A stretch of DNA of 52,698 nt from Bacteroidia bacterium (GTDB lineage: Bacteria > Bacteroidota > Bacteroidia > AKYH767-A > OLB10). Below, one piece after another: positions 1 through 52,698 of the stretch; positions within the stretch are counted from its first letter, which is position 1, and each line of letters opens with the position of its first letter. The DNA lies in contig JAGOJO010000011.1 in assembly GCA_017995075.1 (NCBI GenBank), positions 2,331 to 55,028 of the forward strand, read 5' to 3'. The translations under genes and the position numbers were made by a program. The notes below the pieces were generated by a model that saw only the letters and a list, made by a program, of their open reading frames with translations, was not told where the DNA came from and made no database searches.

Positions 1-177
1 CCTATCTGGGGACTTTATATGAAGAAAGTTTATGCAGATCCTTCTCTCAATTATTCAAAAGGTGGATTTGAGCCGCCCGAAAAACCACTGGGAGTAGAAC
101 TGGATTGTTCGAAGTATAAGAGTCCGGTAAACCAACAAAACGGTGGTGATGATTTTGATATTGGAATGACGCCCTGA
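1..177 (+). CDS. C-terminal fragment of penicillin-binding protein 1A-like transglycosylase/transpeptidase (partial, 5' end outside window)
   Basis: An open frame enters from the window edge and ends at a TGA at 175-177, giving 58 residues. It begins PIWGLYMKKVYADPSL, which resembles the segment just after the transpeptidase domain of class A penicillin-binding proteins of Bacteroidota, where a phrase of the type 'P-I-x-G-x-Y/F-M-K-K-V-Y-A-D' is common. The tail is polar and low-complexity (NQQNGGDDFDIGMTP). The catalytic domains lie outside the window, so the call rests on this short stretch alone. The next gene starts 9 bases downstream on the same strand. Confidence 0.6.
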   Translation, partial: PIWGLYMKKVYADPSLNYSKGGFEPPEKPLGVELDCSKYKSPVNQQNGGDDFDIGMTP

Positions 178-186
178 TACCTGCGA

Positions 187-1437
187 ATGAAAACGTCACT
201 CTCTTCTTTTCGTAGTGCCGGTGCCGTTTATGTTTATACAACTCTTTTTGTGAGTGTATTAATGGCTGTGTTCATGCCGGAAGTTGTTTTCGAAGGCGAT
301 GTACATTGGTGGAAGGTATGGGCAACATTTATTGCTGAGCACGGACTCGCTGCCGCCTACACGAGTCCTGATCTCAATTATCAGCCCGGATTACTGTACG
401 TACTAAAGATCTACGAATGGCTATGTGACGGCAAAATTGAAACATCCATCGTATTGCTCAAGCAATTGTTTTTTGTTTTTGATGTTGCTGCTGTGATAAT
501 AGCAGGATTCTTATTGATACGATTTCAGCAATCACCCTATTGGTCGTGGTTGATCTTGTTGAATCCCGGATTTTTATACAATACGTTTTTATGGGGACAG
601 TGCGATAGTATCTATATGCTGTTTTGCCTCCTCACGATACTCTGCCTTGTACTCGACAAACCTTATCTTGCCATCAGCTTTTTTTCTGCAGCATTGCTCT
701 CCAAACCACAAGCAATATTTATGGGGCCTTTGCTTCTCTTAATTTATTGGTCGTGGTGGAAGGAACAGCCCATACGCTGGGTAAAATCGGTGTTGGTATT
801 TGCAGGTTCATTGTGCTTTGTTTCGCTTCCCTTCATTCTCCATGGTGATGGTGACAAACTCATCAGCCTCACGCTTGGAGCAGTTGACAGACTCCCTTCC
901 ATCAGCATGCACGCCTACAACATCTGGTATCTGCTTATTCCCGGGAAAGATCTGGTATGGGAGCCGGACAACAAGGTGTTTCTTTTCCTCACACTTCGCA
1001 ATTGGGGACTCATCCTGTTTACCATCGCCATGATTTTTACCTTACGCCCCTTATTACCTCTTTTTAAAAAATCAACGATCGGTCATGGAAGTTATCCCCG
1101 GCAAATGACCAGTCACCTTTTTCTCGCCTTCGCACTCGTCAATATGGTTTTCTTCTTTTTCAATACTCAGATGCATGAACGGTATATCCACACCGCCATT
1201 CTTTTTGTTGGCATTTATGCGATATTGGAAAAAGACCTCATTCCCTTTATTGTGCTTTCTATCGCCTATTTCCTTAACCTCGACCACCTGATGCATCATG
1301 TACGCTTCCCGGATGCTGTATACCACGCTATACTGCCCTATAATCCCCTCTTTATCGCCTTGTTATATCTTTTTGTCATGGTCTGGTCGTGGAAAGTGCT
1401 TTACCGGCACCAATGGACCATCACTGAAACCCCTTAA
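187..1437 (+). CDS. GT-C fold polyprenyl-phosphate-sugar-dependent membrane glycosyltransferase (mannosyltransferase-like)
   Basis: A 416-residue multi-pass membrane protein with about ten hydrophobic segments. After the first membrane segment a periplasmic loop carries an acidic stretch (FEGDVHWWKVWA) and then PDLNYQPGLLYVL. Later comes LNPGFLYNTFLWGQCDSIY; the 'N-P ... W-G-Q-x-D-S-I-Y' phrase is typical of GT-C enzymes of the ALG6/ALG8, PIG-M and GT87 type that take a sugar from a lipid-phosphate carrier. The protein probably acts in the inner membrane with its active site facing the periplasm. Acceptor and sugar cannot be read from the sequence. It starts with ATG 9 bases after the preceding gene, and further GT-C genes follow after the CoA-transferase pair. 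Confidence 0.72.
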   Translation: MKTSLSSFRSAGAVYVYTTLFVSVLMAVFMPEVVFEGDVHWWKVWATFIAEHGLAAAYTSPDLNYQPGLLYVLKIYEWLCDGKIETSIVLLKQLFFVFDVAAVIIAGFLLIRFQQSPYWSWLILLNPGFLYNTFLWGQCDSIYMLFCLLTILCLVLDKPYLAISFFSAALLSKPQAIFMGPLLLLIYWSWWKEQPIRWVKSVLVFAGSLCFVSLPFILHGDGDKLISLTLGAVDRLPSISMHAYNIWYLLIPGKDLVWEPDNKVFLFLTLRNWGLILFTIAMIFTLRPLLPLFKKSTIGHGSYPRQMTSHLFLAFALVNMVFFFFNTQMHERYIHTAILFVGIYAILEKDLIPFIVLSIAYFLNLDHLMHHVRFPDAVYHAILPYNPLFIALLYLFVMVWSWKVLYRHQWTITETP

Positions 1438-1491
1438 GTCCCGCCGAATCCCTGTTTTTTAATAATTTTACAACATCATTTAAATCACACA

Positions 1492-2190
1492 ATGAATAAA
1501 GTAGTCAGTGGAGCCGAAGCGGCCATCAGCGATATACAAGACGGAGCAGTCATCATGTTAGGAGGATTCGGATTATGTGGAATTCCTGAAAACTGCATCA
1601 CCGCACTCGTAAAAAAGGGTGTAAAAGATCTCACCTGTATCTCCAACAATGCAGGCGTTGATGATTTTGGAATCGGATTAATGCTCAAAACGCGACAGGT
1701 AAAAAAAATGATCTCTTCCTATGTAGGAGAAAATGCCGAGTTCGAACGTCAGCTACTTAGCGGAGAGTTGGAAGTGGATTTAATACCACAAGGCACACTG
1801 GCCACCCGTTGCATGGCAGCAGCATATGGAATGCCCGCCGTATGGGTACGCGCAGGAGTCGGCACCGAAATCGCCAATGGAAAAGAGGTTCGTAATTTCA
1901 ACGGAATCGATTATCTCCTCGAATATGCATTTGAAGCAGAATTCTCCATCGTGAAAGCCTGGAAAGGAGACACACACGGGAATCTGATCTTCCGCAAAAC
2001 AACCCGAAACTTCAACATGCCAATGGCCATGGGAGGAAAGATCACCATTGCAGAAGTAGAGGAACTCGTTCCCGCCGGACAACTCGATCCTGATGCCATA
2101 CATGTTCCTGGTATTTATGTCCATCGCATCTTCCAGGGCAATAACTACGAGAAGCGTATCGAACAACGAACTGTACGTGCAAAATCTTAA
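1492..2190 (+). CDS. scoA: 3-oxoacid CoA-transferase subunit A
   Basis: A 232-residue alpha subunit of a family I CoA-transferase, which moves CoA from succinyl-CoA to acetoacetate or a similar 3-oxoacid in ketone-body and butanoate metabolism in the cytoplasm. The GGFGLCGIPENCI motif lies near residues 24-36 and the family phrase ISNNAGVDDFGIGLML follows. KMISSYVGENAEFERQLLSGELEVDLIPQGTLA is a characteristic stretch, described here only in part. Length matches the usual 230-235 residues. The beta subunit starts 57 bases downstream on the same strand, so the two are almost certainly co-transcribed. The gene is metabolically unrelated to its glycosyltransferase neighbours. Confidence 0.93.
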   Translation: MNKVVSGAEAAISDIQDGAVIMLGGFGLCGIPENCITALVKKGVKDLTCISNNAGVDDFGIGLMLKTRQVKKMISSYVGENAEFERQLLSGELEVDLIPQGTLATRCMAAAYGMPAVWVRAGVGTEIANGKEVRNFNGIDYLLEYAFEAEFSIVKAWKGDTHGNLIFRKTTRNFNMPMAMGGKITIAEVEELVPAGQLDPDAIHVPGIYVHRIFQGNNYEKRIEQRTVRAKS

Positions 2191-2247
2191 GAAATCATAG
2201 CCTTCATAATTAATCAGTGGCCCATAGTAAATATAAAACGTACCGAA

Positions 2248-2907
2248 ATGCTTGACAAGAACGGAATAGCGAAACGAATCGCAAAGGAAGTAAGAGACGG
2301 TTATTACGTTAACCTCGGAATCGGAATACCAACCCTTGTTGCAAATTATATTCCCCAGGGAGTGAATGTAACATTACAATCTGAAAACGGAATGTTGGGA
2401 ATGGGCCCATTTCCATTCGAAGGAGATGAAGATCCGGATCTCATCAACGCAGGGAAACAAACGATAACCGAAGTACCTGGAACGGCCTATTTTGATTCCG
2501 CATTAAGCTTTGGTATGATCAGAGCAGGCAAAGTAGATCTTACGATTTTAGGAGCAATGGAAGTAAGTGAAGAAGGAGATATTGCCAACTGGAAGATACC
2601 CGGAAAGATGGTAAAGGGAATGGGCGGAGCGATGGATTTAGTTGCAGCAGCAAAAAACATCATCGTAGCCATGCAACATGTCAATAAAGCAGGAGAAAGT
2701 AAACTGCTTCCCGCTTGTTCATTGCCATTAACCGGAGTAAAGTGTGTCAAGAAGATTGTGACTGAGCTGGCAGTACTTGAAGTTGTACCGGGCAAAGGCT
2801 TTGTGCTGCTTGAGCGTGCTCCTGGTGTAACGGTAGAGGATATCCGAAAAGCCACTGCGGGCAAACTGGTGATAGAAGGGGAGATACCTGAAATGAAACT
2901 TGATTAA
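2248..2907 (+). CDS. scoB: 3-oxoacid CoA-transferase subunit B
   Basis: A 219-residue beta subunit that pairs with the gene just upstream to form a succinyl-CoA:3-oxoacid CoA-transferase. It shows GIGIPTLVANYIP near residues 25-37 and then SENGMLGMGP, whose glutamate is the residue that forms the thioester intermediate in this family. The phrase GGAMDLVAAAKNIIVAMQH is also diagnostic. Length is normal and no key residue is missing. The next gene starts at an ATG two bases after this stop, so the glycosyltransferase downstream may be read from the same transcript although its role is different. Confidence 0.93.
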   Translation: MLDKNGIAKRIAKEVRDGYYVNLGIGIPTLVANYIPQGVNVTLQSENGMLGMGPFPFEGDEDPDLINAGKQTITEVPGTAYFDSALSFGMIRAGKVDLTILGAMEVSEEGDIANWKIPGKMVKGMGGAMDLVAAAKNIIVAMQHVNKAGESKLLPACSLPLTGVKCVKKIVTELAVLEVVPGKGFVLLERAPGVTVEDIRKATAGKLVIEGEIPEMKLD

Positions 2908-2908
2908 C

Positions 2909-4459
2909 ATGTTGGGTGCAGGATCTGTATTTGAGAAACTGAGGACCTGGCACCTCTTGTTGATTCTTGCTTTGCTCTATGGGATATTGGGCATCTATAA
3001 TATTCTTCCATTACGTCCACAGTCAGTACACCAATGGGCACAATGTGATCGTGCAAGTGTAGCCTGGAACTATTATAAAGGGTATGCTGATTTTTTTCAT
3101 CCAAGGGTAAATAATACAGATAATGGAACCGGCATCACCGGGCTTGAGTTTCCGATAGTGCAATATTTTGTATCGATATTGTATCGTCTTTTCGGCTTTC
3201 ATGAATGGCTTTACCGGCTTACCACCTTGGTAGTGTTTACCTTTGGAGCAATCTCTGTCTTCAGACTGGCAAATTATTTTTTAAAAGACGGATTACACTC
3301 TTTGCTGATAATGGTATTGTATGTATGTTCACCATTGTTGACATTTTATTCGTGTAGTTTTTTGCCGGATATCTATAGTTTGAGTTTTGCAATGATATCA
3401 TGGGCTGGTTTGTTAAGAATCAAGGATTACTATAATACTTCAAATGTATTAAGATGGTTCCTTCCCATCATGATATCCTGCCTGATAAAACCAAACTCAC
3501 TTATTCATCTTCCTGTTATGTGGTTGTTTCAATACAGAGAAGGGATCTGGGAAAAGAAAAAATGGATAAAACTGGGAAGTTGTTACTTTTTAGTCGTGGT
3601 TTCTACCTTCAGTTGGTATTATTACGCATCCTGGTTAAGTAGGTCAGTGCAATCAGAAGTGTTTTTATTGCATCTGCGTCCACCTGGCAGCTGGCAGGAA
3701 GTAAAAGATGTTTGGGAAAGAGTGCGTCTGGACTGGTTAGAAAGAGTTTATCATCCATTGATTCTGGCATCTATTTTATTAGCTGGTTTGATTTTTATCA
3801 TTATGGATCGCCCATTGAGGAATAAATTTGCAGCTTACACCTTCGTCATGTTCTTAGGAACCTGTGCATTTCTTTATGTAATGTTTTTACAACTGGCATA
3901 TCATGATTATTATTTTATTACAATGTTCCCTTCATTAGTGTTTCTGCTAATATTTATTTTCTATAGTATAAATAATCGTTTGGATGCGCGTTGGAAATTA
4001 CTTTTTACAGGCTTACTTGGGTGTCTACTGGCGGTTCAATTTTACTTTGCTAAATCACATGTACGTTATGCTCATAAAAGAGGTAGTTGGATGTATGGTT
4101 CATTACAAAATGATTTATATTTTGATTCAGATTATTTTTTAGTACCTTCAGGTATTAAACCGGAAGATCAAATTATTTGTATTTATGATCACTCACCAAA
4201 TATCTCTTTGTACCTGATGGGAAGAAAGGGAGTAACTATACCATGCAGGAATGTGCCGGAAACATTGAATGGATATTTGAACACTGGGAGGTTTAAATAT
4301 GTGATATACAATCGGTTTAGTGGTGTGGAGGGATTTGCATTCCGGTCTGAAGATTACCCATTGGACCATGTATTAGATACAAATGGCATTCATGTTTTTA
4401 AATTATCTTCGTCCTTTCATCCAAGTGGCGTTCAAGTCTCCCTATCCCCATGGAATTAA
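2909..4459 (+). CDS. ArnT/GT39-like integral membrane glycosyltransferase
   Basis: A 516-residue protein with an N-terminal membrane anchor and about ten further hydrophobic segments, ending in a soluble tail of about 120 residues. The first periplasmic loop holds LRPQSVHQWAQCDRASVAWNYYKG, shown only as a landmark, where the D/R pair sits in the position of the acidic motif of GT-C enzymes. The protein is related to the dolichyl-phosphate-mannose and ArnT group, which moves a sugar from a polyprenyl phosphate to a periplasmic acceptor. I use the ATG at 2909, just after the scoB stop; a TTG nine bases upstream would overlap scoB. The GT2 gene downstream overlaps by 10 bases and probably supplies the lipid-linked sugar donor. 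Confidence 0.68.
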   Translation: MLGAGSVFEKLRTWHLLLILALLYGILGIYNILPLRPQSVHQWAQCDRASVAWNYYKGYADFFHPRVNNTDNGTGITGLEFPIVQYFVSILYRLFGFHEWLYRLTTLVVFTFGAISVFRLANYFLKDGLHSLLIMVLYVCSPLLTFYSCSFLPDIYSLSFAMISWAGLLRIKDYYNTSNVLRWFLPIMISCLIKPNSLIHLPVMWLFQYREGIWEKKKWIKLGSCYFLVVVSTFSWYYYASWLSRSVQSEVFLLHLRPPGSWQEVKDVWERVRLDWLERVYHPLILASILLAGLIFIIMDRPLRNKFAAYTFVMFLGTCAFLYVMFLQLAYHDYYFITMFPSLVFLLIFIFYSINNRLDARWKLLFTGLLGCLLAVQFYFAKSHVRYAHKRGSWMYGSLQNDLYFDSDYFLVPSGIKPEDQIICIYDHSPNISLYLMGRKGVTIPCRNVPETLNGYLNTGRFKYVIYNRFSGVEGFAFRSEDYPLDHVLDTNGIHVFKLSSSFHPSGVQVSLSPWN

Positions 4460-5394
4460 GTATCATCATTCCCATTTATAATGAAGAGGGTAACTTAAAT
4501 TTACTCTATGAACGTATATCCAAGGTCGCAGCAAGTATTACGAACGATTATGAGTTGATCTTTATTAACGACGGGAGTAGAGATAACTCACTTCAAATGA
4601 TTGTCTCGATGGCTGTTAGTGATCAACATGTACGATACATTAATTTCTCCCGGAATTTCGGTCATCAGATTGCGGTTACAGCGGGTATTGACCATTGCAG
4701 TGGCGAAGCTGTGGCAATAATTGATGCAGACCTTCAGGATCCCCCTGAACTGATTGTTGAATTGTATAACAAGATGAAAGAGGGGTATCAGGTTGTTTAT
4801 GCCCGCAGGAGAAGCCGTTCAGGAGAGAGTTTCATGAAGAAGTTTACGGCTAAAATGTTTTATCGTATTCTTGCGAAAATTACTTCTATTAAAATTCCGG
4901 TTGATACAGGTGATTTCAGAATCATGCATCGAAAGATTATCGATGTGCTTAAACAAATGCCTGAACAGCAGAAATATCTTCGTGGTCAAATAGCATGGGC
5001 TGGATTCAAACAAACTTATATACTTTACGACCGTGATGAACGCCATGCAGGTTCAACAGGATATACCTACAAAAAAATGATTCGTTTTGCTTTAGACGGC
5101 ATAACCGGATTCTCGAATCTTCCATTAAAGTTTGCAACTATTGCAGGATTTATTGTAAGTGGTGTTACGTTTCTTGTGAGTTTATATGCATTGTATGCCC
5201 GCTTCATTGCTAAAGATTATGTGCCCGGCTGGACCTCGTTGATTTTGGCTGTATTGTTTATTGGTGGTGTACAGTTAATATCGATCGGTATTATAGGAGA
5301 ATATATGAGCAGGATGAGTGCCAATGTACGGAATCGTCCATTGTATATAGTGGATGAGAAAAACTTGATTGAGAAAAATGAAATTGCAAGATAG
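4450..5394 (+). CDS. GT2 polyprenyl-phosphate glycosyltransferase (GtrB/ArnC/DPM1-like)
   Basis: A 314-residue family 2 glycosyltransferase that loads a sugar from a nucleotide donor onto undecaprenyl phosphate on the cytoplasmic face of the inner membrane. The N-terminal GT-A domain starts SIIIPIYNEEGNL, has FINDGSRDNS near residue 40 and the metal-binding D92-A-D94 within DADLQDPPEL. The phrase GSTGYTYKKMIRFALDGITGFS and two C-terminal membrane segments (about residues 230-255 and 265-290) are typical of the GtrB/ArnC/YfdH group. It overlaps the upstream GT39-like gene by 10 bases and the downstream membrane gene by 17, which points to translational coupling of donor synthesis and periplasmic transfer. 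Confidence 0.88.
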   Translation: MELSIIIPIYNEEGNLNLLYERISKVAASITNDYELIFINDGSRDNSLQMIVSMAVSDQHVRYINFSRNFGHQIAVTAGIDHCSGEAVAIIDADLQDPPELIVELYNKMKEGYQVVYARRRSRSGESFMKKFTAKMFYRILAKITSIKIPVDTGDFRIMHRKIIDVLKQMPEQQKYLRGQIAWAGFKQTYILYDRDERHAGSTGYTYKKMIRFALDGITGFSNLPLKFATIAGFIVSGVTFLVSLYALYARFIAKDYVPGWTSLILAVLFIGGVQLISIGIIGEYMSRMSANVRNRPLYIVDEKNLIEKNEIAR

Positions 5395-6676
5395 TTTTCT
5401 TGAATTGACTCATCGATTTTATGCGATGTATGAGAAACTAATGAGTAATCGTTTTTCTTTTTTTATTCTCCCGTTTGGCGTGGTTTTGTTTTACTTTCTT
5501 TTTCTTTTATCAGGAAAGATTCCTAATCCGGATGAAATTAATTTAATTATGTATGACGCCGGATGGTATGATAGCATTGCCAAAAGCGGATATGTTTTTA
5601 AATTTCAAGAACAATGTAATCTTGCTTTTTTTCCTTTATTTCCAATGACATGGCGATTTCTCAGTCTTAATCCTGTTACAGTTTCGATATTAAACGGAGG
5701 CGTTATTTTGCTTACGTTGTGGTTGATGATGAGAGGACTTCATTTAACATTCGATGAGATATTACGGTATTTTGTCTCGCCATCGTTGATTTTTTGTTTT
5801 TTACCATTTTCTGAATCATTCTTTTATTTTTCATCAGCTTTAATTATAATTGGTTTGTATAGAAACTCAAATGGATTGCTTTTTTTAGGTGTATTATTAG
5901 CTGGTTTAAGCCGTTCCGTATCAGTGTTTATTATACCTATGATATTTTTTGCTTTTTTACCATCCTTTATTGACCGGGACAAACGAGTAGGTGCATTTAG
6001 GAATTTCCTGTTATTGGTTTTTTCTGCATTATTTTCGTTACTGCTTGTTGGTATCTGGCAATATATCTATACAAAAAGGTGGTTTGAATTTTTAACTGTA
6101 CAGAAGTATTGGAATAAAAACTGGCAAATTCCGGAAATGCCCTTGACAACATGGGGCTTTGAAGAAATGGTATGGCTGGATGGAACTGCATTACTATTAA
6201 CATTGCTGGCTTTTCTGGTTTCCATTCTTTGTTTCTACAGAATAGTAAGAAATGTGCAATCATCAGTCTTTCATCCCGGCTTTTTGTTTTCTATTGCTTA
6301 TTTGTCTATAATTGGTTTAGCTACTCTATTTTATAGTAATACTTCACAGAACACCTCTGTGTTAAGTATTAACCGATATGTATTTGCCACACCTTTTGCA
6401 GGATATTTTTTAATGGGACTAAGAGGTTTTGAGTTTAGTTTAAAAACCAAGGTGATCATTGTTGCATTTTTATCATTTACAATTATGGTCGCTTTTGGAA
6501 TTTTTAGCTCCGAGTTGGAATCAATGAAGGGAATGATGTATTTTTTGATATATATTATTTTTTACTTTATTGGAATTCAATTCAAAGAAATCCCCTCCTT
6601 AGTTATTTTACCAATAAATTTGTATCTTCTTTATCTCCTTTTAGGAAGGTACATGATGGGTTATTGGATTGGATAA
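5378..6676 (+). CDS. PIG-V-like GT-C membrane mannosyltransferase family protein
   Basis: A 432-residue protein that is almost entirely hydrophobic, with roughly ten to twelve membrane segments. Near residues 55-90 it has YDAGWYDSIAKSGYVF, a run of about ten residues, then LAFFPLFPMTWRF. The pattern 'W/D-x-x-W-Y-x-x-I-A-x-x-G-Y' followed by 'A-F-F-P-L-x-P' is the signature of PIG-V/GPI-mannosyltransferase-2-like GT-C enzymes also found in bacteria. I take the ATG at 5378; a TTG at 5369 is in frame but unnecessary. The start lies inside the upstream GT2 gene, so the two are coupled. The donor is presumably the polyprenyl-phosphate sugar made by that GT2; the acceptor is unknown. Confidence 0.65.
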   Translation: MKLQDSFLELTHRFYAMYEKLMSNRFSFFILPFGVVLFYFLFLLSGKIPNPDEINLIMYDAGWYDSIAKSGYVFKFQEQCNLAFFPLFPMTWRFLSLNPVTVSILNGGVILLTLWLMMRGLHLTFDEILRYFVSPSLIFCFLPFSESFFYFSSALIIIGLYRNSNGLLFLGVLLAGLSRSVSVFIIPMIFFAFLPSFIDRDKRVGAFRNFLLLVFSALFSLLLVGIWQYIYTKRWFEFLTVQKYWNKNWQIPEMPLTTWGFEEMVWLDGTALLLTLLAFLVSILCFYRIVRNVQSSVFHPGFLFSIAYLSIIGLATLFYSNTSQNTSVLSINRYVFATPFAGYFLMGLRGFEFSLKTKVIIVAFLSFTIMVAFGIFSSELESMKGMMYFLIYIIFYFIGIQFKEIPSLVILPINLYLLYLLLGRYMMGYWIG

Positions 6677-6689
6677 TTCTTATGCTTAT

Positions 6690-6718
6690 TTGGCAATCAC
6701 TAAAATCCTGTATATTTG
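6690..6718 (+). promoter_or_regulatory. Bacteroidota-type promoter for the lipoprotein gene at 6723
   Basis: TTG at 6690-6692, 18 bases, then a perfect -7 box TATATTTG at 6711-6718. Only four bases separate the -7 box from the ATG at 6723, so transcription would begin at or within a few bases of the start codon. This also suggests that the lipoprotein-MBOAT-AlgJ genes form a unit separate from the upstream glycosyltransferases. Confidence 0.6.
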
Positions 6719-6722
6719 AACT

Positions 6723-7256
6723 ATGAAAACCTTAAAACTTGTTTGCGTACTTCTGGCAGGAACATTATTGAATTCATGTAGTTTCTTTGAAGATAAAGGA
6801 ATTGCCTCCTATATGAGTGATATGGAGACACAGTATGTCTGGACTGATACTCCTTCTCCTAATTTGTTGGTAAATGATATGGCATATTCGGGGACAATGG
6901 TTTGCCGAATTGATGCAGCAAATGCATACTCTCCAACGTTTAATTTAAAAGTGAAAGAGTGTGCAAATGGAGTTGTTCCTACAGTGGTTAAGGTTGGTGC
7001 CTGGTTAAAATGTACAAGCAATGAAGCTAAGCCTACTTTAGTTGTAGAAGTTAGAGATGAAAACAAAAACCCTCTAACATGGATGGGAGAGAACTTTACC
7101 GGGCCAAAGCTGATTTTAAATGAGTGGAGTTATTATGAACATGAGTTTAAATTGTCTTCGGATTATATGAAAGAGAATAACTACCTCCGCATTTATTGTA
7201 CAAACGATAGAACACAAGCTGTACTATGTGATGACTTGTCAGTAGTTTTTTATTAA
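6723..7256 (+). CDS. Small lipoprotein, predicted beta-rich, of unknown function
   Basis: A 177-residue protein with a clear lipoprotein signal: basic start, hydrophobic core and lipobox LLNSC with the acylated cysteine at residue 19. The mature part alternates short hydrophobic strands and ends RIYCTNDRTQAVLCDDLSVVFY. The overall look, with 'EWSYYEHEFKLSS' and a closing 'CDDLSVVFY', is like the jelly-roll carbohydrate-binding modules that report conformational measures with 'D-D-L-S-V'. That resemblance is an impression, not a family match. It lies directly upstream of the MBOAT O-acyltransferase pair on the same strand and may serve the same surface glycan. Confidence 0.6.
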   Translation: MKTLKLVCVLLAGTLLNSCSFFEDKGIASYMSDMETQYVWTDTPSPNLLVNDMAYSGTMVCRIDAANAYSPTFNLKVKECANGVVPTVVKVGAWLKCTSNEAKPTLVVEVRDENKNPLTWMGENFTGPKLILNEWSYYEHEFKLSSDYMKENNYLRIYCTNDRTQAVLCDDLSVVFY

Positions 7257-7294
7257 ATAAACGTGATGCATTTGTATAAAATGAATCATATATA

Positions 7295-8716
7295 ATGGTT
7301 TTCAGTAGCTTAATATTCCTTTTTTTATTTTTACCAGTAACGCTTGCAGTATATTACCTGCTAAAGGGTAGATTAAGAAATTTTTGGATCGTATTTGTAA
7401 GTATCTTTTTTTATTCGTGGGGTGCACCAAAGTATATATTTGTGGTCTTGCTTGCAATGGGTATTGATTTTCTCATTGCCAAGTGGATTCATAAAGCAAA
7501 AGGAGTATCTAAGAAATGGGTTTTGTTCTTTGGGGTGAGTATTAATGTTGCAGCTTTACTATATTTTAAATATTTTAACTTTTTTATTGATAATATGAAT
7601 ACAATATTAGGTTATTCTGGTTACAGTGCTATTTGTATTGCAAAGGTGGCATTGCCAATTGGTATCTCCTTTTTTACATTTCATGAAATTAGTTATTTGG
7701 TTGATGTATATAGGGCCAAAAAAATGCCTTTCCGGAATATTTCTGATTATGCACTTTATATTTTATTTTTCCCACAACTGGTGGCAGGTCCAATTATTCG
7801 GTTTAATGAGATTTCTGAACAGATTGCAGATTACTCTCGTTCCGTTTCAATAGATGATAAGTTATTTGGTTTTATCAGATTTGTTATTGGCTTGTCTAAA
7901 AAAGTTCTTATTGCAAATGTTTGTGGCGCTTATGCTGATGAAGTGTTTGCATTGGAATCAAATTTTATCTCAACATCTACAGCATGGATTGGCGCTTTGG
8001 CTTATACAATGCAGATATATTTCGATTTCTCTGGATATTCCGACATGGCAATCGGAATTGCAAGAATGCTTGGTTTTATATTCCCGGAGAATTTTAATGC
8101 TCCTTATATTTCTGGAAGTATAACTGAATTTTGGAGACGATGGCATATTTCATTAAGCCGCTGGATCCGCGATTATCTTTATATTGCATTAGGTGGTAAT
8201 AAGGTCTCTCCCGCTCGTATGTATTTCAATTTAATTTTATGTTTCTTAGTTTCAGGTTTCTGGCATGGTGCAGAATGGACTTTTATTCTTTGGGGCGCAT
8301 ACCATGGTTTGTTTTTAATATTGGATAAATTGTTTCTTTTGAAGTTGTTTTCGGGCTTTGGAAAAATCCCATCAGTATTAATTACTTTTATTTTAACAAT
8401 ATTTGGATGGGTGATCTTTCGTTCATCAAGTTTTGATTTTGCAATTGATTTTATTGGTAAAATGTTTGTTCCTGTAATCGGAATGAATAAAATAGCCATG
8501 ACCACTGAGTTTATATATACACTGTCTTTCGCATCCTTATTGGTTTTCTTGCCATTAACTAAAAACGGAAACCTTTTAATGGAAAAAGTTTATTCCGATA
8601 ACTGGAGCGGTTTAAAACTTTTTACATTCGTATTATTTATTTTCTTTCTCTTTTTTTTATGCGTAGGTTCAATTTCAATTACAGGGTTTAATCCGTTTAT
8701 TTATTTCAGATTTTAA
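7295..8716 (+). CDS. MBOAT family O-acyltransferase (AlgI-like)
   Basis: A 473-residue membrane-bound O-acyltransferase with about ten membrane segments, of the length usual for AlgI/DltB/PatA-type enzymes. It carries acyl groups, commonly acetyl, across the inner membrane for modification of a polysaccharide. The core phrases are all present: LPIGISFFTFHEISYLVDVYR, described only as a landmark, FPQLVAGPIIRF, YFDFSGYSDMAIGIARMLG, EFWRRWHISLSRWIRDYLYI and SGFWHGAEWTFILWGAYHG. The conserved histidine is H324 in the FWHG motif, with a second at H337. The AlgJ/AlgX-like gene begins two bases after its stop, matching the standard two-component O-acetylation arrangement. Confidence 0.93.
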   Translation: MVFSSLIFLFLFLPVTLAVYYLLKGRLRNFWIVFVSIFFYSWGAPKYIFVVLLAMGIDFLIAKWIHKAKGVSKKWVLFFGVSINVAALLYFKYFNFFIDNMNTILGYSGYSAICIAKVALPIGISFFTFHEISYLVDVYRAKKMPFRNISDYALYILFFPQLVAGPIIRFNEISEQIADYSRSVSIDDKLFGFIRFVIGLSKKVLIANVCGAYADEVFALESNFISTSTAWIGALAYTMQIYFDFSGYSDMAIGIARMLGFIFPENFNAPYISGSITEFWRRWHISLSRWIRDYLYIALGGNKVSPARMYFNLILCFLVSGFWHGAEWTFILWGAYHGLFLILDKLFLLKLFSGFGKIPSVLITFILTIFGWVIFRSSSFDFAIDFIGKMFVPVIGMNKIAMTTEFIYTLSFASLLVFLPLTKNGNLLMEKVYSDNWSGLKLFTFVLFIFFLFFLCVGSISITGFNPFIYFRF

Positions 8717-8718
8717 CA

Positions 8719-10020
8719 ATGAAAAAAATGAAACAACTACTCTTTACTTTTGCAATAACCATATTGTTCTTGCCAATTTTCTTGTTTAATATTGATTGTA
8801 ATTCGTTGGTTCGACCATTGGATGGTACTATCGAAGAGGTGTCCAAACCAGCCTATTCAAAAAGATTATGGTTTAATGGGATATATCAGGAGCAACTTGA
8901 AAAGTACGTCCAATCCAGTTTGCCGGGGCGAGATTTTTTTGTTAGATTAGTTAATAGCTGGCGATACATTCTTTTTCATCAAACTAATGTTAAAAATGTT
9001 CTCGTTGGAAAAAGCGATGTGCTCTATCAGGATTTCTATGTTGACGCCTTGTTAGGAAGAGATTTGGTGGACCGCAAGAAAATTATTGAAGATGTCAGGA
9101 AGTTTAAAGTTATACAGGATAGTTTATTGCAAAATGGTAAATTGTTCTTGCTTGTAATTGCACCTGGGAAACCATCTGTTTATCCTGAATTTTTACCTGA
9201 TAGTTTCTTTTTAGATAATATCACTCAAAGTAATTATTCGATGTATGTTAATGAGTTAAAATCAAAAGGTTGTTTTTTTATTGACGCAAGAAATTGGTTT
9301 ATAGAATTAAAGTCCAATAGCAAGTATCCTTTGTTCCCGAAAAATGGTACACATTGGAGTGGACATACTGTTCCGGTGTTGATGGACAGCATTGCAAGGT
9401 TTGTTGAAGCTAAGGTGAATTTTGAATTGGACGATTTCAACATCAGTCCTGGAGTGATTGAGAACAGTGATTTCCGTTTCACTGATAACGATATTGGGAA
9501 AACATTGAATCTTTTGCATGAACCTTCACAATGGAGTTTAACTTATCCTTTGGTAAAATTTGAAACCACCGGGAATAAAAAACCTCAATTGTTATCAATT
9601 GGAGATAGTTTCAATCAAAGCTTTTGGGGTTTCTATCCATTCTTTAAAATGTTGTTTGGGGTAAATACTCAGCAATGGTATTACAATAAGTTAATTGCCT
9701 ACCCGGATGATTTGGAAAGGAAAATGATTGAGGTTAAAAAGTTGGACATCTATTCCGAAGTAATGTCGAGAGATATTATATTAATCGTAAGCACTGAGCA
9801 GAATTTGAATAATTTTTGTTTTGAATTTACCGACCAGTTTTATCCTTACGCTGAGTTTGGGCTTCAGCGCTTCGGTAATAGGAAAGACGAGTACATTTTT
9901 AAAATTAAAAGCGACTCTAGTTGGATGAATCAGGTTCGTCTGAAAGCTACAACCGCTGGTATTCCTTTAGATACTATGATTCAATTAGATGCGAATTGGA
10001 TGGTGTTGAACGCTAAATAG
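8719..10020 (+). CDS. AlgJ/AlgX-like SGNH O-acetyltransferase partner of the MBOAT protein
   Basis: A 433-residue protein with an N-terminal membrane anchor (about residues 7-25) and a periplasmic SGNH-like domain. It probably accepts an acyl group from the MBOAT protein upstream and moves it onto a surface glycan. The nucleophile motif G295-D296-S297 lies in SIGDSFNQSFWG, and the histidine motif reads NGTHWSGH with H212. In Pseudomonas AlgX the equivalent segment is D-T-H-W, with an aspartate two residues before the histidine; here that place is a glycine (G210). The swap may be a normal variant in Bacteroidota. Start and length fit the AlgJ group, and the two-base gap to the MBOAT gene supports joint function. 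Confidence 0.82.
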   Translation: MKKMKQLLFTFAITILFLPIFLFNIDCNSLVRPLDGTIEEVSKPAYSKRLWFNGIYQEQLEKYVQSSLPGRDFFVRLVNSWRYILFHQTNVKNVLVGKSDVLYQDFYVDALLGRDLVDRKKIIEDVRKFKVIQDSLLQNGKLFLLVIAPGKPSVYPEFLPDSFFLDNITQSNYSMYVNELKSKGCFFIDARNWFIELKSNSKYPLFPKNGTHWSGHTVPVLMDSIARFVEAKVNFELDDFNISPGVIENSDFRFTDNDIGKTLNLLHEPSQWSLTYPLVKFETTGNKKPQLLSIGDSFNQSFWGFYPFFKMLFGVNTQQWYYNKLIAYPDDLERKMIEVKKLDIYSEVMSRDIILIVSTEQNLNNFCFEFTDQFYPYAEFGLQRFGNRKDEYIFKIKSDSSWMNQVRLKATTAGIPLDTMIQLDANWMVLNAK

Positions 10021-10127
10021 TTGTTTGATTTTTCGTCAAGTGTTTAATTGGCTTTTATTCAATTTGTTAGTTAACATATTTTGCTTTTTGTAAAGTTAAA
10101 GGTGGAAAATAGTGTTGGTAAGAAGCG

Positions 10128-10135
10128 TATATTTG
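10128..10135 (+). promoter_or_regulatory. -7 promoter box upstream of the methyltransferase gene at 10146
   Basis: TATATTTG matches the Bacteroidota -7 consensus TAnnTTTG exactly and ends ten bases before the ATG at 10146. No TTG lies at the expected distance upstream, so the -33 part is weak. It suggests that the methyltransferase has its own near-leaderless transcript. Confidence 0.45.
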
Positions 10136-10145
10136 CCATCCACTT

Positions 10146-10958
10146 ATGAATGTTGCAGATTTTTTTAACCTGTTTGTTAGTGAATTGAAGACGATGGAGT
10201 CATTGTGGTCTTACTATAAATACCACACCGACCCCGCCAGTCTTCAGTTTCGGAAAGCCTATTTCTGCCAACGATTGGAGTATATTCAGCAACATATCAC
10301 TAAACCGGGATCCCTGACATGGGACGTCGGTTGCGGATACGGAACGACAGCACTTTTTTTGGCACTCAACGGCTACAAGATTCACGGTACTACACTGGAA
10401 TTTTACTATAAAGTAATCCCAGAACGCGTGAAGTATTGGTCTCAGTTTGGAGATGTTTCCGGATTTACATTCGATTATGAGGATATTTTTGAACCTGCTG
10501 TTTCCCATCGGGAGTATGATTATATCATCGTGCAGGATACTCTTCATCATCTCGAGCCATTGCCACAGGCTTTGTCTATATTGAAGGATCACTTAAAACC
10601 TTCCGGTGAAATGGTGATCATTGAAGAGAACGGAAATAATATTATTCAGTCAGCTAAATTGTATAAGCAACGCGGAAATAAACGGGTAATTGATTTTTAC
10701 GATGAGCGGCTGAAGAAAACCATTCTTTTAGGGAATGAAAATATCCGGTCGCTGGCAACATGGCGTAAAGAGTTCGAGGCACGCGGGTTGTCGATCCCTC
10801 AGGAAAGCGTTCAGTATGTTCGGGCATATCCTCCGTTTCTCTTCAATAAATACGGCTATAAGGAGGCGATTGAAAAGGAACAGCGCCTGTGGAAGAAGAG
10901 CAGTTTAATGCGGGAGTATTTCTTCTTCGGAATTAACTTTACTGCACGACATACGTAG
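10146..10958 (+). CDS. Class I SAM-dependent methyltransferase
   Basis: A 270-residue soluble protein with a Rossmann-type methyltransferase core. Motif I reads TWDVGCGYGTTALFLALNG at about residues 57-75, the post-I acidic position is replaced by GTTLE, and motif IV is DYIIVQDTLHHLEPLPQAL near residues 122-140. The later phrase LKPSGEMVIIEENG is typical of this superfamily. The C-terminal third (about residues 175-270) has no feature I recognise and may bind the substrate. It sits between the O-acylation pair and a GT2 gene, so a sugar or lipid substrate is likely but not shown. Confidence 0.8.
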   Translation: MNVADFFNLFVSELKTMESLWSYYKYHTDPASLQFRKAYFCQRLEYIQQHITKPGSLTWDVGCGYGTTALFLALNGYKIHGTTLEFYYKVIPERVKYWSQFGDVSGFTFDYEDIFEPAVSHREYDYIIVQDTLHHLEPLPQALSILKDHLKPSGEMVIIEENGNNIIQSAKLYKQRGNKRVIDFYDERLKKTILLGNENIRSLATWRKEFEARGLSIPQESVQYVRAYPPFLFNKYGYKEAIEKEQRLWKKSSLMREYFFFGINFTARHT

Positions 10959-10990
10959 GTCGTTCCCAAAGAAACTGTATTTTCGCAGAG

Positions 10991-11710
10991 ATGTCTCGCG
11001 GTAAATTATCCATTATTGTTCCCTGCTATAACGAAGAGCGAAGTATCCGTTTGATGCTCGATCGTTTGTTTAATGCAACACTACCGGATGGAGTTGCCCG
11101 CGAAGTGATTATTGTAAATGATTGCTCATCGGATGGAAGTGTGGGTGTGATTGAAGATTATATTAAATCTAACCCCGTATTTGATATTCGACTTTTTCAT
11201 CACTCTACGAATAGTGGAAAAGGTGCTGCATTACATACCGGAATATCAAAATCAAATGGTGATTTCGTGATTGTTCAGGATGCAGATCTTGAGTATGACC
11301 CTGAGGAGTTTAAAATCCTACTTCAACCTATGCTTGATGGTTTTGCAGATGTTGTTTATGGCTCTCGCTTTACCGGTGGACGTCCGCACAGGATTCTGTT
11401 CTTCTGGCATACAATCGGCAATAAATTCCTTACTTTTCTTTCCAATATGTTCACTAATCTGAACCTTACCGATATGGAGACTTGCTATAAGTTGTTCAGA
11501 AGGGAAATTATTCAAGCGCTGCAGCTGCAGGAGAAACGATTTGGCTTTGAACCTGAAGTAACGGCGAAAGTTGCTAAGGTGCCGAATGTGCGCATCTACG
11601 AAGTGGGTATATCCTATTATGGCCGTACGTACGCTGAGGGCAAAAAGATTAACTGGAAAGATGGCTTCAGGGCGATTTATTGTATTCTCCGTTACAATCT
11701 TTTTCGGTAG
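10991..11710 (+). CDS. GT2 glycosyltransferase, dolichyl-phosphate mannose synthase-like
   Basis: A 239-residue single-domain family 2 glycosyltransferase without the C-terminal membrane helices of the other GT2 in this window. It begins LSIIVPCYNEERSI, has VIIVNDCSSDGS near residue 40 and the metal-binding D-A-D in VQDADLEYDPEE near residue 95. The stretch DMETCYKLFRREII and the end YEVGISYYGRTYAEGKKI are typical of the DPM1-like group that uses polyprenyl phosphate as acceptor. A near-consensus -7 box (TATTTTCG, 10978-10985) ends five bases before the ATG. It may feed the GT-C enzymes upstream. Confidence 0.85.
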   Translation: MSRGKLSIIVPCYNEERSIRLMLDRLFNATLPDGVAREVIIVNDCSSDGSVGVIEDYIKSNPVFDIRLFHHSTNSGKGAALHTGISKSNGDFVIVQDADLEYDPEEFKILLQPMLDGFADVVYGSRFTGGRPHRILFFWHTIGNKFLTFLSNMFTNLNLTDMETCYKLFRREIIQALQLQEKRFGFEPEVTAKVAKVPNVRIYEVGISYYGRTYAEGKKINWKDGFRAIYCILRYNLFR

Positions 11711-11712
11711 TC

Positions 11713-12126
11713 TTATTGTTTGATCCCGGTGATGGTTGTTGTTCCATACCCGCCTAATCCGCCAGAACGGAAATAGATGATGGCGGTATCATTACTAAAG
11801 CTAAAGCTGCGAATGGTCGGTCCTGGCACCTGCAGCTCGTAACAGTATAAGTTAGAATCTACTTTAAATAAGTAACCATCTGCAATAATTGTACTGTCAG
11901 AGGTGCTGTCCTTAGCGATAGTAAATGTCCAGGCATAGGTGGTGTCGTATACATTCGGTGGCATACCCATTATCCATGTATAGTTGTTCTTGGTTCCGAT
12001 GTAATTCCCAACTACAACATCTCTGTAGTCGACTGGTGTTGCCGGAGTCGGTGTATCGTCGTTATCTTCCTTTTTGCAGGCAAAGAAAGTGGCAATAAGA
12101 AGGGAGTAAAAAAGGAGTCTTTTCAT
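11713..12126 (-). CDS. Small lipoprotein of unknown function
   Basis: A 137-residue protein on the minus strand with a lipoprotein signal (MKRLLFYSLLIATFFAC, acylated C17) followed by a KKEDNDD acidic linker and a TPTPATP stretch. The mature part is rich in aromatic and small polar residues (TWIMGMPPNVYDTTYAWTF) with alternating strands, as in small beta-barrel lipoproteins. I do not recognise a family. It is convergent with the GT2 gene upstream, the two stops being two bases apart, and divergent from the methyltransferase downstream, so it is an independent insert in the glycan region. Confidence 0.7.
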   Translation of the reverse strand: MKRLLFYSLLIATFFACKKEDNDDTPTPATPVDYRDVVVGNYIGTKNNYTWIMGMPPNVYDTTYAWTFTIAKDSTSDSTIIADGYLFKVDSNLYCYELQVPGPTIRSFSFSNDTAIIYFRSGGLGGYGTTTITGIKQ

Positions 12127-12184
12127 TGTTAAGGTAGTTTAGGTTGTATAAAATTACTCAATCTGGCTTAATATTGCAACATAA

Positions 12185-12913
12185 ATGGGAAATTTTACAT
12201 TCAAAGAACACGACGAAGAAGGTCTGCATACTCTGGAAGCCATCCAGGATGCAAGGAGTTTTAATGGATGGATGTATGAGGAAGTGGTGCCTTATTTGTC
12301 AGGAAATATACTCGAGGTAGGTAGTGGAATCGGAAATATATCTTCCTTCTTCATTGAAAGAAAATCAGAAATTACCCTTAGCGATATTCGCGAGAATTAC
12401 TGCCATGCGCTCGAAGTAAAATTCCCCGGACAAAACGTCATAAAACTCGATCTGGTACATCCCGATTTTATGAATGTCTATCAGGCATACCTCGGAAAAT
12501 TCGATAGTATTTTTGCTTTGAATGTGATTGAGCATATCGAAGACGACGTGCTGGCATTGCGGCATATTTTCCAGCTCCTGAAACCGGGCGGAAAAGTATT
12601 GATCCTTGTTCCGGCCGGACCCATCCTCTACAATAAACTCGATAAAGGCCTGTTTCATTTCCGCCGTTATACCCGCTCTTCTCTGCGCCAAAGTATCAGT
12701 GATGCCGGGTTCACCATTCGTAAAACCTGGTCGTTTAATGCCCTCGGAATTCCGGCATGGATTACCGGTGGACTCCTCTTCCGCGAGAAGGAAATCAAAA
12801 AAGGCCAGATGAATGCCTATGATAAACTGGTCCCGATTGCCCGATTACTGGATCAGCTTTCATTTAGAAGGATAGGCTTATCGGTCATCTGCGTGGGAGA
12901 AAAGCCCCGGTAG
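12185..12913 (+). CDS. Class I SAM-dependent methyltransferase
   Basis: A 242-residue methyltransferase. Motif I is ILEVGSGIGNISSFF near residues 39-53, followed by ITLSDI, whose aspartate would bind the ribose of SAM. Motif IV is SIFALNVIEHIEDD and then LKPGGKVLILVPAGPILYNKLD gives the classic post-motif loop, cited only as a landmark. The phrase KGLFHFRRYTRSSL is frequent in Bacteroidota and Cyanobacteria methyltransferases that neighbour glycosyltransferases. Substrate unknown. A near-consensus -7 box (TAATATTG at 12169-12176) with TTG at 12144-12146 lies eight bases before the ATG. Confidence 0.8.
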   Translation: MGNFTFKEHDEEGLHTLEAIQDARSFNGWMYEEVVPYLSGNILEVGSGIGNISSFFIERKSEITLSDIRENYCHALEVKFPGQNVIKLDLVHPDFMNVYQAYLGKFDSIFALNVIEHIEDDVLALRHIFQLLKPGGKVLILVPAGPILYNKLDKGLFHFRRYTRSSLRQSISDAGFTIRKTWSFNALGIPAWITGGLLFREKEIKKGQMNAYDKLVPIARLLDQLSFRRIGLSVICVGEKPR

Positions 12914-13126
12914 ACCGTATTTGAATCAACGATTATCCGATGATTTCATCGTGCCGCCTTTCTGAGATTTTCTTCGGTCTGACAAACAGATAATCTTTCG
13001 GGTCCGGGCAGAAAATATCGCCATTTTTCCAATTTATAGACTTTTCCCATTTCGGGACGGTTGATTGTGAAGAACATTTTCGTGTGAATCAACAAGTTAC
13101 GGTGAAATAAAAATTGTTAATACTGT

Positions 13127-13156
13127 TTGCAAATCGGAATATTTATCCTACTTTTG
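13127..13156 (+). promoter_or_regulatory. Promoter of the rplM-rpsI-rpsB ribosomal operon
   Basis: TTG at 13127-13129, a 19-base spacer and TACTTTTG at 13149-13156 match the Bacteroidota consensus in both boxes and spacing. Transcription would start at about 13160, leaving a leader of roughly 25 bases before the GTG start of rplM at 13186. The region 12914-13126 upstream holds a small hairpin (CGATGA/TCATCG at 12938-12951) and no gene that I can see. Confidence 0.7.
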
Positions 13157-13185
13157 CCCTCCCATTTAAAATCTAAATTAAAATC

Positions 13186-13635
13186 GTGGATACGTTAAGT
13201 TACAAAACCGTATCGGCTAATGCCAAGACCGTTACCAAGGAGTGGGTGGTACTGGATGCTAAGGACCAAGTGTTGGGCCGTTTTGCATCGCAGGCTGCTA
13301 TGATGCTCCGTGGTAAGCATAAAGCCAATTACACCCCGCACGCAGACTGCGGAGATCATGTGATCATCATTAATGCTGATAAGATTCGTCTCACAGGCCG
13401 TAAATGGACTGAGCGTGAGTACGTATCTCATACCGGTTATCCGGGTGGACAGCGTTTCGTTACGCCGGCTAAGCTGATTATTCAGAAGCCTACCGCCGTA
13501 GTTGAAAAGGCGATTTATGGCATGTTGCCAAAAACCCGTCTCGGAAACGCTATCAAAGGCAATCTCTTCATTTATGCCGGCGCAGAGCATCCACATGGTG
13601 CACAGCAGCCGAAAGCGGTAACCTTAAAGTACTGA
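13186..13635 (+). CDS. rplM: 50S ribosomal protein L13
   Basis: A 149-residue ribosomal protein of the large subunit. It starts with GTG, and the translated start (V/M)DTLSYKTVSANAKTV is the usual N-terminus in Bacteroidota, so I accept the GTG. The core WVVLDAKDQVLGRFAS, AAMMLRGKHKANYTPH, CGDHVIIINADKIRLTG and the AIYGMLPK segment with the closing AEHPHGAQQPK are all family signatures. rpsI follows after nine bases, the universal L13-S9 pair. A strong promoter lies upstream at 13127-13156. Confidence 0.97.
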   Translation: MDTLSYKTVSANAKTVTKEWVVLDAKDQVLGRFASQAAMMLRGKHKANYTPHADCGDHVIIINADKIRLTGRKWTEREYVSHTGYPGGQRFVTPAKLIIQKPTAVVEKAIYGMLPKTRLGNAIKGNLFIYAGAEHPHGAQQPKAVTLKY

Positions 13636-13644
13636 TAGGAAAAC

Positions 13645-14031
13645 ATGGAAATTACACATACCATAGGTCGTCGTAAGACCGCTGTTGCCCGCGTTTATGT
13701 ACAAACCGGTAACGGTACAATCAAAGTGAACAATAAGGATTACAAAGAGTATTTCCCGACACTTCCATTGCAGAACCTCATTAAGCAGGCGTTTGATCTT
13801 TCTAAAACAACAGATCAGTACGATGTTAATGTGAATGTATTTGGTGGCGGATACAATGGTCAGGCGGAAGCAATCCGTATGGCTCTTGCCCGGGCACTTT
13901 GTAAAATCAATGCCGAATATCGCCCGGTGTTAAAGGCGAATGGTTTGCTTACCCGTGATCCACGTATGGTTGAACGTAAGAAGTTCGGTCAGCGCAAAGC
14001 ACGTCGTCGCTTCCAGTTCAGTAAACGTTAA
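13645..14031 (+). CDS. rpsI: 30S ribosomal protein S9
   Basis: A 128-residue small-subunit protein. It begins with the family phrase [13 protein letters not shown], has [19 protein letters not shown] in the middle, shown as a landmark, and ends [17 protein letters not shown]. The C-terminal basic tail ending in K-R reaches the decoding centre and contacts the P-site tRNA in the family. Length is normal. It sits nine bases after rplM and 31 bases before rpsB, all on one strand, as in most Bacteroidota. Confidence 0.97.
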
Positions 14032-14062
14032 TCCACATTCTTACAATTATATAATCAGCGTA

Positions 14063-14914
14063 ATGATCAACGTAACGCAAGAAGAACTCCTCAATGCAGG
14101 TGTCCATTTCGGTCACTTAAAGCGCAAGTGGAATCCGAAGATGGCTCCGTACATCTTCATGGAGCGCAATGGAATTCATATCATCGATCTGAATAAAACC
14201 CACGCAAAACTTGAAGAAGCTGCAGCTGCTGTGAAGCAAATTGCAAAATCAGGTAAGAAAATTCTCTTCGTAGCTACAAAGAAACAAGCGAAGGAAATTG
14301 TTGCCGCTGCTGCTAAATCAGTAAATATGCCTTATATCACTGAGCGCTGGCCCGGTGGTATGTTAACCAACTTCGCTACTCAGCGTAAGTCAGTGAAGAA
14401 AATGACTTCATTGGATAAGATGTTGAGTGATGGTACCGTTGACAATCTTTCTAAAAAAGAGCGTCTGATGATGGGCCGTCAAAAGTCGAAGATGGAAAAA
14501 CTGCTCGGTTCTATCGCAGACCTGAACCGTTTGCCTGCTGCTCTCTTTATCGTGGATACTGTGAAAGAACATATCGCGGTAGATGAAGCAATAAACCTGG
14601 GAATCCCTACGCTGGCTATCAATGATACCAATAGCGATCCTTCATTAATCGATTTCCCGATTCCGGCGAATGATGATGCAAGTAAGTCTATTGAATTGAT
14701 CATGCATATTATGGTGAAGTCAATCGAAGAAGGTTTGGCTGAGCGTAAAGTGGATAAAGAACAAGAGCGTGAACGCGAAGCAGCGAATGAGGAAGAATCA
14801 GATGACCGTAAAATGTCGGCTGTAGCTGATGAAGACGGTGGTGATGCTGCTCCTTCAGGCGGTGGAAACCCAAAAGGTGGCCCGCGTCCCCGTAAAGCTG
14901 GTCCTCGTAAATAA
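14063..14914 (+). CDS. rpsB: 30S ribosomal protein S2
   Basis: A 283-residue small-subunit protein. The start at 14063 gives MINVTQEELLNAGVHFGHLK, the canonical S2 beginning; an in-frame start 41 codons upstream would lie inside rpsI and is not credible. The phrases WNPKMAPYIFMERNGIHIIDL and ERWPGGMLTNFATQRKSVKK are family marks, cited as landmarks. The C-terminus extends about 50 residues past the core as an acidic then Gly/Pro/Lys-rich tail (EREREAANEEESDD, then GGGNPKGGPRPRKAGPRK). Such tails occur in S2 of several Bacteroidota. tsf follows, the standard S2-EF-Ts order. Confidence 0.97.
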   Translation: MINVTQEELLNAGVHFGHLKRKWNPKMAPYIFMERNGIHIIDLNKTHAKLEEAAAAVKQIAKSGKKILFVATKKQAKEIVAAAAKSVNMPYITERWPGGMLTNFATQRKSVKKMTSLDKMLSDGTVDNLSKKERLMMGRQKSKMEKLLGSIADLNRLPAALFIVDTVKEHIAVDEAINLGIPTLAINDTNSDPSLIDFPIPANDDASKSIELIMHIMVKSIEEGLAERKVDKEQEREREAANEEESDDRKMSAVADEDGGDAAPSGGGNPKGGPRPRKAGPRK

Positions 14915-14927
14915 TCAAAGGATACAG

Positions 14928-14957
14928 AGAGCGGGATGTCAAAAGGCATCCCGTTCT
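14928..14957 (+). terminator. Hairpin between rpsB and tsf, possible attenuating terminator
   Basis: An 11-bp stem (14928-14938 with 14947-14957, one G-T pair) around the core CGGGATG/CATCCCG and an 8-base loop. It is not followed by a good T run, only TTCTTACTAAAAG, so it may separate or dampen rather than fully end the rpsB transcript before tsf. Confidence 0.5.
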
Positions 14958-15069
14958 TACTAAAAGGGAATTTCGTTTTTAATGTTTTCTTAAAAGCGAT
15001 TCAATCATTAAATATTAATGGGGTGTTTTATTCATCCCGATTCATTCAAGAAAAAATACCAATAATAAA

Positions 15070-15906
15070 ATGTCAACTACTGCTCCAGTTACAGCTGCCG
15101 ATGTAAACAAACTGCGTCAAATGACCGGTGCCGGCATGATGGATTGTAAAAAAGCACTCGCTGAGTCGGGTGGAGATTTCGACCAGGCTGTCGATTATCT
15201 TCGTAAAAAGGGTCAGAAAGTAGCGGCTAACCGCGCTGACCGTGAGGCGAAAGAAGGTTATATTATCGCGAAAGCAAATGCTGATAATACTGCCGGTTAC
15301 CTGATCTCCGTAAGTTGCGAAACTGACTTCGTTGCGAAGAATCAGGATTTCGTGAATTTCGTTGAAGGAATTCTTAACGTAGCTATGACGAATGATCCTG
15401 CTGATGTGGATGCGCTGAAAGCTCTTTCACTCGATGGAACTTCGATCAACGATAAATTGTTCGATATGATCGGTAAAATCGGTGAGAAAATCGAACTGAG
15501 TGCATATGAAAAAATTTCTGCTCCGAAAGTAGTGGTGTACAATCACCCTGGAAATCGTCTGGCTTCTATGGTTGGACTTTCTTCTGCTACTGCTGCTGCT
15601 GATGCAGGTAAAGACGTGGCGATGCAGATTGCTGCAATGAATCCTGTTGCAATCGATAAAGACGATGTGGATAGCACCGTGATCGAGCGTGAATTGGAAA
15701 TTGCAAAAGATCAGATTCGTGCTGAAGGTAAGCCGGAAGAAATGGTAGAGAAAATTGCGCAAGGTAAGCTCAATAAATTCTACCAGGAAAATACACTGTT
15801 GAACCAGGCGTTCGTGAAGGAAGATAAGAAATCCGTGAAGCAATACCTTGATGGTGTTGAGAAAGGATTGACGGTGACAATTTTCCGTCGCGTGCAAATC
15901 GGCTAA
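15070..15906 (+). CDS. tsf: Translation elongation factor Ts
   Basis: A 278-residue guanine nucleotide exchange factor for EF-Tu. The N-terminal UBA-like domain reads VNKLRQMTGAGMMDCKKAL, followed by GDFDQAVDYLRKKGQKVAA. The TDF motif that inserts into EF-Tu is T85-D86-F87 in SCETDFVAKN. The closing part, KQGKLNKFYQENTLLNQAF-like followed by VKQYL, is complete. Length matches the two-subdomain form. It lies 155 bases after rpsB and ends in a strong hairpin terminator that starts 17 bases past the stop. Confidence 0.97.
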   Translation: MSTTAPVTAADVNKLRQMTGAGMMDCKKALAESGGDFDQAVDYLRKKGQKVAANRADREAKEGYIIAKANADNTAGYLISVSCETDFVAKNQDFVNFVEGILNVAMTNDPADVDALKALSLDGTSINDKLFDMIGKIGEKIELSAYEKISAPKVVVYNHPGNRLASMVGLSSATAAADAGKDVAMQIAAMNPVAIDKDDVDSTVIERELEIAKDQIRAEGKPEEMVEKIAQGKLNKFYQENTLLNQAFVKEDKKSVKQYLDGVEKGLTVTIFRRVQIG

Positions 15907-16273
15907 GGTTACAGATTACAGATAACAAGAGGGGGCGTTTGCAGAGCAAACGCCCCCTCTTGTTTTACAGTTACTACAGATACTACAGATACTACAGATA
16001 GCTACAGATTTACGGAGGAGGGTTGCAGATTACAGATTGGTGCGGAGTGATTAGGATGATACAGACTTTACGGATTTACAGAGTACAGATCCCTGAAGTA
16101 GAGCGGAGCACACTTCAGGGCGAGGATGATACCGATATACAGATTACAGATTGTGGGATGTTGAGATGTGCAGATTGCAGATGTACAGATAGTGGATTAC
16201 GGATGTTACTGATTACAGATGGCAGTGCCGTGAAGTGTGGTGTAAAATATGCTTTGCTTGCAAAGTGTATTTT
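15907..16273 (+). repeat. Degenerate TACAGAT-rich repeat element, copy 1 (upstream of lysA)
   Basis: About 370 bases made of irregular iterations of (T/C)TACAGAT, TACGGATT and similar words, with nested hairpins. A second copy in the same orientation lies at 18088-18443, just after lysA. Shared blocks include GGTT(A/G)CAGATTACAGAT, CGGAGTGATTAGGAT, GGATTTACAGAGTACAGATC and a 3' block in which the 20 bases from 16246 on, AATATGCTTTGCTTGCAAAG, are identical. Open frames in this stretch (for example 16023-16316) are made from repeat words and are not credible genes. Confidence 0.8.
15924..15964 (+). terminator. Strong intrinsic terminator of tsf, embedded in repeat copy 1
   Basis: A perfect 19-bp stem (15924-15942 with 15946-15964) with a three-base loop AGA, GC-rich in the middle and followed by TTTT within the stem end. 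It lies 17 bases after the tsf stop. The stem is a variant of the hairpin at 18107-18149 in repeat copy 2, so a repeat-borne hairpin appears to serve as the terminator here. Confidence 0.8.
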
Positions 16274-16276
16274 GCG

Positions 16277-16680
16277 GCATCGTCCTACAAATCCACACGC
16301 AACCAAACCCCGTTAGGGGTGACATATGAATAACAAAAGAAACAACAACTAAACCAAACCCCTTTAGGGGTGACACCCAGTCTGCAAACAAAATCTGCGA
16401 CTTGCACAACTTATAAAACTACATCGTCCGACAAATCCACACGCAACCAAACCCCGTTAGGGGTGACATATGAATACCAAAAGAAACAACAACTAAACCA
16501 AACCCCTTTAGGGGTGATACCCAGTCTGCAAACAAAATCTGCGACTTGCACAACTCATAAAACTACATCGTCCGACAAAACCACACGCAACCAAACCCCT
16601 TTAGGGGTGATATATGAATAACAAAAGAAACAACAACTAAACCAAACCCCTTTAGGGGTGATACCCAATCTGCGAACAAC
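16277..16680 (+). repeat. 144-bp tandem repeat array (about 2.8 copies) with paired CCCC/GGGG palindromes
   Basis: The same 144-base unit recurs with few changes: the word AACCAAACCCC starts at 16301, 16445 and 16589, and its sister AAACCAAACCCC starts at 16351, 16495 and 16639. Each unit thus contains two palindromes of the form ACCCC(G/T)TTAGGGGT, 51 and 93 bases apart. The rest of the unit (GACATATGAATAACAAAAG, AACAAAATCTGCGACTTGC, ACATCGTCCGACAAA) is equally conserved. Because 144 is divisible by three, an open frame (16370-16621) runs through the repeat, but nothing suggests it is translated. Confidence 0.9.
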
Positions 16681-16784
16681 AGCTACGTATAAGTCTAGCT
16701 TGCAAGCTTTAGCTTATGACGAGTCTTTAGGCAAAGACCTGTAAACTTATTAATCCTGGAAACTTAAAAACCTAGAAACCTTAG

Positions 16785-16843
16785 CCCTTCGATATGCGTG
16801 AATACTTTTAGTAGTTTAAAGTACATAGTCGCTACTCAGGGGC
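16785..16843 (+). repeat. Dispersed CCCTTCGATA...CTACTCAGGG element, copy 1 (lysA leader)
   Basis: The ends CCCTTCGATATGCGTG and TAGTCGCTACTCAGGGGCC enclose about 25 variable bases. Other copies are at 23093-23153 (same strand) and 52363-52423 (opposite strand). The similarity extends into flanking A-rich words (GAAACC(T)TAG before and TTAAACTTAAAAAC after). The two ends are weak inverted repeats of each other (CCCT...G...CG). This copy ends 17 bases before the lysA ATG at 16861 and so forms its leader or promoter region. The bases 16681-16784 hold a few short hairpins (for example GTCTTT/AAAGAC near 16722-16737) and no gene. Confidence 0.8.
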
Positions 16844-16860
16844 CCTTAAACTTAAAAACA

Positions 16861-18087
16861 ATGTCAATCTCAAATTCAATTTCATTTATTCAGCAACAGA
16901 ATATTCAGCAGGTGATGCAGCAATATGGTTCGCCATTATATGTGTATAATGGCAATAAAATTGTTGAGCAGTATAATCGTTTAGTGAATGCATTTGATGG
17001 TGTTAAGTTGAAGTTGAAGTATGCAATGAAGGCGAATAATAATCTGCATATACTTCGTTTGTTGAGGAGTCAGGGTTGTGGATTGGATGCTGTGTCTATT
17101 CAGGAAGTGCAGTTGGGTTTGATGGCCGGATTTAGTGCTGATGAAATATTGTTTACACCGAACAGTGTTTCATTTGAAGAAATACTTGAAGCAGTGAATC
17201 TGGGTGTGCAGGTGAATATTGATAATATCTCTTTGCTCGAAAAGTTCGGTCATCAGTATGGATCTTCGGTGCCGTGCTGTATTCGTATAAATCCGCATAT
17301 CGTTGCCGGTGGGACTTCTCATATTCAAACCGGACATATCGACTCGAAATTCGGAATTTCAATTCATCAGCTGCGTCATGTCTCGCGGATTATCGAAAAG
17401 GAAAAAATTCGTGTCAATGGTTTGCATATGCATACCGGTAGTGATATCCTCGATTCCGGTGTCTTCATTCGTGCAGCGGAATTGCTCTTCGATGCTGCTT
17501 CACAATTCCCGGATCTGGAGTTCCTCGATTTCGGTTCCGGTTTTAAGGTGGCCTATAAAGAAGATGATGTAGTGACTGATGTTGAAGAACTCGGCAAAGC
17601 CATTACGGAGCGTTTTAAAGCCTTCTGCGCTGAGTACGGACATGAACTGGAGCTCTGGTTTGAACCGGGTAAATTTCTCGTCAGCGAGAGCGGATATTTG
17701 CTGGTGACGGTCAATGTGATCAAACAAACTACAGCAACCGTATTTGCTGGTGTCGACTCTGGACAAAATCACCTGATTCGTCCGATGTTTTATGATGCTT
17801 ACCACCATATTGTGAACCTCAGTAATCCTCAGGGAACTCCACGTATTTACACTGTAGTTGGCTACATCTGCGAAACTGACACCTTCGCCCTCGACCGGAA
17901 ACTGAATGAAATCAGAGAAGGAGACGTTCTGGCTATCCTCAATGCCGGTGCTTACGGATATACTATGAGTAATAACTATAACTCACGGTTACGCCCTGCC
18001 GAAGTATTGATTGACGGAGGGATGACGAAGTTGATCAGACGACGTGAGACATTGGGGGATATATTGCAGACGACTCCGGTGGAGTAG
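16861..18087 (+). CDS. lysA: Diaminopimelate decarboxylase
   Basis: A 408-residue PLP enzyme of the fold III (alanine racemase-like) group that decarboxylates meso-diaminopimelate, the last step to lysine. The PLP lysine is K57 in KYAMKANNN. Later come GHIDSKFGI, VNGLHMHTGS with the PLP-stacking histidine, FLDFGSGFK, FEPGKFLVSESG and CETDTFALDR, all expected for this family. I choose the ATG at 16861: an in-frame GTG at 16798 would add 21 residues translated from a dispersed repeat. The gene stands alone between two copies of a long degenerate repeat (15907-16273 and 18088-18443). Confidence 0.92.
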   Translation: MSISNSISFIQQQNIQQVMQQYGSPLYVYNGNKIVEQYNRLVNAFDGVKLKLKYAMKANNNLHILRLLRSQGCGLDAVSIQEVQLGLMAGFSADEILFTPNSVSFEEILEAVNLGVQVNIDNISLLEKFGHQYGSSVPCCIRINPHIVAGGTSHIQTGHIDSKFGISIHQLRHVSRIIEKEKIRVNGLHMHTGSDILDSGVFIRAAELLFDAASQFPDLEFLDFGSGFKVAYKEDDVVTDVEELGKAITERFKAFCAEYGHELELWFEPGKFLVSESGYLLVTVNVIKQTTATVFAGVDSGQNHLIRPMFYDAYHHIVNLSNPQGTPRIYTVVGYICETDTFALDRKLNEIREGDVLAILNAGAYGYTMSNNYNSRLRPAEVLIDGGMTKLIRRRETLGDILQTTPVE

Positions 18088-18443
18088 GGTTGCAGATTAC
18101 AGATCTCTCCTTGTGCGGGCATTTGCGTTGCAAACGCCCGCACAAGGAGAATACAGATGGTATGGATTTACAGATAATACAGATTTACGGATGAGGGTTG
18201 CGGATTACAGATTTGCACGGAGTGATTAGGATACTACGGATAAATCGGATTTACAGAGTACAGATCCTGAAGTGCGCTTCGCTCTACCTCAGTGTACTGA
18301 TGATACCGATATACCGATTACAGATTTTGGGACTTTTTATGATGTTCAGATTACGGAAGTACAGATGGAAGTATTACGGATTTTACTGTGGGCTGCGTCG
18401 TGAAGTGTGGCGTAAAATATGCTTTGCTTGCAAAGTGTATTTT
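18088..18443 (+). repeat. Degenerate TACAGAT-rich repeat element, copy 2 (downstream of lysA)
   Basis: About 356 bases colinear with copy 1 at 15907-16273. The same blocks appear in the same order: GGGTTGCAGATTACAGAT, a long hairpin, CGGAGTGATTAGGAT, GGATTTACAGAGTACAGATC, a small GAAG/CTTC hairpin, GATGATACCGATAT, and a 3' block around GCTTTGCTTGCAAAGTG. It begins right at the lysA stop and ends 35 bases before the stop codon of the convergent T9SS gene. No gene is visible inside it. Confidence 0.8.
18107..18149 (+). terminator. Long hairpin after lysA, candidate bidirectional terminator inside repeat copy 2
   Basis: A 20-bp stem (18107-18126 with 18130-18149) with one A/C mismatch and loop GTT; the core is GCGGGC(A/G)TTTGC. 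It starts 20 bases past the lysA stop. There is no T run on either side, so termination is plausible but not certain. The stem differs in sequence from the hairpin in repeat copy 1 yet keeps its pairing. Confidence 0.5.
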
Positions 18444-18477
18444 ACGACTCTACTTCACGGGGTTGCTGAACGGAATA

Positions 18478-20178
18478 TTAGAGTTTAGAAAGTTTAAGAG
18501 TTTTTGAGTTGTGAAGTGAGTCAATTATCTGTATAAGATAAGTTCCGGGTTTAAGTAAATCATTTAATTTGATTTTAAACTCTGCATCTACACCACTACA
18601 CACCTGTTGAATTGAATAAACCCTTTGACCCGATAAATCAAAAATGTTCAATTGAAATTTACCTGGGTTGATTCCTTTGACTATGGTAAAATCCTCTGCT
18701 GGATTTGGGTAAATGAAAGGAGTGGAAACTTCGGGAAGTAAATCAATGACTCCGGTGGTTTGACAATACAATGTATCTTGAACCGTTAATTGTGAAACGG
18801 TGAGATTAAATGCCGCCGTATCTAAGCCAAAGAATGGTGCTTTATAAATACTAATGGGAGTGTTTGATATAGTTCCGGGTAATAAATTCCAGGCTAATGT
18901 TATGGGCTGTGAGTAGCAACCACTACCATTTATGTCATACTTCCCCAAAAGACTTTCATAATTAGAAAAGTTAGTGGCTTTCATTTCTCCAACACAGTAG
19001 ATGTGATCATGATAAGTTTTTGATTTGTAAAAATCATAACTGTTTGCCGGGAAATTTGTTAAAAGAAAACGACCCCCCATTAAATTCAATGAATCATCTA
19101 AATCTGCAAAATATCTGGATGACCATAATCGAAAAGATGAAGTTGAATCAATTCTCTCACCAAATTTCAGGATTAGACTTGTTGACGGTACGAAATTGGG
19201 GTTGTATTTACAAGTAATCGCTTGCCTTGAACTATCCAGTATAAGCATCTCAAAGTCAGACGCTGCAATAGCAGTTTGGTATTTATAGGTTCTATAACCT
19301 ATCATTAATAATCTCTCTTGATTGGAAGGAATCAAACAGCCAATAAATCCAATATCGGCGGAATCACTTATTAGTCGGGAGTTAATAATATCTCCTGAAT
19401 AATTTAGCTCAGCAAAAAATGTCTGAACTGCACTGGTTTGATCATGTGTTTCCCGATCACCCACTAAAAACAATGTATTACTTGCTTGAAGCATTACCCC
19501 TCGTCTGAAAGAATATCCAAAAGTGCTATCACAGTAACTGAAAGCATTAATCAAGTCTCCGTTCAATGCATTTAAATAAACTATCAACCCGCAAAGTTCG
19601 TAGGAACTTGAAGTCCCGCCATAGAATAAAAGTGTATCGTTTGTATGACCGGCATAGTAAAGTTCTATCCGTTCAACCGGAAACTGATTTGGGCAGAAAG
19701 ATTTTGTCCAGAGAGTATCACCATTATTGTCAACTTTTACCACCGCAAGGCAAGTTACTGGTACTATGCCGAAGGGGATAAGTTGCATGGAGTCTTCTCG
19801 TAGGCAGCATATTATATGCGAATTAGAATCTAATCCTGAGAATGATAAGCCACTTAATTCAGGACTAAGGTATTGTTTCCGATTTGTCATATTAAAATCT
19901 AAATCAGATTTTGTTAATTCGAATCCAATATCATTATACTGATTATCATATATTCTTGTTAATATAAATAATGAATCTGTACGGAATCTTGAAAAATCTG
20001 CAGAGATATCATTCATTTGCTGATTTTCTAAAACTTTATTAACTGCATTTTGACATATTCCAACTGGAGAAATCAAACATATTAAGAAGATTAAAGTCGA
20101 TTTTGTTTTTGCTAATAGTGTATGATTAGAGTTATTTCTCATTGATAACCATGTTTTGAACTTTCTCTTCCAATTCAA
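18478..20178 (-). CDS. Secreted protein with C-terminal type IX secretion (Por) sorting domain
   Basis: A 566-residue protein on the minus strand. A signal peptide (KSTLIFLICLISPVGICQ) follows an unusually long N-terminus; an in-frame ATG at 20142 (MRNNSN) would give a more normal one. The middle (about residues 60-480) is rich in beta strands and phrases like VKVDNNGDTLW, which look like a beta-propeller or delta-60-repeat-type surface protein, without a family I can name. The last 80 residues are a T9SS type A domain: IYPNPAEDFTIV, LNIFDLSGQRVYS and LKPGTYLIQIID. The product is thus exported and attached to or released from the cell surface. The gene ends 35 bases from a repeat element and follows a second T9SS gene by 24 bases. 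Confidence 0.85.
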   Translation of the reverse strand: MNWKRKFKTWLSMRNNSNHTLLAKTKSTLIFLICLISPVGICQNAVNKVLENQQMNDISADFSRFRTDSLFILTRIYDNQYNDIGFELTKSDLDFNMTNRKQYLSPELSGLSFSGLDSNSHIICCLREDSMQLIPFGIVPVTCLAVVKVDNNGDTLWTKSFCPNQFPVERIELYYAGHTNDTLLFYGGTSSSYELCGLIVYLNALNGDLINAFSYCDSTFGYSFRRGVMLQASNTLFLVGDRETHDQTSAVQTFFAELNYSGDIINSRLISDSADIGFIGCLIPSNQERLLMIGYRTYKYQTAIAASDFEMLILDSSRQAITCKYNPNFVPSTSLILKFGERIDSTSSFRLWSSRYFADLDDSLNLMGGRFLLTNFPANSYDFYKSKTYHDHIYCVGEMKATNFSNYESLLGKYDINGSGCYSQPITLAWNLLPGTISNTPISIYKAPFFGLDTAAFNLTVSQLTVQDTLYCQTTGVIDLLPEVSTPFIYPNPAEDFTIVKGINPGKFQLNIFDLSGQRVYSIQQVCSGVDAEFKIKLNDLLKPGTYLIQIIDSLHNSKTLKLSKL

Positions 20179-20202
20179 TCAAACAGACAAATAACACGTA
20201 AA

Positions 20203-21549
20203 TTAGTGCTTTATAAGTTTTATATTTCCGGAAGCGTCATCAGTTTTAAATTGTATTAGATAAAGTCCGGTTGAAAATTTCCTTAAATCAATTTCCATTT
20301 GTTTTTCACAAGACGATATTTTGCCACTGAAAATTAATTCCCCCGATGAATTGTATAAATTTATTGTAACCTTTTTTCCAAGATAGGGTGATGGAAAGGA
20401 AATACTTGATATACTATTTGTTGGGTTAGGTGTAGCTATTGGCAATTCGATTATATTTCCATCGTGTTGTAAATATGAAATAGTACCTCCATTGGAAGTC
20501 ATATAGAGTTCATTGTATAGACCATTACTTGCAATAATATAGCCATTTAATGAATCTAACATATGAATACTTCTTGGGGAACGATTCATTGATATTGAAT
20601 TAGATGGTAGTGGCTGATATTGCCATGTCGAACCACCATCTGATGTTTTAAATATCGAGTCGTAAGAGGATATATATACAATGTTGCTGTCAACTACAGA
20701 CAAACAAAAGGCATAAGATGTAAATGTTGGTATTGAAATCCATGTCGTACCTCCATCCGTTGTTTTATATATCCCTTTCGAACTTGTCAGATAACCAATG
20801 TTATTGTCTGCAAATTCCAGATTATAAAAATAGCCTATAGTATCGGTAAGGACAGTATCCCATGTAAGGCCATTGTCTATGGAGCGACGTAATTGTGGAT
20901 CTGCCAAGGAGTAATTTGTACTTGTGTAAGAAAACATAAATCCTTTGTTGTCGGGAGTAAACAATATCTTTGGATAATAAATGGGACCTCCGGTACTAAT
21001 ATTTACAATTTGAACCTGATTGCCGGTTATTTTTTTTAATATACCGTCATACGAAATTGTATATCCTGAATCTGCATTGAACATAAAAATATCATAGTAG
21101 GGAGGTAAAGGGTTTTGCCACAAACTGTCTAAAGTAATCCATGTATCTCCAGCATCAGTTGTTTTCATAAGGCGATTGAGTCCAAATACATTTTTTCCAA
21201 TAAAGCCGGTATTTGAATTTATAAATTTTAAACATGACATTTTTGAATATGATTCAGTTCCAATTAACTGCCAGTCCAGAAATGCATTCGTTGTTCGGAA
21301 TAGTTTATAACACACATTAGGCGCCCCGCTAGGTGAACATTGTTCATTGTTGAAATAGTAATACGCAGTATCTGTAGAGTTGATCGAACCATTTGCAAGA
21401 TATTGCACGGGAATCATGCATCCTGGTGCTGTGAACAAAGTGTCTTTTCTTATCCATTGGGCAAGGGAAAAATAAGGGAAAAAGATTCCAAAAGTAAGGA
21501 GTAAGCTTATGTTTCTATACCAGGTAGAGTAAAATTTATGTTTCTTCAT
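20203..21549 (-). CDS. Secreted Ycf48/BNR-type beta-propeller protein with T9SS sorting domain
   Basis: A 448-residue protein on the minus strand with an N-terminal signal peptide (NISLLLTFGIFFPYFSLAQ). The body has repeated blocks of the form 'GY(I/L)..., G-I-Y-K-T-T-D-G-G-T-T-W', seen as LMKTTDAGDTWITL, IYKTTDGGTTWISI and IFKTSDGGSTWQYQ; such Asp-box/Ycf48-like blocks build a beta-propeller. The end has ATPNPTNSISSISF, INLYNSSGELIFSG and LRKFSTGLYLIQF, a T9SS type A domain. It is the first gene of a two-gene minus-strand unit with 18478-20178. Composition is AT-rich by eye compared with pyrH next door. Confidence 0.87.
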   Translation of the reverse strand: MKKHKFYSTWYRNISLLLTFGIFFPYFSLAQWIRKDTLFTAPGCMIPVQYLANGSINSTDTAYYYFNNEQCSPSGAPNVCYKLFRTTNAFLDWQLIGTESYSKMSCLKFINSNTGFIGKNVFGLNRLMKTTDAGDTWITLDSLWQNPLPPYYDIFMFNADSGYTISYDGILKKITGNQVQIVNISTGGPIYYPKILFTPDNKGFMFSYTSTNYSLADPQLRRSIDNGLTWDTVLTDTIGYFYNLEFADNNIGYLTSSKGIYKTTDGGTTWISIPTFTSYAFCLSVVDSNIVYISSYDSIFKTSDGGSTWQYQPLPSNSISMNRSPRSIHMLDSLNGYIIASNGLYNELYMTSNGGTISYLQHDGNIIELPIATPNPTNSISSISFPSPYLGKKVTINLYNSSGELIFSGKISSCEKQMEIDLRKFSTGLYLIQFKTDDASGNIKLIKH

Positions 21550-21637
21550 TTTTGTTCTTTCTAATACTTAAAACATAGTTTACCAATAGCCTAAGATATG
21601 AAGATTTGGATTAAAGCCTCATATCCCTTTTCTTTTA

Positions 21638-21645
21638 TATTTTTG
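21638..21645 (+). promoter_or_regulatory. -7 promoter box of pyrH
   Basis: TATTTTTG matches TAnnTTTG and ends seven bases before the ATG at 21653. No TTG lies at 17-23 bases upstream, so support is from the -7 box and position only. It predicts a very short or absent leader. Confidence 0.45.
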
Positions 21646-21652
21646 AATCATC

Positions 21653-22360
21653 ATGAAGTACAACCGTATCCTACTTAAGCTATCAGGCGAAGCCCTTATG
21701 GGTGAGAAGCAGTTTGGTATTGATAATAAGCGTATTGCGCAGTATGCATCTGACATAAAAGCCATTGCCGACTTGGGTGTTCAGGTGGCTGTGGTGATTG
21801 GTGGAGGGAATATTTTCCGCGGACTCCAGGCGGCCGAGGGTGGCATGGACCGCGTTCAGGGCGATTATATGGGCATGCTGGCGACTGTGATTAATTCAAT
21901 GGCACTTCAATCTGCCCTCGAAACACAAGGTGTCTTGACCCGCCTACAATCAGCAATTAAAATGGAGGCGATCTGCGAACCGTTTATACGTCGCAAAGCT
22001 GTTCGTCACCTGGAGAAAGGACGTGTGGTGATCTTCGGTGCAGGTACCGGTAATCCATATTTTACTACCGATACGGCTGCTTCGCTGAGGGCTATCGAAA
22101 TCGAAGCGGATGTGATTCTGAAAGGTACCCGTGTGGATGGCATCTATACTGCTGATCCTGAAAAAGATAAAACAGCTACCCGCTACAATACCCTGACTTT
22201 TACCGAGGCCTATGAAAAGAACCTGCAGGTGATGGATATGACGGCGTTTACCCTCTGTCAGGAAAATAAATTGCCGATTATCGTGTTCGATATGAATAAA
22301 CCCGGGAACCTGACTCGAGTGGTGAAGGGTGATGAAGTTGGAACACTGGTGACCGTTTAG
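21653..22360 (+). CDS. pyrH: Uridylate kinase (UMP kinase)
   Basis: A 235-residue amino-acid-kinase-fold enzyme that phosphorylates UMP to UDP in pyrimidine synthesis. It begins [15 protein letters not shown], has [11 protein letters not shown] near residues 45-55, and [20 protein letters not shown] in the middle. The later phrases [15 protein letters not shown] and [20 protein letters not shown] are family marks. Length is normal for the hexameric bacterial enzyme. frr follows 64 bases downstream, the usual pyrH-frr pair; in many bacteria these follow tsf, which here is about 5.7 kb upstream, separated by repeats, lysA and two surface-protein genes. Confidence 0.96.
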
Positions 22361-22424
22361 GATTTTCTGAAAATATAAAGTAGTTTCGTATCAATCAATA
22401 AGCAATATAAATTCTAAGAGTACT

Positions 22425-22982
22425 ATGGAAGTGAAGCAAATTATTGACCATATGCAGGATCATATGCAGAAGGCCATTAACCATCTGGAAGCTGAACTGG
22501 TAAAAATCAGAGCAGGTAAAGCAACACCTTCAATGCTGGATGGCATTATGGTGGATTATTATGGCTCGATGACGCCGTTGAATCAGGTGGCCAATATCAA
22601 TACGCCGGAAGCACGTACCATCGTGATTCAGCCATGGGAAAAGGCAATGATCAAACCAATCGAGAAAGGGATCATCGATGCGAATCTTGGTCTGACGCCT
22701 GCGAACGATGGAATAATGATCCGTATCAATGTTCCACCACTGTCGGAAGAACGTCGCCGTGATCTGGTGAAACGCGCGAAGGCAGAAGGGGAGCATGCGA
22801 AAGTGGGTATCCGTAATCTGCGCCGTGATGCGAATGAGAATATTAAGAAAGCTCAAAAGGCCGGACTCCCTGAAGATCTTGCGAAGGACGCTGAAACAAA
22901 AACGCAAAAAATTACAGATGATTACATCGTAAAAGTGGATAAGCACCTCGAAGCAAAAGAAAAAGAAATTATGACGGTATAG
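22425..22982 (+). CDS. frr: Ribosome recycling factor
   Basis: A 185-residue factor that, with EF-G, splits the post-termination ribosome. The N-terminal helix has LEAELVKIRAGKATPSMLDGI, a landmark, followed by VDYYGSMTPLNQVANI. Further marks are PWEKAMIKPIEKGI, NDGIMIRINVPPLSEERRRDLVK and IRNLRRDANENIKK, which together cover domains I and II. Length matches the family. It is the last gene of the pyrH unit and ends in a clear intrinsic terminator at 23003-23042. Confidence 0.97.
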   Translation: MEVKQIIDHMQDHMQKAINHLEAELVKIRAGKATPSMLDGIMVDYYGSMTPLNQVANINTPEARTIVIQPWEKAMIKPIEKGIIDANLGLTPANDGIMIRINVPPLSEERRRDLVKRAKAEGEHAKVGIRNLRRDANENIKKAQKAGLPEDLAKDAETKTQKITDDYIVKVDKHLEAKEKEIMTV

Positions 22983-23002
22983 TTCGTCGTATTCATATTG
23001 CA

Positions 23003-23042
23003 AACAAGCTCTCTGATAACTTCGGGGAGCTTGTTTTTTTTT
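23003..23042 (+). terminator. Intrinsic terminator after frr
   Basis: An 11-bp stem with one G-T pair (23003-23013 with 23025-23035), core AACAAGCTC/GAGCTTGTT, is followed directly by a run of Ts to 23042. It lies 20 bases past the frr stop. Confidence 0.85.
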
Positions 23043-23092
23043 CATCTATCACAACTTAACAATCGTATTAAGAAAACTACAGGAGGGAACAC

Positions 23093-23153
23093 CCCTTCGA
23101 TACGCGTGTTAATTTTATTGAGAATATTATTTTTAGTCGCTACTCAGGGGCCT
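23093..23153 (+). repeat. Dispersed CCCTTCGATA...CTACTCAGGG element, copy 2
   Basis: CCCTTCGATACGCGTG at 23093-23108 and TTTAGTCGCTACTCAGGGGCC ending at about 23152 enclose a variable AT-rich centre. It is the most divergent of the three copies in its centre, but its ends are intact. It lies in the non-coding stretch 22983-23550 after the frr terminator. The rest of that stretch (23154-23528) shows no gene; it has an imperfect AGCGGGAAC/GTTCCGCT inverted repeat near 23278-23316 around words like ACGGATAAAGCGGAT. Confidence 0.75.
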
Positions 23154-23528
23154 TGAAACTTATAAGTATAATCAGCACTAGCAGTTATACACCAAAGTGA
23201 CAAAGCATTGCACTCCCATATCGGCAAACAGTGTAAATCATAATTTTTCATAAAAAACCAGTGGCTAACCTTGGCGGCAGCGGGAACACGGATAAAGCGG
23301 ATGAAACGGTTCCGCTTCTCTGAACTCTTTTTTAAGAACTAAATGTCAACAAGTGGAATTCGCGGATTTATTTCTGAAACATTAAGCTATCGATATCTGT
23401 GGGAAACCCCTCTCTAAATCTCCACGCTCTTAGTCATATGTCGTCTTGAGTGGTAGTCTCAGTGATAAAGTTGGGCAACAGTCGTTTGAATTCTATTCTT
23501 ATTGTATCCTTCGCGTCATTTTTTATGA

Positions 23529-23536
23529 TATTTTTG
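23529..23536 (+). promoter_or_regulatory. -7 promoter box of the ICMT-like methyltransferase gene
   Basis: TATTTTTG matches TAnnTTTG and ends 14 bases before the ATG at 23551. A TTG at 23502-23504 is 24 bases upstream, slightly long for the -33 box. Its position argues that translation starts at 23551 and not at an in-frame start at 23446. Confidence 0.5.
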
Positions 23537-23550
23537 AAAAAAAGATAAAT

Positions 23551-24309
23551 ATGTCATTAGCCAAGGAGCTGGAAAAGCAAGGAAACTGGTTATTCCGCTA
23601 TCGTGGACAATTGCCGCTGGTCCTTTTTCTGTTGGTGATTCCGGTAATGTTAACTCCCCAGGATTTCATCTCTGATGTTTCCTCTTCTGTATGGACAATC
23701 TCTGCCATTCTGGTGAGTTTCGCCGGTGTGGTTGTTCGTGCCTATACCATCGGAACCACTCCTCGTGGCACATCCGGCCGGAACACGAAAAAACAGGTAG
23801 CGGAGTCTTTAAATACTTCAGGAATCTACGGTGCAGTGCGCCACCCTCTTTATCTGGGCAACTATCTGATGTGGATCGGTATTGTGATGTTTACTTTCCA
23901 GCCAGGATTTATCCTCTGCGTTACCTTGTTGTATTGGCTGTATTACGAGCGGATCATGATGGCGGAGGAAGGCTTTCTGATTGGAAAATTCGGAGGTGCA
24001 TACGAGGCATGGTCGCAAAAAACACCACCGTTTATCCCTGCTCTTTCGCAGCTCTCTAAACCGGCCGAGACATTCTCCCTTAAATCAGTCTTTCGCAGAG
24101 AATATTCCGGTTGGCTGGCTACTGTCATCGGCTTTGCGTATGTTGATTTTCTGCGTCTTTTTACTGCCCATCAGCGGAATCTCCAGCCGGCGTTCGATTC
24201 GTGGAAGGAGAAATGGATGATGATCCTGATCGTTTCTGCCGCTATTACCCTCCTGCTGCGTTCACTGAAGCACTATACTTCACTTTTGAAGGAAGAAGGT
24301 CGTAGTTAA
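23551..24309 (+). CDS. Isoprenylcysteine methyltransferase-family integral membrane methyltransferase (possible lipid A phosphate methyltransferase)
   Basis: A 252-residue protein with about five membrane segments. The family core is GIYGAVRHPLYLGNYLMWIG, then YYERIMMAEEGFLIGKFGGAYEAWSQKTPPFIP, shown as landmarks; 'R-H-P-x-Y-x-G' and 'E-E-x-x-L' bind SAM in ICMT/PEMT enzymes. The group includes LmtA of Leptospira, which methylates the 1-phosphate of lipid A, and I consider a lipid substrate more likely than a prenylated protein in a bacterium. The substrate is inference. I choose the ATG at 23551 because a promoter box lies between it and an upstream in-frame start. Confidence 0.78.
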   Translation: MSLAKELEKQGNWLFRYRGQLPLVLFLLVIPVMLTPQDFISDVSSSVWTISAILVSFAGVVVRAYTIGTTPRGTSGRNTKKQVAESLNTSGIYGAVRHPLYLGNYLMWIGIVMFTFQPGFILCVTLLYWLYYERIMMAEEGFLIGKFGGAYEAWSQKTPPFIPALSQLSKPAETFSLKSVFRREYSGWLATVIGFAYVDFLRLFTAHQRNLQPAFDSWKEKWMMILIVSAAITLLLRSLKHYTSLLKEEGRS

Positions 24310-24331
24310 CCGGTTAAGCCGTACTTTTGTC

Positions 24332-24376
24332 ATGTCGATTCCCTTGCCGGAAACAATTGCTGTTTTGTGGCGTTAG
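24332..24376 (+). other. Possible 14-codon upstream ORF before the DAHP synthase gene
   Basis: A perfect -7 box TACTTTTG at 24322-24329 is followed after two bases by an ATG that opens a 14-residue frame, MSIPLPETIAVLWR, ending in TAG at 24374-24376. The main gene starts at 24409 in another frame. The peptide has one Trp and no run of aromatic residues, so classic attenuation is not supported. It may be a regulatory upstream ORF or chance. Confidence 0.3.
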
Positions 24377-24408
24377 GGAATATAGAGTGCAGCTAAAACC
24401 AACGGGAA

Positions 24409-25488
24409 ATGAATACCGCCGCAATTGAGGAGAAGATATTATTGGCAGGCCCCTGCAGTGCAGAGAGTCGCGAACAAGTATTGGAAACTGCCCGGGGTAT
24501 CGCCAAACGATTTCCACATGCTATTTTTCGTGCCGGTGTATGGAAGCCACGTACGCGTCCCGGTTCCTTTGAAGGGATTGGAGAACCTGCTCTCGAATGG
24601 CTCAGAGAAGTACAGGCAGAAACAGGATTAAAGGTAATGGCAGAGGCGGCGAATGCTTATCAGGCGGAGTTATGTCTGAAAGCCGGACTCGATGCAATCT
24701 GGATCGGAGCACGTACTACTGTAAATCCCTTTTTAGTTCAGGAAGTAGCAGATGCAGTGAAGGGAACTGCTATTAATGTGATGGTAAAAAATCCTATTCA
24801 TCCCGACGTGGATCTATGGAGAGGAGCCATTGAACGTATACGCGCTGCCGTTAGTACAGAAGTGATTGCCATACATCGCGGGTTCCATTCGTTTGAAACT
24901 ACTGAATTCCGGAATCATCCCCGCTGGCAGGTGGCTTTTGAATTGCGTTCGATGTTGCCGGGATTAAAAATGGTTTGTGATATCAGCCATATTGCCGGTG
25001 CACGTCCTTTATTACAGAGTGTAGCCCAGGAAGCACTCGACCTCGGCTATGAAGGATGGATGATCGAAACGCATATTCATCCCGATAGCGCACTGAGTGA
25101 TAAAATGCAGCAGGTAACTCCTGAACAGCTGGAATCATTGCTGCAACAACTACAGCCGCGACATACCCGTTTTGATGAAGGTCCTGCACTCGAAACAATA
25201 CGAAACTACCGCGCAGAAATTGAGCAGCTCGATAATACCCTCTTACAACTGTTGCGTGAAAGAATGAAATATTCTACCCTCATCGGTGAGTTGAAAAAAG
25301 AAAACAATATCTCCATTTTTCAACCGGAGCGCTGGAGGGCTATACTTCAGAAAATGATGACCAGGGGAGAAGAACTGCAGATCAATCCCGGCTTTATCCG
25401 AAACCTCTTTATCCAGATACACGATGAATCTGTTCGGATTCAGGGGGAGATTGTGAATAAGGAGGAAGGGAGTGTGAAGGAGAAATAG
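24409..25488 (+). CDS. Bifunctional 3-deoxy-7-phosphoheptulonate synthase / chorismate mutase
   Basis: A 359-residue fusion. Residues 1 to about 260 form a type I-beta DAHP synthase, which joins phosphoenolpyruvate and erythrose 4-phosphate in the first step of the shikimate pathway: GPCSAES at 14-20, GVWKPRTRPGSFEG, GLDAIWIGARTTVNP, VMVKNPIHPDVDLW, IHRGF and CDISHIAG. Residues from about 262 on are an AroQ-type chorismate mutase: EIEQLDNTLLQLLRERMKYS and IFQPERWRAILQKM. Fusions of this order are common in Bacteroidota and allow prephenate or chorismate to feed back on the synthase. The start lacks the roughly 15-residue lead seen in some relatives. A promoter lies about 80 bases upstream. 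Confidence 0.93.
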   Translation: MNTAAIEEKILLAGPCSAESREQVLETARGIAKRFPHAIFRAGVWKPRTRPGSFEGIGEPALEWLREVQAETGLKVMAEAANAYQAELCLKAGLDAIWIGARTTVNPFLVQEVADAVKGTAINVMVKNPIHPDVDLWRGAIERIRAAVSTEVIAIHRGFHSFETTEFRNHPRWQVAFELRSMLPGLKMVCDISHIAGARPLLQSVAQEALDLGYEGWMIETHIHPDSALSDKMQQVTPEQLESLLQQLQPRHTRFDEGPALETIRNYRAEIEQLDNTLLQLLRERMKYSTLIGELKKENNISIFQPERWRAILQKMMTRGEELQINPGFIRNLFIQIHDESVRIQGEIVNKEEGSVKEK

Positions 25489-25617
25489 TTGTGGTTCATA
25501 CTACATTCAACACTGATTGATTTGTATCATCTAAATCAGGGCAATAATTTCTTCTTGATAATCCTTTGTAAGTAGGTGCATTTTTTTTATTTTCGGGAAA
25601 ATTGTCAATTTAATTTT

Positions 25618-26199
25618 ATGAATTGGGAAACATTGATTTCTTACGGAGACAGCATTACGATCGGCTCCAGAACCTATTTGGGTTATCCTGAAATAGCTGG
25701 TGCTATATTAAAAGAAAACACAGCCAAAAACTGGAATGTCATTAATGTTTCAGTGGCTGGATTTACTACCATTCAGCTAGAACGGTTAGTTGCAGAGCGG
25801 ATGGGGCACTTGCGTATAGAACAACCATCTGTATCAACATTGATGATTGGTACAAATGACGCCAAGGCCGCAACTCCTGAGTCTGATTTTAGAATTGCCT
25901 ATGAACAGTTATTGTTAAAGATACGACTTGTCCAGAAAACGCGACATGTAATTTGTATCGGAATTCCGCATTTACAGGAAGGGGTAATGCTTCCTTATGA
26001 ACTTGAAATGAATAGCAGGATTACTGGATATAATGAGATAATCAAATCGCTTTCAGAGGAGAATAATTTGAGGTATTTCGAAATGATTGGCGAAAAAGGA
26101 TTGTTCTTCGATGGAGTCCACCTGAACGAAAAAGGAGTTCATCAATTCGGTAAACAGTTAGCGGGTTTTATATTAAAAATCCGTGGTGTTGAAATCTGA
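25618..26199 (+). CDS. SGNH/GDSL-type hydrolase without signal peptide
   Basis: A 193-residue SGNH-fold enzyme. Block I is SYGDSITIG with the nucleophile S12, block III is IGTNDAK with N80, and block V is FFDGVHLNEKG with D165 and H168, so the catalytic set appears complete. The protein starts straight into the fold and lacks a signal peptide, so it is probably cytoplasmic, unlike most surface esterases. I use the ATG at 25618; an in-frame upstream start would add 14 residues of T-rich leader. It is the first gene of a three-gene unit, 12 bases before the epimerase-flavoprotein fusion, and might remove or transfer an acyl group on an intermediate of that pathway. Confidence 0.8.
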   Translation: MNWETLISYGDSITIGSRTYLGYPEIAGAILKENTAKNWNVINVSVAGFTTIQLERLVAERMGHLRIEQPSVSTLMIGTNDAKAATPESDFRIAYEQLLLKIRLVQKTRHVICIGIPHLQEGVMLPYELEMNSRITGYNEIIKSLSEENNLRYFEMIGEKGLFFDGVHLNEKGVHQFGKQLAGFILKIRGVEI

Positions 26200-26211
26200 C
26201 CTCTGAACAGT

Positions 26212-28599
26212 ATGACCAAGGATTCGATCAGGTGTGTTTTAATTGTTGGAACAAGACCGGAATTTTTAAAAATGCTTCCAGTGATCAGAAGCTTTCAGAG
26301 TCTGATCCCGGCAGAGGAATATACTGTTATTTTTTCCGGTCAACATGCTGATTTAATAAAACATACGGACTCAGATTACCTTCAGTTTATTAATGAGGTT
26401 ATTGATTTCAATAGTAAGGGACTTTCATTGGAGAACTCTTTTTCGAGACTTCAGGAATTAATTGGTATAAAACTGAAAGAGTTCCCGAATCTTGAATTTA
26501 TAATTGTGCAGGGTGACACAAGTACAGCAGCGGCAGGAGCATTGGTTGGGAAATTAATGGGGATTAAGGTTGTTCACATTGAAGCTGGATTGAGAACTGA
26601 TAGTCTAGACCCTTTTCCCGAGGAATTTTATCGGAAGCTGATTACACTTGCCTCCTCATTTCATTTTGCACCAACTTCACTGAGTGCTGAGAAATTATTG
26701 AATGAGAATATCGATTCTGAAAATATCTGTGTAGTAGGAAATACCGGCATTGATCAGCTAAAGTATACTCTTCGGCTTAAAAGTGATACGTTTCCGGTAA
26801 AAGATAAGACCTCCTTGAAGTTTCTGATAACGCTACATCGAAGAGAAAATAATAGCGTAGATTTATCATACTTTATTGATCTGATTAATAGGTTATGTTT
26901 AATTTATCCTGGTGCTGTTTTTAATTGGGTGACTCACCCGTCAATTAATCAGGCAGTTCTGCAATCATCGTTGAATAAAAGTGTCAACTTGATTCCTCCG
27001 ATGAATTATGAAGCCTTTTGTTTATTGCTTAATCATACTGATTTGATGATTACAGATTCAGGAGGCTTACAGGAGGAAGGAGTGGTATTGGGTATTCCAA
27101 TGGTAGTCTACCGAAATAATACCGAAAGACCTGAAGCGCATAAAGCAGGATTTCCGCTAATTATTTCAAAGGATCCTGATTTTATTATTAACGCCATTCC
27201 TGAATTGTTGAAGAGTAACGAAAAGTATAATTATAAAAATGTGTATGGTGATGGCCGTGCAGCACATGATATCATTTATAAATTTTTAGATTGGTTGAAC
27301 ATTGTACCGACCTTTGAAACAGTTGTGGTTGGAGGTGGACCAGGTGGGACGGGCCCGATATTGAGTGCGATTAAAAATGGTCAGTTAGGAAAATTGTCCG
27401 AGAAGGGTCTTGCGGTTATCGAAAAGGGTAGTCATCTTGTGAGGGGCAATCTCACATCTTTTAAGATCAATAGTGATACTTTGGCCAATGTGTTTTTTGA
27501 ATGTTTGGAGGGTGATGTTAACACATTGACTTCATTTGTTGATTTGATGGCGTATAAGGACTTGTTTTCAGAGTATAATGATAGACATATCCCTTTACCA
27601 TTACTTGAGTCCTATCTTGATTTATTGGGAGAAAAGATTGAAATTTTAATCTCAGCGCACAAAAGTAATTTTATATTTTACCATTCAACAGTAGTCTCTT
27701 TAGAGAGAGTGGAAGGAAACAAATGGAAGATAAAGTGCCGATGTAATGGTGGAGATTATTCAATAATTGCTGCAAATGTAATAATGGCTCCTGGTGCTAA
27801 CCCCGTTAAACCGGACTTTAAAAATCTGATTAAGAAGAAGGAAGTAAATGAGTTACTAAAAGGCATTCATCCTGATGCAGTTTTTTATTCAGATGATTTG
27901 TTGAAGGGCTACCTTGATATTATTCTGAATAATCTATTTACTAATCCTGCAGAAAGACCGCCAGTGCTGATATTAGGTGCATCGCATAGCGCATTTTCAT
28001 GTGCATGGTATCTAAAACAGAATTTTAGTAATGATTTTGGTGATGTCCATATTGCAGGTTACGACAACCCTGCTATCTTTTATGCATCAAGCGACGATGC
28101 CTTGATAGATGGTTATACTGACTTCGATCAGCGGGATATTTGTCCTGTTACGGGAAGAGTTTTTCGATTAGGCGGCCTTCGTGGAGATGGGCGGGAGCTC
28201 TATAGAAGGATGAAAGGATTGACAACTCCAATTGTTACGGATGTGAAATTCTGGAATTTGAATTCTGTAGATTTAGATAAATTGAAATCACAACTTTCAG
28301 GAGCACGAATTTGTATAGTAGCCTATGGTTATAAGTTTAATATGCCTGAGGTGATAACCGGAAATGGTACCAGGATTGGTTTTGCCGGTGAAAAAAGCGG
28401 CCATTGGGTTGATCAGTCAAGTCAGCTTGTTAGTGAAGATGGATCTACCATTCAGGGTTTGTATGCAATTGGTCTTTCAACAGGCTTTATTCCTTCCGGT
28501 GAGCTTGGAGGTGAACCTTCTTTTGAAAAACAAACTAATGGTTTATGGTACTATCAGAATTTATTAGGTGGTAAAATTGTTTCTGCTTTAATTGAATGA
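26212..28599 (+). CDS. Fusion of non-hydrolysing UDP-GlcNAc 2-epimerase (WecB-like) and FAD/NAD(P)-binding oxidoreductase
   Basis: One uninterrupted 795-residue frame with two enzymes. Residues 1 to about 360 are WecB-like: VGTRPEFLKMLPVIRSF, then GDTS (D102), HIEAGLRT (E124), FPEE (E138), LHRREN (H209) and ITDSGGLQEEG. The spacing D102-E124-E138 equals that of D95-E117-E131 in E. coli WecB. From residue 368 a flavoprotein starts with VVVGGGPGGTGP (FAD), has IMAPGANP near 530, a second dinucleotide motif LILGASHSAFSCAWYL near 586, YGYKFNMP near 707 and GLYAIGLSTGFIPSGELGGEPS near the end, which resembles the FAD-contacting C-terminus of N-hydroxylating or thioredoxin reductase-like flavoproteins. 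The natural reading is a bifunctional enzyme acting on an N-acetylated sugar. The oxidised substrate is unknown. The following GT4 gene overlaps by four bases. Confidence 0.8.
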   Translation: MTKDSIRCVLIVGTRPEFLKMLPVIRSFQSLIPAEEYTVIFSGQHADLIKHTDSDYLQFINEVIDFNSKGLSLENSFSRLQELIGIKLKEFPNLEFIIVQGDTSTAAAGALVGKLMGIKVVHIEAGLRTDSLDPFPEEFYRKLITLASSFHFAPTSLSAEKLLNENIDSENICVVGNTGIDQLKYTLRLKSDTFPVKDKTSLKFLITLHRRENNSVDLSYFIDLINRLCLIYPGAVFNWVTHPSINQAVLQSSLNKSVNLIPPMNYEAFCLLLNHTDLMITDSGGLQEEGVVLGIPMVVYRNNTERPEAHKAGFPLIISKDPDFIINAIPELLKSNEKYNYKNVYGDGRAAHDIIYKFLDWLNIVPTFETVVVGGGPGGTGPILSAIKNGQLGKLSEKGLAVIEKGSHLVRGNLTSFKINSDTLANVFFECLEGDVNTLTSFVDLMAYKDLFSEYNDRHIPLPLLESYLDLLGEKIEILISAHKSNFIFYHSTVVSLERVEGNKWKIKCRCNGGDYSIIAANVIMAPGANPVKPDFKNLIKKKEVNELLKGIHPDAVFYSDDLLKGYLDIILNNLFTNPAERPPVLILGASHSAFSCAWYLKQNFSNDFGDVHIAGYDNPAIFYASSDDALIDGYTDFDQRDICPVTGRVFRLGGLRGDGRELYRRMKGLTTPIVTDVKFWNLNSVDLDKLKSQLSGARICIVAYGYKFNMPEVITGNGTRIGFAGEKSGHWVDQSSQLVSEDGSTIQGLYAIGLSTGFIPSGELGGEPSFEKQTNGLWYYQNLLGGKIVSALIE

Positions 28600-29798
28600 A
28601 GATACTTCAAGTTTGTTCAAAGGTGTTCTGGCCTGAAAGAGATGGAGGAGCAATTGCTATGTATGCTTTTGCTGATGGTCTTTTGAAAGGAGGAGCTGAG
28701 GTATATTCAATTTGTCTGAATATTGATAAGCTTTATGTTGAACCGGCCTCTATTCCTTCTGATATTTCCAATTCCTTTCACTTACGAACCTTTGATGTTT
28801 CATTGGAGTTTAAACTTGCTGATGTTTTTCTGGCCTTTATGCAATTTAAAAATTATCATGTTTCAAGATTCTTTAGTAGTGAAGTTGAGAATTATATCAA
28901 GGAGTTATTAAGTACTACTGAATTTGATGTTATAGTATTAGAGACTCTGTTTACAGCAGTTTATTTGCCGGTTATCAAGAATAATTCAAAGGCTAAAATT
29001 GTTTTGAGAGCTCATAATGTTGAAGCAGATATTTGGCAACGATTATCAGTTCAGACTTCCGGTGCGCTTCCTAAGTTAAAGTATAGGCTAATGTCACGTA
29101 TGCTCAGAACTTATGAAAGGAGAATTGCTAAGGAAGTTGATGCAGTTTTTTGTTTGACAGATGCTGATACTGCTTATTTCAAAAATAGTATTCAGATACA
29201 AAACGTTTATACAATTCCGCTCAGTATAAATTTGGATCATAGCAATTCTACACCTGATTTTTCAAATCCGGCCTTCTATCATCTCGCTAGTATGGAATGG
29301 TTACCCCATCAGCAGGCAATCGAATGGTTTCTGGAAAAGGTAATTCCCTTTTTAGAGGTTGATAATAATAAACCTCGAATATTCCTTGCTGGCCGTAATA
29401 TGCCTCAAAGGTTTTATAATTATTCAAGTAAATGGTTGACGATTGAAGGCGAGATTGTAAACCCCGGGCAATGGGTCCGTGATAAGAATATTTTGATTGT
29501 ACCTTCTTTTACCGGAAGTGGAGTTCGTGTTAAAATAATTGAGGCACTGGCACGAGGTCATGTGGTTATTACAACTCCAAATGGAACTGAAGGAATTCCT
29601 TACACCAATTGGAAACAGCTTATTGTGGTTGATTCAGCACAGGAGTTTTCAGAGGCGATTCGTTTGTGTAATTCAGACCCTTCATTGTGTTTGGAGATTG
29701 CTAAAAATGCGCAAAAATTAGCGTATCAGTTTTTTAAAAGGGATGTTGTTGGTCAGCAATGTCTGAATATTTTGCGGAATATATCATTGGTAAAATAA
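28596..29798 (+). CDS. GT4-type glycosyltransferase
   Basis: A 400-residue GT-B fold glycosyltransferase. The N-terminal Rossmann part opens ILQVCSKVFWPERDGGAIAMY, a landmark, and the middle has VLRAHNVEADIWQRL. The C-terminal donor-binding half has ASMEWLPHQQAIEWFL, VPSFTGSGVRVKIIEALARG and TTPNGTEGIPY, the last carrying the E-x(7)-E-like region of GT4 enzymes. Similar proteins occur in surface-glycan and sugar-bearing metabolite loci. The start overlaps the stop of the epimerase fusion (ATGA), so the two are coupled, and the unit ends in a perfect 21-bp hairpin. It probably attaches the sugar made by the fusion protein. Confidence 0.82.
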   Translation: MKILQVCSKVFWPERDGGAIAMYAFADGLLKGGAEVYSICLNIDKLYVEPASIPSDISNSFHLRTFDVSLEFKLADVFLAFMQFKNYHVSRFFSSEVENYIKELLSTTEFDVIVLETLFTAVYLPVIKNNSKAKIVLRAHNVEADIWQRLSVQTSGALPKLKYRLMSRMLRTYERRIAKEVDAVFCLTDADTAYFKNSIQIQNVYTIPLSINLDHSNSTPDFSNPAFYHLASMEWLPHQQAIEWFLEKVIPFLEVDNNKPRIFLAGRNMPQRFYNYSSKWLTIEGEIVNPGQWVRDKNILIVPSFTGSGVRVKIIEALARGHVVITTPNGTEGIPYTNWKQLIVVDSAQEFSEAIRLCNSDPSLCLEIAKNAQKLAYQFFKRDVVGQQCLNILRNISLVK

Positions 29799-29842
29799 AA
29801 CCGGACAAATTGGAAGTCCCACTTCCAATTTGTCCGGTTTTT
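29797..29842 (+). terminator. Strong intrinsic terminator of the SGNH-epimerase-GT4 unit
   Basis: A perfect 21-bp stem (29797-29817 with 29821-29841), loop CCC, core CCGGACAAATTGGAAGT, ending in TTTTT. The left arm starts with the last bases of the GT4 stop codon. The A run and T run allow it to act in both directions, and it lies about 105 bases from the convergent superoxide dismutase gene. A weaker GAAAATGA/TCATTTTC hairpin at 29911-29936 may serve that gene. Confidence 0.9.
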
Positions 29843-29947
29843 AAGCTTCAAATTGCTGAATATCAATAATATGAAAAAATGCTCTTGCAATTTGTTGAAT
29901 TCTCAAGAGTGAAAATGATTTTTATTTTTCATTTTCCCCTCTGAATA

Positions 29948-30547
29948 CTATGCAAATCGTTTCGCTACCTCTTCCCAGTTTACTACGTTCCACCATGCAG
30001 CCAGATAATCCGGGCGACGGTTCTGGTAGTTCAGGTAGTAAGCATGTTCCCATACATCACATCCGAGTAAAGGTGTTCCTTTTACTTCTGCAATGTCCAT
30101 GAGTGGATTGTCCTGGTTGGGAGTAGAGCAGATCTCTATTCCGCCTGCTGCATTTTTAATGAGCCATGCCCATCCTGATCCGAAACGTCCAACACCTGCT
30201 GCATTGAATTTAGTTTTGAATTCTTCGAAGCTTCCGAAAGTGCTGTTGATTGCTTCAGCGAGTTTGCCTGTCGGTACTCCGCCACCGTTAGGTCCCATGA
30301 TGCTCCAGAAGAAGGTGTGGTTCCAGTGTCCGCCGCCGTTGTTGCGGATAGGTGCAGCAAATTGTGAAATGTTTTTGCAGATGTCTTCTATCGACATATT
30401 TTCTGCCGGAGTTCCGGCGATGGCATTGTTGAGGTTGGTAACATACGCCTGGTGATGCTTGCCATGGTGGATTTCCATGGTTTTTGCGTCAATATGCGGT
30501 TCCAGCGCATCAAATGCGTAGGGGAGTGGTGCAAGTGTGAAAGCCAT
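29948..30547 (-). CDS. Superoxide dismutase, Fe/Mn family (Mn-like second shell)
   Basis: A 199-residue cytoplasmic enzyme that converts superoxide to oxygen and hydrogen peroxide. Metal ligands are H27 ([10 protein letters not shown]), H77 (GHWNHTFFW), D164 and H168 ([18 protein letters not shown]). The second-shell residue that tunes metal use is Q145 in PNQDNPLM, with G73 at the place of the Gln69 of Fe-type enzymes; this pattern is Mn-like or cambialistic. Length is normal. It is on the minus strand, convergent with the GT4 unit, with a -7 box TATTTTTG (plus-strand 30576-30583) 28 bases before its ATG. Confidence 0.96.
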
Positions 30548-30575
30548 TTTATTTTTGTTTTATAGTTTGATAGGA

Positions 30576-30583
30576 CAAAAATA
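30576..30583 (-). promoter_or_regulatory. -7 promoter box of the superoxide dismutase gene
   Basis: On the minus strand this reads TATTTTTG, a perfect TAnnTTTG, 28 bases before the start codon at 30547. No clear TTG lies at the -33 distance. The rest of 30584-30826 holds nothing I can call. Confidence 0.45.
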
Positions 30584-30826
30584 GGTATAAAGAAATTAGA
30601 GAGGCTCTTTTTTCTATTCCGCTCTTGATTAGTCCCGGAATTAGACAAGATTATACGTTTTCGGGATATTTCAGAATAATATCAAAATGATCTGGTTAGG
30701 AATGGTAAACATTTGTATCCGTTTGTAAATATTTAATTTTCTATGAATTCCATGTGCTTTTTCGTTCTTCGCGCCCCGGTATTTCCGGAATAACCTATAT
30801 TTAATCATTAAACCTTACCAACTACT

Positions 30827-32368
30827 ATGAAGAAAACACAAATTTATCTGGCATTGGCCATGCTTGTCCTCTTGAGCGCTTGTTCGAAGCAGGAGGAGAC
30901 GGATGCAACATCACAGGGTCCTGTCCTGCAGGAGAAGTCCGTTTTACAACAGGTGCCTTCGGGAAACCCTTACGACAAATTAAAACTGGATCAGGTGGTG
31001 ATCTCTACTCTTGAAGCGCGGAATGATTTCCATTGGGAATGGGTGGATATGAAAACCCTCTGGAGTGCTTTGCAGCATAGCGATCATACATTGGCTATCG
31101 GTTATAAGCCGGCTGCGGAGGGCGATATCAGCGCCAACCTGCATAAGCTGAATATCCGCTCCGGTTCGTACAAGCAGGTGCATGATGCGTTGAAGGAGAT
31201 GATCCTTGCTGAATTAAATAAAAACGCTGCTCAGCCTGTCTCCTGGCAGGATATTCTGGTGGAGGATGATCCGGTGTTGCCGATTCTAACGGTGCGCCTT
31301 ACCGATAAAGAACTGCTGACAAAACTGGCGAACCTTTCGAACGTTCGTTACCTGGAACCACTCGATTACTGGCCGAATGATCAGAATCGTTCTTCATCAG
31401 GTTGTGGTGCTTCAACTACTGCGTTAAATGCGGCGGATTATACAACAATTACTCCCGGTGCTAAACTTCCCTGGAATTTCAATAATCAGAATATTCCTGC
31501 TGCCTGGTCGGTGAGTCAGGGTCAGGGAATTACAGTGGGTGTGATTGATGCAGGATTGAGTACTTCACAGTCGTTGCTTGGTTCGTTTTTTAATAACGGT
31601 GATTCAAATGTGGGTCGTTCGGTGAGTACGGATTATACGCTTGGTACCAGTGCATTCAATTCCTGTACGCATGGTACAAGTATGTGCGGTCAGGCAGTGG
31701 CGCCACGGAATAATCAAGGTGCTGCTACAGGTGTGGCGTATAAAAGCAGCCTGCATTTTATTCGTGCAGCAGAAGATGTGGTGCTGGATGGCTCTGCAGA
31801 AAAAACTGCTACGAAGAATGCCTTTATCCGTATGGGCGATCGCGCTGATGTGCGGATTATCAGTCTGAGTATGGGTACTCCTTTCTCAAGCGGTGTGCTG
31901 AAGGATGGAGTGGATTATGCTTATGGAAAAGGTAAACTGATTTTTGCTGCTGCTGGTACTTCGTTCAGCTGGACAAGCTGGTGGGGCGTGATCTATCCTG
32001 CTGCGTATAGCTCTTGTCTGGCAGTAACTGGTGTGAAGGAAAATGGTAACAAGTGTTCTTCCTGTCATGATGGTAGCGCTGTGATGTATACGATTACAAT
32101 GGAGCGTACAGCGAATAGTAACAGGAATTCACTGTCACTTCCTGCTTCGGGTGTGACGAGTACGTATATCGGCGGAAGCTCCTGTGCGACTGCTACTGCT
32201 TCCGGTATTGCGTCATTGGTGTGGAGCGCCCGTCCGAATATGACCCGTGCTCAGGTGGTGACTTCCCTAACAAATACTTCGCAATTTTATCCTTCGAAAA
32301 ACAGCAGTAAGGGTTATGGAAATCTCAATGCCGGTGCTGCGGTGAATTATGCAGTGACGAATTATTAA
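30827..32368 (+). CDS. S8 (subtilisin-like) serine peptidase lipoprotein
   Basis: A 513-residue lipoprotein (lipobox LLSAC, acylated C19) with an inhibitor-like propart to about residue 185 and a subtilase domain after it. The triad is D241 in VGVIDAG, H282 in CTHGTSMCG and S452 in GGSSCATATASG. The oxyanion position, normally Asn in 'A-A-G-N', reads A-A-A-G-T (T378). Extra cysteines (for example CGAS, NSCTHGTSMC, SSCL, CSSC) suggest disulfides and an exported location at the outer membrane or surface. It lacks a T9SS domain. The gene stands alone and ends in a bidirectional terminator. Confidence 0.85.
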   Translation: MKKTQIYLALAMLVLLSACSKQEETDATSQGPVLQEKSVLQQVPSGNPYDKLKLDQVVISTLEARNDFHWEWVDMKTLWSALQHSDHTLAIGYKPAAEGDISANLHKLNIRSGSYKQVHDALKEMILAELNKNAAQPVSWQDILVEDDPVLPILTVRLTDKELLTKLANLSNVRYLEPLDYWPNDQNRSSSGCGASTTALNAADYTTITPGAKLPWNFNNQNIPAAWSVSQGQGITVGVIDAGLSTSQSLLGSFFNNGDSNVGRSVSTDYTLGTSAFNSCTHGTSMCGQAVAPRNNQGAATGVAYKSSLHFIRAAEDVVLDGSAEKTATKNAFIRMGDRADVRIISLSMGTPFSSGVLKDGVDYAYGKGKLIFAAAGTSFSWTSWWGVIYPAAYSSCLAVTGVKENGNKCSSCHDGSAVMYTITMERTANSNRNSLSLPASGVTSTYIGGSSCATATASGIASLVWSARPNMTRAQVVTSLTNTSQFYPSKNSSKGYGNLNAGAAVNYAVTNY

Positions 32369-32413
32369 TCTTCTTTAACCTCATAACTATAAGACTATTT
32401 TAAGTTAAATAAA

Positions 32414-32456
32414 AAAAGCCATCGTATCCACGGTTAAATCGGATACGATGGCTTTT
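32414..32456. terminator. Bidirectional terminator between the S8 peptidase and the convergent GT4 gene
   Basis: A perfect 16-bp stem (32414-32429 with 32441-32456), core AAAAGCCATCGTATCC, with an 11-base loop. It has an A run before and TTTT after, so it can work on both strands. It lies 46 bases after the peptidase stop and 25 bases from the end of the minus-strand GT4. Confidence 0.88.
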
Positions 32457-32480
32457 CATTTTATGCCTCGTGTATGCTGG

Positions 32481-33584
32481 CTATTGTTGCTGGAGTACCT
32501 TCTTGAAAAGTGTTTCGTACTCGCCGGCAATTTTTTTCCAGTTGTATTCGTCTCTGATTTTGTTCATCTGAGTCTGCACATATTCTGTCCTCTTTTCTTC
32601 GAGTGCAGGAAGATTGTTGAGCAGCCCGCCAACCGCAGATGGATTTGCATAATAAAATGCATGTTGTCCTAAGACATCCCGGTTAAATAAATTGTCATGC
32701 GAAAGTATATAAGCTCCGGAGGCCATTGCTTCGAGCAGACTCGGATTTGTTCCACCTACGGAATGTCCGTGAAAATAATATCGCCCGAACCAACGTAGAT
32801 TATTCAGATGATTTTGATTATAGATACCACCCATGAAGCGAATGCCCGGATGATCTTTGTATTTATTTTTCAGATATTCCCCGTACGGTGTCTGATGTTT
32901 TCCGATTACTAAAAAGGTTTTTTGCACACCGGAAAGTACAATTCCATCCAGAGTGGTTTCAATATTATTTTCTTTTTCAAGTCGGGCAATCAGCAAATCA
33001 TATTCTCTGGCACGAACACCGTATTTTTCCAAAACTGCTTCTTCCGGCTGATTAAAAATCTCTGCACCATAAGCAATGAAAGTTGAGTCGATATCGTATT
33101 CACGCAGCAGGTAATTGCGGATTTCACCATTGTCACTCACGAGATGTCCGCCATATCTTGCACCCAATGATTCAAACCATTTCGCGAGTTTCTTTACTAC
33201 AGCGTTCCATTTATCGCGTTTCCATTCCAGTCCGTCCATGTTGGTGACGAGAATACTTTTGCCTTTACGAAGAAACGGATAGAAGATCGATGATGTAGTG
33301 TAACCCAACACGAGCAGGATATCACATTTTTCTTTCAGCGCATGTTGCATGCACTTGTAATCATAAATGAAATTTCCGAAGGTGCCGATTTTCTTTTCCG
33401 GATTCCACTGCTTCACGATGCGTACACCGTGATAATCATCTTTATCATACTCATGATAATCGGGATTGTAAACAGTGACTTCATGTCCCGATTTCGCTAA
33501 TAACACAGCGAGGTTTTCGGCACATTGTTCGAAGCCGCCGTAATTATTGGGAATTCCGCGGGAGCCGGCTATGGCAATACGCAT
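32481..33584 (-). CDS. GT4 glycosyltransferase with DUF1972 N-terminal domain (rhamnosyltransferase-like)
   Basis: A 367-residue GT-B enzyme on the minus strand. The N-terminus reads IAIAGSRGIPNNYGGFEQCA, the signature of the DUF1972 domain found in rhamnosyl- and other glycosyltransferases of surface polysaccharide loci. The second half has VIGKHQTPYGEYLKNKY, RFMGGIYN, then YFHGHSVGGTNPSLLEAMASG, a donor-binding GT4 stretch with the conserved glutamate in LLEAMA, and ends with a helical segment. It probably acts in the cytoplasm on a lipid-linked glycan. It lies 12 bases downstream of thiL on the same strand, so it may share its transcript despite an unrelated role. Confidence 0.87.
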   Translation of the reverse strand: MRIAIAGSRGIPNNYGGFEQCAENLAVLLAKSGHEVTVYNPDYHEYDKDDYHGVRIVKQWNPEKKIGTFGNFIYDYKCMQHALKEKCDILLVLGYTTSSIFYPFLRKGKSILVTNMDGLEWKRDKWNAVVKKLAKWFESLGARYGGHLVSDNGEIRNYLLREYDIDSTFIAYGAEIFNQPEEAVLEKYGVRAREYDLLIARLEKENNIETTLDGIVLSGVQKTFLVIGKHQTPYGEYLKNKYKDHPGIRFMGGIYNQNHLNNLRWFGRYYFHGHSVGGTNPSLLEAMASGAYILSHDNLFNRDVLGQHAFYYANPSAVGGLLNNLPALEEKRTEYVQTQMNKIRDEYNWKKIAGEYETLFKKVLQQQ

Positions 33585-33596
33585 AGTTGTAGTTGA

Positions 33597-34652
33597 TTAA
33601 TTTGTGTTGCCGGAACGAAAGGCATTCCAACCCTGCGCCTGTAGTTCGTGTACGTTTTGCTGACGGTCGATGAAGCGATATCCTGCTTCCGGCTCTGTCA
33701 TATGACCAATGATGCTGATTTCTCCACGGTCTTTGATCTTTTCATAATCACTTAATGGCAGTGTAAACAGTAACTCGTAATCTTCACCACCGTTCAATGC
33801 AGCAACTGTAGGGTCAAGTCCCAGCTCTCGTCCCAGCTCAGAAGTGAGATGATCAATGGGTAGTTTCTCTTCGTATATCTGACATCCGGTATTCGACTGA
33901 CTGCATAGATGCATTACTTCCGAAGCCAGGCCATCTGAAATATCAATCATGCTATTCGGCTTCACATACCAGGTACTGAAGCGCTGAATAATATCCAGTC
34001 GTGCTTCCGGTTTTAACTGGCGCTCGAGCAGATAATCGTATCCTTGCAGATCCGGTTGGGCAGCGGGATTCTCGAGGAAAATTTTCTTCTCGCGGTTGAG
34101 TAACTGTAATCCCATATAGGCAGCACCCAAATCTCCGGTTACACAAATAAGGTCATTTATCTTAGCACCATTTCTATAGACCAACTGATCATCTTCGGCT
34201 TTACCAATAGCGGTAATGCTGATAGTGAGTCCATGCGGTGAAGCACTGGTATCTCCACCAACAAGATCTACGCCATATCGTTCACATGCCAGTAACATCC
34301 CCGACACCAATTCTTCTACAGCCTCCAGCGAAAATCGATTCGACATCGCCATGGCACAAACAATCTGTGTAGGTATCGCATTCATTGCGCAGATGTCACT
34401 GATGTTAACCACCACGGATTTATATCCCAGGTGTTTCAACGGAGTAAAACTGAGATCAAAATGTACGCCCTCTACCAACATATCGGTGGTAATCACGGTA
34501 CGGCCCGGACCATTATCAATCACCGCTGCATCGTCGCCGATTCCTTTCAACGAACCCGGCTGACGGAGTTGTACCTGCTGTTTAATCAGATCGATTAATC
34601 CAAACTCACCCAGACTGCTGAGCTCGGTTCGGTTTTGTTTATTTTCAAACAT
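33597..34652 (-). CDS. thiL: Thiamine-phosphate kinase
   Basis: A 351-residue PurM/ThiL-fold kinase that phosphorylates thiamine monophosphate to the active diphosphate. Visible marks are GIGDDAAVID, TTDMLVEGVHFDL, KSVVVNISDICAMNA, VDLVGGDTSAS, VTGDLGAAYMGL, DISDGLASEVMHL and LNGGEDYELLFTL. The acidic residues of DDAA, TTD and GGDT bind magnesium and ATP in this family. Length fits. The gene is on the minus strand with a perfect -7 box five bases before its ATG, and the GT4 gene follows after 12 bases. Confidence 0.95.
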   Translation of the reverse strand: MFENKQNRTELSSLGEFGLIDLIKQQVQLRQPGSLKGIGDDAAVIDNGPGRTVITTDMLVEGVHFDLSFTPLKHLGYKSVVVNISDICAMNAIPTQIVCAMAMSNRFSLEAVEELVSGMLLACERYGVDLVGGDTSASPHGLTISITAIGKAEDDQLVYRNGAKINDLICVTGDLGAAYMGLQLLNREKKIFLENPAAQPDLQGYDYLLERQLKPEARLDIIQRFSTWYVKPNSMIDISDGLASEVMHLCSQSNTGCQIYEEKLPIDHLTSELGRELGLDPTVAALNGGEDYELLFTLPLSDYEKIKDRGEISIIGHMTEPEAGYRFIDRQQNVHELQAQGWNAFRSGNTN

Positions 34653-34657
34653 TGTGG

Positions 34658-34665
34658 CAAAGATA
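34658..34665 (-). promoter_or_regulatory. -7 promoter box of thiL, adjacent to the start codon
   Basis: On the minus strand this reads TATCTTTG, a perfect TAnnTTTG, ending five bases before the ATG (34652-34650). The transcript should therefore have almost no leader. The region 34666-34932 also contains palindromes CGGGTTTAACCCG (34790-34802) and ATTCCGGAAT (about 34760-34769), the latter between TCTACT/AGTAGA arms; their role is unclear. Confidence 0.5.
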
Positions 34666-34932
34666 CATCAAGAGGGAACATTGGAGTTTGCTTCGAAGTG
34701 GATTGGCTTCTTTGCCCATGACTTCCGGAGCCGGTTCTCAGCCGTTTTCTACTCTTATAATTCCGGAATTGAAGTAGAGCCGGTCAGAACGGGTTTAACC
34801 CGGAAAGGCCCAAATTCTTGATAATGTAATTAGCTCATTCACAATTAGTAGTCATTAAATAAAGGGGCTCATCTTTCTGGAATTAACAATTATCTAACAA
34901 TTAATTTACATTCGCAGTCTCAATTATAGGTT

Positions 34933-35577
34933 ATGTCATCTCTTGGATTCCTCAAATACTTCGTTCCGCAAGACCGTAAATTCTTCCCGCTATTCGATAA
35001 GGCAGTAACGAACCTGCATGAATGTGGTCAGGCTATGTATCAATTGGTTACGTGTATGCCGGAGGAGCGCCAACGGTGGTTCAGAAAGATTGAACAACTG
35101 GAGCATATCGGAGATGAAATCACCCATGAGATCTTCCTGGAATTGGGACGTAATTTTATTACCCCATTCGACAGAGAGGATATTCACCGTTTGGTAACCT
35201 CTTTCGACGATGTGGTTGATTTTATCCATGGCTCTTCCAAGCGGATGGAGTTGTATAAGATCACGCACTTCGATAACGATGTAGTGAAACTGAGCGAGCT
35301 GATTCAGCAAAGTACACAAGAGTTGAAGTCTGCTGTACTGGAATTGAAAAACATGCGGAAGATGCGCGATATCACTGCATCCCTTGTGCGAATCAACAGT
35401 ATCGAAAACCATGCGGATGATATTTTCGATCATGCTGTGGCCGCACTCTTCGCCAATGAAAAAGACGCTGTTAAGATCATCATGCAGAAGGAAATTTTAC
35501 ACGGACTGGAAACAGCAACCGATAAATGCGAAGATGCAGCGAACGTGATTGAATCTATTATTATCAAGATGGCGTAG
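34933..35577 (+). CDS. DUF47/PhoU-like phosphate transport accessory protein
   Basis: A 214-residue all-helical protein of the DUF47 (YkaA/TIGR00153-like) group, related to PhoU. It has EQLEHIGDEITHEIFLELGRNFITPFDREDIHRLV, a landmark whose E-x-x-x-D and D-R-E-D acidic residues bind metal in the family, followed by DDVVDFIHGSSKRM. A second repeat ends with KCEDAANVIESIIIKMA. The gene lies nine bases upstream of a PiT transporter, the usual pairing, and is thought to modulate that transporter. I see no Pho-box-like repeat; a near-consensus -7 box TACATTCG is at 34907-34914. Confidence 0.92.
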   Translation: MSSLGFLKYFVPQDRKFFPLFDKAVTNLHECGQAMYQLVTCMPEERQRWFRKIEQLEHIGDEITHEIFLELGRNFITPFDREDIHRLVTSFDDVVDFIHGSSKRMELYKITHFDNDVVKLSELIQQSTQELKSAVLELKNMRKMRDITASLVRINSIENHADDIFDHAVAALFANEKDAVKIIMQKEILHGLETATDKCEDAANVIESIIIKMA

Positions 35578-35586
35578 ATATAATTT

Positions 35587-36582
35587 ATGGACCAGTTTCT
35601 CCTGATTGTTGTTATTCTTGCGTTGATCTTCGATTTCATTAACGGATTTCATGATGCCGCGAACTCGATTGCAACTGTGGTATCTACGCAGGTGTTAAGT
35701 CCGCTGGCTGCTGTAGTCTGGGCAGCTATTTTTAATTTCATTGCATACTGGATTTTCGAATTAAAGGTGGCAGATACTGTAGCGAAAACCGTGCGGCCTG
35801 AAAATATTACATTGACTGTTGTGCTTGCGGGTCTGATAGCAGCCATTATCTGGAATCTCGTGACCTGGTGGTGGGGAATTCCGTCCAGTTCTTCACATAC
35901 CCTTATTGGTGGATTTGCCGGAGCTGGTATAGCGCATGCCGGTGGATTTGATGCTATCCAGTTCGATAAAGTGATGCCTACCGTTTATTTTATCGTACTC
36001 GCTCCTGTAATTGGTTTAGTGATGTCCTATATTATTTCCGTATTGACAATGCATATATGTAAACGTTCCAATCCTTCCAAAGTAGATCGCATATTCCGAA
36101 GGCTGCAGCTGGTATCTTCTGCCGCTTATTCACTCGGACACGGTGGAAATGATGCACAGAAGGTAATGGGTATAATTGCAGCGGCAATGTTAAGTCAGGG
36201 TTATATCGGTGATATGCACGACCTGCCATCATGGGTACCTTTAGCATGTTATACTTCAATCGCCGCAGGAACAATGATCGGCGGATGGAAAATCGTAAAA
36301 ACGATGGGCCAGAAAGTAACCAAGCTGACACCATTTGAAGGATTCAGTGCAGAAACTGCCGGAGCTTTGACCCTCTTTGGAACACAACATTTTAAAATTC
36401 CCGTTAGTACAACGCATACCATTACCGGTTCTATTATCGGCGTCGGATTAACGAAACGTATTTCCGCTGTACGCTGGGGAGTCACGTTGCAATTAGTATG
36501 GGCCTGGGTATTGACCATCCCTGTTTCAGCTGCACTCGCAGGTTTTTTCCTCTATGTGCTGGAAGCTTGGATGGGTGGTTAA
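35587..36582 (+). CDS. PiT family inorganic phosphate transporter
   Basis: A 331-residue inner-membrane carrier with about ten membrane segments. Both PiT signature repeats are present: FDFINGFHDAANSIATVVST near the N-terminus and AYSLGHGGNDAQKVMGIIAAAM in the second half, and SSSHTLIGGFAGAG with its counterpart VSTTHTITGSIIGVG, cited as landmarks. It should move phosphate with protons or as metal-phosphate. It follows the DUF47 gene by nine bases. Its last codons, FFLYVLEAWMGG and stop, occur again in altered form 1.25 kb downstream beyond the Fic gene. Confidence 0.94.
   Translation: MDQFLLIVVILALIFDFINGFHDAANSIATVVSTQVLSPLAAVVWAAIFNFIAYWIFELKVADTVAKTVRPENITLTVVLAGLIAAIIWNLVTWWWGIPSSSSHTLIGGFAGAGIAHAGGFDAIQFDKVMPTVYFIVLAPVIGLVMSYIISVLTMHICKRSNPSKVDRIFRRLQLVSSAAYSLGHGGNDAQKVMGIIAAAMLSQGYIGDMHDLPSWVPLACYTSIAAGTMIGGWKIVKTMGQKVTKLTPFEGFSAETAGALTLFGTQHFKIPVSTTHTITGSIIGVGLTKRISAVRWGVTLQLVWAWVLTIPVSAALAGFFLYVLEAWMGG
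36544..36566 (+). repeat. Direct repeat, left copy (3' end of the PiT gene)
   Basis: TTTTTCCTCTATGTGCTGGA and the next three bases (AGC) occur here and again exactly at 37813-37835. Here they encode the end of the PiT protein. The bases 36567-37812 between the copies carry only the rest of the PiT stop region, the Fic gene and its inverted repeat. Confidence 0.85.
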
Positions 36583-36665
36583 TTTGTGATCGGAAGACGT
36601 ATTCTCTAAAGTAATTTATATGGGATTTTACTACGTTGCTGCTATCAAATGCTGCGGGGATTCAA

Positions 36666-37772
36666 TCATGCAAATACATCAAAACTGTAATGAACGTTTC
36701 TTCCTCCTCCTGCAGGGATAAAGATCTTCAGGTCGGTGAGATGTTGTAAATCGCGTGTAGCAGTTGCTTTTGATGTTTTAGTGATAGCCATATATTTTTT
36801 TGCAGTCATACCACCGGCGAAGCCCTCTGGTCCCTCGTCCAACATACGCTTAATGACCTTTATTTCACGCTCGTTTAGATGGTCCTGGTGGCGATCAAAG
36901 AAACTCATTTTCTTTAGTGTAAAAGCAATCAATTTCTTTGCCCGATGTTGTGCTTCAATAATCACTTTTATAAAATAGTTAATCCACTCTGTAATCTCAT
37001 TGTTTCGCTGGGCTTTCTCCAGTGCCTTATAGTACGTTTTTTTATTAGATTCAATGATCTGGGATAAGCTGAGTAGTAAATGTCGGCCAGAAGTTTGTGC
37101 CAATGCTTTTTCAGCTAGCGCTCTTCCTATCCTTCCATTTCCATCTTCAAATGGATGAATGGATTCAAAATATAGATGAACAATTGCAGCCCTAACCGGC
37201 GCTTCTCTGATTTCACTTTTACCACCAGGTGCAGTATCATTAAACCACTTGATAAACTTTTTCATTCCAGCAGGCACAACTTTCGAGAGTGGTGCTTCAA
37301 AATGAACTTTTTCTTTACCTATTGTTCCCGAAACAACTTGCATGGGTTCCTGGTTTCTGCGCCAAACGCCCGCATTTATTTGTTTGTTTTTTTTCATCAG
37401 AATAAAATGCCAGTTCAACAACATTTTTTCTGTCAACGGAGCCATGAAACTATTGCGTACAACTACTATTAATTCACCAATACCTTGTGCTCTTTGATCT
37501 TTGATTTTTCCAGCTTTGTTATCCAATCCCATCTTGTTCCGGATAGAAGAAAGTACGTCTGGTCGGCTCAATACTTCCCCCTCAATAGCTGATGTTTTAA
37601 TTGCTTCTGCCAGCATCACCTGTAGAATGGTTTCCGTCTGCGCATCATCCGGCATTATTTCAAACATCCCGGCCATGTATGCAGACTCTTCCGAAAAGGT
37701 CTTAAGTGACGCACTTTGCATTGCCAGATTGTAGCTGAATTTTGTCCAGTTTTTTTGCTGCCAGTTGTACAT
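36666..37772 (-). CDS. Fic family protein with N-terminal inhibitory motif and C-terminal winged helix
   Basis: A 368-residue Fic protein, expected to move AMP or another phosphate-linked group from a nucleotide onto a protein hydroxyl. The active motif is complete: HPFEDGNGRIGR at residues 206-217 with H206 and R217. An N-terminal inhibitory helix motif (S/T)xxxE(G/N) is present as T60-S-A-I-E64-G65, which places it in the autoinhibited class II. The N-terminus (YNWQQKNWTKFSYN) is of the DUF4172 type. Residues about 297-352 form a winged helix (EREIKVIKRMLDEG, SKATATRDLQHLTDLKIF) that may bind the inverted repeat just upstream of the gene. No antitoxin gene accompanies it. It is convergent with the PiT gene and bounded by a 23-bp direct repeat, suggesting insertion. 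Confidence 0.93.
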   Translation of the reverse strand: MYNWQQKNWTKFSYNLAMQSASLKTFSEESAYMAGMFEIMPDDAQTETILQVMLAEAIKTSAIEGEVLSRPDVLSSIRNKMGLDNKAGKIKDQRAQGIGELIVVVRNSFMAPLTEKMLLNWHFILMKKNKQINAGVWRRNQEPMQVVSGTIGKEKVHFEAPLSKVVPAGMKKFIKWFNDTAPGGKSEIREAPVRAAIVHLYFESIHPFEDGNGRIGRALAEKALAQTSGRHLLLSLSQIIESNKKTYYKALEKAQRNNEITEWINYFIKVIIEAQHRAKKLIAFTLKKMSFFDRHQDHLNEREIKVIKRMLDEGPEGFAGGMTAKKYMAITKTSKATATRDLQHLTDLKIFIPAGGGRNVHYSFDVFA

Positions 37773-37774
37773 AA

Positions 37775-37803
37775 TGAGCCAAATAATTACTTTATTTGGC
37801 TCA
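37775..37803 (-). promoter_or_regulatory. Perfect 11-bp inverted repeat at the Fic promoter (candidate operator)
   Basis: TGAGCCAAATA and TATTTGGCTCA flank a seven-base spacer. The repeat ends two bases before the Fic ATG (37772) and overlaps an AT-rich segment in which the -7 box would be expected (minus strand ATTATTTG). It could be bound by the winged helix of the Fic protein itself, or fold over the translation start in the mRNA. Confidence 0.65.
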
Positions 37804-37812
37804 GATTGTTGC

Positions 37813-37835
37813 TTTTTCCTCTATGTGCTGGAAGC
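37813..37835 (+). repeat. Direct repeat, right copy (remnant of a PiT 3' end)
   Basis: Exact copy of 36544-36566. Read in the PiT frame the segment gives FFLYVLEAFMR and a stop at 37846-37848, against FFLYVLEAWMGG and stop in the intact gene. The region 37849-38038 downstream has a small CTGAAG/CTTCAG hairpin near 37911-37932 and no gene. Confidence 0.85.
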
Positions 37836-38038
37836 ATTTATGCGGTAAGCAGTTTCGGTTCCCGGAAAATTTGGACTGTATTTATTTTTTTCTAATTTTA
37901 CTATACCGCTGAAGTTGTTCACTGCTTCAGGGTGACGAAAGCTGGTGAATATTGCCCGGGTGTAGTCTATATGCTCAACACACAAACTTTCGGAGGTGTC
38001 GTATTATTTATTCAAAAAAATTTAATGCAAATTGACTT

Positions 38039-38491
38039 ATGGAAACAGAAGTTTTAGACGCCGGTGGTGACCTCTCGGTAGAGAAAGACCCTCGTGATTA
38101 TGTAGCTTCCAATTCAAAGCGATTTGGAAATTTAATTGTGGATACAATTATGTATGGGATAATGATTTTTATTCTGACGAGCCTGTTATATGCAATGGAA
38201 ATAGATGTTGAAGCATATTTCGGCGTGAGCTTATTAATCAACTTATCTTCTTCTTTTCTTTATTACTTCAGTCTGGAATCCATGAATGGCAAAACCCTTG
38301 GCAAGTACCTGACAAAAACAAGGGTAGTATATAAAGATGGATCAACTCCGACAAATGGTACAATTGCAAAGCGGGCGTTATGCCGGTTTATTCCTTTCGA
38401 TGCATTGAGTTTTTTATCATCCTATCCGATTGGATGGCACGATAAATTTTCGGATACACTTGTAATCGACGAAAAGACGTTTAACGCGTAA
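38039..38491 (+). CDS. Small RDD family membrane protein
   Basis: A 150-residue protein with two membrane segments (about residues 32-55 and 62-82). The RDD marks are weak but present: RFGNLIVDTIMYG, where the usual R-x-x-A-x-x-x-D becomes R-x-x-N-x-x-x-D, and SMNGKTLGKYLTKTRVVYKDGSTPT, a landmark typical of RDD proteins, followed by KRALCRFIPFDALS. The last 11 bases overlap the end of a larger RDD gene on the opposite strand. Function of the family is unsettled; some members act in ion exchange. Confidence 0.78.
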   Translation: METEVLDAGGDLSVEKDPRDYVASNSKRFGNLIVDTIMYGIMIFILTSLLYAMEIDVEAYFGVSLLINLSSSFLYYFSLESMNGKTLGKYLTKTRVVYKDGSTPTNGTIAKRALCRFIPFDALSFLSSYPIGWHDKFSDTLVIDEKTFNA

Positions 38492-39209
38492 GTACGATAT
38501 AATCGTTAATCAATGTTCTCAGAAAGGCGATTGGATCTGAGATTCGTTCCTGAATCTGCAGTCGTTGTATCATGACTTCCGCACAAAGCTTTGCGGCCTC
38601 TCCATGGGCAGTATTTGGGTGTTTTTTGAAACGATCCAGTACATTCTTTATTACCATCATCTCCTTTTCGGACATTGAACGAACGGCAGGGTAGCTGATC
38701 TGATGTGTATCTGTATTTCTGATTTTAAGAAGATCGGCGTAACTCAGTGATTTCTCATCCTTGAGTTGAATAACGGTTGTGTTGGCAATGATATCTCCTA
38801 GTCGTTGTCCTTTTCTTGTAGCACTGATAAACAAACTTCCAATCGACCCGAAGGTGAGAATAATGTCGATCAGACGGAAGGTCCAGCGGATGAGCAGGTC
38901 TTCTGTAGTTGGTGCACTTCCATCCATTTTGATGACCTGGAGATGCGTGAATTTTTTTCCATAAGTACGTCCTTGTCCGATTAATTCCGACACGGGTCCA
39001 TAAAACAAAACGATGAAAAGTATGATATAAAAATCATACGCTGATGGGTTATGAGAGACCAGATGGTTGATGAAAACACCTAGGCCAATCAGAATACCGA
39101 TGAACAGCCAGTCGAGCAGGAACGCAAGCAGCCGGAACCGCAATCCCGCGAGCTTATACTCGATGATTACATTTTGAGTGGTAGTGATTTCAATGGTACC
39201 CGAAGCCAT
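38481..39209 (-). CDS. RDD family membrane protein
   Basis: A 242-residue protein with an N-terminal RDD domain of three membrane segments and a cytoplasmic C-terminal half. The domain shows LAGLRFRLLAFLLDWLFIG with the R and D of the family name, IGQGRTYGKKFTHLQVIKMDGS and RWTFRLIDIILTFG. The tail has an Asp/Glu-rich helical region (RSMSEKEMMVIKNVLDRFKKH). It is divergent from the SpoIIM-MoxR operon, with start codons about 100 bases apart; RDD genes commonly neighbour this operon. Its end overlaps the small RDD gene by 11 bases. Confidence 0.86.
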   Translation of the reverse strand: MASGTIEITTTQNVIIEYKLAGLRFRLLAFLLDWLFIGILIGLGVFINHLVSHNPSAYDFYIILFIVLFYGPVSELIGQGRTYGKKFTHLQVIKMDGSAPTTEDLLIRWTFRLIDIILTFGSIGSLFISATRKGQRLGDIIANTTVIQLKDEKSLSYADLLKIRNTDTHQISYPAVRSMSEKEMMVIKNVLDRFKKHPNTAHGEAAKLCAEVMIQRLQIQERISDPIAFLRTLINDYIVLTR

Positions 39210-39250
39210 AATCTATGGAACGAATGTAGGCGTTTCCGCGGAATTGGCAA

Positions 39251-39281
39251 TTGGTAGATTGAATATTCTACACTATTTTTG
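39251..39281 (+). promoter_or_regulatory. Promoter of the SpoIIM-DUF4129-DUF4350-MoxR-DUF58 operon
   Basis: TTG at 39251-39253, a 20-base spacer and TATTTTTG at 39274-39281 match the Bacteroidota consensus. The first start codon is at 39313, leaving a leader of about 25 bases. Confidence 0.6.
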
Positions 39282-39312
39282 GTGAAGAGTTTATTCAAGC
39301 TACCGGCTTTTA

Positions 39313-41160
39313 ATGAAAGAAACTGTATTTATTCAGCAAAATAAGGAGAAGTGGTCGGAGCTCGAGTCACTGATTGATAAGGAAGATAAAGATCCGGAGC
39401 GTCTGAGTCAGCTGTTTGTGCAGGTGGCAGATGATTTAAGTTATTCCCGTACCTATTATAAAAACCGCTCGGTTCGGTTGTACCTGAACACAATGTCAAG
39501 GCAGGTATTCCTGAAATTGTTCCGGAATAAAAAGCAGACGTGGCAGGGGATTCGGCAATTCTGGACCGACGAACTTCCATTGCATCTCTATCATGCAAGA
39601 AAACAAATTTATCTTTCTGCAGGAATATTTTTTCTTTTCTTCGCGATTGGCGTTTTGTCAGCTTATCATGATCCTGAATTCCCGGCCAAGATTCTGGGCG
39701 ATGATTATGTGAAAATGACAGAGCAAAATATCGCAAAAGGTGATCCGATGGCTGTGTATAAGGCTGATGCAGCGAATCAAATGTTTTTGCATATTACCCT
39801 AAATAACATTTACGTGATTACCCTTACTTTTTTACTGGGGGTGTTCTTCATGGCCGGAACTGGATTTATTACAGCGTACAATGGAGTGATGATCGGGGCG
39901 TTTCAGTATTACTTTATACATAAGGGCCTTTTCACTGCTTCATTTCTGACGATTTGGCTGCATGGTACATTGGAGATTTCAGGTATTATTATTGGAGCTG
40001 CGGCAGGTATAACTATGGGACGCGGATTGGTGTTTCCCGGAACATACTCCAGAGGCCAGGCCTTTTTGATCAGTGCACGAAGAGGATTTAAAGTGCTTGC
40101 CGCTGCTATTCCTATAATTGTGATGGCAGCTATTATTGAGAGTTTTGTGACCCGCCATACTGAGGCTCCGGATGCTTTGCGTCTTGGCCTGATTATATTT
40201 AGTGCTGCATTTGCTATTTATTATTTTGTGGTTTATCCCGGAATGCGATTCAGAAAATCAGCTGCTGTTGTGGAGGAGTTGTTGCCCTATGAAACAGTGG
40301 AGGAGAAAGTAGAGACCAATACTATCAAAGATACCGGAGAAGTGTTCCATGATGTAATGGTGTTTTACAGAAGTGGATTTAAGCGCTATTTGAAGATTAC
40401 TGTCATACTTTCTGCGCTGGTAACACTCTCTCAGTTGTTGATTACTTCAGGTAAGGGCATTCATGATCTTTCAGGATCTGGATTCACTTTCCTTAAATCA
40501 ATGTTTAATTATGAGAAGAATGATTTTTTATTCCTGATTAATTCTGTTTGGATGGCCTTGCTTTTTTATTCAACTGTACATGTTTTTTCCGGCAATCTCT
40601 CTAATGGTAAGCCCATGCGGTTTTATTCATTGATGTCTTTGCGGGGAGTAAGTCAACTGGTTTGGGTAATCGTTTCTATGATGCTGGTGAATCTGGTGTT
40701 TTATGTAAATATCATATTTACTATTTTATTGATTGTATTGGTGGTTCCGTTTTTCATTGAATTTCTCTTTATCATGTTCTATGAGCGGAAAACGGTATTA
40801 GGGTCTATTCAGCGTGTGTTTGATACATTCTTCATTCATACTATGCAATTGTATGGAGTATTTAGTCTGATGTTTATCGCTTTACTGATGTACTTCTGGC
40901 TGTTGTCTTCACCATTATTTATAACCTATTTTCAATTTGTGGAATGGAATCTTGATTTGAGTATACAATTGCGTATGTCGGTGGTAAATTCACTGATGTC
41001 CTTTTCAGCATATCTGGCGATGGGTTTGTTAATGCCTATGTTGTTCTGCTCCGTGTTCTCCAAATATTTTAGCCAGGTGGAGATTCTGGAAGCGGTTGAT
41101 CTGAAGAGAAAGGTGAAGGCTTTGTCGGGGTTAATACAGAAGGGGAGGCGGAAGGAATGA
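39313..41160 (+). CDS. SpoIIM-domain membrane protein with extra C-terminal membrane domain
   Basis: A 615-residue protein. Residues 1 to about 330 match the stage II sporulation protein M family as found in non-sporulating Bacteroidota: a cytoplasmic lead (FIQQNKEKWSELESLIDKED, DDLSYSRTYYKNRSVRLYLN), then about six membrane segments with FFMAGTGFITAYNGVMIGAF and WLHGTLEISGIIIGAAAG. Such proteins are usually 310-330 residues; here a second half of about 285 residues with five or six membrane segments follows (from FHDVMVFYRSGFKRYL). It opens the MoxR/DUF58 operon, overlapping the next gene by four bases. It has nothing to do with spores here. Confidence 0.85.
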   Translation: MKETVFIQQNKEKWSELESLIDKEDKDPERLSQLFVQVADDLSYSRTYYKNRSVRLYLNTMSRQVFLKLFRNKKQTWQGIRQFWTDELPLHLYHARKQIYLSAGIFFLFFAIGVLSAYHDPEFPAKILGDDYVKMTEQNIAKGDPMAVYKADAANQMFLHITLNNIYVITLTFLLGVFFMAGTGFITAYNGVMIGAFQYYFIHKGLFTASFLTIWLHGTLEISGIIIGAAAGITMGRGLVFPGTYSRGQAFLISARRGFKVLAAAIPIIVMAAIIESFVTRHTEAPDALRLGLIIFSAAFAIYYFVVYPGMRFRKSAAVVEELLPYETVEEKVETNTIKDTGEVFHDVMVFYRSGFKRYLKITVILSALVTLSQLLITSGKGIHDLSGSGFTFLKSMFNYEKNDFLFLINSVWMALLFYSTVHVFSGNLSNGKPMRFYSLMSLRGVSQLVWVIVSMMLVNLVFYVNIIFTILLIVLVVPFFIEFLFIMFYERKTVLGSIQRVFDTFFIHTMQLYGVFSLMFIALLMYFWLLSSPLFITYFQFVEWNLDLSIQLRMSVVNSLMSFSAYLAMGLLMPMLFCSVFSKYFSQVEILEAVDLKRKVKALSGLIQKGRRKE

Positions 41161-41981
41161 TCGTGTCTAAAATTTCCCGATTACATCGCGTGCTTCTTCT
41201 GTTGCTGATGGTGCTGTTCACTGCCGGTACTATTAACGCGCAGGACGTGGTATTGGACGAGGTGGAGAATGAAGCTTTGGTAGACACAAGCATTGATATC
41301 GATTCCTTGTTTGCGGATCAGGAATATTTAGAAGAAGCTCCGATGCGTCAACTGGATTCTGCTGAATGGAAAAAGTTGTCGGATGAAATAGATTATTCGA
41401 AAGATAAATTTCCTGCAAAGAAAGATACTAAGGATATCAAGCCTCCTTCAGGACTATCATGGAATTTCGACAGTGGAGATTGGGTGAAATATGTATTGTT
41501 TGGATTGGCAGCCATATTCTTATTTTTCATTCTTGTCAGAGGATTTTATAAAGGGAAGAACGAGGAAGAACCAGAGGAGGAAGAGATGGATGTGCGTGTT
41601 CTCTCCGAAGAAAAATTGCTGGAGTTAAATCTTGAAGATTTGCTTCAGAGAGCATTGCTGGATGCAGATTATAAAATGGCGTTCCGGTTACATTATCTTT
41701 TACTGATTAAAATTTTGAAGGAGCGGAGATATATTCGCTGGCAGAAGGAAAAAACGAATCATGATTATCTGACAGAACTAAGAGATACTTTTGCCTATTC
41801 TCCATTCAGGAAAATCACAGCGATGTATGATATGATCTGGTATGGTGATCGGCCGGTAAATAAAGAACTATACAGCTATTTTTCTTCGGAAATGGATACA
41901 CTTTCCACTGATCTGCTTAACGGAAAAAGCTCCGGTAGTTCTCATCTGACAGAGGTAAAGGAGGGTGGTGATGTTGAATAG
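41157..41981 (+). CDS. DUF4129 domain membrane protein
   Basis: A 274-residue protein with a signal peptide (LLLLLMVLFTAGTINAQ), an acidic periplasmic part, one membrane segment (about residues 110-130, YVLFGLAAIFLFFILVRGF) and a cytoplasmic DUF4129-like domain (EDLLQRALLDADYKMAFRLHYLLLIKIL, WQKEKTNHDYLTELRD, FRKITAMYDMIWYGDRPVN), given as landmarks. The start ATG overlaps the stop of the SpoIIM gene (ATGA) and the next gene begins inside its last codons, so translation is coupled. The family is known only by its place in MoxR/DUF58 operons and probably belongs to a membrane-bound assembly with them. Confidence 0.85.
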   Translation: MIVSKISRLHRVLLLLLMVLFTAGTINAQDVVLDEVENEALVDTSIDIDSLFADQEYLEEAPMRQLDSAEWKKLSDEIDYSKDKFPAKKDTKDIKPPSGLSWNFDSGDWVKYVLFGLAAIFLFFILVRGFYKGKNEEEPEEEEMDVRVLSEEKLLELNLEDLLQRALLDADYKMAFRLHYLLLIKILKERRYIRWQKEKTNHDYLTELRDTFAYSPFRKITAMYDMIWYGDRPVNKELYSYFSSEMDTLSTDLLNGKSSGSSHLTEVKEGGDVE

Positions 41982-43209
41982 CCGGAAGATAGCGTTGGCT
42001 GTAGTGTTATTGGTGGCGGGATTATTGGCCTTTCTGTTCCTGCGCTCGTCCGACTCATTCAATTGGGAGGTTACTTACAATGCGGAAAGTAAGGAGCCTT
42101 ATGGCTTGTATATGACCACTACATTGCTGAAAAGTTATTTCCCTGATTCAAAATTTAAAATGTTGTCGTCTTCTCCGAAGGAAGAGTTGAGGGTAAAAAG
42201 AGAAGATCCGGCGGTGTATTTTTTCGTGGGCGAAAATTTTCCCAATGATTCTAACCTCGTCAATCAAATACTCGCATTTGCTGATAGCGGCAATACTGTT
42301 TTTATTAGTTGTCATTATGCCTCATCTGCATTGCTGGATAAAATATTTGCTGATACCTGTCTGGAAGCTGGTGCCGAATTTACTTCTAAGAGCGGGAAAG
42401 AGGTAGCTCTGGAGGTTGCTGATTATTCAGCGGAAGGTGCGCAGTTGAAATTGCAATATTATTTTAAGGACCTGGTATTAGATCACAGCTGGTCGTATAT
42501 GCCGGAGGATTTTTTCTGTGGATCGAATGAAAATATTGAAGTGCTCGGAACCCTTGATTCAAATGATGTAAACTTTGTTTGCAGGTATCATGGCGAAGGA
42601 AGAATATTTCTTCATTCAACTCCATTGGCGCTGACGAATTTCTTTATGGATTCAAAAAGCGGTTTCCGTTATAGTTCGGCCTTGTTTACCTATCTCGATC
42701 CGGGAGATATTTTATGGGATGAGTATTCAAAGTACTATACGGCTGAATCGCCAGCTGAGCCGGGGCATAGTCCGTTTTCTTTTATTTTATCAGAACCATC
42801 TCTTCGTGTCGCCTGGTATTTATCAATTGGGTTGCTGTTGCTTTACCTTGGATTTTATGGGAAACGTCGTCAATCGGTGATTCCTGTAATTGCCCGCAAG
42901 AAAAATGATGCAATGCGCTATATAAACACGGTGGGTGATTTGTATTGGCGTCATGCCGGACACAAGGAAATTTGTCTCACAAAACGCAAGCAGTGGAATG
43001 CGTATATCCGTTTACGTTATGGAGTTGATTTTACACACCCTGATGATGATAAAATCCGCTTGCTGGTTGATCGTTCGTTGATTGATGAAAAACATATCCG
43101 TTCTATGATTACTGTGAATCAGTGGATCAATGATCGCATGGAAATAAGTGTTGAGTTATTACTTGAATGGCATAATCTGACTGAGTATTTCTATAAAAAC
43201 TGTAAATAG
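41971..43209 (+). CDS. DUF4350 domain membrane protein
   Basis: A 412-residue protein with an N-terminal membrane segment (KIALAVVLLVAGLLAFLFL), a periplasmic DUF4350 region (residues about 25-270; SKEPYGLYMTTTLLKSYFPDSKF, YFFVGENFPNDSNLVNQILAFADSGNTVFISC are landmarks), a second membrane segment (WYLSIGLLLLYLGFYG near 275-291) and a cytoplasmic tail. I use the ATG at 41971; two GTG codons just before it are also in frame. DUF4350 proteins resemble GldG-type ABC-associated proteins in fold and always keep company with MoxR and DUF58. Overlap with DUF4129 is 11 bases and the gap to moxR is two. Confidence 0.83.
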   Translation: MLNSRKIALAVVLLVAGLLAFLFLRSSDSFNWEVTYNAESKEPYGLYMTTTLLKSYFPDSKFKMLSSSPKEELRVKREDPAVYFFVGENFPNDSNLVNQILAFADSGNTVFISCHYASSALLDKIFADTCLEAGAEFTSKSGKEVALEVADYSAEGAQLKLQYYFKDLVLDHSWSYMPEDFFCGSNENIEVLGTLDSNDVNFVCRYHGEGRIFLHSTPLALTNFFMDSKSGFRYSSALFTYLDPGDILWDEYSKYYTAESPAEPGHSPFSFILSEPSLRVAWYLSIGLLLLYLGFYGKRRQSVIPVIARKKNDAMRYINTVGDLYWRHAGHKEICLTKRKQWNAYIRLRYGVDFTHPDDDKIRLLVDRSLIDEKHIRSMITVNQWINDRMEISVELLLEWHNLTEYFYKNCK

Positions 43210-43211
43210 TT

Positions 43212-44195
43212 ATGGAAGAAAATAATCTGAGTGAATTTACCGGACCAATGGAAAATCCGTTGAGTCGTGCGGCTGATGATATTCTGAATGAGATCCGACG
43301 CGTGATTGTCGGGCAGGATAAAACAACAGAGCTGTTGATTGCCGGTTTTCTGAGCGGTGGACACGTATTGCTGGAAGGTGTACCCGGAATTGCAAAAACA
43401 TTGATGGCAAAATTACTGGCTAAAACTATTGCAGTGGATTTTTCACGGATACAGTTTACGCCGGATCTTATGCCTTCGGATGTAGTCGGGACTTCAGTGT
43501 TTAATCTGAAAACTTCGGAGTTTGTGTTCAATAAAGGACCGGTATTTTCAAATGTTGTCCTTATCGATGAGATTAATCGTTCTCCGGCAAAGACTCAGGC
43601 TGCCTTGTTTGAGGTAATGGAGGAACGGCAGATTACCAACGATGGCGTTACCTATAAACTGGAAGCTCCGTTTTTTATCGTGGCTACACAGAACCCGATT
43701 GAGCAGGAGGGTACCTATAAACTTCCTGAAGCACAACTTGACCGGTTTGTATTCCGGATTCGGTTAAACTATCCGACGTTATCTGAGGAACAGTCTATCC
43801 TGCGAAAGTTTGCCGAAAACTTTACTTTCTCGAATACGGAGAATGTGAGTCCGGTGATGGATCGTAAGAAGCTGGAAGAATGCCTGAAGCTGATTGAAAA
43901 AGTGCATATCGAAGAACAGCTCATCGATTATATTGCTGCCATCGTGAATGCCACTCGTAATCATTCGGGAATATTCCTCGGTGCTTCACCCAGAGCTTCT
44001 ATCGCGATTCTTAAAACGTCGAAAACAATTGCGGCTATGCGTGGCCGTGACTTTGTTACACCCGAAGATATTCAGACTGTTACATATCCGGTATTAAATC
44101 ACCGTATCATTCTCACCCCTGAACGTGAAATAGAAGGACTGAGTCCGGAAGATATTATCAGTGAGATTCTTCAGCAAATTGAAGTACCGCGCTAA
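43212..44195 (+). CDS. MoxR family AAA+ ATPase
   Basis: A 327-residue AAA+ protein thought to act as a chaperone that matures or regulates the VWA/DUF58 protein next to it. Walker A is G56-V-P-G-I-A-K-T63 and Walker B is VVLIDE at 115-120 with D119 and E120. Sensor 1 is ATQNP in the phrase FFIVATQNPIEQEGTYKLPEAQLDRF, which is the MoxR signature (given as landmark), and sensor 2 lies in GASPRASIAILKTSK. Length is normal. It sits between the DUF4350 and DUF58 genes with gaps of two bases and one base. Confidence 0.96.
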   Translation: MEENNLSEFTGPMENPLSRAADDILNEIRRVIVGQDKTTELLIAGFLSGGHVLLEGVPGIAKTLMAKLLAKTIAVDFSRIQFTPDLMPSDVVGTSVFNLKTSEFVFNKGPVFSNVVLIDEINRSPAKTQAALFEVMEERQITNDGVTYKLEAPFFIVATQNPIEQEGTYKLPEAQLDRFVFRIRLNYPTLSEEQSILRKFAENFTFSNTENVSPVMDRKKLEECLKLIEKVHIEEQLIDYIAAIVNATRNHSGIFLGASPRASIAILKTSKTIAAMRGRDFVTPEDIQTVTYPVLNHRIILTPEREIEGLSPEDIISEILQQIEVPR

Positions 44196-44196
44196 T

Positions 44197-45525
44197 ATGA
44201 TTTTACGTAATTTCTATACAGGTCGTTGGTTTTACAGCATTGGAATGATCGCTGTGATCATTTTTATGCTGTCTTTCGCTTTGCCGGTATTATTTCCGGT
44301 AGGCTGGATCGTACTTGCTGTATGGATATTACTAATCATCGCTGATGTCTTCATTTTGTTCCGGATGAAGCAACCGGTGAAATGCCATCGGGTAACACCG
44401 CGGCTAATGAATCTGGGAGATGAGCATCTGATTAAGTTGGAGATAATTTCAGAGGCGGGCAGGGACCTTTATTTTGAAGTGATTGATGAGATCCCAGTAC
44501 AGTTTCAGTTGCGTGATTTCTTTGTGGAGTTCCGACTTAAGCCTGGTGAACACAAAACGATAGAATATACACTTCGTCCGGTTGTGAGAGGAGAGTATAA
44601 ATTTAATCATGTGAATGTGTATATTCATTCTGTTCTTCGACTTGTTCAGCGTCGTATTGTTTTCGGGCAAGAAACAGAACTGCCGGTGTATCCTTCTATC
44701 ATTCAGATGAAGAATATGGCTTTGCAGGTATTTAGCGGAATTACCCGACAATCTGGTATTCGCCGACTAAGACGCCTTGGACATAGCTATGAATTTGAAC
44801 AAATCAAAAATTATGTTTCCGGTGATGATTACAGAAGTGTGAACTGGAAGGCTACATCTCGTCGAAGGGAACTAATGGTGAATCACTATGTGGATGAGAA
44901 GTCGCAGCAGATTTATTCGGTGATCGATAAAAGCAGGAGCATGATGCTTCCTTTTAATGGATTAAGTCTAATGGACCATGCGATTAATACGACACTGGCT
45001 TTGTCGAATGTGATTTTAAAAAAGGATGATAAGGCCGGACTTATAACTCTCTCCGATAAGATCGACAGTTTTGTAGTAGCAGAGAGAAACCGGGTGCAAC
45101 TAAAACGAATGCTGGATGCTTTGTACAAGCAGGAGGAAAGTGATTGTGAATCCAATTATGATCTGCTCTATACTGCAGTGCGACAGAATATCCATGTAAG
45201 AAGTCTCCTGTTTATGTACACCAACTTTGAAAGTATGTATGCATTGGATCGCGTACTTCCCATATTACGAAAGTTGAATAAACTGCATTTGCTGGTGGTT
45301 GTATTCTTTGAAAATTCAGAGGTAAAAGATTTTATGAATCAACCGGCTGGTTCAGTGCGTGAGGTTTATACTAAAACAATTGCGCGACAGGTAAATGCAG
45401 AGAAAGCACAAATCGCTTTCAGATTGCGCCAGTTCGGTATTCAGGTAGTTTACACAACACCAGAAGATCTTTCTATCAATACAATTAATAAATACCTCGA
45501 GTTAAAAGCGAGAGGTATGATTTAA
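44197..45525 (+). CDS. DUF58 domain protein (VWA-like), partner of MoxR
   Basis: A 442-residue protein with two N-terminal membrane segments (about residues 10-55), a beta-rich middle and a C-terminal DUF58/VWA-like domain. The diagnostic phrase is FEQIKNYVSGDDYRSVNWKATSRRRELMV, a landmark for 'G-D-D-x-R-x-I/V-N-W-K-A-T-x-R'. The metal-adhesion-like site follows in YSVIDKSRSMM. I use the ATG at 44197, right after the moxR stop; an earlier in-frame GTG would overlap moxR. The gene closes the operon, and a convergent RDD gene starts at the next base. Confidence 0.9.
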   Translation: MILRNFYTGRWFYSIGMIAVIIFMLSFALPVLFPVGWIVLAVWILLIIADVFILFRMKQPVKCHRVTPRLMNLGDEHLIKLEIISEAGRDLYFEVIDEIPVQFQLRDFFVEFRLKPGEHKTIEYTLRPVVRGEYKFNHVNVYIHSVLRLVQRRIVFGQETELPVYPSIIQMKNMALQVFSGITRQSGIRRLRRLGHSYEFEQIKNYVSGDDYRSVNWKATSRRRELMVNHYVDEKSQQIYSVIDKSRSMMLPFNGLSLMDHAINTTLALSNVILKKDDKAGLITLSDKIDSFVVAERNRVQLKRMLDALYKQEESDCESNYDLLYTAVRQNIHVRSLLFMYTNFESMYALDRVLPILRKLNKLHLLVVVFFENSEVKDFMNQPAGSVREVYTKTIARQVNAEKAQIAFRLRQFGIQVVYTTPEDLSINTINKYLELKARGMI

Positions 45526-46011
45526 TCAACGACGGTTTATCACCACTGTTTTGGCAAGACGATCATGCAGGGTTTGTTTTCGCTGATCAAATGCAGCCAT
45601 GATAAATCCTATACCAAGAAGTAATCCGGATAAAATTTTCGCGAAATATCTTCCTGTTGCTCTAGAGAAACTGATTCGTTCACCATTTTCATTCACTACC
45701 ACAATTCCAACTGCCATTTTGCCCAGTGTACCACGGTTTTTAGAGCTCTCCATTAATGCATAATACAACCAGTTGATGACAAGCATGGTTATATACATTC
45801 CGAAGATCGCCCCAGCTAAAAATCCTGAGTTGGCAGGGTCAGAGATCTTTTGCATATTATCCTGAACACCAAGAAAAAATAAACCTACCATCGCTACCAC
45901 ATTAGCTATGTACATCACGAATGAATCAATCAATGATGCCGCAACCCTTATCCAGAAACCGGAATAAATCATTCGGGGTGCGGTTTGTTCAATGTCGAGA
46001 ATTTCTTCCAT
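45526..46011 (-). CDS. RDD family membrane protein
   Basis: A 161-residue protein with three membrane segments. RDD marks are SGFWIRVAASLIDSFVMYIANVV with the R and D, SSKNRGTLGKMAVGIVVVNENGERIS and ATGRYFAKILSGLLLGIGFIMAAFDQRKQTLHDRLAKTVVI, all given as landmarks; the closing 'K-Q-x-L-H-D-x-L-A-x-T-x-V' is the strongest sign. I use the start MEEILD at 46011; an upstream in-frame start (46053) adds 14 residues. It converges on the DUF58 gene without a gap and is the third RDD gene around the operon. The space 46012-46281 upstream holds a promoter for the SUF operon on the plus strand. Confidence 0.85.
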   Translation of the reverse strand: MEEILDIEQTAPRMIYSGFWIRVAASLIDSFVMYIANVVAMVGLFFLGVQDNMQKISDPANSGFLAGAIFGMYITMLVINWLYYALMESSKNRGTLGKMAVGIVVVNENGERISFSRATGRYFAKILSGLLLGIGFIMAAFDQRKQTLHDRLAKTVVINRR

Positions 46012-46269
46012 TTTCAAGTGTTTTCTTGTTCCGAATATACCCAATTGATGCAATTTTGGTCCGTTTCTTCCGGATTTCAGCTACTTCATTTTTTGACCGA
46101 TTGCATCCGATTTGTCGAACAAAGGGCATTATTTTCGAAAAAATCCGCATTATGCCTTTTTGGTTTATATTGTAAATGGTTGTCATTCAGAATTTTGCGT
46201 GAATATCAATATTCCGCTGATCCTCAAACTTTTCCTCCTTAGAATTGTTCTAAATAAGCTATTAAGCCG

Positions 46270-46277
46270 TAACTTTG
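46270..46277 (+). promoter_or_regulatory. -7 promoter box of the SUF operon, adjacent to its first start codon
   Basis: TAACTTTG is a perfect TAnnTTTG and ends four bases before the ATG at 46282. Transcription would begin at about the start codon, so the first SUF gene should be leaderless. I see no IscR-like or other clear operator sequence. Confidence 0.5.
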
Positions 46278-46281
46278 CCCT

Positions 46282-46608
46282 ATGATAACTGTGACTGAAA
46301 AAGCCCGAGAAAAAGCCTATGAGCTTATACGTGCTGAAAACCGCCCGGAAGATTCCTTTATCCGCGTTGGGGTTCAGGGAGGTGGCTGCTCTGGTTTGAG
46401 CTATATGCTTGAGTTTGATAACCAAATGAAGGCAGACGATAAAGTGTTCGAAGATAAAGGCATTAAAATCGTTTGCGATAAAAAAAGTTTCCTGTATCTC
46501 ATCGGAACTGAACTCGATTTCAGCGATGGACTGAACGGAAAAGGATTTCAATTCAATAACCCGAACGCTTCAAGAACTTGCGGCTGCGGCGAATCATTTG
46601 CTGTTTAA
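46282..46608 (+). CDS. SufA/IscA-type iron-sulfur carrier (HesB family)
   Basis: A 108-residue A-type carrier that receives Fe-S clusters from the SufBCD scaffold and passes them to client proteins. The three cluster-binding cysteines are C36 in GGGCSGLSY, and C100 and C102 in TCGCGESF. Length and start (MITVTEKAREKA) are typical. It is the first gene of the SUF operon, with sufB 40 bases downstream. The close promoter box predicts a leaderless transcript. Confidence 0.94.
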   Translation: MITVTEKAREKAYELIRAENRPEDSFIRVGVQGGGCSGLSYMLEFDNQMKADDKVFEDKGIKIVCDKKSFLYLIGTELDFSDGLNGKGFQFNNPNASRTCGCGESFAV

Positions 46609-46648
46609 TTCCCTGACTGAAGAAAGTCATTTGCGATAAACTGATATT

Positions 46649-48094
46649 ATGTCTGAAGACTTAAAAATACTCGACGAAGTCACGAACTCCGAATACAAAT
46701 GGGGCTTCGTGAGTAATATTGAAAGTGATAATGCACCGAAAGGACTGAGCGAAGATATTGTTCGGTTTATCTCGATGAAAAAGAATGAACCGGAATGGCT
46801 GCTCGAATGGCGTCTGAAAGCTTTTCGTTACTGGCAAACATTAACGGAGCCGAAGTGGCCAAATGTGAGTTATCCGGAAATTGATTTCCAGGATATCATT
46901 TACTATTCTGCTCCGAAGAAGAAAATTACTTTGAATAGTCTCGATGAATTGGATCCGGAAATCAAAGCTACTTTCGATAAGCTCGGTATTTCTCTCGAGG
47001 AACAGAAACGTTTGGCCGGTGTGGCAGTGGATGCCGTAATCGACAGTGTGTCGGTGAAAACTACTTTCCGTGAAACATTGGCGGAACTTGGTATCATCTT
47101 TTGTTCATTCAGTGAAGCTGTTCATGATTACCCTGATCTGATTAAAAAATACCTGGGATCTGTTGTCCCATATACCGATAACTTCTATGCAGCCTTGAAC
47201 AGTGCTGTTTTCAGTGATGGTTCGTTCTGTTATATTCCAAAGGGTGTTCGTTGTCCGATGGAGTTAAGTACCTACTTCCGCATCAACAGCGCAGGTACCG
47301 GGCAATTTGAACGTACACTGATTATTGCCGACGAGGGTGCTTATGTTAGCTATCTCGAAGGTTGTACTGCTCCGATGCGTGATGAGAATCAATTGCACGC
47401 AGCAGTAGTAGAGATTGTTTCGCACACTGATGCTAACGTGAAATACAGCACAGTGCAGAACTGGTATCCCGGAGATAAAAACGGAAAAGGTGGTATCTAT
47501 AATTTCGTAACCAAGCGCGGTATCTGTATGGGTGATCGTGCGAAGATTTCCTGGACACAGGTAGAAACCGGTTCTGCAATTACCTGGAAGTATCCTAGCG
47601 TTATTTTGAAAGGAGATTATTCCACCGGTGAATTTTACTCTGTTGCTGTTACCAATAATATGCAGCAAGCAGATACAGGAACAAAAATGATTCACATCGG
47701 AAAAAATACACGCAGTACGATTGTTTCAAAAGGTATCTCTTGTGGACGTAGTCAGAATTCATATCGCGGATTGGTGCGCATTGGAAAGAATGCTACACAT
47801 GCCCGTAACTTCTCGCAATGTGATTCACTGCTTATCGGTGATAAATGCGGTGCTCATACATTTCCATATCTCGAAGTAGGAAATAAAACAGCGAAAGTAG
47901 AACACGAAGCAACCACCAGTAAAGTGGGCGAAGATCAGATCTTCTATTGCAATCAGCGTGGAATTTCTACTGAAGATGCAGTGAACCTGATCGTGAATGG
48001 TTATTGCAAAGAAGTATTCAATCAATTGCCAATGGAGTTTGCTGTGGAAGCACAGAAGCTACTGGCTATCTCTCTCGAAGGATCTGTAGGTTAA
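46649..48094 (+). CDS. sufB: Fe-S cluster assembly protein SufB
   Basis: A 481-residue scaffold subunit of the SufBC2D complex, on which new Fe-S clusters form. Early marks are [19 protein letters not shown] and [15 protein letters not shown]; later come [68 protein letters not shown] and [16 protein letters not shown] (landmarks). The cysteine in [19 protein letters not shown] lies in the part used for cluster building. Length is typical. sufC follows 68 bases downstream. Confidence 0.97.
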
Positions 48095-48162
48095 TCTCGA
48101 TTCCTTCTGCCGCGTAGCTAAATGCTATACGGTATTCATTCAACTTATTTCATCGAAGAAAA

Positions 48163-48924
48163 ATGATGTTATCAATAAACAATCTCCAGGCGTCTGTTGA
48201 AGGTAAACAAATCCTGAACGGACTTAATTTCGAAGTAAAACCAGGCGAAGTGCATGCCATCATGGGACCAAATGGTTCCGGAAAAAGTACATTGGCATCT
48301 GTTCTCGCGGGTCGTGAAGAATATGAAGTGACAGGCGGGAATGTATCATTTCTGGGAGAGGATCTGCTGGAAATGTCGCCGGAAGATCGTGCACGTCACG
48401 GTTTATTTCTGGCTTTTCAGTATCCTGTAGAGATTCCTGGAGTAAGCAATGCCAACTTCCTGAAGACTGCAGTGAATGAAGTGCGCAAAGGCCGTGGTCT
48501 TGAAACACTCGATTCAAAGGAGTTTCTGAAACTGATGAATGAGAAAATGAAATTGGTGGAGATGGATAAAGCCATGACACAACGTTCAGTGAATGAAGGG
48601 TTCAGTGGTGGAGAAAAGAAGCGTAATGAAATTTTTCAGATGGCGATGCTCGAACCAAAACTGGCGATTCTGGATGAAACAGATTCCGGTCTGGATATTG
48701 ATGCTTTACGTATCGTTTCAAACGGCGTGAATGCATTACGTAGCCCTGAGCGTTCGTTCATTGTTATTACCCACTATCAGCGCTTACTCGATTATATCGT
48801 TCCGGATTTTGTTCACGTTTTATACAAGGGTAGAATTGTGAAATCAGGTACCAAGGAACTGGCTTTGGAACTGGAAGAAAAAGGATATGACTGGATTAAA
48901 GAAGAAGTTGCTGTAAACGCCTGA
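48163..48924 (+). CDS. sufC: Fe-S cluster assembly ATPase SufC
   Basis: A 253-residue ABC-type ATPase that drives shape changes in SufBCD. Walker A is GPNGSGKST near residues 38-46, the Q-loop region is AFQYPVEIPGVSN, the signature is NEGFSGGEKKRNEI and Walker B is AILDETDSGLDIDALR, in which the usual 'L-D-E-x-D-S-G-L-D' of SufC is intact. The start is ATGATG; either methionine can serve. The gap to sufD is four bases. Confidence 0.97.
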   Translation: MMLSINNLQASVEGKQILNGLNFEVKPGEVHAIMGPNGSGKSTLASVLAGREEYEVTGGNVSFLGEDLLEMSPEDRARHGLFLAFQYPVEIPGVSNANFLKTAVNEVRKGRGLETLDSKEFLKLMNEKMKLVEMDKAMTQRSVNEGFSGGEKKRNEIFQMAMLEPKLAILDETDSGLDIDALRIVSNGVNALRSPERSFIVITHYQRLLDYIVPDFVHVLYKGRIVKSGTKELALELEEKGYDWIKEEVAVNA

Positions 48925-48928
48925 TAAA

Positions 48929-50251
48929 ATGTCGACAATTACTACACATACCACTGCGGTTCAAACCTACTTACAGGAGGCGCAGGAATTCGCTGACCGT
49001 TTCGGCACTACTTCGCCCGAGTGGATGGCGTTTCGCCGCGCAGCTGCAGATGTTTTTGCAAAGACGGGATTCCCTACTACAAAACATGAGGAATGGAAAT
49101 ACCTGAATTTTTCATCATTGCAATCTGGTGGATTCCGTACAGCTTCTCCGAATGATGTTCAGCGACTCGAAAGTAAGGATGCTGCTGAATTCAGATTGGC
49201 AGGCACTGATGCTGCTTTGATCGTGATTGAAAATGGTAAGCTCAATACTGCCGCTTCCACTTTGAATGCACTTCCTGCCGGTATTCGCGTGGGAGGTCTT
49301 GACGAACTTGGACACCTTCCGGAAGTACAGGCTCATTTATATAAACACGCTGCAGTAGAAGGAGAACCATTTGTTGCACACAATACCATGCTGAGTTTCT
49401 CTCCTGTTATTGTACTTGTAGAGAAGAAAGCGAAGGTGCAGCAGCCCGTTCAATTGGCGATGGTTGCAATGGCTGGAATGGATGCCGTTTGTGTACCGGT
49501 GCGTATTCTGGTAGTTGCTGAAGAGCAATCGGAATGCACCATAATGGAAAGTTATCATACTCACGGTAACGGATTACCGATATTTACAAATTCTGTTACC
49601 GAAACAGTGATAGGAAAAGCAGCAGTCGTTCATTACTCCAAAGTACAGGTGGAAAATGATTCAACGACCCATGTTGCTTATCATAAGGTGCATCATGCCC
49701 GCGATAGTTATCAGCACCTCACTACATTAACACTGGGTGGATCGCTGGTTCGTAATAACCTGCATATTCGTCTCGATGATGAGCAGATTAACTCCTACCT
49801 CAATGGTTTGTATGTGGTGAATGGTACACAGGTGGTAGATAATCATACCCTCGTGGATCATGCCATGCCGAATTGCCACAGCAATGAACTGTACAAAGGA
49901 ATCATTGATGAGCAGGGACAGGGAGTGTTCAATGGAAAAATCTGGGTGCGTCAGGATGCGCAGAAGACAAATGCGTACCAGAGTAATAAAAACTTATTGC
50001 TCAGTAACGAGGCTTCCATGAATACCAAACCACAATTGGAGATTTATGCAGATGATGTGAAATGCAGTCATGGTGCTACTACCGGCCAACTCGACGAAGA
50101 AGCATTGTTTTATCTCCGTGCGCGTGGTATCGGTGAAGCTAATGCCCGTGCATTGCTAAATCATGCCTTTGCTGCCGATGTAATCAATCAGGTGGAGAAT
50201 GAAAGTATTCGCGAGAGCCTGATGACATTACTTGACCGGAAGTTAAGTTAG
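48929..50251 (+). CDS. sufD: Fe-S cluster assembly protein SufD
   Basis: A 440-residue paralogue of SufB. An N-terminal helical part has FPTTKHEEWKYLNFSSLQ, the usual SufD opening, and the beta-helix core has NSYLNGLYVVNGTQVVDNHTLVDHAMPNC, shown as a landmark, then YKGIIDEQGQGVFNGKIWVRQDAQKTNAYQSNKNLLLS. The conserved H in KCSHGATTGQLDEEALFYLRARGI is kept. It lies four bases after sufC and 63 bases before sufS. Confidence 0.96.
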   Translation: MSTITTHTTAVQTYLQEAQEFADRFGTTSPEWMAFRRAAADVFAKTGFPTTKHEEWKYLNFSSLQSGGFRTASPNDVQRLESKDAAEFRLAGTDAALIVIENGKLNTAASTLNALPAGIRVGGLDELGHLPEVQAHLYKHAAVEGEPFVAHNTMLSFSPVIVLVEKKAKVQQPVQLAMVAMAGMDAVCVPVRILVVAEEQSECTIMESYHTHGNGLPIFTNSVTETVIGKAAVVHYSKVQVENDSTTHVAYHKVHHARDSYQHLTTLTLGGSLVRNNLHIRLDDEQINSYLNGLYVVNGTQVVDNHTLVDHAMPNCHSNELYKGIIDEQGQGVFNGKIWVRQDAQKTNAYQSNKNLLLSNEASMNTKPQLEIYADDVKCSHGATTGQLDEEALFYLRARGIGEANARALLNHAFAADVINQVENESIRESLMTLLDRKLS

Positions 50252-50314
50252 TATTGGAAGGAATTCGCAACAAATAAAGTGTTGCGTTAGTTATAGAAGG
50301 AAACTAATTGTCAG

Positions 50315-51553
50315 ATGACCACATTCAATGTAGCAAAACATAGAGAGGATTTTCCGCTGCTGAAAGAAACAGCGTATGGAAAGCCATTGGTTTATTTTGA
50401 CAATGCTGCTACTTCGCAAAAACCGGCCGTTGTTATTCAGTCGCTGGTTGATTACTACACACATTACAATGCCAATATACATCGCGGAGTTCATTTCCTT
50501 TCACAGAAAGCTTCTGCTGCTTTCGATGATGTTCGTGTGAAAGTTCGGGATTTCATTCATGCTGCCACGGAGCAGGAAATTATTTTTGTTCGTGGTACCA
50601 CTGAGGCGATTAACCTGGTTGCGTCAACTTATGGTCGTCAGCATGTAAATAAGGGCGATGAAGTGTTGATCTCAGCTATGGAGCACCACAGTAATATTGT
50701 TCCCTGGCAGATGCTATGTGAAGAGAAAGGTGCTACATTGAAGGTGATCCCAATGAATGATAAAGGAGAGTTGCTACTTGATCAGCTGGATGCACTTTTG
50801 ACGGATAAAGTAAAAATTGTTTCGCTGGTACATATCTCCAATTCATTAGGTACAATTAACCCGGTGAAAGAGGTGATACGTAAAGCTCATGCAAAAGGAA
50901 TTCCGGTATTAGTCGATGGAGCACAGAGTACTGCGCATATGTCGATTGATGTGCAGGAACTTGATGCTGATTTTTTTGCGTTCAGCGGACATAAAATTCT
51001 TGGTCCAACCGGTGTGGGATGTTTATACGGGAAGTTAGCCTTATTGGAGCAGATGCCACCGTATCAGGGCGGAGGAGAGATGATTCACTCTGTCAGTTTT
51101 GAAAAGACCAGTTACAACGAAGTTCCCTACAAGTTCGAAGCAGGTACACCCAATATTGCAGATGTAATTGCACTCGGTGCAGCAATTGATTACTGGAATA
51201 CGATTGATCGTAAAGCTGCCGCTGAATGGGAGCATGAGCTGATGCTGTATGCAACTGAAAAAATCAAAACGATAAAAGGTGTTCGTTTAATTGGAACGGC
51301 CGCGGAGAAAGCCTCCGTTGTTTCGTTCATCATTGAAGGTGTAAATGCTCTGGATGCAGGAATGTATCTTGATACAAAAGGTGTGGCAGTACGTACCGGA
51401 CACCATTGCACTGAACCGGTCATGACCCGCCTGGGAATACCGGGCACACTTCGTGCTTCATTTATGTTTTACAATACAAAGGAGGAAATTGATGTGTTCG
51501 CTGAACAACTCGCGAAAGCAGTTTCCTTCCTCCAACCGGCCATAGCAGGATGA
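50315..51553 (+). CDS. sufS: Cysteine desulfurase SufS
   Basis: A 412-residue PLP enzyme of the group II desulfurases, which takes sulfur from cysteine for Fe-S assembly. The PLP lysine is K227 in FSGHKILGPTGVG, and the persulfide cysteine is C365 in RTGHHCTEPVM. Other marks are VYFDNAATSQKP near the start, ISAMEHHSNIVPWQ, LVDGAQSTAHM and YQGGGEMIHSV. Length is typical. sufE overlaps its last four bases, matching their joint work. Confidence 0.97.
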   Translation: MTTFNVAKHREDFPLLKETAYGKPLVYFDNAATSQKPAVVIQSLVDYYTHYNANIHRGVHFLSQKASAAFDDVRVKVRDFIHAATEQEIIFVRGTTEAINLVASTYGRQHVNKGDEVLISAMEHHSNIVPWQMLCEEKGATLKVIPMNDKGELLLDQLDALLTDKVKIVSLVHISNSLGTINPVKEVIRKAHAKGIPVLVDGAQSTAHMSIDVQELDADFFAFSGHKILGPTGVGCLYGKLALLEQMPPYQGGGEMIHSVSFEKTSYNEVPYKFEAGTPNIADVIALGAAIDYWNTIDRKAAAEWEHELMLYATEKIKTIKGVRLIGTAAEKASVVSFIIEGVNALDAGMYLDTKGVAVRTGHHCTEPVMTRLGIPGTLRASFMFYNTKEEIDVFAEQLAKAVSFLQPAIAG

Positions 51554-51975
51554 ATTCAATAGCAGAAATAGAACAGGAAATCATTGCTGATTTCGAACTC
51601 TTCGAAGGATGGGAGGAGAAGTATCAGTATATAATTGAAATCGGACAAAAGCTTCCGCCGCTGGACGATAAATACAAAACAGAAGACTATAAAATTAAAG
51701 GTTGTCAGAGCTCAGTATGGCTGCATGGAGAAGAGCGGGAAGGTCGACTCTTTTTCAGTGCCGACAGTGATTCCACCTTTGTGAAAGGAGAAATTGCATT
51801 GCTGATGAATGTACTCAGCGGCCAAAAAGCAGAAGATATACTGAATGCTCCATTGTCGTTTATTGATGCAATCGGACTTCGTCAACACGTAGCCGTTACC
51901 CGTGCAAACGGATTGGCGGCCATGATTAAACAAATGAAAACCTATGCCCTCGCTGTTTCAACTGTTCAGAGATAA
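51550..51975 (+). CDS. sufE: SufE sulfur-transfer protein
   Basis: A 141-residue protein that accepts the persulfide sulfur from SufS and hands it to SufB. The active cysteine is C52 in IKGCQSSVWL, and the family phrase IEIGQKLPPLDD precedes it. The later segment KGEIALLMNVLSGQ is typical. The start ATG overlaps the sufS stop region by four bases. The reading frame of the next gene may begin within its last codons. Confidence 0.95.
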   Translation: MNSIAEIEQEIIADFELFEGWEEKYQYIIEIGQKLPPLDDKYKTEDYKIKGCQSSVWLHGEEREGRLFFSADSDSTFVKGEIALLMNVLSGQKAEDILNAPLSFIDAIGLRQHVAVTRANGLAAMIKQMKTYALAVSTVQR

Positions 51976-52009
51976 ACTCAAGGACGAAAAGAGCCGGGAG
52001 AATGAAAAT

Positions 52010-52342
52010 ATGGCTGAATCGGAAAATATACCGGAAGTAAAATCATTGCGCGAAAGGGTCATCGATGTGCTGAAGAGCTGTTATGATCCTGAAATTCCTG
52101 TGGATATCTGGGAACTAGGCCTGATTTATGAAATTAATATAAGCGAAGGCAACGACGTCCATATTAAAATGACCCTGACTTCACCTGCATGTCCGGTAGC
52201 GGAAACTTTGCCTCCGGATGTAGAGCAGAAAGTGCGTGATATCGCAGACGTGAATACCGCGAAAGTGGAAATTACTTTTGATCCGCCATGGGAGAAGGAA
52301 ATGATGAGTGAAGAGGCGAGACTGGAACTGGGAATGTGGTAA
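52010..52342 (+). CDS. SufT-like DUF59 (MIP18/PaaD family) Fe-S maturation protein
   Basis: A 110-residue DUF59 protein common as the last SUF gene in Bacteroidota, thought to help load clusters on clients. It has VLKSCYDPEIPVDIWELGLIYEI, a landmark with the D-P-E-(I/V)-P motif, SPACPVAETLPP with the conserved cysteine, and FDPPWEKEMMSEEARLELGMW at the end. I choose the ATG at 52010 because it gives the usual length; an in-frame ATG at 51944 would add 22 residues (MPSLFQLFRDKLKDEKSREN...) and overlap sufE by 32 bases, and cannot be excluded. Confidence 0.9.
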   Translation: MAESENIPEVKSLRERVIDVLKSCYDPEIPVDIWELGLIYEINISEGNDVHIKMTLTSPACPVAETLPPDVEQKVRDIADVNTAKVEITFDPPWEKEMMSEEARLELGMW

Positions 52343-52362
52343 TCAAAGTTTTTAAGTTTAAT

Positions 52363-52423
52363 GGTCCCTGAGTAGCGACTATGTACTTTGAGTTACTAAC
52401 AGTACTCACGCGTATCGAAGGGC
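52363..52423 (-). repeat. Dispersed CCCTTCGATA...CTACTCAGGG element, copy 3
   Basis: On the minus strand this reads AGCCCTTCGATACGCGTG, a 25-base centre, then AGTACATAGTCGCTACTCAG and GGACC. It is closer to copy 1 (16785-16843) than to copy 2, including the shared centre words AAAGTACATAGTCG and the flank TTAAACTTAAAAAC. It lies 20 bases past the end of the sufT-like gene and separates it from the DUF2480 gene. Confidence 0.8.
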
Positions 52424-52516
52424 TAGGTTTCAAAGTTTCTGGGTTTATGGGTTTGTTGTTTTTTGGGTTGGTGAAATATTGATTGATAGAGATGAAGTAA
52501 CGGATTCTGTTAAAGG

Positions 52517-52698
52517 ATGAGTGAAATAATTAATAAGGTAGCAGAGAGTGGATTGATTACGATCGATCTGGAAGCGTATTATCCTGAAGGGGAGCGGATC
52601 ACTTTTGACATTGCTCCATTGCTGGTAGAAGGCTTGTTGTTACGTGAGAAAGATTTCAGAACATTTATTGCAGAGCATAACTGGAGTGCTTACACTGG
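52517..52698 (+). CDS. DUF2480 family protein, 5' part (runs off the window)
   Basis: An ATG at 52517 opens a frame that stays open to the window edge (60 codons). The translation MSEIINKVAESGLITIDLEA followed by YYPEGERITFDIAPLLVEG and EKDFRTFIAEHNWSAY matches the start of DUF2480 proteins of Bacteroidota ('I-V-N-K-V-A-x-S-G-L-I-T-x-x-L-E-x-Y-Y-P'). These genes usually stand next to the SUF operon, as here; their role is unknown. AAGGA lies just upstream of the ATG (52513-52517). Confidence 0.78.
   Translation, partial: MSEIINKVAESGLITIDLEAYYPEGERITFDIAPLLVEGLLLREKDFRTFIAEHNWSAYT

Follow-up and report, generated by a model that had tools for sequence, protein, structure and literature searches.

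A single uninterrupted frame in the 52,698-nucleotide stretch of Bacteroidia DNA analyzed here (the window) joins an epimerase of the WecB type to a flavoprotein (positions 26212 to 28599, plus strand, 795 residues from an ATG start), as seen in the open-frame list and its translation. Because this pairing recurs with the same neighbor gene in other bacteria, the fusion probably contributes to an unusual, as yet uncharacterized sugar building block. The explanation that we favor, tentatively and without calling it probable, is a small cassette for tailoring a nucleotide amino sugar: UDP-ManNAc or its deacetylated form would be oxidized, with nitrogen as the likeliest site, before being transferred. 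An earlier note, made from the sequence alone, had described the frame as such a join, which the frame itself and the TIGR00236 and PF02350 profiles bear out; it knew of no described system with this fusion, and in the papers searched we likewise found no description of the fusion or of N-oxidized UDP sugars.

Judged by its sequence, the N-terminal half (residues 1 to 360, 26212 to 27291, plus strand) is an active-looking, non-hydrolyzing UDP-GlcNAc 2-epimerase of the WecB type. In profile searches, residues 8 to 356 match TIGR00236 (wecB) at 248.4 bits against a cutoff of 210.15, and residues 36 to 355 match PF02350 at 234 bits. Alignment with PDB chains and with the other cassette epimerases shows that R15, K20, D102, E124, E138, and H209 are kept. 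The last four, which the earlier note had singled out together with the spacing of D102, E124, and E138 (22 and 14 residues), are invariant in all three cassette epimerases, namely those of the window and of two genomes referred to here as G606 and G461, and so are the GTRPE and HRRE motifs, which align with the solved chains. The best solved relatives are all epimerases, with PDB entries 7vza, 7vz6, and 7vyy the closest. The likeness to WecB/MnaA thus covers the whole N-terminal half, above the curated cutoff and with the catalytic residues in place, whereas the window enzyme differs in being fused to a flavoprotein and in its phylogenetic position: four epimerases of cassette-type loci form one clade (support 100/100) to which none of 30 epimerases from the window's own bacterial family belongs, in a tree whose long branches leave its detail unsure.

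The cassette is rare, and most genomes searched lack the flavoprotein. In a class-wide draw of 395 genomes, three further genomes gave a strong match to it. G606 carries the same fusion in the same order as a single frame of 803 amino acids on a 7.5-Mb contig, G461 encodes epimerase and flavoprotein as two neighboring genes that overlap by 26 bases, and in G446, apparently the genome that holds locus L035, the flavoprotein lies beside a glycosyltransferase with no epimerase adjoining. Three different families are represented by the window, G606, and G461; the two halves are fused in two of these genomes and overlapping in one. The existence of a second fusion and of an overlapping neighbor pair rules out an artifact of assembly or frameshift; neither an artifact nor halves at unrelated loci, the two outcomes named beforehand as speaking against the proposal, was found. 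No other genome among the 42 searched from the window's order held the flavoprotein, a phylum-wide draw of 395 genomes gave, apart from the window's own genome, nothing stronger than weak, partial matches, and further order and phylum scans, one of which probably largely repeated that phylum draw, added no copies; both the class and the phylum sets are samples. Viral contigs and phages gave no match, and a viral or phage origin was rejected on this ground.

The gene directly upstream in the window, G606, and G461 belongs in each case to the same subfamily of SGNH/GDSL hydrolases, with proteins that begin MNWETL and are 44 to 50% identical. The window member (25618 to 26199, plus strand, 193 amino acids from its ATG; PF13472 at 75 bits) is 50% identical to its counterpart in G606 and 44% to that in G461, contains the GDS, GTND, and DGVH blocks, has no apparent signal peptide, and is taken to be cytosolic. 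Because the same kind of hydrolase precedes in all three genomes, we regard the unit as a cassette of SGNH hydrolase, epimerase, and flavoprotein. A strong match to this hydrolase subfamily was found in five genomes of the class draw: the three just named, G640, and G721. In the latter two the hydrolase gene is followed by a glycosyltransferase gene related to TIGR03087, and in G721 a WecB-type epimerase comes next. At L109:5304-7086 and L110:8532-11532 the cassette's SGNH gene stands next to TIGR03087-like glycosyltransferases with no flavoprotein adjoining, and at the second of these there is an epimerase too.

In the window, the fusion is followed by a GT4-type glycosyltransferase gene (28596 to 29798, plus strand; PF13692), whose ATG shares bases with the fusion's stop codon (ATGA). 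Its product stays below the cutoff of TIGR03087, the model for the PEP-CTERM/XrtA glycosyltransferase (88 versus 316.65 bits), and is 35% identical to the product of the gene after a flavoprotein fragment at locus L036. The glycosyltransferase does not adjoin the cassette in G606 or G461.

The C-terminal half (residues about 363 to 795, 27298 to 28596, plus strand), delimited by alignment with nine relatives and by a Foldseek search with a weak model, is by our reading a flavoprotein of the two-domain FAD/NAD(P)H type, probably a monooxygenase, with N-hydroxylation as the likeliest reaction. Both dinucleotide motifs lie where the earlier note had placed them: the FAD motif VVVGGGPGG at residues 372 to 380 (27325 to 27351, plus strand), seen in the sequence and the family alignment, and the NAD(P)H motif LILGASHSA at residues 586 to 594 (27967 to 27993, plus strand), in a region where G-x-S-x-S-A is present in all 10 aligned family members (the window protein and its nine relatives). 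An A-x-G-Y motif, AYGY at residues 704 to 707 (28321 to 28332, plus strand), is likewise kept in 10 of 10.

The resemblance of this half to N-hydroxylating monooxygenases lies at the limit of detection, and the exact class is not proven. The GxGPxN, GxGQSA, and ATGY of those enzymes line up in the window protein with GGGPGG, GASHSA, and AYGY. A profile comparison of the two families spans 337 aligned columns (E of 9e-14) and puts AYGY in register with ATGY. PF13434, the lysine/ornithine N-monooxygenase family, has its cutoff of 21.3 passed by two relatives (L041 at 23.6 and L062 at 26.2); for the window protein no match to it is listed at E values up to 1. The window's flavoprotein half reaches no Pfam cutoff, missing that of Pyr_redox_2 (PF07992, 26.1) with 22.3 or 24.7 bits, a cutoff that some relatives pass. 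A PDB sequence search with this half by itself returned no match, and the PDB sequence searches overall gave weak superfamily matches only. Structure predictions were built on two or three sequences: the weak window model (pLDDT 43, from a two-sequence alignment) had putrescine, ornithine, and cadaverine N-hydroxylases in places 1 to 9 of its Foldseek search, while the weak model of the L035 protein (pLDDT 41.5) found SsDesB, an N-hydroxylase, first and thereafter mostly thioredoxin and ferredoxin reductases.

Compared with known systems, the flavoprotein half resembles SidA/IucD/PvdA (PF13434) in the register of its three motifs and in the top Foldseek matches, but differs in having no asparagine after GxGP, in reading SHSA for GQSA, in missing PF13434, and in belonging to a family fused to sugar enzymes. 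The amino-sugar N-oxidases of nitrosugar pathways catalyze the reaction that we propose, the N-oxidation of a nucleotide amino sugar, yet they share the fold of acyl-CoA dehydrogenases and work with other partner enzymes. FrbG of FR-900098 biosynthesis is a flavin N-hydroxylase that recognizes a nucleotide-activated amine (PMC7347517). We liken it to the cassette flavoprotein by description and in the proposed logic only; its substrate is a CMP aminophosphonate, and no entry so named is among the PDB matches listed.

Relatives of the flavoprotein outside the Bacteroidota have similar partners. In two other phyla it is fused to a DegT aminotransferase, lying N-terminal to it in Granulicella and C-terminal in Sphingomonas, and in both a glycosyltransferase gene follows the fusion. 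The best curated models for the DegT partners are nucleotide-sugar aminotransferases (DesI and PseC), with scores below cutoff. These two plasmid-borne fusions (L037:9932-12634 and L038:8780-11272, respectively) are annotated only as aminotransferases. In Erwinia, Rahnella, and Priestia, free-standing relatives adjoin a gene for a class I-II aminotransferase, and in Erwinia and Priestia this neighbor also shows an NTP-transferase domain; the Shinella relative lies beside a Cys/Met-type PLP enzyme in an NRPS/PKS cluster, and the Tistrella relative beside an ATP-grasp gene. The plasmid gene table is incomplete, and the Tistrella plasmid region L063:3379-8433, which holds this distant relative, the ATP-grasp gene, and transporter-like frames, is unannotated in its record. 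We also observed on a Priestia megaterium plasmid (L041:5506-13610) a flavoprotein relative together with genes for an AAC(3)-like acetyltransferase, an NTP-transferase/PLP fusion, two ATP-grasp proteins, and a DXP reductoisomerase; perhaps the cluster makes a DXP reductoisomerase inhibitor and keeps a resistance copy of that enzyme. A reading of the Erwinia and Priestia loci as FR-900098-like phosphonate clusters was rejected, as no PEP mutase is annotated nearby.

Our main ground for supposing that flavoprotein and partner share a substrate is that the recurring partner either produces or activates an amine or nucleotide sugar. The analysis also unites proteins of several phyla, annotated no further than as hypothetical, SidA-like, or DegT, into a single family connected with the chemistry of sugars and amines. 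We speculate, while regarding it as rather doubtful, that the family as a whole oxidizes the nitrogen of nucleotide-activated amino sugars and is fused to the substrate-making enzyme (2-epimerase or aminotransferase), which would place amino sugars of the N-hydroxy, oxime, or nitroso kind in bacterial surface glycans or in metabolites that carry sugars.

In the window cassette, family membership and intact residues suggest that the epimerase half would convert UDP-GlcNAc to UDP-ManNAc, and the monooxygenase-like, FAD/NADPH-dependent flavoprotein half might then oxidize the sugar that its fusion partner makes, hydroxylation of the nitrogen being the likeliest reaction. UDP-ManNAc bears an amide and not the amine that N-hydroxylating enzymes use. 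The step from N-acetyl sugar to a substrate for an amine oxygenase could be carried out by the cytosolic SGNH hydrolase, which speculatively removes an acyl group, possibly the N-acetyl group, and frees the amine, or deacylates the product later; alternatively, oxidation may occur elsewhere on the sugar. SGNH enzymes are mostly O-esterases. The coupled glycosyltransferase would finally attach the modified sugar either to a glycan at the surface or to a small molecule. The note had suggested that the protein may convert and then oxidize an amino sugar, or a lipid or peptide bound to it; the epimerase and the coupling of the two halves are supported, the latter by the second fusion, the adjacent pair, and the DegT fusions elsewhere, while the flavin chemistry (an oxygenase, acting on nitrogen, with a sugar as substrate) is what we infer. 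If the flavin half does oxidize its partner's sugar, the cassette would provide a route to an N- or C-oxidized amino sugar outside the textbook O-antigen and enterobacterial common antigen pathways, and the fusions indicate which substrates to try first experimentally.

We favor tailoring of a nucleotide amino sugar because of the cassette order in three genomes, the epimerase clade, the DegT fusions in both domain orders, the PLP-enzyme neighbors, the PF13434 matches of two relatives, the Foldseek ranks, the lack of redox cysteines, and the FrbG precedent. It is weakened because the window protein misses PF13434 and lacks the GxGPxN asparagine, the profile comparison does not set N-hydroxylases apart, the models are poor, UDP-ManNAc is an amide, SGNH enzymes are mostly O-esterases, and the glycosyltransferase is not beside the G606 and G461 cassettes. 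Somewhat unlikely in our view is that the flavoprotein, within the two-dinucleotide-binding-domain superfamily, is no oxygenase but works as a dehydrogenase, oxidase, or reductase, for example one that oxidizes an amine or a sugar hydroxyl, or that reduces a partner. Reductase-type groups (thioredoxin-reductase-like and lipoamide-dehydrogenase-like proteins) score as well as or better than the N-hydroxylases in profile comparison (E of 8e-16 and 3e-16), although these groups are not neutral because they were drawn from matches to PF13434, and the Pfam models matched most often are Pyr_redox_2 and Pyr_redox_3. Against this stand the conserved A-x-G-Y, the two relatives above the PF13434 cutoff, the N-hydroxylases at the head of both Foldseek lists, weak as the two models are, and the absence of any CxxC or CxxxxC in all 10 aligned family members. 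A disulfide reductase proper was rejected on this last ground, a reductase or dehydrogenase that works without such a cysteine pair being the separate rival considered here.

It is also conceivable, but unlikely, that the flavoprotein acts on the acceptor, so that N-hydroxylation of an amine, amino acid, or lipid precedes the addition of ManNAc by the coupled glycosyltransferase. This would suit the relatives that lack sugar enzymes and lie in an NRPS/PKS cluster or beside ATP-grasp, PLP, and acetyltransferase genes, as well as loci L035 and L036, where flavoprotein and glycosyltransferase occur with no adjacent epimerase (L036 is cut by a contig end), whereas two epimerase fusions and two fusions to nucleotide-sugar-type aminotransferases point to the sugar as the common substrate. 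The scarcity of the flavoprotein among the genomes searched might even suggest an accident, in which neighbors were joined without common function or by faulty assembly; this we consider highly improbable in view of the second fusion on its long contig, the overlapping pair, the conserved SGNH gene, and the independent fusions to another sugar enzyme.

Membership of the proposed tailoring cassette in an O-antigen cluster was rejected: the genes immediately around it are not sugar genes but a DAHP synthase/chorismate mutase gene and, judged from its sequence, a superoxide dismutase-like gene, and the locus is a small island outside any such cluster. This setting, the conserved upstream hydrolase gene, and the overlapping glycosyltransferase gene had all escaped the earlier note. 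Some 3 kb off, the opposite strand carries a gene for a DUF1972-type glycosyltransferase, which we do not link to the cassette. Farther along the window are a subtilase gene (PF00082, 30827 to 32368) with an apparent lipoprotein signal and, 8 kb downstream of the fusion, a Fic/DUF4172-type gene (36666 to 37772). A gene that looks Fic-like by eye also adjoins the G461 cassette (L098:12223-13341), a parallel with the window that is probably coincidence.
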